Of a DNA stretch of 50,615 nt, positions 1 to 50,615 are shown in pieces. The notes below the pieces were generated by a model. The model saw nothing but the letters and a program-made list of their open reading frames with translations, was not told where the DNA came from and made no database searches. The DNA comes from a virus, in IMG/VR virus record IMGVR_UViG_3300035670_000307, positions 1-50,615 of that record, one strand, 5' to 3'. The stretch's first letter is position 1, and each line of letters begins with the position of its first letter. The position numbers and the translations under genes are program-made.

Positions 1-308
1 CGACCCGGCCCCGCCAAGCCCCACCCAGATCGACAGACAGCATCTGGGATTTAATTCAAATCAAATGCCCTGCCGCTCATGCCTCGGCACATCATCCATT
101 TATTTTCGATTTAATTTATCCGCCTGATCGATAGCCAGCCGGGCCCGCGGCGTGCACCAGGGCGAGGGGTCTGCAGCGCGTTCACCTGGTATGCTAGCAG
201 AAATCGCAGACACTATCATTTTTATTGTTGACACGCTGGTGCCACCCGTGCGAATCTTCGTTTCACAGTCAGAGCACGCCCTTCCGGGCACAGCAAAGGA
301 ACGAACCA
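1..308. other. Non-coding left end
   Basis: No convincing gene. The first 40 bases are GC-rich and runs of AT-rich sequence follow. A possible promoter lies at 228-257 and the first early leader hairpin at 278-289. If the window edges are the real genome ends, this is the end opposite the terminase genes. Overlapping reading frames here lack ribosome binding sites. Confidence 0.5.
228..257 (+). promoter_or_regulatory. Possible early promoter
   Basis: A TTGACA -35 box is followed 18 bases later by GAATCT, a poor -10. The spacer holds GTGCCA, as in several better phage promoters of this genome. It would drive the rightward early genes from 309. Confidence 0.35.
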
Positions 309-413
309 ATGATCAAGATGATTGCCCGCCTGTTTCGCAAGCGCTCGAACGCCACGCTTGAGGCAGCCACGCTTGACCTTATCGCATCAACATCAGCAAT
401 GCTTAACCGCTAA
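309..413 (+). CDS. Small early protein, 34 aa
   Basis: Unknown function. The 34-residue product is basic at its N-terminus (MIKMIARLFRKRSN) and amphipathic. I chose the ATG at 309 because it follows the first copy of the early leader element: a GCCC/GGGC hairpin at 278-289 and then AAGGA. An in-frame upstream ATG at 225 has no ribosome binding site and would run through the hairpin. Its reality rests mainly on the shared leader. Confidence 0.5.
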   Translation: MIKMIARLFRKRSNATLEAATLDLIASTSAMLNR

Positions 414-436
414 CAATTCGAGTAATTGCTAGAACT

Positions 437-468
437 GCGAAAAAAATCGCATCAGATAATTTTTTCGC
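437..468. repeat. A/T-rich inverted repeat
   Basis: GCGAAAAAA and TTTTTTCGC form a 9-bp stem around a 14-base loop that contains ATCGCAT. It lies between the first two early genes and could be a weak terminator or a protein-binding site. A copy of the GCAGTTCTAGCAATT element overlaps its left side on the minus strand. Confidence 0.4.
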
Positions 469-561
469 TTTACAGCCCCCGAATCGTCTGGCACTATTCA
501 AATCACAGGAAGCGAACAGCACCTGCCACCGCCCTCCCGGGCAAAGCAAAGGAACAAGACA

Positions 562-909
562 ATGCCTATCTCTCTCTCAAAGATCAGCGACAACAACTAC
601 AACTTCAGCAACTTCACTGCTGCAAATCAGGCTTTGATTGCATGCTCTGCGCATCTTGATGGAGTTGAAGAAGTAAGCGAAAGCATCGCTATTGCTCTTG
701 CAGAAGATTTTTCTGAAAATCTTTATGATGCAAGCGTGGACATGGGATTCAATGATCTCCAGATGCACGATATCGCATGGTCGCAGATCAATGATATCAT
801 AACATCGCTTGAGCATGCCGTTATAACTTTCAAGGTTGGTTATTTGATGAAGAAGAAGATCCAGTCGTATATTCGTTCACTTCATGAATTCGGATACATA
901 GCAGGGTAA
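562..909 (+). CDS. Early protein of unknown function, 115 aa
   Basis: No recognised family. The product is acidic and mostly helical in appearance, with no signal peptide or membrane segment. The start follows the second copy of the hairpin plus AAGGA leader (531-553), with the ATG about 9 bases beyond the Shine-Dalgarno. A 148-base gap separates it from the preceding small gene and contains an A/T-rich inverted repeat. It belongs to the cluster of short rightward genes that probably act early in host takeover; that role is inferred from position only. Confidence 0.75.
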   Translation: MPISLSKISDNNYNFSNFTAANQALIACSAHLDGVEEVSESIAIALAEDFSENLYDASVDMGFNDLQMHDIAWSQINDIITSLEHAVITFKVGYLMKKKIQSYIRSLHEFGYIAG

Positions 910-1033
910 TTAAACACAGGCGGCGGTCCATCAGCCCGCCCGCCATTTGAGCGCCGGGCTTTGTGCCTTTGTCCGGCTCTCAAATGGCGCAAGCCACCAC
1001 CGCCCAACCGGGCACAACGAAGGAAGCAAGACC

Positions 1034-1183
1034 ATGCGTAGAATTGAATCTGAATCGTTCGACTCGTTCATCGATATCGACGCCGCTCTCGACCGTCTGG
1101 GTCGCACCGTTGGCGAAGGCTATTTCTTCAACACCGACGAAGACGCAGAATTCCTCGATTTGAGCGATTACGAGATCAACTGA
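1034..1183 (+). CDS. Small acidic early protein, 49 aa
   Basis: The 49-residue product is very acidic, rich in D and E with few basic residues after the first three positions. I chose ATG 1034 because it sits 12 bases after the AAGGA of the third leader element (hairpin 1002-1013). Longer frames starting upstream run through this leader and were rejected. Small acidic early phage proteins often bind host enzymes or mimic DNA, but nothing specific can be recognised here. Confidence 0.65.
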   Translation: MRRIESESFDSFIDIDAALDRLGRTVGEGYFFNTDEDAEFLDLSDYEIN

Positions 1184-1236
1184 TCCCAGCCGGACCTGAT
1201 CAACGCCCCAGCGGGCACATGCAAGGAATCAAGACA

Positions 1237-1746
1237 ATGCCGACCCTCGAACAGCTCAAGACATACACAGCCGCCAAGCGCCTAGGAGCTGGCAAGCTGC
1301 TGACAGATGGCCGCAATTTCTGGAAAATAAGCGACTACTGCAACAGCGATCGCAGGGCATACGGTCGCCCCGTCGAACAGGTTTTTCCCGGCGTATTTGC
1401 CGAAGCTGGCAGCTATTGCCAACTGCCGGACGGGCTCGAGGCGTTCAAGGGTGAAGCCGTTTTCTCGTTTTTCCCTGCTATGATGCATCGCAAGATCGAG
1501 ACAATCGAACAGGCCAAGGCATATCTCGAAGCTCTCGAGTCTACTGGCTACATGCACCACCTCGAGGATGACCCGTTCGATATCATTTGGACAGGCGGCT
1601 ACGAAGCCCCGGGGATTGCCGATCTGCAGCTGCTCAAGCGTCAGGCTAATGCTTGCTACAATGACGCTTTCGATTGGGCCGAGCATGAATGCCCGATTGG
1701 CTACGTGCTCGATCTAAAAGGCTTCGACAGCGACAGCGAAGATTGA
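1237..1746 (+). CDS. Early protein of unknown function, 169 aa
   Basis: No recognised domain. The product is soluble, acidic at the C-terminus (ends DSDSED) and has scattered aromatic residues. The start at 1237 gives MPTLEQ and follows the fourth leader element (GCCC 1205-1208, GGGC 1213-1216, AAGGA before the ATG). An in-frame ATG at 1219 lies inside the leader and has no Shine-Dalgarno of its own. The stop codon is followed directly by the first pair of the AGCTGAC...TAGCCGG repeats. Confidence 0.75.
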   Translation: MPTLEQLKTYTAAKRLGAGKLLTDGRNFWKISDYCNSDRRAYGRPVEQVFPGVFAEAGSYCQLPDGLEAFKGEAVFSFFPAMMHRKIETIEQAKAYLEALESTGYMHHLEDDPFDIIWTGGYEAPGIADLQLLKRQANACYNDAFDWAEHECPIGYVLDLKGFDSDSED

Positions 1747-1748
1747 GC

Positions 1749-1795
1749 AGCTGACCTTAGCCGGACCCGGCAACGAGCTGGGTCTAGCCGGACCC
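1749..1795 (+). repeat. Tandem pair of TAGCCGG repeats, pair 1
   Basis: Two copies of the 20-base AGCTGACYCTAGCCGGRCCY repeat start at 1749 and 1776, 27 bases apart, between two early genes. The same arrangement recurs near 3037 and 4072. The function is unknown; it may be a protein-binding or RNA element. Confidence 0.7.
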
Positions 1796-1812
1796 AAACA
1801 AGGAGATCGACC

Positions 1813-2058
1813 GTGAAATTTCCAGACCATCTGAAGACCGACGTAATCGAAGAAATGCGCGCCAAGCTGACCGAATCCCGGATTAGCCTCATGAACACCA
1901 TGAGCGATCTGGCAGGCTATAGCGCGCTCGAAAGCAAGGACTTCGACGAATTCGAGAACGCGCTGCAGGCCATGAGCAAGATCAATTTCGAATTGATGTA
2001 TGAGGTCGACAAGCGGCTCGATCTGCAGACATTCATCAGGGAGCTGGCAGATGTTTGA
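1813..2058 (+). CDS. Small helical early protein, 81 aa
   Basis: GTG start at 1813, 7 bases after AAGGAG. The product is highly helical and charged, with heptad-like spacing of hydrophobic residues, so it may form a short coiled coil or helical bundle. No family was recognised. Its 3' end overlaps the next gene by 8 bases, which suggests coupled translation and a shared task. Confidence 0.7.
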   Translation: MKFPDHLKTDVIEEMRAKLTESRISLMNTMSDLAGYSALESKDFDEFENALQAMSKINFELMYEVDKRLDLQTFIRELADV

Positions 2059-2275
2059 TTGTGGGCGTGGATTCGACTTCTTCCCAGATCTTAGCAAGGA
2101 TATAGAGTATGCTGAAAAGCTTTCCGATGAAGATCTATTGGCCAAGATAAGGGTTATGGCTCTTATCGAAAGTCTTTCGGGAATACCATCTGTAGCCATG
2201 CACGGGATGGAATCTATAGCTTTGTCGATTGTTGCAGAGCAAAGAGGCTTGATCAAGCGCGTCGCTGAAGACTGA
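2051..2275 (+). CDS. Small early protein, 74 aa
   Basis: The start at ATG 2051 lies inside the end of the previous gene; an AGGGAG sequence about 8 bases upstream can serve as ribosome binding site. The product is 74 residues, mostly helical, with no membrane segment. The frame extends further upstream but those starts lie within the neighbouring gene without a binding site. Function unknown; the overlap suggests it is made together with the protein before it. Confidence 0.65.
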   Translation: MFDCGRGFDFFPDLSKDIEYAEKLSDEDLLAKIRVMALIESLSGIPSVAMHGMESIALSIVAEQRGLIKRVAED

Positions 2276-2315
2276 ACCTAGCCAGCCCCCGGGGGCACAT
2301 TGAAGGACTTGCCAG

Positions 2316-2735
2316 ATGATTTTCAAGATCGTTTCAGATGATCAGATCGCCATATCGTTCGACAGCCGGGATATCGCCAAGCTGCGCACGATTGAGCGCA
2401 ATGGGGCAGAGGCCGACTGGCTGCCCGAATGCACCTACAGGCGTTCAACGGGCACTTGGAGCATCACGCAGAACGCCCCCGGGGGCAACAAGACGCCGGC
2501 CTTTGAGCTGATGCGCCGCTTTTGCCGGGAATTTATAGACCGGGGCGTCTATGACGATACGGCACGAGGCCTCTCGACGATGGTTCTCTCGCTTGATCGA
2601 TTGATCGATTTGATGGTCATATCGCGCCGGATGACTGAAACGGAGACAGAAGCGGTATTTGGCGGGCAGGACTTGATCGAGAAGGCTCCGGTCAAGTCGC
2701 ACCCGGTCAATCCCTACAGCAAGCGGCCGGACTAA
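2316..2735 (+). CDS. Early protein of unknown function, 139 aa
   Basis: The start follows the fifth leader element, here the longest hairpin of the set (GCCCCC at 2285-2290 against GGGGGC at 2291-2296), and then AAGGA. The product is soluble, with a beta-rich N-terminal third and a helical remainder. No catalytic motif is visible. It is rich in Arg and Thr compared with its acidic neighbours. Confidence 0.7.
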   Translation: MIFKIVSDDQIAISFDSRDIAKLRTIERNGAEADWLPECTYRRSTGTWSITQNAPGGNKTPAFELMRRFCREFIDRGVYDDTARGLSTMVLSLDRLIDLMVISRRMTETETEAVFGGQDLIEKAPVKSHPVNPYSKRPD

Positions 2736-2805
2736 TTTGCAAGCCCATTTGGGCGGCCGTATACTTCCAAAACGACGCCCAAGGGCAAAGCGAAGGATTA
2801 ACCCT

Positions 2806-3048
2806 ATGAAACACTCGAAGCTCTATCTCGCAGGCGCTGCCGTCCTGATGGCCATTGCCGTGATGGCATTTCTCCCGGACTTTATAGCCGTCGCCTCCCT
2901 GCTGATCACCAGTTCAATCGCTTTTGGCTGGTCGCTCTACTCGAGGATGCTGGATCGCCGTTCGGTCGAAGTCGACGCTATCCTCTCCCAGTATGACCAA
3001 TACGAGCTGCGCAAGGCTACCCGCTGGGTTGGCCGCAGCTCACTCTAG
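2806..3048 (+). CDS. Two-TM membrane protein, 80 aa
   Basis: Two adjacent hydrophobic segments at about residues 7-25 and 29-46 are separated by a short turn, followed by a charged cytoplasmic tail. No signal peptidase motif is seen. The start at 2806 follows the sixth leader element (GCCC 2777-2780, GGGC 2783-2786, AAGGA). The stop codon TAG lies inside a copy of the TAGCCGG repeat. It could be a superinfection exclusion or inner-membrane modifier, but that is only a guess from size and position. Confidence 0.65.
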   Translation: MKHSKLYLAGAAVLMAIAVMAFLPDFIAVASLLITSSIAFGWSLYSRMLDRRSVEVDAILSQYDQYELRKATRWVGRSSL

Positions 3049-3087
3049 CCGGACCTCGCTCAAACGCAGCTGACCCTAGCCGGACCT
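3037..3087 (+). repeat. Tandem pair of TAGCCGG repeats, pair 2
   Basis: Copies begin at 3037 and 3068, 31 bases apart. The first overlaps the end of the two-TM protein gene and supplies its TAG stop; the second lies just before the 277-aa gene. They match the pair at 1749-1795 at most positions. Confidence 0.7.
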
Positions 3088-3102
3088 TTTCGGGAATTTA
3101 TC

Positions 3103-3936
3103 ATGATTGAATTCGACAACACATTCGACACTTTCGAGCAGCTGCCGGAGAAGCTTCACGTCACCCCCGGCCGTTCGTTTCATGCTTCCCTGATGCGTTC
3201 GATGGGCGCGAAGTTTTCGGACGTGGCCACGTTCTTTGGTGTGCCGTTCCTCAATCCGGAGCACCCTCTGGTCAAGGCGCGATACCCGTTCTTTGCCCCC
3301 ATGCTTGCCCCGCTGCAGCGTGCCGTCAACGTGATGGCGTTCGATGCCGGGGTGATACTGACCGACGATCTCGAGGACGTGATTGCTACGCAGGCGACCA
3401 ACCTCACGATTGCCCGGGCGGCGTTCATGAAGGCAGTCTATGCCGACCCTCTCGAGCTGCAGGACGAGGATCTGGTCGAGAATATCGACTACCTCTGCGA
3501 AGCCTTGCTGCCGACCGACTATGCCGACAGCGAAGATATGCGCCGGGAGCGTGCCAAGCGCTACGAGGACTGCTTGCCCGATGATCGCCGCGTGCCTCTA
3601 GTCGACCATGCTTCCCCTTGGTCTGTGCTGATGGGCATGTGTGGCATTGGCGCCCAGAAGATGATGCAGTTTGGCTATTCGAAGGCGCAGTCAGGTCTTA
3701 TCGGACAGGGCAGGCTGGCTATCGACGATGAAGATGCGATCTTCTGGATTGCTGATCAGGCCGTCCAAGTTGCCGAGAAGCTGCGCATTATCCACGCCAT
3801 TGGAATTGATGATCCTGACAGCTTCATGATCGACAAGATCGAGCAGCTGACCCCCTCGCAACTGGCAACGGCTTGGCAGCTATTCCCGACCAGCCGGACC
3901 CAGATCGAGACTTACACACCCTACCTGTCAATCTGA
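3103..3936 (+). CDS. Largest early protein of unknown function, 277 aa
   Basis: The product is soluble, with no signal peptide, no nucleotide-binding loop and no clear family. Hydrophobic stretches near residues 48-70 look like buried helices rather than membrane spans. The start at 3103 is preceded by the second copy of a TAGCCGG repeat pair and a weak GGGAA ribosome site. It is the longest gene of the early cluster and ends 14 bases before the next small membrane protein. Confidence 0.7.
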   Translation: MIEFDNTFDTFEQLPEKLHVTPGRSFHASLMRSMGAKFSDVATFFGVPFLNPEHPLVKARYPFFAPMLAPLQRAVNVMAFDAGVILTDDLEDVIATQATNLTIARAAFMKAVYADPLELQDEDLVENIDYLCEALLPTDYADSEDMRRERAKRYEDCLPDDRRVPLVDHASPWSVLMGMCGIGAQKMMQFGYSKAQSGLIGQGRLAIDDEDAIFWIADQAVQVAEKLRIIHAIGIDDPDSFMIDKIEQLTPSQLATAWQLFPTSRTQIETYTPYLSI

Positions 3937-3950
3937 AGGGACGACCGCAC

Positions 3951-4151
3951 ATGAGATGGATCTTCGCACTTGCCGCCATCCTGTGTGTGGTCGGACTTCT
4001 GCCTTTGAACGTTCTGGTAGTGCCATTGCTGATGGCGATCATCTTCAGCCTGGTTCAAAACCTAAGGCGCAAGCTCGCCCTAGCCGGGCCCTCGAGCAAG
4101 CTGACTCTAGCCGGGCCCACACACCCTCCCATGAAGAAAGCGATCACGTGA
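3951..4151 (+). CDS. Small membrane protein, 66 aa
   Basis: An N-terminal hydrophobic block (about residues 3-40) forms one long or two short membrane segments. The tail is written by the third TAGCCGG repeat pair, which translates as two similar peptides (LALAGPSS, LTLAGPTH). The start at 3951 follows GAAGGGA. Its stop overlaps the next start by 4 bases (GTGA). The repeat inside the coding sequence suggests that the DNA or RNA element arrived or expanded after the gene. Confidence 0.55.
   Translation: MRWIFALAAILCVVGLLPLNVLVVPLLMAIIFSLVQNLRRKLALAGPSSKLTLAGPTHPPMKKAIT
4072..4118 (+). repeat. Tandem pair of TAGCCGG repeats, pair 3
   Basis: Copies begin at 4072 and 4099, 27 bases apart, within the 3' end of the 66-aa membrane protein gene. 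Both carry GGGCCC in place of GGACCC. Confidence 0.65.
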
Positions 4152-4318
4152 CAGCTATCATCCTCTCTCTATTCGGAATCCTGCTTGCTGCTGGAACTGC
4201 TCTCATTGCTGTGCAAGGATGGCAGATCCTCGAGCAAACCGAGCATGCGACAGCAGATCTGGCAGCCGCAGACCAGGCTAACGTGGATCAAATCAAGAAC
4301 ATCCTCGAGATCCGATAA
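4148..4318 (+). CDS. Small membrane protein, 56 aa
   Basis: The GTG start at 4148 overlaps the preceding stop by 4 bases (GTGA). One hydrophobic segment covers about residues 2-24 and is followed by an acidic helical tail with heptad character. It may pair in the membrane with the protein encoded just upstream. No family was recognised. A T run follows the stop but I see no stem before it, so I do not call a terminator. Confidence 0.5.
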   Translation: MTAIILSLFGILLAAGTALIAVQGWQILEQTEHATADLAAADQANVDQIKNILEIR

Positions 4319-4366
4319 TAACGGGCTTTTTTGTTGGAAATAATAGCAGTTCTAGCAATTTAGGGC

Positions 4367-4395
4367 TTGGTGATCTTCTTAAAATCGCATATAAT
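4367..4395 (+). promoter_or_regulatory. Promoter for the ATPase region
   Basis: TTGGTG and a perfect TATAAT are separated by 17 bases. Just upstream, at 4347-4361, lies the recurrent TAGCAGTTCTAGCAA element, a candidate operator. Transcription would enter the gene at 4422. Confidence 0.65.
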
Positions 4396-4421
4396 GCCAA
4401 TGTAACGAAGGGAGCCGTGTC

Positions 4422-4811
4422 ATGCCAGAAAGCATCCGAGTTAGTGTCCATGCGATCATGCGTTATGCCGAACGATTTGTCGGTATTGATACGGCGCGTG
4501 AGATACGAAAGCTCGAGTCTGCTTACCCTGGCCGACAGATCAAGGAATCCGACGTCATGAAGCACCTGTGCATGCAGGGCGTCATCGACAAGGAAGCGAT
4601 CATAACAGCGCTCACACCACCGGCCGTGCAGACAGCCGCTGCTCTGGGATGCTGCAATGTGATCACCAGTGAAGGCGTGATCGTGGTGAACAACTACGCA
4701 GTCGTGTCCTTCTTGTCTCACGAAATGCGCAGGCACAACCGCAAGCTCAAGGAAAAGGAAGGTCTTTTCTACAAGGGCGGGCGGAGACTGCGCCACAAGA
4801 AAGCGGCGTGA
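4422..4811 (+). CDS. Basic protein of unknown function, 129 aa
   Basis: The start follows GAAGGGAG at a good distance, and a strong promoter lies upstream. The N-terminal SVHAIMRYAERF pattern followed later by a hydrophobic strand pair recalls DUF4258/RelE-like folds, but the match is weak. The C-terminus is very basic (KLKEKEG, GGRRLRHKKAA) and could bind nucleic acid. It is the first gene of the unit that leads to the AAA+ ATPase. Confidence 0.7.
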   Translation: MPESIRVSVHAIMRYAERFVGIDTAREIRKLESAYPGRQIKESDVMKHLCMQGVIDKEAIITALTPPAVQTAAALGCCNVITSEGVIVVNNYAVVSFLSHEMRRHNRKLKEKEGLFYKGGRRLRHKKAA

Positions 4812-4896
4812 TCTAGGGCGAAAGCCTCTCTGACATTGCTGATGGTTTTAACGTGCAGAAGCGCGATTGCCTTTCTGCGTCTGACGGGAGCGTCTT

Positions 4897-6135
4897 ATGG
4901 GTGATGACAAAGTATATTTAAGCATCAGCAATGGAAAATCGACGTTCATGAACATGGCTGATCTAAACAAGGCGTATTTTCAGATGGTTGAAAAAGAAAT
5001 TCGTTTCAGAGAAACAACGTCTGGTATGTTATTTCCTGTAACATATGATAAAAATAATGGAGACGAAGACGAGCTCGATGATAATGCTTATGAGGCATAC
5101 GAGGAAGCCCGTCGCAGCGTTGAAAAATACCTGCATGATGCTGATGATATCGACGGATCATTCGACCACATCTACGGAAACGAGGATGCTCTCTCCAGCC
5201 TGACTGGACTTATCCGGGCACCGGTCGAACATGCAGAGCTCTACAAGGCGTATGGCATGTCACTGCCAAAGGGCGTGCTGCTCTATGGCCCTCCGGGATG
5301 TGGCAAGACCATGTTTGCCCGTGCCGCTGCTGCTGAAATGCACGAGATCTACGGCGAAAAATTGACTGTGGAATTCATGCTGATCTCTGGGGCAGAGCTG
5401 CAGAGCCCTTACGTCGGTATGACAGAGCGGAAGATCAAAGAAATCTTCACGTTCGCCAGAGCCTACAAGGCGTTCAAGAAGCACCCGCTCCTGATCTTTA
5501 TCGATGAAGCTGATGCGATCCTGCCAGATCGTAATACGTCTCGGAATTCGTGGGAAAAGACACAGGTCGCCACTTTCCTTGCTGAAATGGATGGCGTGAT
5601 CGAGAGCGGCGCTTTCGTGATGCTGGCAACCAACCGGCCGGACGCCATAGACCAGGCGGTGCTGCGTGATGGCCGCTGCGACATGAAGATCTGCATCAAG
5701 CGCCCGAACATGGATGCTGTCGAGCATATCGTTCGCAAGAATTTCGAGGGTGTGCCGCTGCATGGCGGATCAATCGATGACATGGTTTTTGCAGCTGTCG
5801 AGAGCTTCTTCGACCCTCACAAAATCATCATGGAAGGTCACGCATTCGTCGCCAATCCACAGGACAAGACCGTTGCGAACGTGCTGAACAAGCACTTCAC
5901 GCTCGAGAATATCGTCTCTGGTGCGATGGCTGCATCTGTTCCCAGCCGTGCAAAGATCCGTGCTTTCCAGCGCGACAAGCTGTCTGGAACGCTCACTGGC
6001 GTGACCACTGATGATGTGATCGGAGCGGTCAAGGATATCTTCGACGAGAACAAAGGGCTCTCGCATTCCTTTGCCGAGATGGAATTCCGTCAGGAATTCA
6101 GCGCTGAACTTTCAAAGAAAATGGGAGGTAAGTGA
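4897..6135 (+). CDS. AAA+ ATPase of the Cdc48/FtsH/proteasomal type
   Basis: The 412-residue protein has Walker A GPPGCGKT (about residue 128), Walker B LLIFIDEAD (about 198), sensor 1 ATNRP (about 245) and an arginine-finger region DGRCD, in classical AAA order. Such ATPases form hexamers that unfold or remodel proteins. It lacks the FtsH metalloprotease domain and a membrane segment; the N-terminal 90 residues and the C-terminal 120 are unlike any family I know. It is followed 1 base later by an acidic small protein and then by an LRR-like protein, in an overlapping array, so these may be its partners or substrates. The exact role in the phage is unknown. Confidence 0.85.
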   Translation: MGDDKVYLSISNGKSTFMNMADLNKAYFQMVEKEIRFRETTSGMLFPVTYDKNNGDEDELDDNAYEAYEEARRSVEKYLHDADDIDGSFDHIYGNEDALSSLTGLIRAPVEHAELYKAYGMSLPKGVLLYGPPGCGKTMFARAAAAEMHEIYGEKLTVEFMLISGAELQSPYVGMTERKIKEIFTFARAYKAFKKHPLLIFIDEADAILPDRNTSRNSWEKTQVATFLAEMDGVIESGAFVMLATNRPDAIDQAVLRDGRCDMKICIKRPNMDAVEHIVRKNFEGVPLHGGSIDDMVFAAVESFFDPHKIIMEGHAFVANPQDKTVANVLNKHFTLENIVSGAMAASVPSRAKIRAFQRDKLSGTLTGVTTDDVIGAVKDIFDENKGLSHSFAEMEFRQEFSAELSKKMGGK

Positions 6136-6136
6136 G

Positions 6137-6484
6137 ATGAGCGACAAGGATCAAGCTATCGCTAACCTTAACGAGCTAAGAGGCTCAAATCTGTGGGCGG
6201 ATAAGGGTGGAATCGCTATCTCTGATCAGGTGGTCGACTATGCCATAGATTTGGTTAAGCGATTTGATGAGGTATCTTACCTTCCAATCTCGCCAACTCC
6301 TTATGGAACTATTCTGTTCGAGAAAGGCCCTGTCTCATACGAAATAGGGCCTGCTGGTATTTTCGAAGCCTATGGATTTGACAAGAACTCCAAGCACGAC
6401 GCTTATGATTATGAAATAGATCTGACGGAAGATCCCGAACCTATCATCGCAAAGGTCAGGGAATTTTGGAAAGGCAGAGCATGA
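6137..6484 (+). CDS. Acidic protein next to the ATPase, 115 aa
   Basis: The ATG at 6137 follows GGGAGG, which lies inside the end of the ATPase gene. The frame extends upstream into the ATPase but without a start site. The product is acidic and soluble, with no recognised motif. It overlaps the next gene by 4 bases (ATGA). Translational coupling on both sides suggests a functional unit with the ATPase and the LRR-like protein. Confidence 0.7.
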   Translation: MSDKDQAIANLNELRGSNLWADKGGIAISDQVVDYAIDLVKRFDEVSYLPISPTPYGTILFEKGPVSYEIGPAGIFEAYGFDKNSKHDAYDYEIDLTEDPEPIIAKVREFWKGRA

Positions 6485-7041
6485 ACGACAGCGTAAAACC
6501 TTCCACAATGACTGCTTTGTGGTTCGAAAACAACGTTATTGACAGATATGAATTGCCTGAACATCTCACGGTAGAAGGAAGCGTCGACTTATCCAAAGTT
6601 CCTACACCCATAAAACTACCAAATAATCTTAAGATACTAGGCAATCTCAACTTGGAGGATTGCAAAGGCATAACTGAACTTCCGGATAACCTTTATATTG
6701 ATAAATCGTGCTTCATAGATGGGTGCACTAACCTGACAAATATTCCGAAGAATATGTCAGTCGGTTTATCACTCTATTTCAGTGAAAATATTCATCCAAA
6801 AAGCTTTAGCTTTGTTAGAGCAAGCCGATATCACGGAGACGAAATTTTCTATTCGACGCCGGAGAATATGCTGCGGATCAAAAAAGATTTGCCAGATTCT
6901 GTAATTCTGCAGATGGATGGTCGCAAAATTGAGGAAATCTTTGATCATTGGTTCTTGGATGTGACAGGCATCAGAGGCCTTGCAATTGAGAGCGCAGAAA
7001 AAACACGTGAGGGAATAGAGATATATCTAGAACTGGAATGA
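6481..7041 (+). CDS. LRR-like protein, paralogue 1, 186 aa
   Basis: Residues about 25-110 carry short leucine-rich repeats of the form LP-x2-L-x-V-x-G-x-L-x-L-x2-C. The C-terminal 75 residues form a second module with the motif LPDSVILQMDGRKIEEI, then FDHW and LDVTGIRG. The same two-module design occurs in the proteins encoded at 10812 and 15400. I chose ATG 6481 because it overlaps the previous stop (ATGA) and has GGAAAGG upstream. The gene is clearly richer in A and T than its neighbours, which suggests later acquisition. Function unknown. Confidence 0.8.
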   Translation: MNDSVKPSTMTALWFENNVIDRYELPEHLTVEGSVDLSKVPTPIKLPNNLKILGNLNLEDCKGITELPDNLYIDKSCFIDGCTNLTNIPKNMSVGLSLYFSENIHPKSFSFVRASRYHGDEIFYSTPENMLRIKKDLPDSVILQMDGRKIEEIFDHWFLDVTGIRGLAIESAEKTREGIEIYLELE

Positions 7042-7050
7042 CAACCCGTT

Positions 7051-7839
7051 CTAGTTCCCCAGAGCCCTCTCCACTGCAGCATCGATCAGCCTGATAGCCT
7101 TCTGCGGGATCTTCTCCTTGCCGAAGCGCATACCGTCCTTCTTGAAGTGCAGGCGCGGGTTATTATAGTCTGCTTCCTTAGAGAAGCGGACTATAAGCTT
7201 GGTTTTCCAGCGATATTTCAGCTTACCGCCAAACCATTTTCCAGGCAGACCCCGGCGTCCCTTGGTCACAGCCTTCGAAAGCTTGGTCAGCTCCCAGATA
7301 CCGTCGACTTCAGGGAACCTGGCCTGTCCGCCATGATTCTTGAGCTTGAAGATGCGATAGAGCTTGGTGCCGGCCGGGTAGGCTGACTTACCGCTGCCCT
7401 TGAACTTGGCGACACGCTTGGGCGTCTTGGACAGCCACTTACGCTGCCAGCCGCCCTTGCCATAACCGCCACCATACTGGTCCTTCTCGCTTGCAGCGAT
7501 GGCAGCCGGGCCGTCCTTCTCGCCAGCCTTGTGCTTTTTGACGCCGCCGTATTCAGGGTATTCCAGATACTCTGCTTGCTTTGGCCTCACGTAAGCACGG
7601 GATTCTAGCACGGGTTGCCCGCGCTTTACGCCATCCCAGTCATAAGCACCACGTGTGAATGTTCGAGGCCGGTCGATATCCTGATCAATCCTGCCTTTCT
7701 TGTATTCCACGTAGTCCTTGGCGCCATAGGTCAGCGCGCTTGCTATGGCTTTCTCGACTTCACGCTCTGATAGGCCACGCATACGCGCAGCAAGAATGGC
7801 CATTTTTGGCGACTTAACTGTGACCGTGACGAAGCTCAT
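7051..7839 (-). CDS. Virion morphogenesis-like protein (tail/neck completion)
   Basis: The 262-residue basic protein has an N-terminal helix (ALTYGAKDYV) and then a DRPRTFTRGA segment followed by VRPKQAEYLEYPEYGG. This order matches a family of phage tail or neck completion proteins (minor tail Z / HK97 gp10-like), as I remember them; the remaining basic Gly- and Lys-rich part is unfamiliar. It is the only leftward gene among rightward early genes and lies far from the tail module. A promoter at 7846-7874 ends 6 bases before the ATG, so the mRNA may be leaderless. Confidence 0.55.
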   Translation of the reverse strand: MSFVTVTVKSPKMAILAARMRGLSEREVEKAIASALTYGAKDYVEYKKGRIDQDIDRPRTFTRGAYDWDGVKRGQPVLESRAYVRPKQAEYLEYPEYGGVKKHKAGEKDGPAAIAASEKDQYGGGYGKGGWQRKWLSKTPKRVAKFKGSGKSAYPAGTKLYRIFKLKNHGGQARFPEVDGIWELTKLSKAVTKGRRGLPGKWFGGKLKYRWKTKLIVRFSKEADYNNPRLHFKKDGMRFGKEKIPQKAIRLIDAAVERALGN

Positions 7840-7845
7840 GCCTGG

Positions 7846-7874
7846 ATCATACAGGAATAGGTAAAAAAATGCTA
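7846..7874 (-). promoter_or_regulatory. Leaderless-type promoter for the 7839 gene
   Basis: TAGCAT and TATGAT are separated by 17 bases. The -10 box ends 6 bases before the ATG, and no Shine-Dalgarno is present. The -35 box is part of a TTCTAGCA element. Confidence 0.5.
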
Positions 7875-7892
7875 GAACGGCGAATTTTTCGC

Positions 7893-7921
7893 TTGGCGTC
7901 TAGCAAAAATAGCATTATTAT
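7893..7921 (+). promoter_or_regulatory. Promoter of the replication operon
   Basis: TTGGCG and TATTAT are separated by 17 bases. The spacer contains TCTAGCA. The first gene starts 26 bases downstream and has a normal GAGGGAG ribosome site. This promoter lies back to back with the one at 7846-7874. Confidence 0.6.
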
Positions 7922-7947
7922 TCCTATCCAGCGAGGGAGAATATCAA

Positions 7948-8535
7948 ATGTCGTCATCAGGTGATGTATCTAACGGACCAAACCTGCCGAAACTGCGCCC
8001 TGAAGACATATCCGATGACAGTCTTAGACTTCTCGCTGCTGACATAATCAACGACGCGATCAAGAAAGCCAAGCAAGAGCTGGTGCATGATCCATATAGT
8101 TTCGGCCGAAATCAGCGCTTCCTCTTGAACTACCATACCGAATGCATTGAACAGAATCCTTCCTTCCTTCCCGTCTGGCTCGCCTGCTTAGGCTTGGATG
8201 TTACATTTTTTGTCGAGTGGGCAGAGACATTCCTCGACAGCTTCGCTCAAGAAATTATCGCTTCAGGCAAGATCGTCCCTATCAAAAAGCGCTCACGGGT
8301 CGGACGGGGTAAGTCTGCACAGCAGGCTAACAGCGCGACAGAATACGATGATGATGATCTCGACGAAGAGATTGAGCAGATCATCGAAGAAACCGACGCC
8401 AAGGTTTTAACCAAGATCAATCTGGAACTCTGGGTAAAACTCCCAGTCCACCACGCCCCACCACGCGACAAGATCCGCGTGCGGCAAAGCAAGGATCCCA
8501 GCGCAGACCAGTTCGAGCTTCTGGTCGCTGCCTGA
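7948..8535 (+). CDS. First gene of the replication operon, 195 aa
   Basis: Unknown function. The first 110 residues look helical; a basic patch (KKRSRVGRGK) precedes an acidic block (DDDDLDEEIEQIIEE), and the last 50 residues may be beta strands. Such charged linkers are common in DNA-binding or ssDNA-binding accessory proteins. The start has GAGGGAG at a good distance and a promoter just upstream. Its place before the helicase and primase suggests a replication role, perhaps a loader or origin protein; this is an inference. Confidence 0.7.
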   Translation: MSSSGDVSNGPNLPKLRPEDISDDSLRLLAADIINDAIKKAKQELVHDPYSFGRNQRFLLNYHTECIEQNPSFLPVWLACLGLDVTFFVEWAETFLDSFAQEIIASGKIVPIKKRSRVGRGKSAQQANSATEYDDDDLDEEIEQIIEETDAKVLTKINLELWVKLPVHHAPPRDKIRVRQSKDPSADQFELLVAA

Positions 8536-8602
8536 ATAACTGAATCCCGCCCGATCCTGATCTTGGGTCGCGCCATAGTCGTGTCATCGAAGGAGACGTT
8601 CA

Positions 8603-9523
8603 ATGGACAATATAATTCCGATCCGGCTTAACACACCGGAATCGTTCAAGACGCTTGCATCAAAGTCGACACACAACTTTCGGTTCCCATTCATTTTCGA
8701 TGGCACTGAAACTGAAGGTGCGACGGTCGACTGGACCGTCAAGAACCTTCTGATCGGCGGCGGCGTCTCTGCGGTCTATGGAGCACCGAAGAGCGGCAAG
8801 AGCTTCTTCGCTCAAGATCTGGCAGAACGCGTTTCCAGAGGTATGTCGTTCTTCGGACGCCGCACGAAGCCCGGACTGGTCATCTACATGTGCGGTGAAG
8901 GCATTGCCGGATTCAAGCGTCGCATGACAGCATGGCGCGAAGTGAACGATCAGGATCCCAGCCGCAATTTCATCATGATGCCAGCCACCTTCAATCTGGT
9001 ATCGGACACCGACGCTATCGATGCCGTCATTGCCGATATCAAGGCGATCTGCGTGCACATGAACCAGCCGGTCGCCATGATCGTGGTCGACACGCTCAAT
9101 CGCTACTTCGGCGGCAATGACGAGAACAGCGCATCTGACATGAGCTGCTTCGTTTCATCCATTGGCCGTATGCAGGAAGCTCTCGATCAGGCCTTCAACA
9201 TGCGCCCTCACGTGATGATCGTGCACCACACCGGCAAGAATGCATCTGACGGGATGCGTGGATCGAACGCCCTTCGTGGCGCTCTCGATTGCTCCATCGA
9301 AGTGATGGCCAATGAAGACGGTATCCGACAGGCACGCGTGGTCGACATGAAGGACGGCGGCAATATCGATCCCATGTATTATCGCCTTCGCAGCATCAAG
9401 CTTGGCGATGACGAGGATGGCGAAGCTATCTACAGCTGCGCAGTGGAACGCACTTCCATCGAAGGGCCGTTCGAAACTGAAAAGCCGAAGGGTCGTGGCC
9501 CTGCCAAGAAGGCCGCTGCCTGA
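8603..9523 (+). CDS. RepA-like / AAA_25 replicative helicase
   Basis: The 306-residue protein has a RecA-like core: Walker A GAPKSGKS (about residue 58), Walker B MIVVDTL (about 158), a VHHTGK motif and RGSNALRGALD. This order is typical of RSF1010 RepA-like hexameric helicases (AAA_25). It would unwind DNA at the fork together with the primase encoded directly downstream, whose start shares one base with this stop. The start has AGGAG 7 bases upstream. The C-terminus is a short Lys- and Ala-rich tail. Confidence 0.85.
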   Translation: MDNIIPIRLNTPESFKTLASKSTHNFRFPFIFDGTETEGATVDWTVKNLLIGGGVSAVYGAPKSGKSFFAQDLAERVSRGMSFFGRRTKPGLVIYMCGEGIAGFKRRMTAWREVNDQDPSRNFIMMPATFNLVSDTDAIDAVIADIKAICVHMNQPVAMIVVDTLNRYFGGNDENSASDMSCFVSSIGRMQEALDQAFNMRPHVMIVHHTGKNASDGMRGSNALRGALDCSIEVMANEDGIRQARVVDMKDGGNIDPMYYRLRSIKLGDDEDGEAIYSCAVERTSIEGPFETEKPKGRGPAKKAAA

Positions 9524-10812
9524 TGTGGCGTGCTGCTCAACTTGCACAAATGATGAGCCGCCCGGGCAAGGGCAAGGCTCAAAAGAAGGGTTCGAGCTGG
9601 ATGGTCGTGTGCCCCGTGCATACCGACCAGAAACCATCGCTCAACCTGACTGACGGTCGCAAGGGATTGATCTGGCATTGCCACGCTGGATGCTCACAGG
9701 AAGAGGTTGGAGCTGCGATCCGGAGCATCACTTCGGGTCACACTCCCTCTCCAACCCGTGAGGCGGTCAAGACAAAGCAGGTCATCGAGATCCGGTCACA
9801 CCGGCCCACTATCGAAGATCTGCGAGACATAGGGCCAGGGTCATTCTTCCATTTCGAATATGGTGATCCTGCCAGTGTCTGGATATACAAGAACAGGGAA
9901 GGGCTATCCCTGTTCTATGTCGCCAGATACGAGACGCCAGACGGCAAGGAGATCGTGCCTTGGTCGTGGTATTCGAGCGATAATGGCCCGGTGAAATTCG
10001 GCATGAAGGCATGGCCGAAGGATCGCCCGCTCTATAATCTCGACAAGATTGCAGCACGTCCTGATGCCCCTGTCCTTTATGTGGAAGGCGAGAAGGCTGT
10101 TGCTCCTGCCGAGAGGCTGTTTCCGAACTTCGTGGTCACCACCCATCAGGGCGGGAGCAAGGCGCTAGAGAAGACCGATTTCAGCAGCCTGCGTGGTCGT
10201 CTTGTCATTATCCAGCCTGATGCAGACGAGCCGGGCAAGCTCATGGCAGAACGCCTTGCGATCGCTCTGGACGGCATTGCTAGAAAGGTGCTCCGACTGG
10301 ACTGGCCCAAGCAATGGCCGGACGCCAAGGATTATGTCCTGCGCAAAGGAGACGACTGTTTCGACCACGAGGCAGCCGGATGGACACGCGATCATCTGGT
10401 GCAGCTGAAAGAGGCTGGCAAGCTGAAGCTGGTGGAGCAGGACAGCGCTTCGAAGTTTGGCGAGGGCGAGCCGGGAGAGCATTGGGCAAAGGTGATGATG
10501 CGCAAGGATGAAACTTGTGCACTGGTTTGCTCTGGTAATGTGGTCGCAAGCGTGACCGGGAAGCAGTGGCGGGCTGTAGTGCCTTGGCTTGAGGCTGACT
10601 TCAATCGCCGGCTCGAGGCCAACCGTGCTCCACATGGTCGCTTCCCACGTTGGGAGAAAGAAGTCGACGTTGCTCCATTCATGGTCGCGGAAATCTACGG
10701 CCTGATGAAGCAGATAAACGTCGCCACAGATCCTGAATCAGCTCTCATGCTCCACATCCGCATGACCCCGTTTGCACGGTCACGCGCTTGGAAAAACAGA
10801 TCGGACAAGTGA
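9523..10812 (+). CDS. DNA primase with CHC2-like zinc finger and Toprim domain
   Basis: The N-terminal 70 residues hold a zinc-binding pattern (CPVH near residue 27, CHAGC near 50) as in DnaG-type primases. Around residues 190-245 a Toprim fold is marked by LYVEGEKAV and later IIQPDADEPG. The last 130 residues have no clear family. It should synthesise RNA primers for the phage fork. The start overlaps the helicase stop by one base (TGATG), so the two are translated together and probably act as one complex. Confidence 0.85.
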   Translation: MWRAAQLAQMMSRPGKGKAQKKGSSWMVVCPVHTDQKPSLNLTDGRKGLIWHCHAGCSQEEVGAAIRSITSGHTPSPTREAVKTKQVIEIRSHRPTIEDLRDIGPGSFFHFEYGDPASVWIYKNREGLSLFYVARYETPDGKEIVPWSWYSSDNGPVKFGMKAWPKDRPLYNLDKIAARPDAPVLYVEGEKAVAPAERLFPNFVVTTHQGGSKALEKTDFSSLRGRLVIIQPDADEPGKLMAERLAIALDGIARKVLRLDWPKQWPDAKDYVLRKGDDCFDHEAAGWTRDHLVQLKEAGKLKLVEQDSASKFGEGEPGEHWAKVMMRKDETCALVCSGNVVASVTGKQWRAVVPWLEADFNRRLEANRAPHGRFPRWEKEVDVAPFMVAEIYGLMKQINVATDPESALMLHIRMTPFARSRAWKNRSDK

Positions 10813-11315
10813 TGGCACAGAAGCGAAAGAAGGCCGGTGAGCCTATCATTATGAATCAAACCGAGTTCGAAAGACGGGTTAAAGCTGGTTATAAGCTGTC
10901 TGATAACGTGATAGTTCGAGGCACAGTTAATCTCGCACGTTGCACAAATTTGACGTCATTACCTAATAACCTGTTGGTTTGCGGGTGTCTGATCTTGTCT
11001 GGTTGCACAAGCTTGACATCGTTGCCTGATAAACTGATTGTTAAAAGATCGCTAATATTCCATGGTTGCACGGGTTTCGAAAAACCAAAGTTTGTTTCAG
11101 CTGATCGTTATTACACAGATTCAATATTTGTGTATCGAGATGAAAAATCTGTAGAAATTAAATTCCTTCTTCCTGAAATCGTCATCTCACAACTTCCCGG
11201 TCGTCGAATTGAAGAAGTGGTCGATCACTGGATGCTGGACGTTTCAGGTATCAGGGGTAGGACAATTGTGTCCGCTCGATCAGAAGAAAACTTCATCTCC
11301 ATAATATTGGATTGA
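10812..11315 (+). CDS. LRR-like protein, paralogue 2, 167 aa
   Basis: Two or three clear repeats (CTNLTSLPNNLLVCG, CTSLTSLPDKLIV) occupy about residues 33-90. The C-terminal module (LPEIVISQLPGRRIEEVVD, then HWMLDVSGIRG) closely matches that of the protein at 6481 and, less closely, that at 15400. I chose ATG 10812, which overlaps the primase stop (TGATG); ATG 10851 is an alternative with GGTGAG upstream. The gene is A/T-rich compared with the primase. Function unknown; it looks like an added gene at the end of the replication operon. Confidence 0.8.
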   Translation: MAQKRKKAGEPIIMNQTEFERRVKAGYKLSDNVIVRGTVNLARCTNLTSLPNNLLVCGCLILSGCTSLTSLPDKLIVKRSLIFHGCTGFEKPKFVSADRYYTDSIFVYRDEKSVEIKFLLPEIVISQLPGRRIEEVVDHWMLDVSGIRGRTIVSARSEENFISIILD

Positions 11316-11326
11316 ACTCCCCTTAT

Positions 11327-11356
11327 TTGAAAACCTTCTAGCACTTCTAGCATAAT
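11327..11356 (+). promoter_or_regulatory. Promoter of the methyltransferase gene
   Basis: TTGAAA and CATAAT are separated by 18 bases. The spacer carries two tandem TTCTAGCA half-sites 9 bases apart, the clearest example of the candidate operator in this genome. Confidence 0.6.
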
Positions 11357-11385
11357 TACTCCCTAAGCGGCTAGGGAGTGGCTGT

Positions 11386-12333
11386 GTGGCAGCGTATTAC
11401 AACGAGATCGATCCTTACGCTGCTCAATGGCTTCGCAATCTGATCAAGGCCGGACACATCGCCTCGGGTGATGTGGATGAACGCAGCATCCGGGATGTGA
11501 AGTCTGATGACCTACGCGGCTACACACAATGTCATTTCTTCGCTGGAATTGGCGTCTGGAGCCATGCTCTACGAAGAGCAGGGTGGTCAGATGACGTTCC
11601 TGTTTGGACTGGATCCTGCCCCTGCCAGCCCTTCAGTATCGCTGGCAAGCAAGGCGGGTTCGAAGATGACCGCCACCTTTGGCCAGTCTGGTTCGATCTC
11701 ATCAAAGAGTGCCGCCCTGCAGTCGTCCTTGGAGAGCAGGTTGCGAGCGCTCTCGAGTGGATCGATCTTGTATCGTCTGACTTGGAAGGACAGGATTACG
11801 CCTTCGGGGCGTCGGATCTGTGCGCTGCGGGCTTCGACGGTGCGCACATCAGGCAGCGACTCTACTTCTGCGCATCAGATGAAAGGGTGGATCACACCAG
11901 CTCAAAGAGACTGGAAGGATACGCCTGGTATGGCCGTAGTAAGCCAGACAGGGCGCAAGAGGCTGGATCAGCTGCCGAGAGAAGCGGGCTTGGCTGGTTG
12001 GCCAACTCCGACAGTAGGGAACGCCAGCGGGTCGCAGATGGCGAAGGATGCGAGCACGACGGGTCGCAGGCCGGATGGCAGCAAAGCGACAGTGAGCTTG
12101 AATCAGGTAGCATCACAGATCGTCCCTGTCCGCCTATGCTCGGACGGAACCCTGCTGACTGGCTATTCTGCAGAGATGGAAAGTGGCGGCCGGTTGAACC
12201 CGGCACATTCCCGATGGCTCATGAGATTGCCCAAAGAGTGGGACGATTGCGCGCCTACGGCAATGCCATAGATGCCGAAACAGCTACTGCATTTTGCACA
12301 GCTGCGAGACAATCCATTATGCAGGCTGCATAA
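11386..12333 (+). CDS. C5 cytosine DNA methyltransferase
   Basis: Motif I (FFAGIG, about residue 51), catalytic motif IV (GSCPCQPFS, with the nucleophilic Cys, about residue 83), motif VI in the form VVLGEQV, motif VIII (RQRLYF) and a motif IX/X region (RLRAYGNAID) occur in the right order. The enzyme methylates C5 of cytosine and probably protects phage DNA from host restriction. The 315 residues are normal for phage enzymes. The GTG start follows AGGGAG. Motif VI has G in place of the usual E of ENV and Q in place of N. A second long frame is nested within this gene. Confidence 0.9.
   Translation: MAAYYNEIDPYAAQWLRNLIKAGHIASGDVDERSIRDVKSDDLRGYTQCHFFAGIGVWSHALRRAGWSDDVPVWTGSCPCQPFSIAGKQGGFEDDRHLWPVWFDLIKECRPAVVLGEQVASALEWIDLVSSDLEGQDYAFGASDLCAAGFDGAHIRQRLYFCASDERVDHTSSKRLEGYAWYGRSKPDRAQEAGSAAERSGLGWLANSDSRERQRVADGEGCEHDGSQAGWQQSDSELESGSITDRPCPPMLGRNPADWLFCRDGKWRPVEPGTFPMAHEIAQRVGRLRAYGNAIDAETATAFCTAARQSIMQAA
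11591..12271 (+). CDS. Nested overlapping gene inside the methyltransferase, 226 aa
   Basis: This frame lies wholly inside the methyltransferase gene, in a different rightward register. Its product starts MTFLFGLDPAPASPS and contains LTWKDRITPSGR, QRDWKDTPGM, RLDQLPR, GWPTPTVGN and LNPAHSRWLMRLP-x-EWDDC. I recognise this pattern from a phage protein family usually annotated as hypothetical or methyltransferase-associated. GGGTGG lies 4 bases before the ATG at 11591. Both frames therefore look like real proteins. The role is unknown; a methyltransferase partner or target-specificity factor is possible. Confidence 0.6.
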   Translation: MTFLFGLDPAPASPSVSLASKAGSKMTATFGQSGSISSKSAALQSSLESRLRALSSGSILYRLTWKDRITPSGRRICALRASTVRTSGSDSTSAHQMKGWITPAQRDWKDTPGMAVVSQTGRKRLDQLPREAGLAGWPTPTVGNASGSQMAKDASTTGRRPDGSKATVSLNQVASQIVPVRLCSDGTLLTGYSAEMESGGRLNPAHSRWLMRLPKEWDDCAPTAMP

Positions 12334-12420
12334 CCACCAAACTGGCTGATATTTTTCTTGACGGATTTTTCCGCAGAAATGCGTGCCCGTTAATATCTTC
12401 GTTAATTTCTGCAGACTCAT

Positions 12421-12436
12421 GTGGCAAAAATGCCAC
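12421..12436. promoter_or_regulatory. Perfect 16-bp palindrome, candidate operator
   Basis: GTGGCA-AAAA-TGCCAC lies in the 254-base gap upstream of the Cro/CI-like regulator, about 90 bases before its putative promoter. A further TGCCAC half-site like sequence occurs near 12480. It is a plausible operator for that regulator; no terminator T run follows. Confidence 0.45.
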
Positions 12437-12509
12437 TTGTCAATTCGTGCTGCTCGAACGTATCAGAACGGGTCACTTGCCACTCTGGCCTGTTTAACCC
12501 TCGTTCTGC

Positions 12510-12539
12510 CAGTTGCCGCTTGCAAAAATCGCATATAAC
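12510..12539 (+). promoter_or_regulatory. Weak promoter for the regulator gene
   Basis: A TATAAC box follows AAAATCGCA, as in the promoter at 4367-4395. The best-spaced -35 is CAGTTG at 18 bases; TTGCCG lies at only 15. Confidence 0.4.
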
Positions 12540-12587
12540 ATCATCATACATCACACATTCATGGAAACATATCAGGGGTTCAACGAT

Positions 12588-13019
12588 ATGTCCGATTTCG
12601 AATATGCACCAGTTGAAGGCGACGGACTTTTATCAATCAGCGCTAGAGAGCGTCGCAACAAGATTAAGCAGGTTCTGGGGGATGCACTCACACGCGAGCT
12701 CTCCAATGCAGGGATGACGCAGAAGGATCTGGCTACCAAGACCGGCATGCAGGAATACGAGGTCAGCCGCTACGTGCTGGGCAAGTCGACTGCAAAGCCT
12801 GCCAAGGTCGAAGCTATGGCGAAGGCTATCGGCATATCGCCTGACAAGCTTGTTCCAGGCTACGTCAGCAAACAGATGCCAGCCGGAATGGCGATCCAGT
12901 TCAAGAAGCTCGATACTGGCAACGTCTGGGTAGAGTTTTCTGGGGCGTTTGATCAGGACACCACGTCAAAGCTGCTCGAGATCATGAGCAAGGTGCAGAT
13001 CGGGGAGAATGCAGGCTAA
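12588..13019 (+). CDS. Cro/CI-like HTH transcriptional regulator, 143 aa
   Basis: A helix-turn-helix of the XRE type covers about residues 33-85 (MTQKDLATKTGM, then EVSRYVLGKS). The C-terminal 50 residues may form an oligomerisation module. There is no LexA-like serine protease domain, so it is not a self-cleaving CI. I chose ATG 12588 because AGGGG lies 9 bases upstream; ATG 12561 lacks a site. It is the best candidate for the repressor or Cro protein that binds the operators of this genome. Confidence 0.75.
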   Translation: MSDFEYAPVEGDGLLSISARERRNKIKQVLGDALTRELSNAGMTQKDLATKTGMQEYEVSRYVLGKSTAKPAKVEAMAKAIGISPDKLVPGYVSKQMPAGMAIQFKKLDTGNVWVEFSGAFDQDTTSKLLEIMSKVQIGENAG

Positions 13020-13138
13020 TTCGCATTCTGAAGGCCGCCGTCTTAAAATAATTTCGCAAACGCTTGGTGGAACGAGAAGTCGCTCCTAAGAGCATTGCCC
13101 AAGGGGATTGTCCGCTTGGGTTAGCGGAGTAGAAGACG

Positions 13139-13399
13139 GTGGCTGATGAGCCTGCAACTGTAGACACGGTAATAACCGTGATGAGCGACGGATCATTCCG
13201 TGTCGCTGAATTCGATGGGGAGACTGACGCATACCGGGTTATTGAGTTTGATAACCCTGACGGCATGTGCCCCGGTTCAATCATAGGCAAGTATGTCGAC
13301 GGTGATCTTGCGCTTCCACTGGAAGTGTCGAGAGTGACGATCCGGCGCCAGAACACTGGTGGATTGAATGTCATCCCCTTTGAGCCAAAGGGGGCATGA
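13139..13399 (+). CDS. Small protein of unknown function, 86 aa
   Basis: The GTG start at 13139 follows GGAG. The product is acidic and probably mainly beta-strand (alternating V, I and charged residues). The gap before it holds an imperfect CCCAA/TTGGG stem. It ends 3 bases before the excisionase-like gene, so the two are likely co-transcribed. Confidence 0.6.
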   Translation: MADEPATVDTVITVMSDGSFRVAEFDGETDAYRVIEFDNPDGMCPGSIIGKYVDGDLALPLEVSRVTIRRQNTGGLNVIPFEPKGA

Positions 13400-13402
13400 T
13401 CG

Positions 13403-13639
13403 ATGACGACCTTAACACCGGGCGAAGACGAGCCCATCACCCTCTCCCAGTATGCAGAGCTTACGCAGCGTTCGATCAGGTCGGTCAATCGCGACGTAAA
13501 GGCTGGGAGAATACCGGCTTGGAAGGATCCCACGATCAAGCGTTCGAAGGTGACCAGCCTTGGCGCTATTCGCCGGATCCGGGAGGCAGCTGCAGCGAAG
13601 GCAGAAAAGGCCTTTATGCAGAAGGCCAAGCTTACCTGA
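13403..13639 (+). CDS. Excisionase-like small HTH protein, 78 aa
   Basis: ITLSQYAELTQRSIRSVNRDVKAGRIPAWK is, in pattern, a winged-helix or MerR/Xis-type DNA-binding helix pair followed by a basic tail (the 30 residues from about position 12). Size, charge and position about 1 kb from attP fit an excisionase that directs the integrase towards excision. It could equally be a small regulator. A frame starting at 13396 in another register covers the same DNA and was rejected, because the helix-turn-helix appears only in this one. Confidence 0.55.
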   Translation: MTTLTPGEDEPITLSQYAELTQRSIRSVNRDVKAGRIPAWKDPTIKRSKVTSLGAIRRIREAAAAKAEKAFMQKAKLT

Positions 13640-13657
13640 ATAGATCTACAATCGGAT

Positions 13658-13694
13658 GAAACGGCTATGCTCTATCAAGGGTGTAGCCGTTTTC
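13658..13694 (+). terminator. Rho-independent terminator
   Basis: AAACGGCTA and TAGCCGTTT form a 9-bp stem with a 16-base loop, followed by a short T run. It lies 19 bases after the excisionase-like gene and directly before a strong promoter. Confidence 0.6.
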
Positions 13695-13698
13695 GCAT

Positions 13699-13727
13699 TT
13701 GACAGCTATTAAATGATCGAGTATGAT
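13699..13727 (+). promoter_or_regulatory. Strong sigma70-like promoter
   Basis: A consensus TTGACA is separated by 17 bases from TATGAT. It would drive the gene at 13753, whose ATG follows GGGAGA. Confidence 0.75.
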
Positions 13728-13752
13728 ATTTTTCTGATTTCGGGAGAATATC

Positions 13753-14088
13753 ATGAGAAACAAGCACGACGCGCTGGTATCAGCTGCGAACTCCTTCGTT
13801 CATCAATATTTCGGGCGTCACGCTCGCTCACACCTGGTCGCAGAACATCATGTGGAAGTTTTGTGGACACATCCTCACTCCGGCACACTGCATCGCATCA
13901 AGGTGTGGTCAGAAAGCTATGAGGGCACCAGCCGTCTGCTCTGGTCATATATGGATGATGACGGATCATTCGGCCGCACGCGTGACAACAAGGACGATCC
14001 TGTTGTCTTGGTGAAGTGGAACGAAGGATCGGACAAGGAACCTAAGGTTTCTGTCTTTCTTTCTCTAGCTGCTCAACTCGACGCTTGA
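13753..14088 (+). CDS. Protein of unknown function under a strong promoter, 111 aa
   Basis: The product is rich in His, Trp and aromatic residues; its middle (HVEVLWTHPHSGTLH, then RIKVWSE) suggests beta strands. No family was recognised. With a consensus promoter, its own terminator upstream and a good ribosome site, it is a single-gene unit that could be expressed from the prophage, as lysogenic conversion genes often are. That is an inference. Confidence 0.7.
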   Translation: MRNKHDALVSAANSFVHQYFGRHARSHLVAEHHVEVLWTHPHSGTLHRIKVWSESYEGTSRLLWSYMDDDGSFGRTRDNKDDPVVLVKWNEGSDKEPKVSVFLSLAAQLDA

Positions 14089-14158
14089 GCAGGCTTACCT
14101 CGGCAGCGAGGTCATTGATCATCTTGAGCATTTCGAGATTGTCCATGCCCCGCTGCAT
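14042..14158 (-). CDS. Short coiled-coil peptide, 38 aa
   Basis: On the minus strand a 38-residue frame encodes an almost perfect heptad pattern (LEMLKMINDLAAEVSLLK, then RVEQLEKE), similar to the small SlyX-type coiled-coil proteins. It overlaps the 3' end of the rightward 111-aa gene by 47 bases. An internal ATG at 14146 is an alternative start; neither has a strong ribosome site. The protein-like quality of the sequence is the main evidence. Confidence 0.4.
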   Translation of the reverse strand: MQRGMDNLEMLKMINDLAAEVSLLKRRVEQLEKERQKP

Positions 14159-14188
14159 AGCTGAAAACCGTTAACGAAGGATTTGAGC

Positions 14189-14515
14189 GTGAGCGAGCCA
14201 CAGGTCAAAGAGCAAAGTGCAGAATGTTACGAATCCTTTGGGCGTTTCGCCTTTCATTACAGGTGTAACGTCATAGATTATGAGATCTTGATCGAAGCCT
14301 TCAAGATAGCTGAAAATCTTACGCCAGCGCAGGAAAGAGCTGTGAAGATAGGTATTCGACCTGATGGCAAAGGCAAGTGGCCTCTCATTAGCGCACTGAT
14401 TGAGAAGAAGCTCTTTGCCTCTGGGCCGTATGGCGGTGAGTGGCATATCACCGGTATCGGCAAGCTTGTTCGTAATATCGTGAATGGCGAAATCACTAAG
14501 ACAAGTGTCGCATAG
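14189..14515 (+). CDS. Protein of unknown function beside attP, 108 aa
   Basis: The GTG start at 14189 has AAGGA 8 bases upstream; a TTG at 14183 lies too close. The product is soluble, with no recognised motif. It ends 5 bases before the first arm-type repeat of attP. It may be non-essential, since genes flanking attP commonly are. Confidence 0.6.
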   Translation: MSEPQVKEQSAECYESFGRFAFHYRCNVIDYEILIEAFKIAENLTPAQERAVKIGIRPDGKGKWPLISALIEKKLFASGPYGGEWHITGIGKLVRNIVNGEITKTSVA

Positions 14516-14520
14516 GGCGA

Positions 14521-14541
14521 ATCGTGTGCACATCGTGTGCA
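14521..14541 (+). promoter_or_regulatory. Left arm-type integrase sites
   Basis: Two direct copies of ATCGTGTGCA start at 14521 and 14532, 11 bases apart, on the left side of the attP core. Three matching copies lie on the right side. This is the arrangement of lambda-type arm sites bound by the integrase N-terminal domain. Confidence 0.75.
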
Positions 14542-14691
14542 CGAAGGACGACAAGAGTTGTCCAACAAGTGTCCGACTCGTTGTTTTTCCGTGACTTGCA
14601 GCGTCCTGCTATTGTCGCTATTATCTGTGGATAGCCTTTGGGTTCGAGGGGTATAACCCCCGAAACCCGCAGAAAACCTAGGTTTTTGGTG

Positions 14692-14741
14692 TGGTAGCGG
14701 AGGAGGGACTCGAACCCCCGACACGCGGATTATGATTCCGC
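14692..14741 (-). other. attP core identical to the 3' half of tRNA-Met(CAU)
   Basis: Read on the minus strand, 50 bases give an anticodon stem GCGGA, loop ATCATAA with anticodon CAT, a T-arm GGGGGTTCGAGTCCC and a 3' end GCTACCA. The 5' half of the tRNA is absent: homology stops at the anticodon stem. Integrases often use the 3' part of a tRNA gene as attB so that insertion restores it. The core therefore points to a host tRNA-Met gene with alphaproteobacterial features as the insertion site. Confidence 0.85.
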
Positions 14742-14769
14742 ACATCAATTCCCGCAAATACTGGAGCAT

Positions 14770-14807
14770 ATCGTGTGAAAAGTCAAATCGTGTGCAAATC
14801 GTGTGCA
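14770..14807 (+). promoter_or_regulatory. Right arm-type integrase sites
   Basis: One near copy (ATCGTGTGAA at 14770) and two exact copies of ATCGTGTGCA (14787 and 14798, 11 bases apart) lie to the right of the core in the same orientation as those on the left. They overlap the start of the next gene. Confidence 0.75.
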
Positions 14808-15104
14808 GATGCAGATTGCGACTGCTATTTGAAGCTCGAGCTGGCTCTAGAGGCTTTGCATGATTTGATATCCCGATGCGAGTGGATCGAAAATCTGAAC
14901 GGTCAAAGTCTCGCCATCCTTGCTGAAATGCAGGTGACCACAGAGGTTCGCGAACAAGCAGCTTATAATCGCGGCGAGAAGTTCACAGCCAAAGCCATAC
15001 GGGCAGAGCTTAACATTTACCGTTGGAAGCTCCTGAACTTTGGCAAGGAGATCCCTGTCGCTTTACAGATGCGACGTAGGTTCGGTGATGGAGATGACGC
15101 ATGA
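14775..15104 (+). CDS. Cys-rich N-terminus protein, 109 aa
   Basis: The N-terminus holds five cysteines in CKSCADADCDC, which could bind zinc; the rest is helical. The start is uncertain: GTG 14775 and GTG 14790 both lie inside the right arm-type sites, so the first residues are partly written by those repeats. No ribosome site is obvious. The stop overlaps the next start by 4 bases (ATGA), which supports the reading frame. Confidence 0.55.
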   Translation: MKSQIVCKSCADADCDCYLKLELALEALHDLISRCEWIENLNGQSLAILAEMQVTTEVREQAAYNRGEKFTAKAIRAELNIYRWKLLNFGKEIPVALQMRRRFGDGDDA

Positions 15105-15403
15105 GCAAAGCGACAGCAGTGTGCAGGAACAAGAATTGCCCGTGCAATGATCCGGACAGTGCATTCTTCATGTTGCTGGCAGAAGCCTCTGCAGCGAAGG
15201 ACGCACATGAAAATGCGAAGGCCAGGAAGGACAGCTCTGCAATGGCCAGTGCAGCACGCAAATACGAGAGCGTTGCAATGATGGGTATGTGGGGAGGCTT
15301 ATGGAACCCTGCGATGGCTGGCTTGGCTAAGGCGTTGAAGAAGCATCCGCCTGAATACAAGCCAGCCTACATGCTCAATAGGAACGCTGGAGAGGCTGCG
15401 TGA
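15101..15403 (+). CDS. Small protein of unknown function, 100 aa
   Basis: It has CRNKNCPC near the N-terminus, then an Ala-rich helix and a Met/Trp-rich stretch (MMGMWGGLWNPAM) that may be membrane-active or buried. It overlaps both neighbours by 4 bases (ATGA before, GTGA after), so the three genes from 14775 to 15963 form a tightly coupled unit. No family was recognised. Confidence 0.6.
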   Translation: MSKATAVCRNKNCPCNDPDSAFFMLLAEASAAKDAHENAKARKDSSAMASAARKYESVAMMGMWGGLWNPAMAGLAKALKKHPPEYKPAYMLNRNAGEAA

Positions 15404-15963
15404 GCATCGAGATGCAGAAGTTCATCGAAGGCGTCGGTGTCCACGATTTCAAGAAACGTCTTTTGGCGGGCGAAAATTTCAATGATCACTTGATCGTTCG
15501 CCCGGAGTTTGTTCGAGGTGAATTAGTTTACGATCAACTCGTTCTAACAAGCGCTGAAGAGGTAGAAATTCTACCAAGGCATCTTATCCTAACGTGTGAT
15601 TTAATTTTACAGGGATTAACAAGGTGGCCGAAATTTCCAGACGGACTGCATGTAAGTTCCGTTTTGTATTTTAGGTCATGCAAGTTTACATCTGGCATCA
15701 AGCCTGACAAGGTAGACGCCTTCGTTATCTGTGATGAGATGATCGAAGCTACCATGGATTACGTGTCTGTTCGATCAAACTTGCCTGAAGCCGTTATCGC
15801 TAAGCTTCCCGGCATGAGACTTGGTGACGTGGTAGATCATTACATTCTGCATGTGGCAGGTGTTGCCGACTGCGAGATCAAAAAAGCCAAGAATGGTGGT
15901 GGTCGAGCTTTTATCGATCATTCTGGACATGTGCGCGTATCGATGGTGGTGGTATCAATCTAG
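15400..15963 (+). CDS. LRR-like protein, paralogue 3, 187 aa
   Basis: This is the most divergent member of the three-protein family. The repeats are worn (ILPRHLILTCDLILQG, then FPDGLHVSSVLYF), but the C-terminal module is clear: LPEAVIAKLPGMRLGDVVD, then HYILHVAGVADCEI. The GTG start overlaps the preceding stop (GTGA). The gene is A/T-rich relative to its neighbours, as are the other two copies, and again ends a coupled gene group. Function unknown. Confidence 0.75.
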   Translation: MSIEMQKFIEGVGVHDFKKRLLAGENFNDHLIVRPEFVRGELVYDQLVLTSAEEVEILPRHLILTCDLILQGLTRWPKFPDGLHVSSVLYFRSCKFTSGIKPDKVDAFVICDEMIEATMDYVSVRSNLPEAVIAKLPGMRLGDVVDHYILHVAGVADCEIKKAKNGGGRAFIDHSGHVRVSMVVVSI

Positions 15964-16034
15964 AACAAACGCGGAACAGTTGACAGAGAGGCGTTTGCTC
16001 CTAGGACTCTTGGCTCACTGATTTTGACGGCGGA

Positions 16035-17513
16035 ATGATGACTCTCAAAGAAGCACCGGGCTTAACGTTGGCGTCCGAACGGGCGGATCACATGAGGCTC
16101 GTTATATCGCCCGGTCTGGACACAGAGCGCAGGAGCAAGCTGGGTCAATTTATGACGCCGGCACCTGTTGCAAGCCGTATGGCTGACATGTTTTCAGAGA
16201 TGCCTGATCATGTGCGCCTGCTTGATGCAGGGGCTGGGATTGGAGCTCTGACAGCTGCTTTCGTTTCCAAAGCGATCTCGTCGGATCAAAAACCGAAGTC
16301 TATTAGCGCGACCTGCTTTGAGGTGGATCCGCAGATGGCCAAGCATCTAGCCGAGACGCTCGAGCATTGTGCCGACGCGTGCGCAGAGGCTGGGATCGAA
16401 TTCACCTCGGAGATCGTGCCAGACGATTACATCCTAGTATCGGCCGAACCGCTGATCAGTAAAGCCCGCACGTTCAACCGCGCCATTCTCAACCCGCCAT
16501 ACGCCAAGATTGCCACCACCTCGAAATGGAGGCTCGCTCTCCGAAAGGTGGGGATTGAGACGGTGAACCTGTATTCCGCCTTCATTGCTCTGGCGATAAA
16601 CCAGATGGAGCAAGGTGGGGAGATCGTGGCGATTACACCCCGGTCGTTCTGCAATGGACCCTACTATCAGCCGTTCCGCAGGCACATGCTGGATAACACC
16701 TCACTCCTAAGGCTGATGGTGTTTGAATCCCGAAAAAAGGCTTTCGCGGATGATGACGTCTTGCAGGAGAACGTGATCTTCCAGCTTCGGAAGGATCATG
16801 ACCAGCCGGAGACAGTGAGGCTCGAGACTGACACCGGAGACGCCCGGCTCGTGCCATTCGTCGACGTGGTGCACCCGCGTGACAAGAACGCATTTATCCG
16901 GCTGACTATCTCCGACGATGATGCAGAGCTTGCCAAACGTGTGCAGTCTCTCCCGTGCTCTCTGGAAGACTTGGGCATCAAGGTATCGACAGGTCGTGTT
17001 GTCGACTTCCGTGCCAAGCAGCAACTTCGCAAAGATGCCGGAGCTGACACCGCTCCCTTGATCTATGCCAGTCACATGAAAGCCAGCCGTATCGTTTGGC
17101 CGATCCCTGACTTCAAAAAGTTCAACGCTCTGGCAATCGACGATCACACCAGACCGCAGCTTGTGCCAGCTGGTCGCTACGTCCTGACCAAGCGGTTTTC
17201 ATCGAAAGAAGAGAAGCGCAGGATCGTTGCTGCGATCTATGATGCTCCGGAACCCGCTGGCATCGATAACAAGATGAACTACTTCCACAGCGGCGGCACC
17301 GGCTTGCCAGAATATCTCGCTGTGGGCTTGTGCGCGTTCCTGAATTCAACAGCGGTGGATGACTACTTCCGTCTGTTTTCCGGGCATACACAGGTCAATG
17401 CCACTGACCTTCGAACGCTTCACTACCCGACCAGGCCGCAACTCGAGAAGCTCGGGAAGCTGGCACCGGAAGGGCAGGAAGCAATCGACGCAGCTGTTTC
17501 AGCCTTGATTTAA
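16035..17513 (+). CDS. N6-adenine DNA methyltransferase of a PstI/BsuBI-like system
   Basis: The 492-residue protein has KLGQFMTP near residue 36, the AdoMet motif LDAGAGIGALTAAF near 62, and the catalytic motif NPPY near 155. This is the order of gamma-class N6-adenine methyltransferases. Its size is close to that known for M.PstI. It converges with a BsuBI/PstI-type endonuclease gene, overlapping it by 4 bases at the stop codons, so it should be the modification half of a type II system. ATG 16038 is an equally good start. Confidence 0.88.
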   Translation: MMTLKEAPGLTLASERADHMRLVISPGLDTERRSKLGQFMTPAPVASRMADMFSEMPDHVRLLDAGAGIGALTAAFVSKAISSDQKPKSISATCFEVDPQMAKHLAETLEHCADACAEAGIEFTSEIVPDDYILVSAEPLISKARTFNRAILNPPYAKIATTSKWRLALRKVGIETVNLYSAFIALAINQMEQGGEIVAITPRSFCNGPYYQPFRRHMLDNTSLLRLMVFESRKKAFADDDVLQENVIFQLRKDHDQPETVRLETDTGDARLVPFVDVVHPRDKNAFIRLTISDDDAELAKRVQSLPCSLEDLGIKVSTGRVVDFRAKQQLRKDAGADTAPLIYASHMKASRIVWPIPDFKKFNALAIDDHTRPQLVPAGRYVLTKRFSSKEEKRRIVAAIYDAPEPAGIDNKMNYFHSGGTGLPEYLAVGLCAFLNSTAVDDYFRLFSGHTQVNATDLRTLHYPTRPQLEKLGKLAPEGQEAIDAAVSALI

Positions 17514-18511
17514 TCGAAGGACGAAACGAGCAGCTGCTTGGCCGGATCTGCCTGAATCCAGATGTAGCTTCCGACAGCGATGTTGCGGTGTGCGGCCTGA
17601 CGAGCAGCGGCGTCCTTCCAAGTCAGATACGTTGTGGTGAAGCCAATGTCGGCCTTGCCATAACGCTCGGCAAACTTGGTCATGTTTGTGACCTTGGTCA
17701 GATCCACCTCGCCATCGCTGGTGACGGCTTCAATAACCCAAAGCTTGTCGGTCTCTGGATTCCAGAGCAGCACGTCAGGCATGGCATCGCCAAGCTCGAG
17801 CTTAACGCCTGCCTTCTCCATAGCAGCGGCTTCGTCAGGGCTGATGCGGTCGCCGTCGCTGTCGTCAACGTAGAGCACCTTGTAGCCAGGCAGAAACTTG
17901 GCCGCGTAGTGGTCGACCGATGCCTTGATCAATTCGCCGTGATTGTTGTCGACAAGTCCCTTAGCTGCCTCTGCGATCTGTGCCTGGAATTCGAGACGCT
18001 TGCGGGAGACGTCCTTATTGGCCCACTCGGAGAGCATTGCGCTCCACTCGCTATCGTCTGCCATCAGAACAGCCTTGAAGCCGTCTTCCAGCTTGTAGGC
18101 TGACGAGGGTGACTTCGGCTTGGGATGACCGGCGATGAAGTTGCCTTCGTGCAGATACACTGCCTCAAATCCGCCAAGATCGCGAAGGGGCTTGATCCAG
18201 TAGTCCCGGCCTTCACGATCCAGCTTGGTCTTGCCACGCTGAAGAATGCCGATGTGGCAAGCGATCTGTGCAGTGGTGGCCCCATCACCAAACTTTGCAC
18301 CAGCTGGAGGGTTCGACATCCAGCTGTCGGTTTCATCGTCTAGGAGCGCATATACGGCGTCGATCAGATCCACGTTCGAAAGTGCGATCTTCTCGAGAAC
18401 GGCCTTCACCTTGGCCTTTGAGACGCCTTGGAATTCTTCGGGAACAGGCTTCCCCGTAGCTTTGATACGCTCTTTCCGGAGCGCCGCTGCTACGTCGTCT
18501 ACTTTAGCCAC
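17510..18511 (-). CDS. PstI/BsuBI-family restriction endonuclease
   Basis: The C-terminal 120 residues match the BsuBI/PstI endonuclease domain: GDAMPDVLLWN, then WVIEAVTSDGEVD, and FTTTYLTW. The PD...EAVTS part is the PD-(D/E)XK-like catalytic centre. About 333 residues, as for R.PstI. I moved the start to GTG 18511 because GAGGTG lies 6 bases upstream; the frame also opens at 18520. The pair would cut unmodified DNA of competing phages while the lysogen is protected by the convergent methyltransferase. Confidence 0.85.
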   Translation of the reverse strand: MAKVDDVAAALRKERIKATGKPVPEEFQGVSKAKVKAVLEKIALSNVDLIDAVYALLDDETDSWMSNPPAGAKFGDGATTAQIACHIGILQRGKTKLDREGRDYWIKPLRDLGGFEAVYLHEGNFIAGHPKPKSPSSAYKLEDGFKAVLMADDSEWSAMLSEWANKDVSRKRLEFQAQIAEAAKGLVDNNHGELIKASVDHYAAKFLPGYKVLYVDDSDGDRISPDEAAAMEKAGVKLELGDAMPDVLLWNPETDKLWVIEAVTSDGEVDLTKVTNMTKFAERYGKADIGFTTTYLTWKDAAARQAAHRNIAVGSYIWIQADPAKQLLVSSFD

Positions 18512-18602
18512 TAGAATCACCTCATTGATAACTAAGGTGAAGCTAGCGGCGGATCGTTAAAACTCCGAATCTCATAAACTGCATTATGGTGGAAATTCAA
18601 AG

Positions 18603-19889
18603 CTATCTGGCGAGCAACATCTTCTCCATGTCTGATGCGACCGTGTTACCTTCACCACGCCGGTGCTTGAACAGGTGCACGTAGATCTTGAGCGTTACGT
18701 TGGTATTCGCATGGCCAAGTGTATCAGCGACCAGCTGTGCTTCCTTGCCAGCATTGATCAGGAGAGACGCGTGGTAGTGTCGGCAATCGTGCGGCGTCCA
18801 CACGTTCTTGCCGTCTGATTTGAAGCCAGCTGCTGTCATCAGATCCGACCATTGGCGTCTGGTGAAATTGTTGGTGTTGAGCGGCTTCTTCCGATCCGTG
18901 CCGAAAATGAACTCGCCTGGTTCGCGGTCGTTCGACCGGACATAGAGCGTGCGCAAAATCTGCATGAAGTCCTTGCCCATCAGGATCGTGCGGATCGAGT
19001 GCTTGTTTTTGGGAGCGCCTATCTTGCCAGAACGCTTGCGAGCGCGACGTATCGAGATTGTCCGCTTATCCCAGTCAACATCACCCCACTGGAGCGCAGA
19101 TGCCTCTCCTATGCGGGCGCCACTGGCAATCAGGAAGTAGATCAGCGGGCGTGCCCACTCCCACGATTTCATCCGCTGCTGTTCCTGCACCTCTCCCATG
19201 CCGCGTCCAGACTGCCCGGGGATCTTGCCGGTTGCTGCCAGAGCATCGGCCGCGTCGAGAATGCGCTTTACCTCGTCAGGCGACAGGAAAGATTCCACCG
19301 GCACGAGATCGCCATCTTCGTTAAGCTCGAGCTCGTCCTTGATCTGGAGGTTCTTGATTGCTGCGGCCGGATCCACAGGCATCGAGCCGATCTGCACCTG
19401 GTAGCCAAGCGCCTGCTTGACCACGCCCAAAGCCCGGTTGGCAGCGTCTCGCGTGTGATCAGTAGCTACACGGTCACGCCACTTCCGTAGCATCGGAGTG
19501 TTAAGCTCTGAAATCTTCAGGAGGCCGATTGTCGGATTGATGATCGTCCTGATGGAGCTGCGGTATCTGTCAGCTGTTGCCTGCTCGATAGGCATGCGCC
19601 CATCAATGCCGACCTTCTCTGCCATAGACAGCCACTCGCTGCAGGCGTCGGATATCGTCGACTTGGTATCCTTGGCCAGCCTTCCGACCGTGCGCAGGCG
19701 TGTTTTCTGCTCTTCCTGCCATTCTCGAGCTTCCTGAAGGGTATCGAACCACTTGGAAGTAACGCGCCGGAACGATCCAGATTCCGTCTTGTCAGATTTG
19801 TCGGTCACATAGGCCCGATATTGCCTACGTGCTTTTCCACGAGAATCATTGACTCTCGATGATATTCCGAGTGGTAATTTGCTAGCCAT
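18603..19889 (-). CDS. int: Tyrosine integrase
   Basis: The 428-residue protein has an N-terminal arm-binding and core-binding part, and a catalytic domain with the Arg of ASGARIGEASALQW, the HxxR of TPHDCRHYHAS, then LGHANTNVTLKIYVHL with the second His and the catalytic Tyr. It recombines attP at 14692-14741 with a host tRNA-Met gene. The gene is about 3.9 kb from attP, with the restriction-modification genes in between, which is farther than usual. It is divergent from the HTH gene at 19914. Confidence 0.93.
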   Translation of the reverse strand: MASKLPLGISSRVNDSRGKARRQYRAYVTDKSDKTESGSFRRVTSKWFDTLQEAREWQEEQKTRLRTVGRLAKDTKSTISDACSEWLSMAEKVGIDGRMPIEQATADRYRSSIRTIINPTIGLLKISELNTPMLRKWRDRVATDHTRDAANRALGVVKQALGYQVQIGSMPVDPAAAIKNLQIKDELELNEDGDLVPVESFLSPDEVKRILDAADALAATGKIPGQSGRGMGEVQEQQRMKSWEWARPLIYFLIASGARIGEASALQWGDVDWDKRTISIRRARKRSGKIGAPKNKHSIRTILMGKDFMQILRTLYVRSNDREPGEFIFGTDRKKPLNTNNFTRRQWSDLMTAAGFKSDGKNVWTPHDCRHYHASLLINAGKEAQLVADTLGHANTNVTLKIYVHLFKHRRGEGNTVASDMEKMLLAR

Positions 19890-19908
19890 AACTGCTCTGT
19901 TGTATCAT
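19879..19908 (+). promoter_or_regulatory. Leaderless-type promoter for the 19914 gene
   Basis: TTGCTA and TATCAT are separated by 18 bases, and the -10 box ends 5 bases before the ATG at 19914. The -35 box overlaps the start of the integrase gene on the other strand, so the two genes may repress each other. Confidence 0.5.
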
Positions 19909-19913
19909 ACCTT

Positions 19914-20306
19914 ATGCCTAAGATTAAATCACCACCGCCATGCTCATCTTACGAATTCGCCGCACGTAGACGCGCTGCCGGTATAGATAATGCTACGCTC
20001 ATGGCTTTAACGGGATGTTCAATCTCTAGCGCAACCAAGTGGTCATCCGGTCTGATTCCAGTATCTCGCAAAGCCTATGACGCTCTCGTCCAGGTAGAGA
20101 CTGCCATAGAGAACAAAGTCGAGTGGATGATCCAAGAATACGAGGCCGATCTCGAGGCTTCGAAGGGCATGGATCTTCCGGCTTACGATACCGACAGCGA
20201 ATGGCCTTATGGCGATTCAAGCTATGAGATAGCTGCATGTCGTGCCCGCACAATTCTGGAACAAACAACGGAAAAGCCGGTCAGGCTGGTAGGCCGACCG
20301 GCTTGA
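19914..20306 (+). CDS. HTH protein divergent from the integrase, 130 aa
   Basis: Residues about 12-60 have the pattern of a Cro/YdiL-type helix-turn-helix: FAARRRAAGIDNATLMALTG, then SATKWSSGLIPVS. The remaining half is acidic. No Shine-Dalgarno precedes the ATG, and a -10 box ends 5 bases upstream. As a divergent regulator beside int, it may control lysogeny or the integrase itself. It is the only rightward gene between 17.5 and 50.6 kb. Confidence 0.65.
   Translation: MPKIKSPPPCSSYEFAARRRAAGIDNATLMALTGCSISSATKWSSGLIPVSRKAYDALVQVETAIENKVEWMIQEYEADLEASKGMDLPAYDTDSEWPYGDSSYEIAACRARTILEQTTEKPVRLVGRPA
20275..20303 (-). terminator. Terminator between convergent genes
   Basis: AGCCGGTC and GACCGGCT form an 8-bp stem with a 13-base loop. 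Read leftwards it is followed by TTTTCC, fitting a terminator for the gene at 20310-20894. It also overlaps the end of the rightward gene. Confidence 0.65.
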
Positions 20307-20309
20307 GGT

Positions 20310-20894
20310 TCATGACCAGCTGGCTTTTGACGACCAGTGCTGGGGGTTCTGCTTTCGTCGGATCGCATTGATCTGTGACATGAGGGCAAAGCGGTGGGCG
20401 TTTATCGCTGCCTCTTTATCCTGATCACGCGTCCCATCTGGAGCACGCATCAGCAAAGCCTCTGACAGAGCCTGTGGCAGGCACGTAGCGCCAACGCCAT
20501 CAGGCCAAGGCATCTCCTTTTCCGTCAGAACGAGCTGGGCAAGATCTTGACGCCACTCTGGTGTAGCGTCGGACCACATAAAGAAGACCTTCTCGGCATT
20601 CTGGTAATCATGTGTCGCCACCATCAGCACTGACAGCTCTGTGGCAAGACGCGCCGGTATGCCGAAATCCTCGCCTCTCGTTGGCAGGATAATTCGTTCA
20701 AGCCCTGCGGCTTCCATGCGATCGCCAAAATGCTTTTCAATTTTATGAGCTACGCGCTCCCACAGCGTAGCAGGCATGACAGCCAAATCCCTTCGGTCGT
20801 TAGAGACATTCCCAAAGGCATCCGGCGTTCTCTTGATCATGTAGAGGACGGCATGACCGGACTCGCGGACGTTCAAGCGATAGAGTGGCTTCAT
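20310..20894 (-). CDS. Protein of unknown function, 194 aa
   Basis: The product is soluble and mixed helical, with no recognised motif. Its ATG overlaps the stop of a small upstream gene by 4 bases (ATGA), and translation probably depends on that coupling, since no strong ribosome site is visible. A terminator follows the stop. The two genes form a small unit with their own promoter near 21048-21075. Confidence 0.65.
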   Translation of the reverse strand: MKPLYRLNVRESGHAVLYMIKRTPDAFGNVSNDRRDLAVMPATLWERVAHKIEKHFGDRMEAAGLERIILPTRGEDFGIPARLATELSVLMVATHDYQNAEKVFFMWSDATPEWRQDLAQLVLTEKEMPWPDGVGATCLPQALSEALLMRAPDGTRDQDKEAAINAHRFALMSQINAIRRKQNPQHWSSKASWS

Positions 20895-21025
20895 CTTGTG
20901 ATCAGTCCAATCTTTTCGCGGATCTGCTCGAGACGGGCTCTGTCCTCGAGTTTCGAAGCGTCACGATGTGTGACAGGTTGTCTATCGCGACTATTGATCT
21001 GACGATTGAGGTTGGGCTTTTCCAC
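20891..21025 (-). CDS. Small basic helical protein, 44 aa
   Basis: The GTG start at 21025 has a strong AAAGGAG 7 bases upstream and a good promoter before that. The 44 residues are highly charged: basic at the N-terminus, then KLEDRARLEQIREKIG as an amphipathic helix. It is followed by the 194-aa gene with a 4-base overlap. It could be a DNA-binding or partner protein for that product; no family was recognised. Confidence 0.65.
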   Translation of the reverse strand: MEKPNLNRQINSRDRQPVTHRDASKLEDRARLEQIREKIGLITR

Positions 21026-21047
21026 GACGCGTCTCCTTTGCTAAGAT

Positions 21048-21075
21048 ATTATAGCACGTCATTTTATATCAGCAA
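21048..21075 (-). promoter_or_regulatory. Promoter of the 20.3-21.0 kb unit
   Basis: TTGCTG lies 16 bases upstream of a perfect TATAAT; ATTGCT at 17 bases is an alternative -35. Transcription starts just before the AAAGGAG of the 44-aa gene. Confidence 0.6.
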
Positions 21076-21092
21076 TATGCTATATATGCTAC

Positions 21093-21350
21093 TCACTTCC
21101 CGTGGAGATGGTCGTGGAGCTTCATTGCCGCGATTATCGCGCAAGAGCCTGCCAGACCGTAGGTCATCAAAGCCGGAATGCTGTGGTCGACTGCGATCTT
21201 TATGATTATCGAACCTTCGCTCACGGCAATCAGGAAACTGGTGGCAGCTGCCGACTTGATCCTGCCAGTGTTTACGTTGCGAGACTGAAACCCTGCAGCA
21301 AACACCCGGACGAAGCCGGCAACGAACACCGTGGCCAGATTAGTAAACAT
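21093..21350 (-). CDS. Membrane protein, 85 aa
   Basis: Three hydrophobic stretches (about residues 5-20, 35-52 and 60-76) suggest a small multi-span inner-membrane protein. The N-terminal FAAGFQSRNVNTG motif looks conserved, but I cannot name the family. It overlaps the upstream gene by 11 bases. It may be a holin or a regulator of one, given the lysis genes nearby; alternatively a superinfection immunity protein. Confidence 0.6.
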   Translation of the reverse strand: MFTNLATVFVAGFVRVFAAGFQSRNVNTGRIKSAAATSFLIAVSEGSIIIKIAVDHSIPALMTYGLAGSCAIIAAMKLHDHLHGK

Positions 21351-21579
21351 TACGCTTCACAAACCGGCCGGTCTTGGGATCTCGAGCAGACAAATTCGGC
21401 GATTGCATCAGGTCTGCGTATTCCTGATAGAGCTCGTCGAAGGACTTCTCGTATTCCGCAAGATCCCTCTTGGTGTCGAGAAGCTTTGTGTGCAAGATCG
21501 CCAGCTCTTCCCGCATAAGCATACATATCAATGCCAATGCCATTGACAGAAACATCAAAACAATAGCTGCGTATTCCAT
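21340..21579 (-). CDS. One-TM coiled-coil protein, 79 aa
   Basis: I chose ATG 21579 because GGGAGT lies 4 bases upstream; the frame opens earlier but without a site. Residues 3-22 form a membrane segment, followed by a heptad-rich helix (LLDTKRDLAEYEKSFDELYQ) and a basic tail. This is the layout of inner-membrane spanin subunits or holin accessories, although a clearer Rz-like gene exists at 23096. A long hairpin lies just upstream of the gene. Confidence 0.6.
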   Translation of the reverse strand: MEYAAIVLMFLSMALALICMLMREELAILHTKLLDTKRDLAEYEKSFDELYQEYADLMQSPNLSARDPKTGRFVKRNVY

Positions 21580-21600
21580 AACAACTCCCGTCAATAAGAT

Positions 21601-21649
21601 TGAATATCCGAATTGGCCCACCTCTCAACAAGCCCAATTCGGATATTCA
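21601..21649. repeat. Perfect 16-bp hairpin between genes
   Basis: TGAATATCCGAATTGG at 21601-21616 pairs perfectly with CCAATTCGGATATTCA at 21634-21649 around a 17-base loop. It occupies almost the whole gap between the 103-aa and 79-aa genes. There is no T run on either side, so it is not a classic terminator. It may be an RNA processing or stability element. Confidence 0.7.
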
Positions 21650-21661
21650 CACCGACCACCG

Positions 21662-21973
21662 TTAAGCAGCCAGTGGTGTTTCTTCGGCTTCGACAACCTG
21701 CTTTGCCGCCTTGCGCTGTGCGCGATACATGGCGACCTTCATCATCCCGCGTCTCTTGACCTCGTGGATCAAGGCCTGTGCATGGGCGCGCTTGGCTGCA
21801 ACCTTTCTCCAGCCCTTGGTCGGATGCAGGTATGAGTATCCGCCGTCAGCATTCATTCTGTAGACGGTGGAATTGTGGCCAACGTCTGAATCGACAGACG
21901 CATCGTCCTGCTTCGGTGTCTCCACCTTCTGCAGCTTGGCAAAACGACGGTTAAGGGCACGCTGTAGGCTCAT
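21662..21973 (-). CDS. Basic protein of unknown function, 103 aa
   Basis: The ATG follows GGGAGT with a good gap. The product has many Lys, Arg and Ala residues, with an aromatic centre (GGYSYLHPTKGWRKVAAKRA) that may bind nucleic acid. No family was recognised. It has its own promoter at 22005-22033, and the long hairpin at 21601-21649 follows its stop. Confidence 0.65.
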   Translation of the reverse strand: MSLQRALNRRFAKLQKVETPKQDDASVDSDVGHNSTVYRMNADGGYSYLHPTKGWRKVAAKRAHAQALIHEVKRRGMMKVAMYRAQRKAAKQVVEAEETPLAA

Positions 21974-22004
21974 TCACTTCACTCCCGTTGAAGTTGTAGG
22001 AAAC

Positions 22005-22033
22005 ATGCTAGAACTGCTAGCGTCAGGACGCAA
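22005..22033 (-). promoter_or_regulatory. Promoter with tandem TAGCA elements
   Basis: TTGCGT and TAGCAT are separated by 17 bases. The spacer and -10 carry CTAGCAG-TTCTAGCAT, the tandem candidate operator found at other promoters here. Confidence 0.5.
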
Positions 22034-22041
22034 ATAAGGCG

Positions 22042-22434
22042 TCACAGTTGATAAATAAAATAAAAGATGACTATAGCTATGATTGTCCAAATAACCAGTT
22101 TTGAGAGTTTTGAGCTTTCGAAACTCTCAACATCAAATGGAACGCCCATTTCATCATTATAGAAATCTTTCGAAAATTCGAATCCTGGAATAAACTGTCT
22201 TGGTTCAAAATTCTTGCCTTCCACACCACAATCACCAGAATCCTTGCGTTCTTGCAAAGATTCCTTGGGATTTTCTGTTTTAAAATGACCTCTTACTAAA
22301 TTGAAATTTTCATTCTTGTTAAACAAACATAGATCCATACCTAAAGCGCGATTTGGCTCTAAATATCTAAGAAAATGCTCGCAGTTCTTGCAGAGCGGCA
22401 CGTCAGGTTTTTCAGTTTCAGCTGCTTCACTCAC
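22042..22434 (-). CDS. Tail-anchored Cys-motif protein, 130 aa
   Basis: The N-terminal half has CKNCEHF, a later single Cys, and CGVEGKNFEP, a pattern I know from small phage and bacterial proteins that probably bind zinc. The C-terminus has one strong hydrophobic helix (about residues 112-130), so it is tail-anchored in the membrane. The GTG start follows GGGAGA; the upstream ATG is too close to that site. Function unknown. Confidence 0.6.
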   Translation of the reverse strand: MSEAAETEKPDVPLCKNCEHFLRYLEPNRALGMDLCLFNKNENFNLVRGHFKTENPKESLQERKDSGDCGVEGKNFEPRQFIPGFEFSKDFYNDEMGVPFDVESFESSKLSKLVIWTIIAIVIFYFIYQL

Positions 22435-22457
22435 GTTCATTCTCCCGATGGAACGTT
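22435..22457 (-). repeat. Duplicated leader, copy 1
   Basis: A 23-base sequence containing AACGTTCCATCGGGAGA precedes the gene at 22434. It recurs with one mismatch at 22755-22777 before the next gene. Each copy contains the ribosome binding site. Confidence 0.65.
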
Positions 22458-22478
22458 AAAACACTCAAGGATAGACTG

Positions 22479-22754
22479 TCACTTCTCGTGGATTATAAGC
22501 TGCACAATGTCGTCGTTTGCCAAGATCTCTTTGAAAGCATCTACAAGATTTTGCAGAAGCAAAGATGATGTGTCCGAATAACCTATCATCTCTGGATTCT
22601 CATTGGTTGACATAAAAAGCACAAACTTTCTTTCACCAACTCCAATGGTAACTCCATAAACCTTCACATTACGAAGGTTATCAATATCTGACGCCTTCAG
22701 ATATATCGGGGTGATGGGTTTTGTTTTGATATGACTTAACAGCTCGTCCATCAT
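22479..22754 (-). CDS. Protein of unknown function, 91 aa
   Basis: I chose ATG 22754 (MMDELLSH), 7 bases after GGGAG; an in-frame ATG at 22760 is too close to this site. The product is soluble, with alternating strand and helix character and no recognised motif. It shares its leader sequence with the preceding gene, which suggests equal translation rates or a duplicated regulatory site. Confidence 0.6.
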   Translation of the reverse strand: MMDELLSHIKTKPITPIYLKASDIDNLRNVKVYGVTIGVGERKFVLFMSTNENPEMIGYSDTSSLLLQNLVDAFKEILANDDIVQLIIHEK

Positions 22755-22777
22755 GTTCATTCTCCCAATGGAACGTT
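22755..22777 (-). repeat. Duplicated leader, copy 2
   Basis: The second copy of the AACGTTCCATTGGGAGA leader, 22 of 23 bases identical to 22435-22457. It overlaps the stop codon of the Rz1-like gene. Confidence 0.65.
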
Positions 22778-23099
22778 ACTCGACAGGCGGTATTGCCTTC
22801 GAGAATTCTTGCTGACGCTTTTCGGTTGCCCGCCACGTCCTACGCGTCACCTCGAGCTTGTCCCGGCAATCACGACCGGCCGCTCTAAGATCTGCGATGT
22901 AAGTCTTCTGCGCGCTCTCACGGATGCGCAGGTCACCAGCCTTTGCAGTCGGAACAGCAGGCTCATCTGCACATGTCATCTCTGCATCAGAGACAACTGG
23001 CAGGGCCACACCAGCCACGACCACAGGCGGAGTTGGGATTGTCTTGCAAGCAGCACACAGCAGGCTTGCACCAGCGATCAGGACAAGACGAAGGCTCAC
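22776..23099 (-). CDS. Rz1-like outer-membrane spanin lipoprotein
   Basis: A signal peptide of about 17 residues ends in the lipobox LLCAAC, so the mature protein would start at a lipid-modified Cys. A Pro-rich stretch (KTIPTPPVVV) follows, as in Rz1 proteins. At 107 residues it is longer than lambda Rz1. Its GTG start overlaps the upstream spanin gene by 4 bases. Together they would fuse inner and outer membrane at the last step of lysis. Confidence 0.65.
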   Translation of the reverse strand: MSLRLVLIAGASLLCAACKTIPTPPVVVAGVALPVVSDAEMTCADEPAVPTAKAGDLRIRESAQKTYIADLRAAGRDCRDKLEVTRRTWRATEKRQQEFSKAIPPVE

Positions 23100-23473
23100 T
23101 GCTCGTCTCCCTTGCGCAATTCGTCGTAAAACTCCTGCATGCCTTCCGACACGAGAGGATCGCCATCCACGACAGCGCGTTCCACGATTTTCTGGCGAAT
23201 TATTCTGTCATGTCTGACAGCAGGGGCGCTCTTGGCAGCAACATCATCGACGATGGCTGCGTGCTCGGCCTGAACATCGGCCGCGGCCTGGTTTATGATG
23301 GCTTGCGCTTGAGACGCGACGGCCTGTCGCTTGGCCGTCGTCTGCGCCTTCTCTTCCCGCTCCCTGGATAGCTCGATCCTTGGAGCAGCGACAAGGAAGT
23401 ATAGAGCGATCGCTATGGCGAGGCCGGCAACCCCGATGACGAGCGCTTTGTAATTGAGGCTTGTTGGTAGCAT
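23096..23473 (-). CDS. Rz-like inner-membrane spanin
   Basis: The product has an N-terminal membrane anchor (about residues 10-30) and a long Ala-, Gln- and Arg-rich periplasmic helix with heptad pattern, as in i-spanins. It has 125 residues and is followed with a 4-base overlap by a lipoprotein gene, the usual Rz/Rz1 order. The -10 box of the promoter ends 7 bases before the ATG, and there is no Shine-Dalgarno, so the mRNA may be leaderless. Confidence 0.7.
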   Translation of the reverse strand: MLPTSLNYKALVIGVAGLAIAIALYFLVAAPRIELSREREEKAQTTAKRQAVASQAQAIINQAAADVQAEHAAIVDDVAAKSAPAVRHDRIIRQKIVERAVVDGDPLVSEGMQEFYDELRKGDEQ

Positions 23474-23480
23474 GTCCGCG

Positions 23481-23509
23481 AGTATAGCCGCGAACTGCTA
23501 TTCCTGCAA
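23481..23509 (-). promoter_or_regulatory. Leaderless-type promoter for the spanin genes
   Basis: TTGCAG and TATACT are separated by 17 bases; ATAGCAGTTC lies in the spacer. The -10 box ends 7 bases before the ATG at 23473. Confidence 0.55.
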
Positions 23510-23527
23510 GTAAAATATTAATCAGTG

Positions 23528-23944
23528 TCAGTCATGCATCATTCGTCTACTGCGCTGCAGCTCGTGTGCCTCTGACATTTCATCGCCCATGACCTGCCTC
23601 TGGACATACCAGTATCCCGGTTCGACGATCTGCGCCTCATGCTGATGCTCTTCACGATGATGGGTCAGCTCTGTCGGCTCTTCCAGTGCCATCCAGAAGT
23701 GATCCCTGCGGACAGGAACGAACTTTTCCTCGTCCCTGTCATCTTCCATGTAGAGGGTCACGCCAGTCGACGGTATCACGTGGTTATGACCTGTCTCACT
23801 ATGAGCTAGGACAAGTTCGGTCATGCTTCTTTCGAAGTTATGCGCGACTGCATACTTGGGTATGGTCTTCACCGGAACCAAGGTAACATCCCCTTGCAGA
23901 ATGGTTTTGCGATCACGGTCGAAATCAGGTCTATAGTCTTTCAT
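23528..23944 (-). CDS. DUF6745-associated small protein, 138 aa
   Basis: The pattern LQGDVTLVPVKTIP, then LAHSETGHNHVI, then a HHREEHQHEAQI-x-PGYWYV-x-RQ stretch matches a small protein I know to be encoded beside DUF6745 proteins in many bacteria. The many His residues suggest a metal-binding beta fold, perhaps cupin-like. I chose ATG 23944, with GGAGG 8 bases upstream; that site lies in the end of the DUF6745 gene. Translational coupling supports joint action. No activity is known to me. Confidence 0.7.
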   Translation of the reverse strand: MKDYRPDFDRDRKTILQGDVTLVPVKTIPKYAVAHNFERSMTELVLAHSETGHNHVIPSTGVTLYMEDDRDEEKFVPVRRDHFWMALEEPTELTHHREEHQHEAQIVEPGYWYVQRQVMGDEMSEAHELQRSRRMMHD

Positions 23945-23946
23945 CT

Positions 23947-24999
23947 TCACGTCCTCCTTTTTGACGCTCTCAACATCCAGAATGGTATGTTGTTATTGAT
24001 AAGCTCTTGAGCATCTTCCACTGTCATCACGTCTGAAGGAACTGGGAGACAGAACCACCTACCGGTTCCGCACAGCACCTTCAGGAATCGCTTGGGCTCG
24101 GATTTGGGCAGATGCATCTCGATAAGGCTGCCCCATTCTGGATCTGCTCTGCGGTGTATGAGATCGGCGCCGATATGCTCGAAGATCCGATACCAGCCGT
24201 ATTCAGCGCAGATATCATCCCGTAGCTTTTGGTCGTCCATGTGGAGGAAGTCCCGGGGATGCAGCATTCGAACATCAGCAAACTGGTCAGGGATATGCAT
24301 ACCCCTGCGGATCCATAGCTTCTTGCCGCTCTTGAGTGTGACTGCAGGCCTGTCAGACGTGCATGTCAGGTGATAAATCTCGTCGTGAAATACGTCGGCA
24401 GGCCAGTCGATAACCTCGAACCTGTCGTGCAGAGCTCGAGCTGCCCACACGTTGGTCAGGATCGTCAGCCAAGCGTGATCATACTCGAGAACGTCATAGC
24501 CGTAGAATGAGCGGCGCTTGGTGTTGCCGACGAAACGCGGGATAGCGTGGGTCTTGAACTTGTGTTGCGCCGGATCTGTGTATGGCTGGGCGATAGACAT
24601 CTGGAACGACTTCGTTCCTTCCATCACCAGCATGATCTCTTCGCACCAGTTTCTGGGGAAGCACATCGGCCCGATGTAGTGCTGGAAGCTTGGGAAGGCG
24701 TTCACCTCGAGAAGTTCTGCCAGCACGTAAGCGCCGCTGTCTTCAATGAACTGCTTGTCTTCGCCATATGCACGGAAGCGGTTGTGAACGCCGATAGCGT
24801 GGCGAAAGGTATATGATGAGCTGAACTCGCTCCAGTTGGTTTTCTGCCCCCTGGCATAGACCATCTCCGGCATAGGAAGCTGGAAAGCCTTGTAGACGGT
24901 TTCGACGGCTTCCTCGAGACGCCCGCGATGGCACGAACCAATTCCTATGGATCGCCGGAAGGCTTCCATTCGCAGATTATCGAAATCGATCTTCGTCAT
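23947..24999 (-). CDS. DUF6745 protein, 350 aa
   Basis: The C-terminal part contains ICAEYGWYRIFEHIGADLI, WGSLIEMHLP, FLKVLCGTGRWFCLPVP and TVEDAQ, which I recognise as the DUF6745 signature (Ile/Tyr-Gly, then Trp-Gly, then an LxVPP-like strand). The N-terminal half, with WSEFSSSYTFRHA and YGYDVLEYDHAW, is helical and also typical. The domain has no known function. It forms a two-gene cassette with the small protein at 23528 and lies between lysis genes. The start has AAGGG too close to the ATG, so initiation may be leaderless. Confidence 0.75.
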   Translation of the reverse strand: MTKIDFDNLRMEAFRRSIGIGSCHRGRLEEAVETVYKAFQLPMPEMVYARGQKTNWSEFSSSYTFRHAIGVHNRFRAYGEDKQFIEDSGAYVLAELLEVNAFPSFQHYIGPMCFPRNWCEEIMLVMEGTKSFQMSIAQPYTDPAQHKFKTHAIPRFVGNTKRRSFYGYDVLEYDHAWLTILTNVWAARALHDRFEVIDWPADVFHDEIYHLTCTSDRPAVTLKSGKKLWIRRGMHIPDQFADVRMLHPRDFLHMDDQKLRDDICAEYGWYRIFEHIGADLIHRRADPEWGSLIEMHLPKSEPKRFLKVLCGTGRWFCLPVPSDVMTVEDAQELINNNIPFWMLRASKRRT

Positions 25000-25078
25000 G
25001 CCCTTAGCATCACACCGGTTTCATCCCAGTGCAATACCATTTTGCATCACTCAAAAACCCAGCAAATGCTAGATATTG

Positions 25079-25441
25079 CTATGCTAATGTTTCATTTTGG
25101 GATTTAAATTGCGGCGAATCATCATCGTCGCCACCGCCCGACGCTTCGAGCTCGAACGCCAAGGCCTTGCCTTTGAACGAGCGCCGATTGATCGCCATTC
25201 CCAGAGCAGAAATCGCCATCAGCATGCCGCCAAGCAGGACGATCATGCCAATGCCAAGCCACTTGATACGCTCGTCTTCTGTGCCTTTGCCCCAGCCGCC
25301 AAGCCACAGGATATAAACCAGCCATACAGAAAACAGTGTCATGACGCCGGAGCCTACTATCGAGGCCACCAGCGCCACCATCGCCCGGATATCCCGGGGC
25401 TGCCAAGGGAGCTGCGCCCAATAGCGCTTGCCTTCGGTCAC
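25079..25441 (-). CDS. Two-TM holin candidate, 120 aa
   Basis: Two hydrophobic spans (about residues 25-47 and 62-84) are separated by a charged loop, and the C-terminus is acidic and Gly-rich (GGGDDDD). Its GTG start overlaps the stop of the endolysin gene by 4 bases. Position and topology fit a holin that lets the endolysin cross the inner membrane. Two other small membrane proteins nearby are alternatives. Confidence 0.6.
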   Translation of the reverse strand: MTEGKRYWAQLPWQPRDIRAMVALVASIVGSGVMTLFSVWLVYILWLGGWGKGTEDERIKWLGIGMIVLLGGMLMAISALGMAINRRSFKGKALAFELEASGGGDDDDSPQFKSQNETLA

Positions 25442-25887
25442 AGCGGATCGATCCCCACGCTACGGCACCAAGACTTCACATCGAAGCTAGGGCAGGCCTT
25501 GGTAACGCCCGGCCAATCCCGGTGTCCCTTGATCTCCGCCTTGGGATAGGTTGCACGCAGCTTGAGCAGGAGAGCCTTCATGGCTGCCTTCTGGGAATCC
25601 GTCCTGGTATCGGCAGGCGTCATCGCCTTGTTATTTTCCACGCCACCGATGTAGCAGATCCCGATGTTGCCAGTGTTGTTCTTGGCAACATGGGCGCCCC
25701 TCTGGTCATAGCGAAGGGTCTGGACGTTCTTGCCGTCAAGCTCGATCACATGGTGATAGGAGATCTGTCCGAACTTGTCGGTATCCCACTGGGAGATAGT
25801 AGCAGCCTTTACATCGCGCCCTCTGGGAGTGGCAGCGCAATGAATGGTAATTGCACGGATAGCTTTGGGGTCCATTGGAGCAGGCAT
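25438..25887 (-). CDS. N-acetylmuramoyl-L-alanine amidase endolysin
   Basis: The 149-residue protein resembles T7 lysozyme-type amidase_2 enzymes: the first zinc His in ITIHCAATP, SYHHVIE, a central NTGNIGICYIGG strand, and GHRDWPGVTKACPSFD with the second His and the Cys ligand. It cleaves the amide bond between muramic acid and the peptide. I chose ATG 25887, with GAGG 5 bases upstream; longer starts fall in the PAS protein gene. No signal peptide, so it needs a holin. Confidence 0.88.
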   Translation of the reverse strand: MPAPMDPKAIRAITIHCAATPRGRDVKAATISQWDTDKFGQISYHHVIELDGKNVQTLRYDQRGAHVAKNNTGNIGICYIGGVENNKAMTPADTRTDSQKAAMKALLLKLRATYPKAEIKGHRDWPGVTKACPSFDVKSWCRSVGIDPL

Positions 25888-25894
25888 GACAACC

Positions 25895-26461
25895 TCACAC
25901 GATTGCGCTGGTCGGCACATCGATTGCGTAGATCGTGAAGCCAACGAGGGTTGAACGGGAATAATCGGGGATCTTGAGCAGGGTGATCGACGCGCTCGAG
26001 CCGTCCTGCATGTCGACGTTATCGTATCGCGCCTTGTGATCAGGCGACCGCATGGCCTGGTTAGTCAGCGACCTGATGTGAGACGCGACAGCAGCCGGCC
26101 ATATATCTTCATGCCGCTTTCCGAGAACGTCTGAAGGCGTCTTGCCATTCGGCGTGAGAAATCGATCAATGAAGTGGCGGTTGACGTGGATGCACTCGCC
26201 GTTTCGATCCACCTGCCATGTCGGAAAGGGGAAATCGTCACGAGCGGCTTCCAGGCCGTCTATGCGCAACTCCATTTTCTGGACCAGATTTCTAAGGCGT
26301 TCGATCTCGTCTTTTTGCTCGAGGAACTGACGACTGCGTTCTTCGAGAATGGTGCGGAAGTCATCGCGGCGATGTTGCCGGACAGCACCGATCCATCCCG
26401 ACAGAACGCCAAGGATTAGGAGGATTGCCTGTTTGCCAAGATCCCAGAATAGATCGCTCAT
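25895..26461 (-). CDS. Membrane-anchored PAS domain protein, 188 aa
   Basis: One membrane segment (about residues 8-28) is followed by a coiled coil (about 33-75, with FLEQKDEIERLRNLVQKMEL) and then a PAS-like domain to the C-terminus (PTWQVDRNGECIHVNRHFID, then VLGKRHEDIWP, then LVGFTIYAIDV). There is no kinase, cyclase or other output domain. The gene lies between a nucleotide kinase and the endolysin with almost no gaps, so it is probably co-expressed with lysis genes. The ATG at 26461 lacks a strong ribosome site. Confidence 0.7.
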   Translation of the reverse strand: MSDLFWDLGKQAILLILGVLSGWIGAVRQHRRDDFRTILEERSRQFLEQKDEIERLRNLVQKMELRIDGLEAARDDFPFPTWQVDRNGECIHVNRHFIDRFLTPNGKTPSDVLGKRHEDIWPAAVASHIRSLTNQAMRSPDHKARYDNVDMQDGSSASITLLKIPDYSRSTLVGFTIYAIDVPTSAIV

Positions 26462-26463
26462 GG

Positions 26464-27000
26464 TTAGCCACGCCCGAAGGCAGCCTCCCACACAGCAAGC
26501 GACACCACAGGGGGAATGTCTTCATTCGGAACGATGACCCGGGGGGTTACCGAATTAATATCATCAGGATTTGGCTTGGCTGCCTTGCGTGTAAGCGTGA
26601 CTATCTTGCCGCCAGCGGCTTCGATCAGAACTGCTTCACACTCGAGGCGGACGTCATCGATAGCAACGATGGCATCAGAAGGAATCTTCTCGGCAATCCA
26701 GTCGAGCAGACGGATGCACCAGATATCCTCGCCATAAAGATCACGGTCGCGCTTGCCGATCTCAATCAGCTTCTGACGCGGTGTAAGTCCACCCAAGAGA
26801 GGGTGCGGCTTGTCCTTATCTTCGCCTTGGGCAAACGCAGCAACCGCGAACCCCTCACGGATAGCCATATCGCGGACACGACCTGCAATCGAGTGAACTC
26901 GCACCTGTCTGTCCGCGATCATTTGAGTTGCGATTGTTGTCTTCCCAGATCCGGGGTTGGGAGAGTGAAGACCGATGATCGTTGGATACTGTTTCTGCAT
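26464..27000 (-). CDS. Deoxynucleoside monophosphate kinase
   Basis: The P-loop NPGSGKTT (about residue 15), the LTPRQKLIEIGKR segment and VAIDDVRLECEA fit phage dNMP kinases of the T4 gp1 type. It would phosphorylate dNMPs released from host DNA to feed phage replication. The 178 residues are normal to slightly short. A promoter at 27007-27036 ends 6 bases before the ATG, and there is no Shine-Dalgarno, so a leaderless mRNA is likely. Confidence 0.75.
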   Translation of the reverse strand: MQKQYPTIIGLHSPNPGSGKTTIATQMIADRQVRVHSIAGRVRDMAIREGFAVAAFAQGEDKDKPHPLLGGLTPRQKLIEIGKRDRDLYGEDIWCIRLLDWIAEKIPSDAIVAIDDVRLECEAVLIEAAGGKIVTLTRKAAKPNPDDINSVTPRVIVPNEDIPPVVSLAVWEAAFGRG

Positions 27001-27006
27001 ATCGCA

Positions 27007-27036
27007 ATACTAGCTTTTCAAGTGCTATATCTGCAA
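27007..27036 (-). promoter_or_regulatory. Leaderless-type promoter of the lysis region
   Basis: TTGCAG and TAGTAT are separated by 18 bases. The -10 box ends 6 bases before the ATG at 27000. It would transcribe the kinase, PAS, endolysin and holin genes. Confidence 0.6.
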
Positions 27037-27061
27037 CTAAGCAGACACAAAAACGGCTCAA

Positions 27062-27394
27062 TTAGTTGGTTTCTTCAGTTTCCGGAAACATGGCGTCCAG
27101 GTTTCCGACAAACTTCTGTGCCAAAGCACGACCAAGCACTATGCTTTCCTCGGGATCTGGATCTTCAGGCGTCCTTGTGAAAGGGACCTTGATCTCGCCA
27201 ATTGCCGCCGCAAGTTCTGTGTTAGTAAAGTTACCAACTTCAGCGCGAATTGAATATCCAAGCGAGAACATCAGCGTCTTGACGTTCTTCGCCTTGCAAT
27301 CACGCTCTCCTTCGGCAATGCGACGGATACCAATGAATGCTGGGTTCTTCAGTCCCTTGTGCAAAGCCGCAGCGATTTCTTGCTGTGTAGGCAT
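27062..27394 (-). CDS. Protein of unknown function, 110 aa
   Basis: The ATG at 27394 shares a base with the preceding stop (TGATG) and has AAGGA upstream. The product is soluble and helical at both ends; no motif was recognised. It is the last gene of the late unit before the kinase promoter, so it may be a tail-fibre chaperone or accessory, by position only. Confidence 0.6.
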   Translation of the reverse strand: MPTQQEIAAALHKGLKNPAFIGIRRIAEGERDCKAKNVKTLMFSLGYSIRAEVGNFTNTELAAAIGEIKVPFTRTPEDPDPEESIVLGRALAQKFVGNLDAMFPETEETN

Positions 27395-28191
27395 CAGTCA
27401 ATCCTTCTTATGTTCAAGCTCATCATGTCGAGAGAGACGGCATTTTGAGATTCAGAGGCCAGCACGAATCTGAAGCGCTTGCTTCCACCAGTTCCGTTAC
27501 CTGCAAGCGTCCCTGACATACTGATGAGCTGACGCGCAGATCTTGCCGAGAAGTCCAGGCCATTAAGGACGTTGTCCTGCCAAACTCCATTTATAAGAGT
27601 TTGAGACTGCAGGTAGATATAGTCCTGATATCCGTTGTTTGCCAAAAGGCGGGCTGTCAGAGAGAAGTCGAAGCCACGTCCCCATCCAGTAAGATAAATC
27701 CAGTCGTTATCGGAGAGATTGAACATCAATTCCCCGCCGTCATTAGAAACGAGAAAACTATTAGAGAAGCTACGAAGGTTCATCTGAATTGGAAGAATGT
27801 TAGCAGATCCCGCTGGCTTCTGGATAGGGTTAGCATTCAGGCAAGTTATCCCCATATGCTGAATCGTTGCCAATGAAGCACTCTGCTTAAAGCCTTGAAC
27901 ACCATTACCCATGATGGAGATAAGCTCCATAGACACAGGCGATAAAATGGTATCTATCTTTTCGACCAGATTACCAAAATCATCATAAGTGTAGTCATAG
28001 TAAGATCCCATTTCAGGATCTTCTATAAGCTGCATAACTGGAACCCGCTGCACAGCGATCAGCGCTGTGATCGGGTATTGCTCTGTCCAGTAGTAGCTCT
28101 CGATTTCAAGGAACTTTTCGTCTGTCAGACCCTTGATCTGCGTAAGACGGTCACCCAAAGGTGCGCCAGTTCCGCTCATCTTCGGACCCAT
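27394..28191 (-). CDS. Putative structural protein, 265 aa
   Basis: The product is rich in Asn, Ser, Gly and aromatic residues and looks mostly beta-stranded, as phage adsorption proteins often are. I chose ATG 28191, with GGAG 8 bases upstream, over earlier in-frame codons. It is coupled to the genes before and after it. No family recognised; it could be an appendage, fibre or base-plate decoration. Confidence 0.6.
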   Translation of the reverse strand: MGPKMSGTGAPLGDRLTQIKGLTDEKFLEIESYYWTEQYPITALIAVQRVPVMQLIEDPEMGSYYDYTYDDFGNLVEKIDTILSPVSMELISIMGNGVQGFKQSASLATIQHMGITCLNANPIQKPAGSANILPIQMNLRSFSNSFLVSNDGGELMFNLSDNDWIYLTGWGRGFDFSLTARLLANNGYQDYIYLQSQTLINGVWQDNVLNGLDFSARSARQLISMSGTLAGNGTGGSKRFRFVLASESQNAVSLDMMSLNIRRID

Positions 28192-28193
28192 GA

Positions 28194-28568
28194 TCAGCAC
28201 TCCACTGCAGTTACGATCATGCCGTCACGATCACCGGAGATATAAACAGCATCACGGGAAGGGACGCTCATGACTGCGCCTGGTGCAATCTTCCACACGC
28301 CAAGCGAATCTGGACCAGCGATACCACCAGTGAAATTGAGCCAAAGATTACCATCTTCGTTAGGATTATGGACAGAGCGACAGATGATCGAGTTATCTTC
28401 AACTGCCTCAAAAAGCAGCGAAATCTCGCCAGTCAAACCAAGATTAATGGACCTGTCTGTCCAAGCTCCAATAGGAGCCATGTCGACCGATATGACCGGA
28501 TTGACGCGCTCTGGTGTGGAGCTGCCGCTCCTTACGTAGGGCAGATCGCTGGCTGGCGTATCTGTCAT
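28194..28568 (-). CDS. Putative small structural protein, 124 aa
   Basis: Start ATG 28568 has AGGAG 6 bases upstream. The product is probably an all-beta domain (alternating hydrophobic strands with a central WLNFTGGIAG). This resembles small virion decoration or fibre-tip modules, but no family can be named. It starts the short unit 27062-28568 under the promoter at 28597-28626. Confidence 0.6.
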   Translation of the reverse strand: MTDTPASDLPYVRSGSSTPERVNPVISVDMAPIGAWTDRSINLGLTGEISLLFEAVEDNSIICRSVHNPNEDGNLWLNFTGGIAGPDSLGVWKIAPGAVMSVPSRDAVYISGDRDGMIVTAVEC

Positions 28569-28596
28569 CACATGCTCCTGCTAAAACGTTCTAGCC

Positions 28597-28626
28597 GTTA
28601 TAGCAGGTCTGGCATGATTATTGCAA
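28597..28626 (-). promoter_or_regulatory. Late-type promoter
   Basis: TTGCAA and TATAAC are separated by 18 bases, with CATGCCA in the spacer. The -35 overlaps the end of the upstream gene. The downstream gene has a normal ribosome site. Confidence 0.65.
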
Positions 28627-30534
28627 CAAGCAGGGCGGGAGGAAGCCTATATCGTTGCAGAAACAGATCTGACGGCTACCATCTTTATGCCCGATCACGA
28701 AGGCAATTGCCCACCCGCTGGGGCCTTCCTCGTTATATCCCTGATAGAGATTGCAGCACCCGGCAGACACAAAGCCATCACGCTGGAATGGCGAGTGTGT
28801 GTGACCAGCCGTGATCATCAGGTAGACGCGGAACAGGTTGTTAGGCGTGCCTCTTGCCCCGTTCGGTCCCTTGTCACCATGCAGGGCGTGCTCCACCCCA
28901 TAGACCCGGAAGCTCTTGCGGGCGTCAACGAAGAGAACGTCCTTCAGAGCGCAAGCCTGCTTCTCTCTAAGGATATGCTCAAATACATCGACCTCACGGC
29001 CTTCCATGAGAGCCTTGGCACGGATCGCATTTGCGTGGTGATAAATGTAGGCGTTCCGGCCGTCTTCGATAACCTGTGGCGAGTCCATCCAACGCTTCAT
29101 GGCGCTGTCGTGGTTTGATCGCACCACGACCGACTTGCACCAATCGCGCCTTGTCTCACGTAGGAAGTCGGAAACGCCTTTCAGGGCAGTGTCGACACAA
29201 TCCTCGTTCCTGTAAGCCGTGCTTATCCAGTGACCGGGATCGTTGCGCCTGTGATGGTTACGAGGGGCGAAGTCAGACACGTCATGAAAGAACTGGTATT
29301 CAGGCTTCAGACGCTCGAGCATGCTATCAGCAAGCCATTCTGGAACGGTTTTGTTTGAGCTGGTGTCCAAGCCCCAGAGCAGTCTTGCCACGCGGGCATC
29401 GAGCTTTTCGTGATGGATATCGCCATAGGAGATTGAGGCGACACGATTGCCTTTTGTGATCTGTCCATCGGCCACATGCAGATCGAGATGGTAGAACGCG
29501 CCTGTCTCGGAATCCGCCTTAACCAGCATCGTCCAGTATTGCCCGGACGGCATGACATGCGTGATGGCAAAGCCAAGCGTGTGGTGCTGCTCTGCCTTCT
29601 GTCCAGCCTTCTTTCTGATGTAGTTAGGCATGGTTACAGTGCCGGTCGACATGATCGTTCTGACAGGATCTGTCGGCATACGAGCCGGCGTCTCGATGTG
29701 CTGCTTGACGTGAGGGAAGATGCCAGAGCGCATCCCGGTATAGGTGTTGAATCCGGAAAGCGGACGCTCTGCTGTCGGAAGGATGTTGGTTTCACCGCAG
29801 ATATCGAGAATGCCATCGATCTCTATACGATCATCCACCAAATGCCCGTCTAGGCAGTGATCGAAGAAGACCGTCTTCTTTATGTCGATCTCTTCCATTT
29901 GGTAGAGCTGGTGCGGATCAAGGAAGTGTCGCTCCTGCGTTGCAGGATCTCCGAAAGCGCCTTTGTTGTAGAGCGATGTGCCCACCATCAGCTTGGTTTG
30001 GCCGTATTTCTCGAAGTGCTTCAGAAGCGCCTGGATTCCCTGCCAGAGCTTGGGGTGGACAGGGGTAGCATCCTGCGCACATGTAGTGATCACGGTCATC
30101 ATGCCGGTTTCAGGCAAGGGGATGATCGTGCGCTTTATGATCCTCTCGCCAGTCGCGAATATGCGCTTTGGCTCCGGCTTTTCGGCCTCCGAATTATCGG
30201 TTTCGCTTTCGGTTTTGCCAGCCTTTGTCTTCTTACGGAACTTTTCTGTCGTGACCCCTTCGCTGGTAGCGAGCAGGAGTTTCACACGTTCGGCCGAGTT
30301 TCCTTCCCCAGCCTTTATGAGCTGACTGATCTTGGGAACCTTATGTCCACTGATGATCGCCTTGTTGCGCTCATAGGCCATCAGATGTTTCGAGACGCCA
30401 GCCGCATTGATGCCCATGATCCGGGCGACCACTGACAGATTATTGTGCTTCTGATAAAGATCGTAGGCTGTCTGCTGTTTGGGAGTTATTACCCCCCTGA
30501 CGCCGTGCATGGTGGCAAGCGCACTGGAATTCAT
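28618..30534 (-). CDS. T5 A1-like metallophosphoesterase with HTH N-terminus
   Basis: The first 60 residues hold a helix-turn-helix (LSVVARIMGINAAGVSKHL). The second half has metallophosphatase motifs in order: GDIHHEKLD (about residue 369), VRSNHDSAM (about 471), ALHGDKGPNGARG (about 550) and AGHTHSP (about 575). This combination resembles the T5 A1 protein, which is needed for host DNA breakdown and second-step DNA transfer. I chose ATG 30534: a promoter at 30573-30601 and GAAGAAGG lie upstream, while the frame opening at 30645 would start before that promoter. Confidence 0.75.
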   Translation of the reverse strand: MNSSALATMHGVRGVITPKQQTAYDLYQKHNNLSVVARIMGINAAGVSKHLMAYERNKAIISGHKVPKISQLIKAGEGNSAERVKLLLATSEGVTTEKFRKKTKAGKTESETDNSEAEKPEPKRIFATGERIIKRTIIPLPETGMMTVITTCAQDATPVHPKLWQGIQALLKHFEKYGQTKLMVGTSLYNKGAFGDPATQERHFLDPHQLYQMEEIDIKKTVFFDHCLDGHLVDDRIEIDGILDICGETNILPTAERPLSGFNTYTGMRSGIFPHVKQHIETPARMPTDPVRTIMSTGTVTMPNYIRKKAGQKAEQHHTLGFAITHVMPSGQYWTMLVKADSETGAFYHLDLHVADGQITKGNRVASISYGDIHHEKLDARVARLLWGLDTSSNKTVPEWLADSMLERLKPEYQFFHDVSDFAPRNHHRRNDPGHWISTAYRNEDCVDTALKGVSDFLRETRRDWCKSVVVRSNHDSAMKRWMDSPQVIEDGRNAYIYHHANAIRAKALMEGREVDVFEHILREKQACALKDVLFVDARKSFRVYGVEHALHGDKGPNGARGTPNNLFRVYLMITAGHTHSPFQRDGFVSAGCCNLYQGYNEEGPSGWAIAFVIGHKDGSRQICFCNDIGFLPPCLLQ

Positions 30535-30572
30535 ATCGTCGCCTTCTTCAGGTGATGACGGGCAATGCGATT

Positions 30573-30601
30573 TATATAGCAGAGTTCTGCCAATATTGCT
30601 A
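30573..30601 (-). promoter_or_regulatory. Promoter of the metallophosphoesterase gene
   Basis: TAGCAA and TATATA are separated by 17 bases. It lies inside the longest possible reading frame of the gene and supports the shorter start at 30534. Confidence 0.6.
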
Positions 30602-30647
30602 ATATAATTGCGCACGCCAGACATACTTGTTCCTTTTTGGGACACTG

Positions 30648-31730
30648 TTATGGAGCGACTATGTGGATCGACGTGGAATCCGCTGCCAGAGCGAACCCCG
30701 GAGAAGACACCACATCATTTCCATCCAAGAACAGTTGGTAGTCGCGGACCCACATATCCCCTAAACGGTTGTTCCAATTCTGCCTGGTTGTTTTAGTCGG
30801 ATCATTGGCGACTGTGAACCAAGGGCCGTTATCTATTGAAAACTGTGCTTTAGAATTAATTCTAAGCTCGCCATCAAACAGCGACCACGTCATATCGAGA
30901 TCCGAATAGTTACCGGATAACGACAAATATGGATCGGCACCATTGTTATAGCCAGTCATCGCATCAGTTATATCTTTATAATCATATACAATGTTTCCTT
31001 CAGAGTTTGTTGCTGCAACTGCGACGCGTCCAGAAAATATCTTTGAAGTCAGATATCCAGACACGAAATTCCTATCAGTTAAATCAATAGGTGTGCCGTT
31101 CACTCCTGATCTCACGGGACTGTAGCTGACAAGATAGCTGTTAGCTGAAATAAGGTATATGTAAGCCGCCTGTGGAAAGTTTAGTCCAACGGCCACACGC
31201 GAACCAATTTCACCAGTTTTTTCAATTTGAGTGTATGTTGGGACAGCTCCTGTTCCGATTTTTCTAGCAATTACTACATCTTTAAGAATATGATAATCAT
31301 AGACTGTCGCTGTAACCCCTTGATCAAAAGTATATACTACTGAATCGCCATTGAATCGACGTTTTAACCAAGCTTGGACAAGCTGATCAGGTGTGTCTGT
31401 TACATATACGTCTACATCAGTATATTGACCGGTTGTTGGATTAGTAAAGTTTCCGCCGTTAGCATAATACGTTACATTCTGTGACACACGTGGTGCTACA
31501 AAGCTGTTTAGCTGCAAATCTGACGAAGGCTTTCCATTTTGACACAAAAACTGATTATTACTTCCTGATCCAAATAAATAACTATCCCGGAAAGTTTTAG
31601 CTGTAGTCGTTCCTGTGTATTCGAAACCACCACCTGCACGACGTCGGATCCGACCAAGCCCGAAAACCATGTAGGCATCAGGAGTATATGACCATGCCAA
31701 GGTCTTACGGATTGAATCGGCCGTAAACAT
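30648..31730 (-). CDS. Putative tail fibre or receptor-binding protein, 360 aa
   Basis: The product is Asn-, Thr-, Tyr- and Gly-rich with alternating strands, typical of adhesive phage appendages, and the gene is clearly A/T-rich compared with the rest of the tail module. Its ATG shares a base with the preceding stop (TGATG). It lies at the end of the tail operon, where receptor-binding proteins are usual. No enzyme motif is visible. Confidence 0.55.
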   Translation of the reverse strand: MFTADSIRKTLAWSYTPDAYMVFGLGRIRRRAGGGFEYTGTTTAKTFRDSYLFGSGSNNQFLCQNGKPSSDLQLNSFVAPRVSQNVTYYANGGNFTNPTTGQYTDVDVYVTDTPDQLVQAWLKRRFNGDSVVYTFDQGVTATVYDYHILKDVVIARKIGTGAVPTYTQIEKTGEIGSRVAVGLNFPQAAYIYLISANSYLVSYSPVRSGVNGTPIDLTDRNFVSGYLTSKIFSGRVAVAATNSEGNIVYDYKDITDAMTGYNNGADPYLSLSGNYSDLDMTWSLFDGELRINSKAQFSIDNGPWFTVANDPTKTTRQNWNNRLGDMWVRDYQLFLDGNDVVSSPGFALAADSTSIHIVAP

Positions 31731-32329
31731 CAGGCACCCGCAGGCTTGATTGCAGGGTAGAGGCGGATGAGCGGTCGAAGCCCTGGAACAAGATTTACCG
31801 CATAGGCAATCTCATAGTTCCCAGACTTATTGATTGTCGGTGCAACACCCTTAGGAGCATACATATCAGCGGGAATTGTAACAGTGTTATCGCCTTGGTT
31901 CTGGATTATGATCGTGCCAGCAAGATCCACGCCTTCTGCGCCATCACTACCAGAGTAGCGCTCGAACTGCTCAATCGGCCAAAGGTTGGCCACGAGGTAT
32001 ATCGTGCAGTCGCCTGTCACCACCAAACGCCAGCAAAGCGCCTGATCGAGACTAAGGTAGATATCCTCGTCAACATCGGTGCGAAGCACGCAGAACTGGC
32101 CCTCTGACTGCAGCTCCATGTGCGACTGTCGACGGCCGTTGTAATTGTTATGCGAATTTAGATCAGGCGCACCTGTCTGCTTTACTTCACCGAAGTAACG
32201 GGAATCCGGACCATCATAATCAGTTTGCGTGCGGACAGGATAAGAGACGCCCATCTCTTTATCAGGGACACGATCGCCAGCCGGCTCTTGATATGGTGTG
32301 AACTTTGATATCTTTCTATCAATGCTCAT
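31730..32329 (-). CDS. Tail tip-associated protein, 199 aa
   Basis: The product is acidic and probably beta-rich, with a repeated strand pattern from about residue 85 (DIYLSLDQALCWRLVVTGD, then TIIIQNQGDNTVTIP). Its start and stop both overlap neighbours by one base. It is probably a structural part of the tail tip or fibre base; no family was recognised. Confidence 0.6.
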   Translation of the reverse strand: MSIDRKISKFTPYQEPAGDRVPDKEMGVSYPVRTQTDYDGPDSRYFGEVKQTGAPDLNSHNNYNGRRQSHMELQSEGQFCVLRTDVDEDIYLSLDQALCWRLVVTGDCTIYLVANLWPIEQFERYSGSDGAEGVDLAGTIIIQNQGDNTVTIPADMYAPKGVAPTINKSGNYEIAYAVNLVPGLRPLIRLYPAIKPAGA

Positions 32330-34473
32330 CAGTCACCTATATCAATCATTGCCGGAGTATCGATGTAGAATACACCCATGTTGTGATTAATTTCAAACTT
32401 CACGTTCTTGGCAACCGGAGACAACTGGAAGTCCATTGTAGCATGCATTGCTTCAACGGTTGCAGTTATGTCCGGCGTGCTTGCAGTTCCGCTAAAATTC
32501 TGAACATTACCATTAGCATCTATTGAAGCAGATGACTTTATATCGAGTTGCTTGGTGTTGTTCGCATGCACACGAAGCGTCTTATTTTTTGCATTAAGAT
32601 TATTTACAAAGACACTGTAATTGAGCGACGAGGAATATTCATCCAGCATACTCTCAACATTCCCGGCAGCATTCACCAGAGTGGCATCGATAACATATCC
32701 ACCTGGAATTCCAGGGATGTTGTAAACGGGGATCTCGGGAATGAAGTAGGAGCCACCATTGCCCGGGATCGATGCGATCTTGAGCGTGGCTTCCTGCGTT
32801 ACGAGTGAGCAGGAGATCGAGACGACCTTGCCACGGATCTCTCCGCCCTCAATCGCATAGGGATCGGCAATGCGGACGATCTCCGAGCCCGTCAGAGTGC
32901 GGACATATGACCAAGGTGCTTCAAACGAAACATATTCACGTCTGGAATCAAGCATCTTGGCTCGGGCATTGCGCCAAGCATACATGATCGCCTGATAACC
33001 CGGTGCAGGATCCTGAAGGATCACCTTCTGGTTTCCATTTGCCAGTGTCGAAGACAACCGCGCCGGACGAGAGAAGAAGGTAGGAACACCCGGGCCGCCC
33101 ACAGGATCATAGACGTCCAGAACGACGGGAACCCAATATGTCAGGCTTTCGTAAAAATTGCTGGGGGCAGTGTGTTCGGTTACACACTCCCATTGCGCAC
33201 CATCGATCTTCACGTTTGCGCCAGATGCATAATGTATACCAGCCTGCCACTCTGGATAATCTACAAACCCGTCAAGGTTCGAGACAGAGAGATTCAGAGA
33301 CTCTTCTGCCGCGTCGTATCCAGCGGTATCCTGACCAGCCCAATCGACAATAAAATGCAGCACCTCTTTGCGCTTTGCTGTAGCGATAGAGCATACCTTA
33401 TAGTTTATATTGTAGAAGTGACGCTGGAAGGATTTTTGCTTAGAAAACTCCTTGTAATAAGAATTACCTAGCGAACTTTCTTCATCAAAGCTCTCTTTTG
33501 GCGTGAACACAGGACGGCCATTGATGAAGCTGACGTCAACATCCGCCGTCGCCAATTCAGACTGCTTTTTAGCAGCCTTCTTTGGCTCTGTGTTGAAGTT
33601 TGTGCGGGTTGCCATGATGTATGGCCGCGTCCATGAATTGAACGGCGCCACACGCTGCATGTTGGCCTGATAAACCGTCCAGTCGCCTATCTTCTCTCCG
33701 ACGTTCTTACCTAGCTTGGAAGCAGGCGTAAGGCTGGCAAAAGAGCCCGGGCCGAACATGACGGCTTGGTTTCTGTCATAGAGAGCCTGACCAAGATCCA
33801 GATATTGGAAAACTTGCTGCTCGAATTCAGCAGAGAGCGTGACCCTCACTCTTCCAATAGGCTTGGTGTCAGAGGATTCATAGGACAGTGAGCCCTCGAA
33901 GAAGTTCTCTCCGAGATCGAGATACCCATTGCCATAGAGCAGATCTGTCAGCACCGGAGCGTTATGATCCGTCCTGCCCCAGTTAAGCTTGGCATACCGT
34001 GAGCTAAGGCGCTCTTCCGGCTTGCGGCGCTGTCCAATCGGCGTGTTTGTGAAGAATCTCCAAGGATCATCGTCGACGCCCGCAAGAGCCTGGTCTTCCA
34101 GATCCTGCCGCTTCACGATACCGTCGTTTGCGTTCGAGAAGTTCACAGTCGGAGGTGCAGCGGTCACGTTGACGGTCACCTTGTCGCCAATGCGACCGAC
34201 AGGCCACTTCTCGACACGACCAGTGAGCACGTGGAAAAACTCACCAGTGTCCTGATCTCTTTCCGAGATGATCACGCGCTTTTTGGTCTTGTCGCCTCTC
34301 CAATTGGCGTCGACCGCTTCGATTACGATATCCGCAGTCCAGAAGCTGTTCTCGTCATTCTTTTTGACGATCACATCGGACACGTTGAAGTCGAGACGGC
34401 AGTGCACATCCGGATCGAATGTCACGCCCTCTCCAACCAGTGCAACGTAGATTTCACGGTGGTTTACGCTCAT
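32329..34473 (-). CDS. Large tail tip / baseplate hub protein with a carbohydrate-binding module
   Basis: The 714-residue protein lies two genes downstream of the tape measure. Around residues 415-460 the pattern W-x-AGIHYASGANVKIDGAQW, then VPVV, matches small CBM5/12-like chitin- or sugar-binding modules found in tail proteins. The N-terminal 250 residues resemble tail hub proteins in general character only. The start overlaps the previous stop by 4 bases (ATGA). It should contact the cell surface. Confidence 0.65.
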   Translation of the reverse strand: MSVNHREIYVALVGEGVTFDPDVHCRLDFNVSDVIVKKNDENSFWTADIVIEAVDANWRGDKTKKRVIISERDQDTGEFFHVLTGRVEKWPVGRIGDKVTVNVTAAPPTVNFSNANDGIVKRQDLEDQALAGVDDDPWRFFTNTPIGQRRKPEERLSSRYAKLNWGRTDHNAPVLTDLLYGNGYLDLGENFFEGSLSYESSDTKPIGRVRVTLSAEFEQQVFQYLDLGQALYDRNQAVMFGPGSFASLTPASKLGKNVGEKIGDWTVYQANMQRVAPFNSWTRPYIMATRTNFNTEPKKAAKKQSELATADVDVSFINGRPVFTPKESFDEESSLGNSYYKEFSKQKSFQRHFYNINYKVCSIATAKRKEVLHFIVDWAGQDTAGYDAAEESLNLSVSNLDGFVDYPEWQAGIHYASGANVKIDGAQWECVTEHTAPSNFYESLTYWVPVVLDVYDPVGGPGVPTFFSRPARLSSTLANGNQKVILQDPAPGYQAIMYAWRNARAKMLDSRREYVSFEAPWSYVRTLTGSEIVRIADPYAIEGGEIRGKVVSISCSLVTQEATLKIASIPGNGGSYFIPEIPVYNIPGIPGGYVIDATLVNAAGNVESMLDEYSSSLNYSVFVNNLNAKNKTLRVHANNTKQLDIKSSASIDANGNVQNFSGTASTPDITATVEAMHATMDFQLSPVAKNVKFEINHNMGVFYIDTPAMIDIGD

Positions 34474-34976
34474 GGCTGATATTCTGCCTTAATGCTCCAA
34501 GTATAGACTGCACGCGTATCGTCATAACCCGTGTCGACTGCATCGATCATGATTGTAACCCGGGGAATCCACATGGTCATCGTTACTCGAGGATCGCCGT
34601 GTTGCAGCGGAATCAACCTTTTATCGTCTGTCTCACCGAAATACCAAATACGGTCTTCACCGGGGGAAAACGGAAGATCTTCTCTGGCGTAGTCACCAAA
34701 GAACTGCTCGAACTTCGGCACATCGATTTCGATTTCATCACCGAAACTGATATCCGAAAGCGGAGCCGGCACGACGGAATCGCCGCTGATGGTGATCTTG
34801 CGCAAGTTGAGCAGGTGCGGCCGACGCAGGGTCACACGATGCCCGGCGACCAGGCGGCGGTTCGATCCAACCTCGTCAAGGAAGCCCCCATCGGCCTTCA
34901 CATTGCGAAGGCACTTATGGTTTATGTCCTTGCCGATGATGCGGAAGTAAGTGGAAGCATTGTTCTGGTTAGACAT
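34470..34976 (-). CDS. Putative distal tail protein, 168 aa
   Basis: It lies between the tape measure and the large tip protein, the place of distal tail or minor tail proteins. The product has a strand-rich pattern with several Arg-x-Thr-Leu turns. The ATG overlaps the tape measure stop (TAATG). No sequence motif identifies the family; the call rests on order and size. Confidence 0.6.
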   Translation of the reverse strand: MSNQNNASTYFRIIGKDINHKCLRNVKADGGFLDEVGSNRRLVAGHRVTLRRPHLLNLRKITISGDSVVPAPLSDISFGDEIEIDVPKFEQFFGDYAREDLPFSPGEDRIWYFGETDDKRLIPLQHGDPRVTMTMWIPRVTIMIDAVDTGYDDTRAVYTWSIKAEYQP

Positions 34977-37900
34977 TATCTACCCCACGAGGAAGCGCCG
35001 TTGGCTCTTGCTCGAGCAACGTCATTGTCCAGTTCGCTGACGGTCTGCGTGTCCATGTTGCCTTCGTAAACTCCAAGGCCAAGGCGCGTCAGATCGATGA
35101 TGATTGGCTGCTTCTGACCAGCTACAGCCGGATCTGTGGCAGGTGCCTGTGTGCCAGCGCCGAAGGTAGCATTGTCATTTGCAGCCATGTCGTTCGCGGC
35201 AATCTGCTGTTGCTGCTTCATGAGATCGGCAGTGCTCTGGTTGTTCTTGATCTGCTCATTGAGAAGCTTGCGCTGGGCTTCTGCAGCGGCGATCATGTCG
35301 CTGGTCATGGAGATTTCAGGCGTCATGTTCTGCCCGAAAGCGACATACTGCGCCATCTGTGCAGCTTCGGCAGGATCATAGCCTTGGTTCCGGAACGCTT
35401 CGAAGTTCCGGTTACCCTTCATGCTATTAGCAAGGTCATTCAAACCAGCGCGAGCTTGGAACGCATCAGTCTGGAATGTCAGAAGGTCTGCGCCACCCTT
35501 GATCTGGTTATCGAAGCGCTCGTAAACCTTGTATGTCGCATACAGTGCAACAGCAGCGGCGGCCAAGGCAGCAACAGCCACACCAGCCGTTGTCGCAGCT
35601 GCACCAAGAGCGGCAAGGCGTGTGGCTCCACCAGCCATCGCAGTTGCATAAGATCCGACGATAACACCGTTGAAGGCAGTGACAGCACCTGTCGCCAGAG
35701 CAACAGCGCCCGGGATCCTGCTGAAAGCGAACAGCGCGCCAAGGAGGTATCCGACGTTACCCTGAATTCCGACGCTCTTTAGCGCATCAGAGATCAGCAG
35801 GAACGCATCAGCAATGCCGCGTGCAGCGTCAGCCATGCCTTGGAAGGCCATGCCAATCGTGTCTTTGTTATTGACGATCCACTGCAGGGCATTCGTGATG
35901 ATATCGCGCACCTGGAATGCCAGTTCGAGCGACTTGGAATCGTAAGGCGCATTAGGATCGGTGCTCGAGACGTTATCCTGTCCAGTGACAAGATTGCCGA
36001 GAGCATTCCTGAATCCATAAGCCTGCTTCATACCGCTGGTGGCATCCACAGGTGCAGACTTATCACCGCTAAGCAGGCCCCAAAGCCCCTTTAGTGAGGT
36101 TTTGAGATTTTCGATCTTTTGATTGTAATCCTCGAGATTATTCAGGATCCCAAGGCCAGTTTCATCCAAGAGAGGATTCAACTTTTTCGTGCGGAAACCA
36201 GCAAGGGCCATACTAAGCTGGCCAAGCCAGTAAGCGGCATAGAAGATCGCATCTCCGAATGTCTCGAAGGTGTTTGATCCAGTGAGCGCCTTAAGACCCA
36301 TCTTCGAGATTTCGAAAGACACAGAGATCAATGACGAAGCAAGATCAGCAAGCGGATTGCCCGACAGAGTGCCCTCGTCGAGATTGATGTTAACCTCACG
36401 AATGAAGTCTATCAGAGACTCAAACGCCTGCGACACAGACGGGATAACCACGCCTGACTGCTTCAGGGCATAGAGCGCACGCGAGAACACTTCCTTCACT
36501 TCGGTGAAGACGTCAACCACGCCCAAGCCGACAGTGACAATCGTGTCGAAACCCTTTGCCAGAAAATCGAGCACGCCTTCGAAGCGATAACCGCCCTTGT
36601 TGGCCAGCTCTATGCGCTCATTAATTCTGTCAATTGATGCAGCAAGCTTCTCGCCAAAGCGAGTGAATGCTCCATCCTTCGACAGCGCCGTGAAGATGTT
36701 GGAGATGTTCTGGTAAAGACGCATCATCGATTCATCGAGCTTGCCCGATGCGATGACAGTCTTGGCATTTTCCCAAGCTGACTTCAGACGGCCGAAAGCG
36801 ACACGGCTTGTGTTAGCCATGCTTTCGGCAGCCGCGCCATATTCCTTTTCTAGCTGTGCAGAGAATTTCTTGATGAACTCGGCGGCACTGACATCTTCCT
36901 TCTGCACCATCTCATTGAAATCTTTGACAGACATTCCATAAGCGCGTGCAGCTATTCCGACAGCACCGGGCAGAGCTTCAGCTAGCTGCCCCTTAAGTTC
37001 TTCGGAGTAGATCTTCCCCTTAGAAGCCATCTGCCCGAGAGCAATAAAGGCTCTCTTGGCATTGTCTTCTGTTCCGCCAAGAACGGTGTTGGTGGCAGTC
37101 ACTGTTTTAAACAGCTTCTGCATATCATCACTTGCAAGGCCTGTGCCCTGCGTTGAAGCCTTCAGACGGATGTAGCTGCCAGCAAGGTCATTGACCGACA
37201 GACCATGCTGGTATGCCAGCTGATTAAGGTATGCCAGATCCTGCGCTGTGGTTTGAGCATTTCCAGAGTTTATGTCACGAAGGCCAGGACCATTTGTGTC
37301 AGACGCAAAAACCGGACGGCCATTAGCAGCATTGATTTCAGTGTTAAGCGCACGCAGAGCCGAGACGCTGCCCTGAAGGCTGGCGTTTGAGTTATAGAGA
37401 TTCTGGAATCCGCGTGCCAGTGCAGCAACGCCAAAACCAGCTGACAGGATCGAGAAGCCAAGCGTCCTTACAGCACCGTTGACGGCCGAAACAGCACCAC
37501 GAATCCCGTTGAATACAGGAACGATACCGCCAAGGTTTCTGATCGCAGTAAGAGCGAACGATCCCAGCTGACGCATGCCGCCAAGCGTGGTGTTAAACGT
37601 GAATGAGCCGACACGACCCATCGTGTTGAACAGGCGTCCGAAATCAGCCTGTAGAGACGAAGCGAACGTCTTCAGGCCAGCGCCATTGAACTGGCGACGG
37701 TTGAAGTTGTCCGACTGACGCTGCAGCTCTCGCATCTGCGCAGTGAGACGGTTGGCACGCTTTACATCTTCCTCCGACAGGAGATGGATGCCATGCGCAT
37801 TCAGGAATCCGACAAGACGCTGCAGCTCGAGAAGGTCACGCTTGAGAGATTCCAGATAGCGCTTGTTATCGTCAGACAGTCCGCCCTTTTCCGACTTGAG

Positions 37901-39382
37901 CCGGCCAAGACGGTTGAGCTCCGACTGGATAGCCTTCTGCTCACGGATTGCTTCATCAAGCTTGGCTTTGATGCCAGCTTGAAGCGCAATCCTCGGATCG
38001 GTGTTGACGTTCTTGACCTCACGGATTTGCTGCGCAACCCGGCGCCACTGCTCCTGAAGGCGTGTGACGTCCTTGATCTCGTTGGGATCGAGCAGACCAC
38101 GACCGTTGCTCTTTACCGAACGGATCTGATTGCCGATCTGCGCAAGCTCACCACGCAGACGCTGGAGCTGTTGCAGGTCACGGGCATCGAGAGCACCGGC
38201 CTGTCCAAGCTTGCCGAGACGGTTTAGCTCGCTCTGGACATACTTCTGATCAGCGACCAGGCGACGATACTGATTACGCAGAGCCTCGAGCTTGGCAATC
38301 GCAGGATCGACAGAAGGAGGTGGAACGTTCTGCACCTCACGGATCTTCGCCCCGAGACGGCCGAATTCCCGTGTCAGACGGTCGACGTCCTTGATCTCGT
38401 TGGGATTCAGGATGCTCTTGCCGTTGCGGTTAAGCTCCTGAAGCACCTTGGCGAGATTGCGGTATTCCTGCTTCAGGCGAGCAAGGTCAGCCTGCTCACG
38501 AGCACCGATGCTGTTCTTGTTTCCAAGGTCATTAAGACGCTTGTATTCCTTCGACAGCTGCGTCTGCTCGCGGACAGCGCCTGCCAGATCGCCACGAAGC
38601 TTGCTGGCATAGCTGTTAGGAGCTGACGAGGAATTCTTAACCTCACGGATCTGCTGTGCAACCAGTCTCCACTGATCTTGCAGACGGGCAACGTCCTTGA
38701 GCTCGTTAGGATCGAGCAGTCCCTTGCCATTCGTCTTGACCGTGCGGATCTGACGACCAACGTCAGCAAGCTCGTTGCGAAGGGACTGAAGCTTCTGGAA
38801 GTCGGCAGATCCCAGATTGCCCGCAGCACCAAGCCGAGACAGTCTCGAGATTTCGTTCTGCAGGAACTTCTGATCTACCAGAAGACGGCGATACTGATCA
38901 CGCAGAGCCTGTGCACGCGCAACGTTCGGATCCACCGGGGTAGGTGGCACATTGCGGACAGAGCGGATCTTTTCACCAAGACGACCGAATTCACGAGTGA
39001 GACGTTCAACGTCTGTGAATTCACCGGGATCGAGTATACGACGGCCGTTCCGGTTAAGGTCACGGATGACACGGCCGATATTATTGTATTCCTGCTTTAG
39101 TCTGGCAAGATCGGTCTGTTCGCGTGACCCAAGAGCATTCTTCGATCCGAGATCCTGAAGACGACGCATCTCCTTGGCGAGATAAGCCTGCTCTTTGATC
39201 GCCCGGGCATAATCTTCACGAAGCTTGTTCGCAAAATTGGTCGCACCGGCCTTCTTGCCCATGCGAGACAGCTGTTCATCCGTCCTTGCAGCATCCTGCG
39301 AGATAACCCGCAGGGCATCCTGAACATCCTTGTGTCCAAGCGCCTTGAAGAACAGCTCAATCGTGGAACGCTCTTTACCCAT
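34976..39382 (-). CDS. Tape measure protein, 1,468 aa
   Basis: The longest gene, as usual for the tail-length ruler. Residues about 51-558 are five repeats of roughly 95-107 residues (recurring LDPNEIKDV, RLTREFGRL and AQQIREVKN). Units 1 and 3 are most alike, as are 2 and 4. A tape-measure N-terminal domain follows near 690-860 (GLSVNDLAGSYIRLKAST, GKIYSEELKGQLAEALPGA), then hydrophobic helices (about 560-670 and 1210-1280). The -10 box of the promoter ends 6 bases before the ATG, with no Shine-Dalgarno. Confidence 0.9.
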   Translation of the reverse strand: MGKERSTIELFFKALGHKDVQDALRVISQDAARTDEQLSRMGKKAGATNFANKLREDYARAIKEQAYLAKEMRRLQDLGSKNALGSREQTDLARLKQEYNNIGRVIRDLNRNGRRILDPGEFTDVERLTREFGRLGEKIRSVRNVPPTPVDPNVARAQALRDQYRRLLVDQKFLQNEISRLSRLGAAGNLGSADFQKLQSLRNELADVGRQIRTVKTNGKGLLDPNELKDVARLQDQWRLVAQQIREVKNSSSAPNSYASKLRGDLAGAVREQTQLSKEYKRLNDLGNKNSIGAREQADLARLKQEYRNLAKVLQELNRNGKSILNPNEIKDVDRLTREFGRLGAKIREVQNVPPPSVDPAIAKLEALRNQYRRLVADQKYVQSELNRLGKLGQAGALDARDLQQLQRLRGELAQIGNQIRSVKSNGRGLLDPNEIKDVTRLQEQWRRVAQQIREVKNVNTDPRIALQAGIKAKLDEAIREQKAIQSELNRLGRLKSEKGGLSDDNKRYLESLKRDLLELQRLVGFLNAHGIHLLSEEDVKRANRLTAQMRELQRQSDNFNRRQFNGAGLKTFASSLQADFGRLFNTMGRVGSFTFNTTLGGMRQLGSFALTAIRNLGGIVPVFNGIRGAVSAVNGAVRTLGFSILSAGFGVAALARGFQNLYNSNASLQGSVSALRALNTEINAANGRPVFASDTNGPGLRDINSGNAQTTAQDLAYLNQLAYQHGLSVNDLAGSYIRLKASTQGTGLASDDMQKLFKTVTATNTVLGGTEDNAKRAFIALGQMASKGKIYSEELKGQLAEALPGAVGIAARAYGMSVKDFNEMVQKEDVSAAEFIKKFSAQLEKEYGAAAESMANTSRVAFGRLKSAWENAKTVIASGKLDESMMRLYQNISNIFTALSKDGAFTRFGEKLAASIDRINERIELANKGGYRFEGVLDFLAKGFDTIVTVGLGVVDVFTEVKEVFSRALYALKQSGVVIPSVSQAFESLIDFIREVNINLDEGTLSGNPLADLASSLISVSFEISKMGLKALTGSNTFETFGDAIFYAAYWLGQLSMALAGFRTKKLNPLLDETGLGILNNLEDYNQKIENLKTSLKGLWGLLSGDKSAPVDATSGMKQAYGFRNALGNLVTGQDNVSSTDPNAPYDSKSLELAFQVRDIITNALQWIVNNKDTIGMAFQGMADAARGIADAFLLISDALKSVGIQGNVGYLLGALFAFSRIPGAVALATGAVTAFNGVIVGSYATAMAGGATRLAALGAAATTAGVAVAALAAAAVALYATYKVYERFDNQIKGGADLLTFQTDAFQARAGLNDLANSMKGNRNFEAFRNQGYDPAEAAQMAQYVAFGQNMTPEISMTSDMIAAAEAQRKLLNEQIKNNQSTADLMKQQQQIAANDMAANDNATFGAGTQAPATDPAVAGQKQPIIIDLTRLGLGVYEGNMDTQTVSELDNDVARARANGASSWGR
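37708..39232 (-). repeat. Internal repeats of the tape measure gene
   Basis: Five units of about 300 bases each encode the repeated coiled-coil region. Pairwise similarity (1 with 3, 2 with 4) suggests that a two-unit block was duplicated, with unit 5 more divergent. Confidence 0.75.
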
Positions 39383-39388
39383 TCAGGT

Positions 39389-39418
39389 ATCCTAGCATAA
39401 CTGGCATGAAAATTGCTA
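39389..39418 (-). promoter_or_regulatory. Leaderless-type promoter of the tape measure
   Basis: TAGCAA and TAGGAT are separated by 18 bases, with CATGCCA in the spacer. The -10 box ends 6 bases before the ATG. TCTAGCA overlaps the -35. Confidence 0.6.
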
Positions 39419-39452
39419 GAGCAGCTAGCAGCGTCCCACGACTAAAGCCGAG

Positions 39453-39926
39453 TCAGAATGGGATCTCGTCTTCTTCAAAGCGGGAATTGCCGCCTCTTTG
39501 ATCACCACGGTCACGCTCATCACGCCTGTCATCACGGCGATCATCGTTGCGAGCATTGCCACGACCGGTGTCATTGCCACCTTCTGCACGCCCCAGAAGC
39601 TTCAGCTCTCCGGTGTATTTTTCGACCACAACTTCTGTGACCAGGCGATCATTGCCGTCCTTGTCGACCCATTTGCGTGTCTTGAGCTTGCCCTCGAGAT
39701 AGACCTGCGAACCCTTCTTCAGGAACCGCTCTGCAACATCGATAATACGCTCATTGAAGATTACGATGTTGTGCCACTCTGTGGCTTCCTTGCGATCGCC
39801 TTCGCGTGTCTTATAAACGTCGGTTGTAGCAAGACGGAAGCTGGTAAGCTTGCCATTGCCGATCTCACGGGTTTCCGGGTCGGATCCCAGATTACCAATC
39901 AGTGTTACCTTATTGAGGCTGCTCAA
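39453..39926 (-). CDS. ssb: Single-stranded DNA-binding protein
   Basis: The OB-fold N-terminal part is clear (LNKVTLIGNLGSDPE, WHNIVIFNE, KGSQVYLEGKLKTRKW), followed by an Arg-, Asp- and Gly-rich linker and the acidic tip DEIPF that binds partner proteins. It coats ssDNA in replication and recombination. The start is TTG, with GGAGA upstream. It lies inside the tail operon, overlapping the T frame by 17 bases, rather than with the replication genes; this is unusual. Confidence 0.93.
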   Translation of the reverse strand: MSSLNKVTLIGNLGSDPETREIGNGKLTSFRLATTDVYKTREGDRKEATEWHNIVIFNERIIDVAERFLKKGSQVYLEGKLKTRKWVDKDGNDRLVTEVVVEKYTGELKLLGRAEGGNDTGRGNARNDDRRDDRRDERDRGDQRGGNSRFEEDEIPF

Positions 39927-40350
39927 TTTTACTCTCCTTCATAGCGAAGAACATCTTCGCCTGTTCAAGTGCGGCTTGGCTGGCACTTTCATAATCGTCG
40001 CTGTTTTCGACGTCTTCGGCAGGCTTGTGCTGCACCAGTTTCACCACCTCACGCTTCATGAGACGGTTCACATGCTCGTCGAACAATGAGACGGCCTTGC
40101 CGCCATTCACACCGGCCGCGATAGCGAGGAACGTGGCTCTTGCATCAGCAGCACGACGCCTGTTCAAGGCTGCTGTCATATTGCGATGCAGACAGACCAT
40201 GCGCCTTGGCGAAAGTGTTTCAGGGCATGGATGCACGCCGTTCAAGCGCAGATCCATGCACATCTCCGACCAAAGCTGCCAGAGGCTTACTTGGTCTTGG
40301 CTACTGCCTTCTTCGCCACCTTCTTCGGGGCGGCGATAGGTTCGTTTCCC
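39910..40350 (-). CDS. T part of the G-T tail assembly chaperone (-1 frameshift)
   Basis: This frame is open from the slippery site at 40344-40350 to 39910, and would be read as the extension of the G protein after a -1 shift. The sequence before its first ATG (40263) is open without stops, as needed for a fusion. The fused product would have about 267 residues. G and G-T chaperones coat the tape measure during tail assembly and are absent from the mature virion. Independent initiation at 40263 has no good ribosome site. Confidence 0.75.
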   Translation of the reverse strand, partial: GKRTYRRPEEGGEEGSSQDQVSLWQLWSEMCMDLRLNGVHPCPETLSPRRMVCLHRNMTAALNRRRAADARATFLAIAAGVNGGKAVSLFDEHVNRLMKREVVKLVQHKPAEDVENSDDYESASQAALEQAKMFFAMKESKIEQPQ

Positions 40351-40712
40351 TCGTCTTCAACAATGACGTTCTGGGGCATGCTGACAGACAGGATCTTGTT
40401 CGCAGCTACCTGACGCTCGATCCGAGAGAAACCAAAGCGAATGGTGTTGCAGGTATTTTCGAAGTCTTCATCGCTAATGTCAGCAGCGGTTGTCGCTGTA
40501 GCGATGATGGCTACCTGAAGCTCTGTCTCATCAACAGCGGCAGGAGCACCTTCAAAAAAGGCAGCTACATTGGGGAACTTGCGGCTGATACGGGCAAATT
40601 CATCGATTGCGATTTCGCGAAAGGCAACTTCACGACCACGAATATTGAGAACGTTTGGTTCGACCACATCCGGAACGGGGATATAGTCAAAGGGGTTCAC
40701 TGTAGTGCTCAT
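40287..40712 (-). CDS. Tail assembly chaperone G
   Basis: The 141-residue protein lies between the tail tube and tape measure genes, as in lambda-like phages. It is acidic in the middle and ends in a Lys- and Ala-rich tail (KKVAKKAVAKTK). The start follows GGGAGA. The frame carries a GGGAAAC slippery heptamer for production of the longer G-T form. Assignment rests on position, size and the frameshift. Confidence 0.8.
   Translation of the reverse strand: MSTTVNPFDYIPVPDVVEPNVLNIRGREVAFREIAIDEFARISRKFPNVAAFFEGAPAAVDETELQVAIIATATTAADISDEDFENTCNTIRFGFSRIERQVAANKILSVSMPQNVIVEDEGNEPIAAPKKVAKKAVAKTK
40344..40350 (-). other. Slippery site for -1 ribosomal frameshift
   Basis: On the minus strand the sequence G GGA AAC occurs in frame with the G gene, 57 bases before its stop codon. 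It has the X XXY YYZ form and differs from the lambda G-T site (GGGAAAG) by one base. Shifting back by one base enters the open T frame. Confidence 0.8.
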
Positions 40713-40738
40713 AAATTCTCCCGGTTGATCAAAGGTAA

Positions 40739-40766
40739 CCCGGGGGAGCGATCACTCTCCCCCGGG
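40739..40766 (-). terminator. Strong hairpin after the tail tube gene
   Basis: CCCGGGGGAG and CTCCCCCGGG form a perfect 10-bp stem with an 8-base loop. No T run follows, so it may reduce rather than stop transcription and raise the ratio of tube to downstream mRNA. Confidence 0.6.
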
Positions 40767-40773
40767 GCATTCA

Positions 40774-41556
40774 TCAGGCAGCTTGGATCAGATACCCATA
40801 CTGCTCGCCAGTCGGCTTGGTGGTGTCGGCGAGAACCGTAAACTTACCAGTCACAGTCTTGAGTTCGGCGTTGGTATCGATCTCCGAAATGTCGCCATCC
40901 AGAACAATCGAAACACGGTGCAGAATTGCAGTAACAGGCTTGGTCGGGTTGTCCGCCTTGACGCGCTCCTGGAACATCATTTCCATCTCGAACTTCGAGT
41001 TTGCGAGCAGGTAGTTGGTCTTCAGCTGCTTCTGATTGCAGCCGAAATCAACCTGAACGTCATCACCAGCAACAACACCAGCGGGCAGCGCAGTGATTGT
41101 CACAACAGCATAGCTGTCGCCATCATTGTGCAGCACGTAGTGAGTGCCTTCATCGAATTCGATGGCATCACCATCGGAAACTACAACATCCTTCACATCG
41201 AACTTTTCGAGAACGATCACGTTGCCAACAGCAGCCTTGCCAGTGACAGTGATCGAAGCGGATGCAGGCTGATTGACCGCATTCTCATCGCCCATGGCTG
41301 CAATCATCTTGGCAGCCTTGTTCCACTGGAAGAACTTTATTGTTCCAGTGATTTCAGCACCATCAAAATCCTGAAAGGACAGCGCCTTGTTGGCCGATTC
41401 AGGGGTGTAACGCTTGAACTCGTCACCAGCGCTGAAAGAGCGGGTAAGTTCAACGTCACCAAAGTAAAGGCCGTGTCCGGCAAGAACACCAGTCAGGAAC
41501 TTTCCCGTTGTCTGCCCACGTCCAAACTTGTAACCATCAATTTGCTGCTTGATCAT
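40774..41556 (-). CDS. Major tail tube protein
   Basis: The 260-residue product is beta-rich and lies between the tail terminator and chaperone genes. It has the tube pattern of an N-terminal part followed by an insert of about 80 residues with a Bacon/Ig-like strand series (ITVTGKAAVGNVIVLEKFDV). I chose ATG 41556 with AAGGAG 9 bases upstream; the frame opens at a TTG two codons earlier. A strong hairpin follows the stop, as often seen after highly expressed virion genes. Confidence 0.75.
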   Translation of the reverse strand: MIKQQIDGYKFGRGQTTGKFLTGVLAGHGLYFGDVELTRSFSAGDEFKRYTPESANKALSFQDFDGAEITGTIKFFQWNKAAKMIAAMGDENAVNQPASASITVTGKAAVGNVIVLEKFDVKDVVVSDGDAIEFDEGTHYVLHNDGDSYAVVTITALPAGVVAGDDVQVDFGCNQKQLKTNYLLANSKFEMEMMFQERVKADNPTKPVTAILHRVSIVLDGDISEIDTNAELKTVTGKFTVLADTTKPTGEQYGYLIQAA

Positions 41557-41567
41557 TTCCAAACTCC

Positions 41568-42032
41568 TTAAAGTGCCCTGCCTGGATCAGCTGTCGACGT
41601 CTTGTAAAAGACTTCAAGTTCGGTCGCCGTGCTGATCACAGTATCGTCGTCGACCTGATCGTAAGACCAGCGGGTTTTGGAGATGAACCAATCATCAGCA
41701 ATACCTGCCAGACCCTCACTCTCTGCTAAAGCCCGCTCAAGGTCACCCATGACAAGGCCTTCAAATTCTTCCGGCGTCATGTCCTTTGGAACTATTGCTA
41801 CGCAAATTAGTCCAATGGTCAGCTGCCTATTCAGGACGCCTCGACCAAGATCGTTGCCACCATCCTTTTTCGAACGCTCTTCGACCAAGGATATGTCGCA
41901 GATCGCACCCTCTTCAGGATGATCGAGCTCCGGCGATGACGAATCTACAGAATTCAAGGACGGCACGGATCTGACCGCAGCTTCAACAGCTGCAAGCAAG
42001 CGTTGCCGGACATGGGTTCCTGTGAACGTCAT
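41568..42032 (-). CDS. Putative tail terminator protein (U-like)
   Basis: The 154-residue protein directly precedes the tail tube gene, the place of lambda gpU-type tail terminators. It starts MTFTGTHVRQRLLAAVEAAV, and the central part has strands (LTIGLICVAIVPKDM) and helix as in this fold. The ATG has no Shine-Dalgarno; the -10 box TATTAT ends 6 bases upstream, so it should be translated from a leaderless mRNA. Confidence 0.65.
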   Translation of the reverse strand: MTFTGTHVRQRLLAAVEAAVRSVPSLNSVDSSSPELDHPEEGAICDISLVEERSKKDGGNDLGRGVLNRQLTIGLICVAIVPKDMTPEEFEGLVMGDLERALAESEGLAGIADDWFISKTRWSYDQVDDDTVISTATELEVFYKTSTADPGRAL

Positions 42033-42038
42033 AACGCG

Positions 42039-42068
42039 ATAATAGCCTAAAACATGCTAGAAATGCAA
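42039..42068 (-). promoter_or_regulatory. Leaderless-type promoter of the tail genes
   Basis: TTGCAT and TATTAT are separated by 18 bases; TTCTAGCAT lies in the spacer. The -10 box ends 6 bases before the ATG at 42032. Confidence 0.65.
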
Positions 42069-42086
42069 GATACATGCCAAATGGCT

Positions 42087-42416
42087 TCAGCGCTGGATAA
42101 GCTTGACGTAACAGGTGGTAATTCCGAGCGGTGATTTATCAGCTCGCGTTACTTCGAATACCCTGCCGTCCTTGAGCGTGACCGTATCCTTGGTCATGGT
42201 CTTTTGATCCCAAGGAAGCCCGTCAATGCGGAATACGCGCTCATGGGTGAATGAGGCACGCTCGCCAATCTTGTCGGTCGCGACCAGCTTCTGCTTGTCG
42301 TATATGTCGACGTCGGTAAGCGTCTCGTTGGTCTTGGCATGAAAATAGTCGCCTTTGAGGCCACCATTCAAACCCTTGATCAGGATCGAGCCAAAACCGC
42401 TCATTCCGCCCAGCAT
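42087..42416 (-). CDS. Head-tail connector candidate, 109 aa
   Basis: The ATG follows AGGA with a 7-base gap. The product has an N-terminal Gly-rich start (MLGGMSGFGS) and a strand-rich remainder. Its place between the head genes and the tail terminator fits a head-completion or FII-like joining protein. No motif confirms this. Confidence 0.55.
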   Translation of the reverse strand: MLGGMSGFGSILIKGLNGGLKGDYFHAKTNETLTDVDIYDKQKLVATDKIGERASFTHERVFRIDGLPWDQKTMTKDTVTLKDGRVFEVTRADKSPLGITTCYVKLIQR

Positions 42417-42427
42417 ATTTAATTCCT

Positions 42428-42467
42428 AAAAATAAGGGCGAGCACCCGTTGCCGAATGCCCGCCCTT
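42428..42467 (-). terminator. Rho-independent terminator
   Basis: Read leftwards, AAGGGCGGGC and GCTCGCCCTT form a 10-bp stem with one mismatch and a 14-base loop, followed by ATTTTT. It separates the DUF2190 gene from the connector gene. Confidence 0.75.
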
Positions 42468-42487
42468 TCCGCCGTGGTTTATTCCTA

Positions 42488-42889
42488 TTAGGCGTCAGCG
42501 CCGCCAGCATCCTCGATTGCTTCTGCCTTGGTTGTGACCGGCAGAATTTCGACAGAAACCTGAATCACCTTGGTTTCACCTGCTTCAACTTCGCCCATCG
42601 CATAACCGATCAGACGGCCTGATGCGTTGCCAAACTTCGGAGTGGCATTGTCATCAAAATAGACGTCATCGCCGATACCGATATCAGTTGAAGTCGCCTT
42701 CACTTCGACAGCGAACACACCGGTGCGATCCAGAGTGAACAGCTCACCTTCAGCGTTTTCAGCCGAGCAAGTCAGCTGCGAAAAACCGAAGAATCCGCCG
42801 ATAGCGATAGGCTGGCCAACCGTGATGCCCTCTGCAGGCACCGGAAGGGTGATGACCGAGTTATTCTTGTAAACCTTGGTTCCGTTCAT
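42488..42889 (-). CDS. DUF2190-family capsid decoration protein
   Basis: The 133-residue product has the DUF2190 layout: ITVGQPIAIGGFFGFSQ near the N-terminus, a DRTGVFAVEVKA strand, DIGIGDDVYFDD and GRLIGYAMGEV. Such proteins trim or stabilise the capsid. The start follows GGAGT. It lies directly downstream of the capsid gene, separated by a hairpin, and a terminator follows it. Confidence 0.8.
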   Translation of the reverse strand: MNGTKVYKNNSVITLPVPAEGITVGQPIAIGGFFGFSQLTCSAENAEGELFTLDRTGVFAVEVKATSTDIGIGDDVYFDDNATPKFGNASGRLIGYAMGEVEAGETKVIQVSVEILPVTTKAEAIEDAGGADA

Positions 42890-42917
42890 GACCTTAACTC
42901 CAAAAATCCTGTTGCCT

Positions 42918-42939
42918 CGGGGTGGCCCGCGCCACCCCG
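42918..42939 (-). terminator. Hairpin after the capsid gene
   Basis: CGGGGTGG and CCACCCCG form an 8-bp perfect stem with a 6-base loop between the capsid and decoration genes. No T run follows at once, so partial termination or mRNA stabilisation is likely. Confidence 0.5.
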
Positions 42940-42950
42940 ATCACCTCTCA

Positions 42951-45038
42951 TCAGGCAGGGAAGACAGCCTTCACGGCGCCAAGGTGGCTTGCGCCGACGA
43001 AGTTCGAGTGCTGGTAGGATTCCCAGTCGACACGAAGTGCCGAAGTCATCGCCAGACGCTCGATGCGAGGATCGCCATTGCCCTGCAGGAAGGCGCGCTT
43101 GATCATGCCCTTGATGCCATTGGCACCAGCAAGATAGCAGGTCTTTTCCTTGAATGAGTCGACAACCACAACTTCGATGCCGGTGTAAGCCTGCACGTCA
43201 GAAGCCTTCGTCGCATTGATCTGGGCAGTCAGCTTGCGAGCCTTACGCTCCAGATCATACGAGACGATCAGGTAACGGGGAGCAGTGCGGACAGCGATCC
43301 CACCAAGCTTGGGCGACTGCGACTGTGTGCGCAGAGCGATAACCATCTTTTCGAGGTTATCTTCGTCAAGATCAGTGATGTTGACGAGGTTGCCAGCGGC
43401 CTGCGAGAAGATCTTGCGCTTACCATCCGAGCTGTTGACATAACCGTTCTCGAGAACGTTCATGAACAGAGCTTCGTTGTAGAAGTTCCAGGTGATGCCC
43501 AGATCGCGCATGCCTTCCATGAACATGCCAATGTTGTCGCGGATCAGAGCCTGAACAGTCAGGGCGATCTTGATACCATGGGTATCAGTCTTCGCCGTGT
43601 AGCTGTTGCCGCTCATTGAGGCGAGGGGCAGTTCGCCGTCTTCCGAAACCTTCGCGATTCCGTTGAACAGCGACATTGAGAAGACCTGACGGCCATCAAA
43701 GTCGGTCATCGGCATCTGGCCGGCAAGGCGCTGCCAGTTGGTTTCAGGGATGGTTTCCTTCCAGCTCTGATCAATCACAGCCTGTGCCGGCTTGGCATAG
43801 ATTGCGAGGAAGTCGGAGCTGGTGATACCACCGCCAACCGAACGCTTCAGAGCCTGTTCGACAAGCGAAGCGTCAGAAGCGCGCTCGTCAACGAATTCAC
43901 CCATCGAGCGAAGGTAGGCAATAGCCGCACCACGCTGGCCATGACCGGCATACTGGCGAGCCTGATCAGAGGGAGTGAACGAACCTGTTGCAGTGCGGTC
44001 AAGCAGTTCCGCAGTGAACATTTCACCGCGAAGCTCCATTTCCGTGCGGAAAGAGCGCTGATTGTTAGCGCCCGAGCCATCAGCGTTAATGCTCACTTCG
44101 GTCTTCCTTTCGTTTGAAACTTCGTTCTTGAGGTTGGCGCGGACGAAATCAGCGAACGAGACGCCTTCTTCGATGGCACGCGATGCAACAGAAACATCGA
44201 GACTGTTTGCAGCGGCATAACGGGTGATATCAGCAGCATCCGGGCTGACAGTGCGCTCGCCAGAAGCTTCGGGAGCAGCAGTGGTTGTTTCAGTCGCAGC
44301 AGCGGCCGGAGCAGCAGGAGCCTGGTCGTTACGCTGCTCGTTGCTTACAGAAGCAGGAGCTTCACTACCTTCAGTCTTAACAGTCACATCTACCTCCGAT
44401 GTATTTGCAGGTGCAGTGCGAGATTGATCTTCCCGGACACTGCACCCGCTGTCCGCCGGAATAGCCACAAGGCTAATTTCGTAAGGCTCCCAATCGACAG
44501 CCCGCTTTTCTGTGATCTTTCCTTCGGCTTTCGTGATTTCCCACTTACGAACACGATAACCGACAGAAATCTTTCCGATGATGCCGTCACGAACATCCAT
44601 CCAGATATCGTCAACATCAGAACGGTTGGAAAAACGGACAGTAGCGTAACCAACGCCGTCTTCAATCCAGACCTTTTCGACACGGCCAAGAACATCTTCA
44701 AGACTATATGACCAGTGCGAATTCAGGAGCGGTGCCCCATCGTTCATGCGACCAAGGTCAATAGAATCTTCGTCAACTTGAAGGGATTCGTTATAAAATT
44801 CGTCGCGATACCAGTCATAACGAAGGACAGTCGCACCAGTCGTCCAGATTACATCTACTGTTCTGGACTTGCTGCCAGTTGTCTCGTCGACAATCTCACG
44901 AGCAGTGTTTGAGCGAACTGTGACTTCGCGAAGCGAGAGCTCATCACCGCTTTCGAAACGAGCAATACCGTTACGGATCTCGACAGGCGCATGGCCAGCG
45001 AACCTTCCGATATCGTTATTTCGAGCTGCCTGTGGCAC
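42951..45038 (-). CDS. Prohead protease-major capsid protein fusion
   Basis: Residues about 1-210 form a prohead protease of the U35/HK97 type, with the catalytic His in LLNSHWSYS and Ser in GKISVGYRV. After an Ala-, Glu- and Thr-rich linker (about 215-275) and a scaffold-like helical stretch, residues from about 340 form the HK97-fold capsid protein. Self-cleavage would free the capsid part. I chose GTG 45038 (AAGGAAG upstream) because the frame opening at 45089 overlaps the promoter. The 695 residues exceed either family alone. Confidence 0.82.
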   Translation of the reverse strand: MPQAARNNDIGRFAGHAPVEIRNGIARFESGDELSLREVTVRSNTAREIVDETTGSKSRTVDVIWTTGATVLRYDWYRDEFYNESLQVDEDSIDLGRMNDGAPLLNSHWSYSLEDVLGRVEKVWIEDGVGYATVRFSNRSDVDDIWMDVRDGIIGKISVGYRVRKWEITKAEGKITEKRAVDWEPYEISLVAIPADSGCSVREDQSRTAPANTSEVDVTVKTEGSEAPASVSNEQRNDQAPAAPAAAATETTTAAPEASGERTVSPDAADITRYAAANSLDVSVASRAIEEGVSFADFVRANLKNEVSNERKTEVSINADGSGANNQRSFRTEMELRGEMFTAELLDRTATGSFTPSDQARQYAGHGQRGAAIAYLRSMGEFVDERASDASLVEQALKRSVGGGITSSDFLAIYAKPAQAVIDQSWKETIPETNWQRLAGQMPMTDFDGRQVFSMSLFNGIAKVSEDGELPLASMSGNSYTAKTDTHGIKIALTVQALIRDNIGMFMEGMRDLGITWNFYNEALFMNVLENGYVNSSDGKRKIFSQAAGNLVNITDLDEDNLEKMVIALRTQSQSPKLGGIAVRTAPRYLIVSYDLERKARKLTAQINATKASDVQAYTGIEVVVVDSFKEKTCYLAGANGIKGMIKRAFLQGNGDPRIERLAMTSALRVDWESYQHSNFVGASHLGAVKAVFPA

Positions 45039-45070
45039 TAACTCACTTCCTTCTTTCAACGTCGATAGCG

Positions 45071-45100
45071 ATAATAGCAGAGTTGGCACGAAAATTGCAA
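45071..45100 (-). promoter_or_regulatory. Promoter of the capsid gene
   Basis: TTGCAA and TATTAT are separated by 18 bases, with CGTGCCA in the spacer. A normal leader with AAGGAAG follows. Confidence 0.65.
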
Positions 45101-45143
45101 GTGTCAGCCCGCAAGCTCTCGGAAGAGCCTGCGGGCATCAGGT

Positions 45144-46781
45144 CTATGCTGTTGCTACCTTCTTTTTGGCTGGTGTTTTGGCATCGGTTGCATTGGGGTC
45201 AGTTTGTGCTGCATCCGCCTTTTGCGCGGCCTTAGCCATGATCTTGTCGTGAGTGAGGTAATCGAGCCCCTTGGATCTCAAATACTCATCTTCCTCGGCA
45301 ATCTCGTCGACGATCTCGAAGAAGTCTTCGCCTCGAGCAGCACAGGCACGCCGCCTGGACGTAAGCCCCTTTTCGAGCTGCAGGGCATGAACCTTCTCTT
45401 CCTTCTCCGGCTCTGACGAGGGGAAGGCGTCATACTTGAACGAAGCCGTGATATCGGAATCGAACCACAGACCTGCCAGCCTGCCTGCTTCGACACAGGA
45501 ATTGAAAACAAACTGATGCAGGTTGTTTATGAAGAACGACTGATCACGACCACGCTCTGTCTTGAAGTCGAGTGTGCCAAGCTTACCACCACTGAACGAC
45601 ACGCCTTCAATGTCAGCTGTCAAAGCGGCATACGGAACGCGATAAGCAACAGCGATAGTGCGATGCAGATCCTTCATGAATTCCGAGTAGTTCGATCCAC
45701 TCTGAATCATGATGTGGTCAATGTCCCAGCCCGGGGGCAATGGGAAGACCATGTTATCCTGCAGAACCTTATGCTCGACAAAATCGGTAACTATCTGCGA
45801 ATCAATGGTTTCTTCTGCGCCACCGGGCTTTTTCATGCTCATGCCCGGAACTTCAGGATTTTCCTTGGCGTTGAAGTCTTCCTTCAGCACCAGGCCGATC
45901 TTGGCTTCCATACGCAGACGGCGAAGAACCGAATAACGCAGATCCTGCGATTCAAGGATCGTGCCCATCGCGAGAACAGCGGCCGGAATGCCTCTGATCT
46001 GACCCGGGAAGATCTTCTCGAACAGGTGGACGATCTGCGTGCGACCCTTCTCGTCCCTCACAGGAACGCGAACCGGCGTGCGATCATACAGCGTGTTTCT
46101 GGGATTACCCTTGTAGAGCCAGTAGGCTTCAGGGTGTCCAAGCGGCGAAAACTCGATACCAGCCGCGTAGTTGTTACCCTCTTTCACACCGCCCGGCTGT
46201 CCGCCATCGTAAAACTGCGAAGGATCGATAACCTCGAAGGTGACAGGCAGTGTCAGACCATCGGAGAAGTCACGCCAGCGACGGCGCACCAGAACTTCAC
46301 CTGCGCGAAAATAGTGACCAGCTACCAGTGTCTCGAGAGCGACGAAGTTGCCATGACGCGCTGCATCGCAGTCGACTGTCTCGTAAAGATACTTGTTTAT
46401 GGTAGTCGAAACCTTCTTCTGAAGGCTTTTCTTGGCAGATTTTATGATGATATTAACGCCGCTAAGAACGGTGTAATTCACCAGAACCTTGGCAGCCGCT
46501 CGAGCATATGGATTTAGCATCGCCAGCTTGACTGCATTTTCCTGCAGATAAGCTACGTCCTGACCCATCGCATGAGGGCCATATGTCGGATCCAGCGCAC
46601 GCTGGCGATGATCATATGACTTGAAACGGTTGTAGCGATCCATGAACGACCGCACGTGCACCTGATCATTGATCAGCTCACGACGTTGGCTTCCTGTTAC
46701 GTCAACAGCTTCGTCTACCAGATTGCCGAGTTCGGTCTGGCCACGAAATAAGTCTCCGACTTTATCGAGTAAGTTTGCCAT
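45144..46781 (-). CDS. Portal protein
   Basis: The 545-residue protein is of the lambda gpB type: an early PYARAAAKVLVNYTV helix, the LVRRRWRD and VIDPSQF region, LFEKIFPGQIRGIPA, a YRVPYAALTADIEGVSFS segment and RQ-like stretches. Twelve copies form the DNA channel at one capsid vertex. ATG 46781 shares its first base with the preceding stop (TGATG), with GGGGTG upstream; in-frame codons to 46793 lie in the previous gene. The C-terminal tail is Ala- and Lys-rich. Confidence 0.88.
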   Translation of the reverse strand: MANLLDKVGDLFRGQTELGNLVDEAVDVTGSQRRELINDQVHVRSFMDRYNRFKSYDHRQRALDPTYGPHAMGQDVAYLQENAVKLAMLNPYARAAAKVLVNYTVLSGVNIIIKSAKKSLQKKVSTTINKYLYETVDCDAARHGNFVALETLVAGHYFRAGEVLVRRRWRDFSDGLTLPVTFEVIDPSQFYDGGQPGGVKEGNNYAAGIEFSPLGHPEAYWLYKGNPRNTLYDRTPVRVPVRDEKGRTQIVHLFEKIFPGQIRGIPAAVLAMGTILESQDLRYSVLRRLRMEAKIGLVLKEDFNAKENPEVPGMSMKKPGGAEETIDSQIVTDFVEHKVLQDNMVFPLPPGWDIDHIMIQSGSNYSEFMKDLHRTIAVAYRVPYAALTADIEGVSFSGGKLGTLDFKTERGRDQSFFINNLHQFVFNSCVEAGRLAGLWFDSDITASFKYDAFPSSEPEKEEKVHALQLEKGLTSRRRACAARGEDFFEIVDEIAEEDEYLRSKGLDYLTHDKIMAKAAQKADAAQTDPNATDAKTPAKKKVATA

Positions 46782-46978
46782 CAGTAACTGCACCCCATCG
46801 AGATTCTACCCGGGCGCATGCGCTTCTTCTGACGCTTCTGTGATAGATCAGAAAGGTATTCGTGTCCCTTGATCAGGTTCCCGGTATCCTGCGCCTCGAG
46901 ACGGTCGTTCTCACTGAAAAGGGATTTGACGCCCGTGCCGATCAGCTCTTCCAGCTGTGTAAGATTAGGATCGCTCAC
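46781..46978 (-). CDS. gpW-like connector candidate, 65 aa
   Basis: The GTG start at 46978 has GGAGA 6 bases upstream. The 65-residue helical product ends in a basic tail (RQKKRMRPGR). Size and place between large terminase and portal match lambda gpW, a head-completion protein, although the sequence itself is not clearly similar. The frame opens up to 47038 but without a site. Confidence 0.55.
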   Translation of the reverse strand: MSDPNLTQLEELIGTGVKSLFSENDRLEAQDTGNLIKGHEYLSDLSQKRQKKRMRPGRISMGCSY

Positions 46979-47016
46979 AAACATTCTCCGGCGCCGGACA
47001 AAATCAGGTCGCCGGA

Positions 47017-49467
47017 TCAATCGCGCTTCTTGCTCCAAGGCACCTTGCGACGTTCGGGAGTTACGCCCAAGTCCGAGCTCATCCAGCGTGATCGATCCGA
47101 CTCTCGCGATTCTAGCGCATTTGGCACAACTTTTGCAAGTGGCCCAGGATCTGGGCGCGGAGGTGGTGCAGAATCAGCATCTGCAGGCTTGATCTTTGGC
47201 ATCGTTGGACGCTTCTCGATCTTCGCCACAGGACGCGCACGGTTCTGCTCAATCGCCCGCTTGGTCTGTTCTCCGATCCGCTCGAGCATGTCGTCAGTGA
47301 ACTGCTCTTTTTCGTAATCGGTCAGATCCACGCCAATACCGAGATCATCAGCGATATCCTCGACAAGGAACGGGTTTTCATACTTGGCTTTCAGACCCTC
47401 GAGCGCTGCCAGAGCATAGGCACGGCAGTCCTGTGGCTCGTTCGGCGTGCTGTCCTTCTTCCGCCAACGCATGACGTTGCCGACCTTGATCCGCTTTTCA
47501 GCGAGCAAGCCGTTATACCAATACATCTCACGGCCAACTGGGAAGTGGCAGTATCCCGGTCCGGGCGTGGTGATCTGCAAGTGACCGTGCACTTCGTTGA
47601 AAAGCACGGTTTTACCGATGATGTAGAGCGGTGTCTTATACTGACCGGCAGGCGTAGGAGACTTCGGCCAAGGATCGCGAATGACGTCTCCCTTTTCAGC
47701 GTCACCCTTGATCGCCCACACGTTCCTGTCGAAACGCTGGTGGCAGTAAGCGTAGATGATACGGGTTGTCTGGACGCGATGACGGCCTGTTTCCGACATA
47801 CCGTCCTGGTTTTCACCACCAGAGTCGACAGCGACAGCCTGAATACCCTGCTCACGGCCATCCGCGCCGACGTAGACCCTCTGCAAAACCTCGTCCAGGC
47901 GCGCACGTGTCACAGGATCATCAGGAGATCCTTCGATAACGATATAATCCAGCGACCAACTCTCGAAGCCTCTGCCCCAACCGACGATCTCGACTTCGAA
48001 GCGATCAGGCTGCGTGTCGACACCGGCCGTGATGACCACAACACGGCTTGGAAGCTCGAAATCGTATTCTTCTTCGCGTGCCTTCAGACCATCGGCCGTC
48101 AGTTTGACCTGATTGCCTTCAGGCGCCGGAAGACCGAGTTCATCGTTATAAAATGACGCTTTACCGCCAGCGATGGAGAGATCGCTCTTCCACTTTTGCG
48201 TCATCTCACTCAAGTGTTTCGGGGAATAAAGGCGAGATGCATTGAAGCCGGCATGCGTATTAGGAACCGCTAGATTCCCACAGTGCCGGCATGTAGCGCG
48301 ACCAACGATCTCATAGCCGTCGTTCTCCCTGATCGTAGGAGTCCAGATAGGGTTATGCGGATCCTTGAGATACGGCTTCCACTCGGATTTACCCATCCGA
48401 TCATAATTCAGCGCTTCAGGATCCTGATATTCTCCACAGCATGAGAACGGCCTTGTCTGCCTCCATTTCAGCTCACTGATTGCCTTTCGACGCTCCCCAT
48501 ACGTGAATGGATGACCGCATTCAGGACAGTTGTAGCTTGCGCTTTCGAAATCCCAGTTGCCCGTGCGCGGATCCACGATCCAAGTAACGTTGTAATCAGG
48601 AGCCTTCTTGCCATGCTTGACGAAATACCTCTCCCGCTCATCATCTGTGGGCTCCCAACGCATGACATGATCGTGACCGCATTCCGGACACACGATGAAA
48701 GGCTGCCTGCGATCAGACAGCTTCCAATACTGCTCCCACATGTAATTTTCTTCAGTGGTGGGAGATGATGCTCTGACGGATCGCCCGAACGGCCCGAATG
48801 TTTCGAGACGCTTGTCTCCGAAAAACACCGGATTTCTGCCACGTATCAAGCCATACTTGGCAACTTCGTCGTAAAGCATCGCTACAGCGAGACGCGAAGC
48901 AAGGCTGTTTTCCGACGTTGCAGCGGCAAGCGTGATGTGTCCGCCAATGAAAAGCACGTCGAACTTGGTCATCTTGTAAACCAAGCCCTTTGTCGCCGGT
49001 GTGTTGTCGAACATAGGCTGCAATTTCTGCGCCATGAAATCGACAGCATCCCTGAAGGATGGCTGCACCAACATAACCGGGCCTGGATTTATCAGCGCAT
49101 ACCAAAGCGCTGTATTTTCGAGCAAAGATGACTTGAAAAGCTGCGTCGGTCCTAAAGCTGTAATCGTGCGGACGCCTGGTTCCGTGATTGCTGCCTGCGG
49201 TCCACGAGCAATCTCGTATTGAGATACATCATACTTACCCGGGGTTGCAGAGCTCTTTGATGTGATGAAACGATAAGCATCAGCGCACTGGTCAACACTC
49301 ATTGACGAGTCAGGTCGCATCGTCTTCCTGACAATATTCAGGATCTCGAGCAAGTTTTCGTTAAATATTTCCTCTCCACGATCTATGAAATCTTCATAGA
49401 GATCAGGACTTTCAAGACGAAAGGAATCATATACCGATGGATCGTATTTAGAGATCAGGTTGCTCAT
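47017..49467 (-). CDS. terL: Terminase large subunit (GpA family)
   Basis: The 816-residue protein matches GpA-type terminases: an ATPase half with ITALGPTQLFKSSLLENTA as Walker A region, two zinc-ribbon motifs (FIVCPECGHDH, YNCPECGHPF) near residues 240-310, and a nuclease half with VVITAGVDTQPDRFEVEIVGWG. It packages DNA into the prohead and cuts at cos or pac. The start overlaps the small subunit gene by 20 bases, with AAGGTGG upstream. The last 50 residues are Pro- and Arg-rich. Confidence 0.9.
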   Translation of the reverse strand: MSNLISKYDPSVYDSFRLESPDLYEDFIDRGEEIFNENLLEILNIVRKTMRPDSSMSVDQCADAYRFITSKSSATPGKYDVSQYEIARGPQAAITEPGVRTITALGPTQLFKSSLLENTALWYALINPGPVMLVQPSFRDAVDFMAQKLQPMFDNTPATKGLVYKMTKFDVLFIGGHITLAAATSENSLASRLAVAMLYDEVAKYGLIRGRNPVFFGDKRLETFGPFGRSVRASSPTTEENYMWEQYWKLSDRRQPFIVCPECGHDHVMRWEPTDDERERYFVKHGKKAPDYNVTWIVDPRTGNWDFESASYNCPECGHPFTYGERRKAISELKWRQTRPFSCCGEYQDPEALNYDRMGKSEWKPYLKDPHNPIWTPTIRENDGYEIVGRATCRHCGNLAVPNTHAGFNASRLYSPKHLSEMTQKWKSDLSIAGGKASFYNDELGLPAPEGNQVKLTADGLKAREEEYDFELPSRVVVITAGVDTQPDRFEVEIVGWGRGFESWSLDYIVIEGSPDDPVTRARLDEVLQRVYVGADGREQGIQAVAVDSGGENQDGMSETGRHRVQTTRIIYAYCHQRFDRNVWAIKGDAEKGDVIRDPWPKSPTPAGQYKTPLYIIGKTVLFNEVHGHLQITTPGPGYCHFPVGREMYWYNGLLAEKRIKVGNVMRWRKKDSTPNEPQDCRAYALAALEGLKAKYENPFLVEDIADDLGIGVDLTDYEKEQFTDDMLERIGEQTKRAIEQNRARPVAKIEKRPTMPKIKPADADSAPPPRPDPGPLAKVVPNALESRESDRSRWMSSDLGVTPERRKVPWSKKRD
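47109..47138 (-). promoter_or_regulatory. Internal promoter at the end of the terminase gene
   Basis: TTGCAA and TAGAAT are separated by 18 bases, with TGTGCCA in the spacer. It lies in the 3' end of the terminase coding region and would boost the connector and portal genes. Confidence 0.55.
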
Positions 49468-50170
49468 CTTCGTCCACCTTCGTCTCTTTCATCATCTCCT
49501 TTTCTGCTTCGGCAGACAAAGCATCACTCTGGTCGAACATGCTTCCGCCCTTTTCTTTCATGTCCATGATCACATCGACACAAAGCTCGAGCAGTAGCTT
49601 ATTGACTTCCTTGTTGACAATTTGCGTGCACTTCTCGGCGTTCTTTTCGGCCGAGAGATCTGGACCGATCTTGTAACCAAGCTTTTTCAAACGCATCGAA
49701 ACGTCGGAGAGGATTGTGGAGAGATGATGATACATCTCTTTCTTTGAAATCAGCTCCTTACGCTCTTTCTCGTAGCGAAGGTTCTTGAACAGGTTGTCCG
49801 AGATCATGCCTCGGATCTCGACCTCTTCCCTAGAAACGCCGCTAGCCTGGTCTATGGCCTGAAGCTTTACGAGCAGAGGCTCCTTCGCCTTTTCCTCGAG
49901 CCACTTGACCAGACGTGGCATATCGACCGCGCCACCAGAGCTGATGGCAGGGCAGTAATCCTTGTCTCGCCAGTTTCGAAGCGTGCGATCCGTGATGCCG
50001 AGAAGTTCGGCAGTGTCCTTGAGTGTGAGCCGGCCCATCGCATCCCGCTTGATTGGCGGCATGGTGATCTGCGGTTCGGAAACTTTGGCAGCCCTCTTGG
50101 CACGCGGCTTTTCCGCAGCGGTAACTTTCGCTGGCTTTGCAGGGGAAGAGGTCTTCGGCTTTGCGGGCAT
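49448..50170 (-). CDS. terS: Terminase small subunit (Nu1-like)
   Basis: After a basic, Pro- and Ala-rich N-terminus, residues about 55-95 form a winged helix-turn-helix (LTLKDTAELLGITDRTLRNW) as in Nu1. The rest is a helical, oligomerising part. It should recognise the packaging site upstream and recruit the large subunit. I chose ATG 50170: the frame opening at 50206 uses the -35 box as start. The -10 box TATTAT ends 6 bases before this ATG, and there is no Shine-Dalgarno. Confidence 0.85.
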   Translation of the reverse strand: MPAKPKTSSPAKPAKVTAAEKPRAKRAAKVSEPQITMPPIKRDAMGRLTLKDTAELLGITDRTLRNWRDKDYCPAISSGGAVDMPRLVKWLEEKAKEPLLVKLQAIDQASGVSREEVEIRGMISDNLFKNLRYEKERKELISKKEMYHHLSTILSDVSMRLKKLGYKIGPDLSAEKNAEKCTQIVNKEVNKLLLELCVDVIMDMKEKGGSMFDQSDALSAEAEKEMMKETKVDEDEQPDL

Positions 50171-50176
50171 GTAGCA

Positions 50177-50206
50177 ATAATATCGCATTTCATGCCAGTT
50201 TTGCAA
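50177..50206 (-). promoter_or_regulatory. Leaderless-type promoter of the terminase genes
   Basis: TTGCAA and TATTAT are separated by 18 bases, the best match to the family consensus. The -10 ends 6 bases before the ATG. A TTCTAGCA element overlaps the region upstream (50208-50217). Confidence 0.7.
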
Positions 50207-50269
50207 GGTCTGCTAGAACCGGGTCGGGATTATTATAAATTCCCCTTCATGAGCGTAGCGAGTGAGGGG

Positions 50270-50378
50270 CCGGTTGTGTGTATGTGGAGAGCCCCAATCA
50301 TCCCCGAAGGGGAGGGTATATATATTTATATATATATACCCCCTCCGGTGATTGGGGCTAGCTCTCCACCACAACCGG
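50270..50378. repeat. Large multi-stem hairpin with TA tract
   Basis: CCGGTTGTG at 50270-50278 pairs with CACAACCGG at 50370-50378. Inside, GTGGAGAG pairs with CTCTCCAC, CCAATCA with TGATTGG, and a GGGTATATATA arm with TATATATACCC at the tip. The whole is about 109 bases. It could be a terminase recognition site, an origin, or a very strong terminator. Confidence 0.8.
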
Positions 50379-50431
50379 AGCATCGACACAGGTAGTAGTT
50401 CGGAAAGGTTTATCAATGAAGAAATGTTGTA

Positions 50432-50501
50432 GGCGTGACCTTTCTGGTTTCATCAAGGGGAATAGGAACATAGGGATATATTTAATCAAAAAGGTCACGC
50501 C
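50432..50501. repeat. 12-bp inverted repeat near the right end
   Basis: GGCGTGACCTTT at 50432-50443 pairs with AAAGGTCACGCC at 50490-50501 around a 46-base A/T-rich loop. It may be a pair of terminase or host-factor binding sites flanking an easily bent segment. Confidence 0.7.
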
Positions 50502-50615
50502 AGAACCCTGTCAGCAATAACAAACATGTCCAAATTACAGGAAAAAAGGGTGGAAAGCGGAAAAGCCTATAGATTTTACCAAAAATTTTCAGAGTATGGG
50601 GTGTCCAACCCCCCA

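Follow-up and report, generated by a model that had tools for sequence, protein, structure and literature searches.

Layout of the locus

In the viral record IMGVR_UViG_3300035670_000307, a frame resembling a DNA methyltransferase contains a second long frame on the same strand, and the question raised by this locus is whether both frames are genes and, if so, what the inner one contributes to the outer one. All coordinates refer to the window, which is the whole 50,615-nt stretch of this record. The outer frame (gene A), the nested frame (gene B) and their shared part were defined as follows:

11373-11378, + strand: ribosome site of gene A, AGGGAG
11386..12333, + strand: gene A, C5-cytosine DNA methyltransferase, putative catalytic (alpha-like) subunit, 315 aa, GTG start
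11507..12271, + strand: gene B, nested +1-frame gene (putative beta-like subunit), 254 aa from ATG 11507
about 11629..12258, + strand: dual-coding core (A residues 82-291), where the silent sites of A are frozen as judged from codon homozygosity

Gene B could also start at 11564 or 11591, with the same stop at 12271. The 226-residue version described in the sequence-only reading runs from the internal ATG 11591 to 12271, and all four motifs quoted for it were present. Gene A is preceded by primase/helicase-like genes and followed by a repressor-like gene. A perfect 8-bp inverted repeat (ACTCCCTA/TAGGGAGT) was also noticed at 11358-11379, with the ribosome site of gene A in its 3' arm; folding of a hairpin over this site was no better than that of shuffled sequences (z -1.4).

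Gene A as a C5-cytosine methyltransferase

Gene A was matched by the profile PF00145 (7e-13, 49.1 bits; cut-off, i.e. gathering score, 22) and by phrog_363 (6e-77, covering residues 1-309). Its conserved motifs, the invariance of which was scored in an alignment of 55 relatives, and its variable part are listed below:

11533..11553, + strand: motif I-like HFFAGIG, after a II/III-like YYNEIDPYA segment; F52 and G54 invariant
11620..11628, + strand: motif IV, catalytic PCQ (C80); P79 and C80 invariant
11731..11739, + strand: motif VI, GEQ (a variant of ENV); G116, E117 and Q118 invariant
11851..11859, + strand: motif VIII, RQR; R156 and R158 invariant
11899..12135, + strand: variable linker, residues 172-250, predicted to be disordered (pLDDT about 34-59)
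12259..12270, + strand: motif X core, GNAI; N293 invariant, G292 and A294 at least 90%

P79, C80, E117, R156, R158 and N293 were unchanged across the 55 relatives, and motif VI reads EQ instead of EN. Motifs I, IV, VI, VIII and IX-X had initially been described as intact. This description held for I, IV, VI, VIII and X and failed for IX, since no motif IX was recognised in gene A and its counterpart was found in B. The motif order is also permuted: in gene A the II/III-like segment precedes the I-like one (11386-11560) instead of following the canonical order I-II-III-IV, which is kept in Paenibacillus- and ShiLan-type relatives. In the AlphaFold2 (AF2) model, residues 1-165 mostly had a pLDDT >80, together with a C-terminal helix, and residues 172-250 were disordered. 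The best solved match of the model was M.HhaI (VIA Z 16.5, 168 residues). Gene A was counted as a C5-methyltransferase despite its permuted motifs because the profile, the fold and the catalytic motifs all fit.

Coding status of the nested frame

To assess the coding status of B, its stops were compared with the number obtained when the synonymous codons of every A gene were permuted, a procedure that leaves both the protein and the codon usage unchanged. For the window by itself, the open frame was only modestly improbable (no stop against 3.5 expected, P about 0.01). In 113 non-redundant relatives, only 10 stops were observed against 395±15 expected. Seven of these lie at the natural C-terminus of B and two upstream of its start, so that the only true interruption is the one in locus L061, which has an ATG shortly downstream of it. 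The loci fetched with A alone contributed none of the 10. Similarly, 74 bacterial loci fetched with B alone had no B-frame stop, against 212±10 expected. No such depletion was seen in the third frame of the 113 loci (1350 stops observed, 1168 expected) or in the +1 frame of 11 other genes in the window.

The silent sites of A gave a second line of evidence. Nearly every silent third-position change in A alters B, because the third codon position of A is the second position of B. Homozygosity at four-fold third positions was 0.32 for A residues 1-81, 0.66 for residues 82-170, 0.90 for residues 255-291 and 0.35 after residue 291; when pooled, it was 0.73 inside the constrained span against 0.32 outside. 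Codon homozygosity was near expectation in the earlier residues and rose to 0.59-0.78 from residue 81 on, compared with 0.29-0.37 expected. Both measures placed the edges at the same positions, giving a constrained stretch of about 11629-12258 that lies inside B and ends at the B C-terminus. These comparisons show purifying selection on B as a protein and strongly support double coding. The sequence-only reading had taken both frames for real genes, each conserved, and had proposed an analysis of synonymous-site constraint in related phages. When this analysis was run on the relatives, the silent sites of A were frozen within the stretch just given; frequent B stops beside an intact A were not seen, B being open in essentially every relative. 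Both frames are present and, judged from stop depletion and silent-site constraint, B is coding, which bears the proposal out.

Start signals of B were also searched for in the 113 loci. The ATG equivalent to position 11495, 32 codons upstream of 11591, is kept through the use of GAT for Asp-37 in 82 loci, against 38±5 by permutation. A Shine-Dalgarno site in A codons 32-34 combined with this ATG occurred in 56 loci (7.3±2.5 expected), and a strong Shine-Dalgarno site combined with the ATG in 30 (1.8±1.3 expected). A start codon precedes the conserved part of B in all but one of the 113. In the window, the conserved ATG at 11495 immediately precedes a TGA, so B must start at 11507, 11564 or 11591; none of these three candidates has a clear Shine-Dalgarno site.

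Distribution of the overlap

In a tblastn search of 50,697 phage records, A-like frames were found in 368 and B-like frames in 209. All of the 80 IMG/VR loci fetched with B and the 80 fetched with A alone hold both frames, with B always in the +1 frame and in the same register, and each of 80 bacterial-genome loci fetched with B (80/80) has an intact A in one frame and B in +1. Stand-alone B genes were absent among the 160 loci (80 viral and 80 bacterial) fetched with B. A strict association of A and B is shown by these counts: B lies inside A in 160 of 160 loci, and every one of the 80 loci fetched with A contains B. Two expectations of the sequence-only reading have to be revised accordingly. 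The nested family, supposed to lie normally beside methyltransferase genes, occupied the +1 frame inside one in every one of the 160 B-fetched loci. The overlap, supposed to be rare, is the normal state of a large family of phage methyltransferases.

The titles of the bacterial records include Alpha-, Beta- and Gammaproteobacteria, desulfovibrios, Acidobacteria and Bacteroidetes, as well as a Phycisphaerales MAG, Zavarzinella (Planctomycetes) and Geminisphaera (Verrucomicrobia). The same A/B register was found in methyltransferases with the canonical motif order, for example those of Paenibacillus phages, which have about 27% identity to A over the matched part. In a divergent canonical-order group of 49 loci, 27 B-frame stops were observed against 286±13 expected, and in a divergent short group (L216-L246, 11 loci) none against 37±4.5. 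The overlap is also present in N15 gp58, Kagunavirus, Krischvirus and Vequintavirus. Its breadth is notable, as it occurs with both motif orders and in hosts of several phyla.

Three loci (L165, from Krischvirus LF73P4, L054 and L075) have a single indel in the variable region that shifts the A and B frames in the same direction, which may be a sequencing error, decay or a functional rearrangement. A match on a Klebsiella aerogenes plasmid proved to be a phage-like copy in decay, and the annotation lists no restriction enzyme close to it.

Features of gene B

Gene B was matched by phrog_31772 (1e-31) and phrog_1008 (4e-24), and profile searches gave no Pfam or NCBIfam match. The family of A (phrog_363) and both families of B are labelled 'DNA methyltransferase' in PHROGs. 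Since these families match the B frame, annotators had met it earlier; the labels say nothing of the overlap or of A and B being a single enzyme. Two segments of B stood out:

11702..11839, + strand: helix (66-82) and beta hairpin (89-111) of B, LTWKDRITPSGRRICALRAS; pLDDT 77-91 over most
12188..12247, + strand: motif IX-like segment of B, RLNPAHSRWLM-LP-EWD; hhalign E 5.8e-7, prob 92

The DNA of the helix and hairpin overlaps motif VI of A and the stretch up to motif VIII. The DNA of the disordered linker of A (11899..12135) also encodes recognition-like repeats of B (GWITP, QRDWKD and LAGWPTPT). In 11896-12000, where B carries its GW-TP, RDWKD and LAGWPTP repeats, identity to the window was 46% for B and 22% for A, with 1.85 and 1.04 bits, respectively. 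The AF2 model of B was poor overall (pLDDT 60, pTM 0.31), and neither a significant Foldseek match nor a sequence match was found in the PDB. Matches in BFVD were sequence relatives only, one of them named 'Methyltransferase'.

The C-terminus of B, GRLNPAHSRWLM-LP-EWDD, was aligned by hhalign with the segment RLAPAFSEWMMGWPAGWV, which directly precedes motif X in single-chain methyltransferases of the mycobacteriophage type; this match is short, covering 23 columns. Judged by its position, the C-terminal segment of B is motif IX, the motif not recognised in A.

Comparison with known two-subunit methyltransferases

A heterodimeric C5-methyltransferase, M.EcoHK31I (YGGCCR) of Escherichia coli, was reportedly described by Lee, Kam and Shaw in 1995. 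There, the gene of the small subunit lies within that of the large one in a different frame, a defining feature of the family. The present locus has this layout too, B being coding and lying inside the A gene in another frame. The large subunit of M.EcoHK31I has motifs I-VIII and X and the small subunit has motif IX (PMC3404938), and in terms of motif content this division recurs here, with I-VIII and X on A and a IX-like segment on B. There are also differences. The present genes occur in phages and prophages of many hosts, and their motifs I and II/III are permuted. Moreover, the predicted recognition domain of M.EcoHK31I was assigned to the large subunit (PMC3404938), whereas the evidence here points to a recognition region in the small chain B.

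Another naturally split C5-methyltransferase, M.AquI (CYCGRG), likewise has motif IX on its small subunit. However, M.AquI is cut in the variable region and has both IX and X on the small subunit, whereas here A keeps motif X, and B lies within the A gene rather than following it.

The two-subunit architecture is thus already known from M.EcoHK31I, and GenBank occasionally annotates both genes, as in phages K1ind2, fTaEco01 and Diva ('g49 internal gene'). B is named 'Mte8' in K1ind2, fTaEco01 and PMG1, which we take to be the UniProt mnemonic of an EcoHK31I protein. Other records have one of the two frames: in N15 gp58 only A is annotated, and in Pseudomonas phage PMG1 (L413) only the nested frame B, the methyltransferase itself being absent from the annotation. 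In the literature searched, which lay largely outside the subscription journals, no paper was found that describes such an overlap as common to phage methyltransferases in general, and the searched passages of a review of viral overlapping genes and of papers on P. larvae phages are silent on it.

A probable two-chain enzyme and alternative explanations

We consider it likely, with a probability of roughly 80%, that a single DNA stretch here specifies both subunits of a C5-cytosine methyltransferase, with B as the second (beta) subunit. The sequence-only reading had tied the two proteins together in evolution but had not suggested a joint enzyme. A would be translated from its own GTG and supply the cofactor and catalytic core (motifs I-VIII) and motif X, having neither a folded recognition domain nor a motif IX of its own. 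On the same message, ribosomes would initiate B independently at an internal start, and motif IX and the target-recognition-like region would come from B. Together, A and B would form a single enzyme acting on a specific site of the phage genome, and this self-methylation would probably let the phage escape host restriction. As far as can be judged from sequence, B would be made in this phage and bind A, both being needed for activity. The recognition region is suggested to lie in B rather than in A because the middle of A is disordered and B is better conserved there.

Three other explanations were weighed against this one. If B were untranslated, its open frame and its similarity among relatives would be by-products of the conservation of protein A, codon usage and high GC. 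The P value of about 0.01 obtained from the window alone would leave room for this, but the silent sites of A are frozen only within the B span and B is more conserved than A in the middle region, so it is refuted as far as sequence evolution goes, with hardly any probability left. Codon usage as the source was rejected, as the depletion of B stops persists under synonymous permutation in the 113 relatives, the 74 bacterial loci and the divergent groups. It is also very unlikely that ribosomes pass from A into the B frame after motif VIII by programmed frameshifting, giving one fused chain with the recognition region and motif IX. Such an order does exist in a single frame in the ShiLan-type mycobacteriophage enzymes. 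However, the constraint on B begins at about A residue 82, well upstream of motif VIII, and residues 75-81 just before this boundary have no extra nucleotide conservation; the internal ATG and Shine-Dalgarno signals are far above chance, and a B start codon lies upstream of the conserved part in nearly every relative.

A separate function of B deserves more weight. B could be a real, separately translated protein that was overprinted by chance and has a role outside the catalysis of A, for example in regulation, in anti-restriction or in acting on the host, since selection on B alone does not reveal what B does and B has no Pfam or PDB match. This is nevertheless unlikely: none of the 160 loci has B without A, the B C-terminus aligns with the place of motif IX in single-chain methyltransferases in which the LPTP repeats and IX share the methyltransferase frame, and a small subunit with motif IX has a precedent in M.EcoHK31I. 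The two-chain enzyme was therefore retained as the preferred explanation.

Possible origin of the overlap and consequences

In the ShiLan-type mycobacteriophage methyltransferases (L168 2321-3490, L170, L172, L173 and L183), the methyltransferase frame itself includes B-like LPTP repeats and motif IX as a fusion, and the overlapping frame can still be read as the N-terminal half of B. This half has 0 stops against 11.4±3 expected, a result given little weight because the span was defined by the B match itself. It is possible, if rather doubtful, that a large share of the phage C5-methyltransferases descends from an ancestor with the overlap and that the ShiLan-type single chains are later fusions of the overprinted frame into the catalytic frame. 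The recognition and motif-IX part would then have arisen, or long persisted, overprinted inside the catalytic gene. If so, an overprinted gene became a standard enzyme domain, and recognition specificity would evolve in one frame with the other frame riding along.

The locus is an example from dsDNA phages of a long overlap on one strand, with strong support and about 630 bp under constraint in each frame, and offers a clean system for studying how two proteins share one sequence. Hundreds of phage genes named 'DNA cytosine methyltransferase' are probably half-annotated, with the second subunit missing or listed in place of the enzyme. If the two-chain enzyme is real, a recoded A cloned alone would lack activity, and predictions about methylomes or anti-restriction would not hold.

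The window contains a further methyltransferase at 16035-18520, where an Eco57I-type N6 methyltransferase (+ strand) and a BsuBI/PstI restriction endonuclease domain (- strand, PF06616 8e-22) are convergent with a 4-nt overlap and adjoin an integrase at 18603-19889. This pair is a probable phage-borne restriction-modification system.
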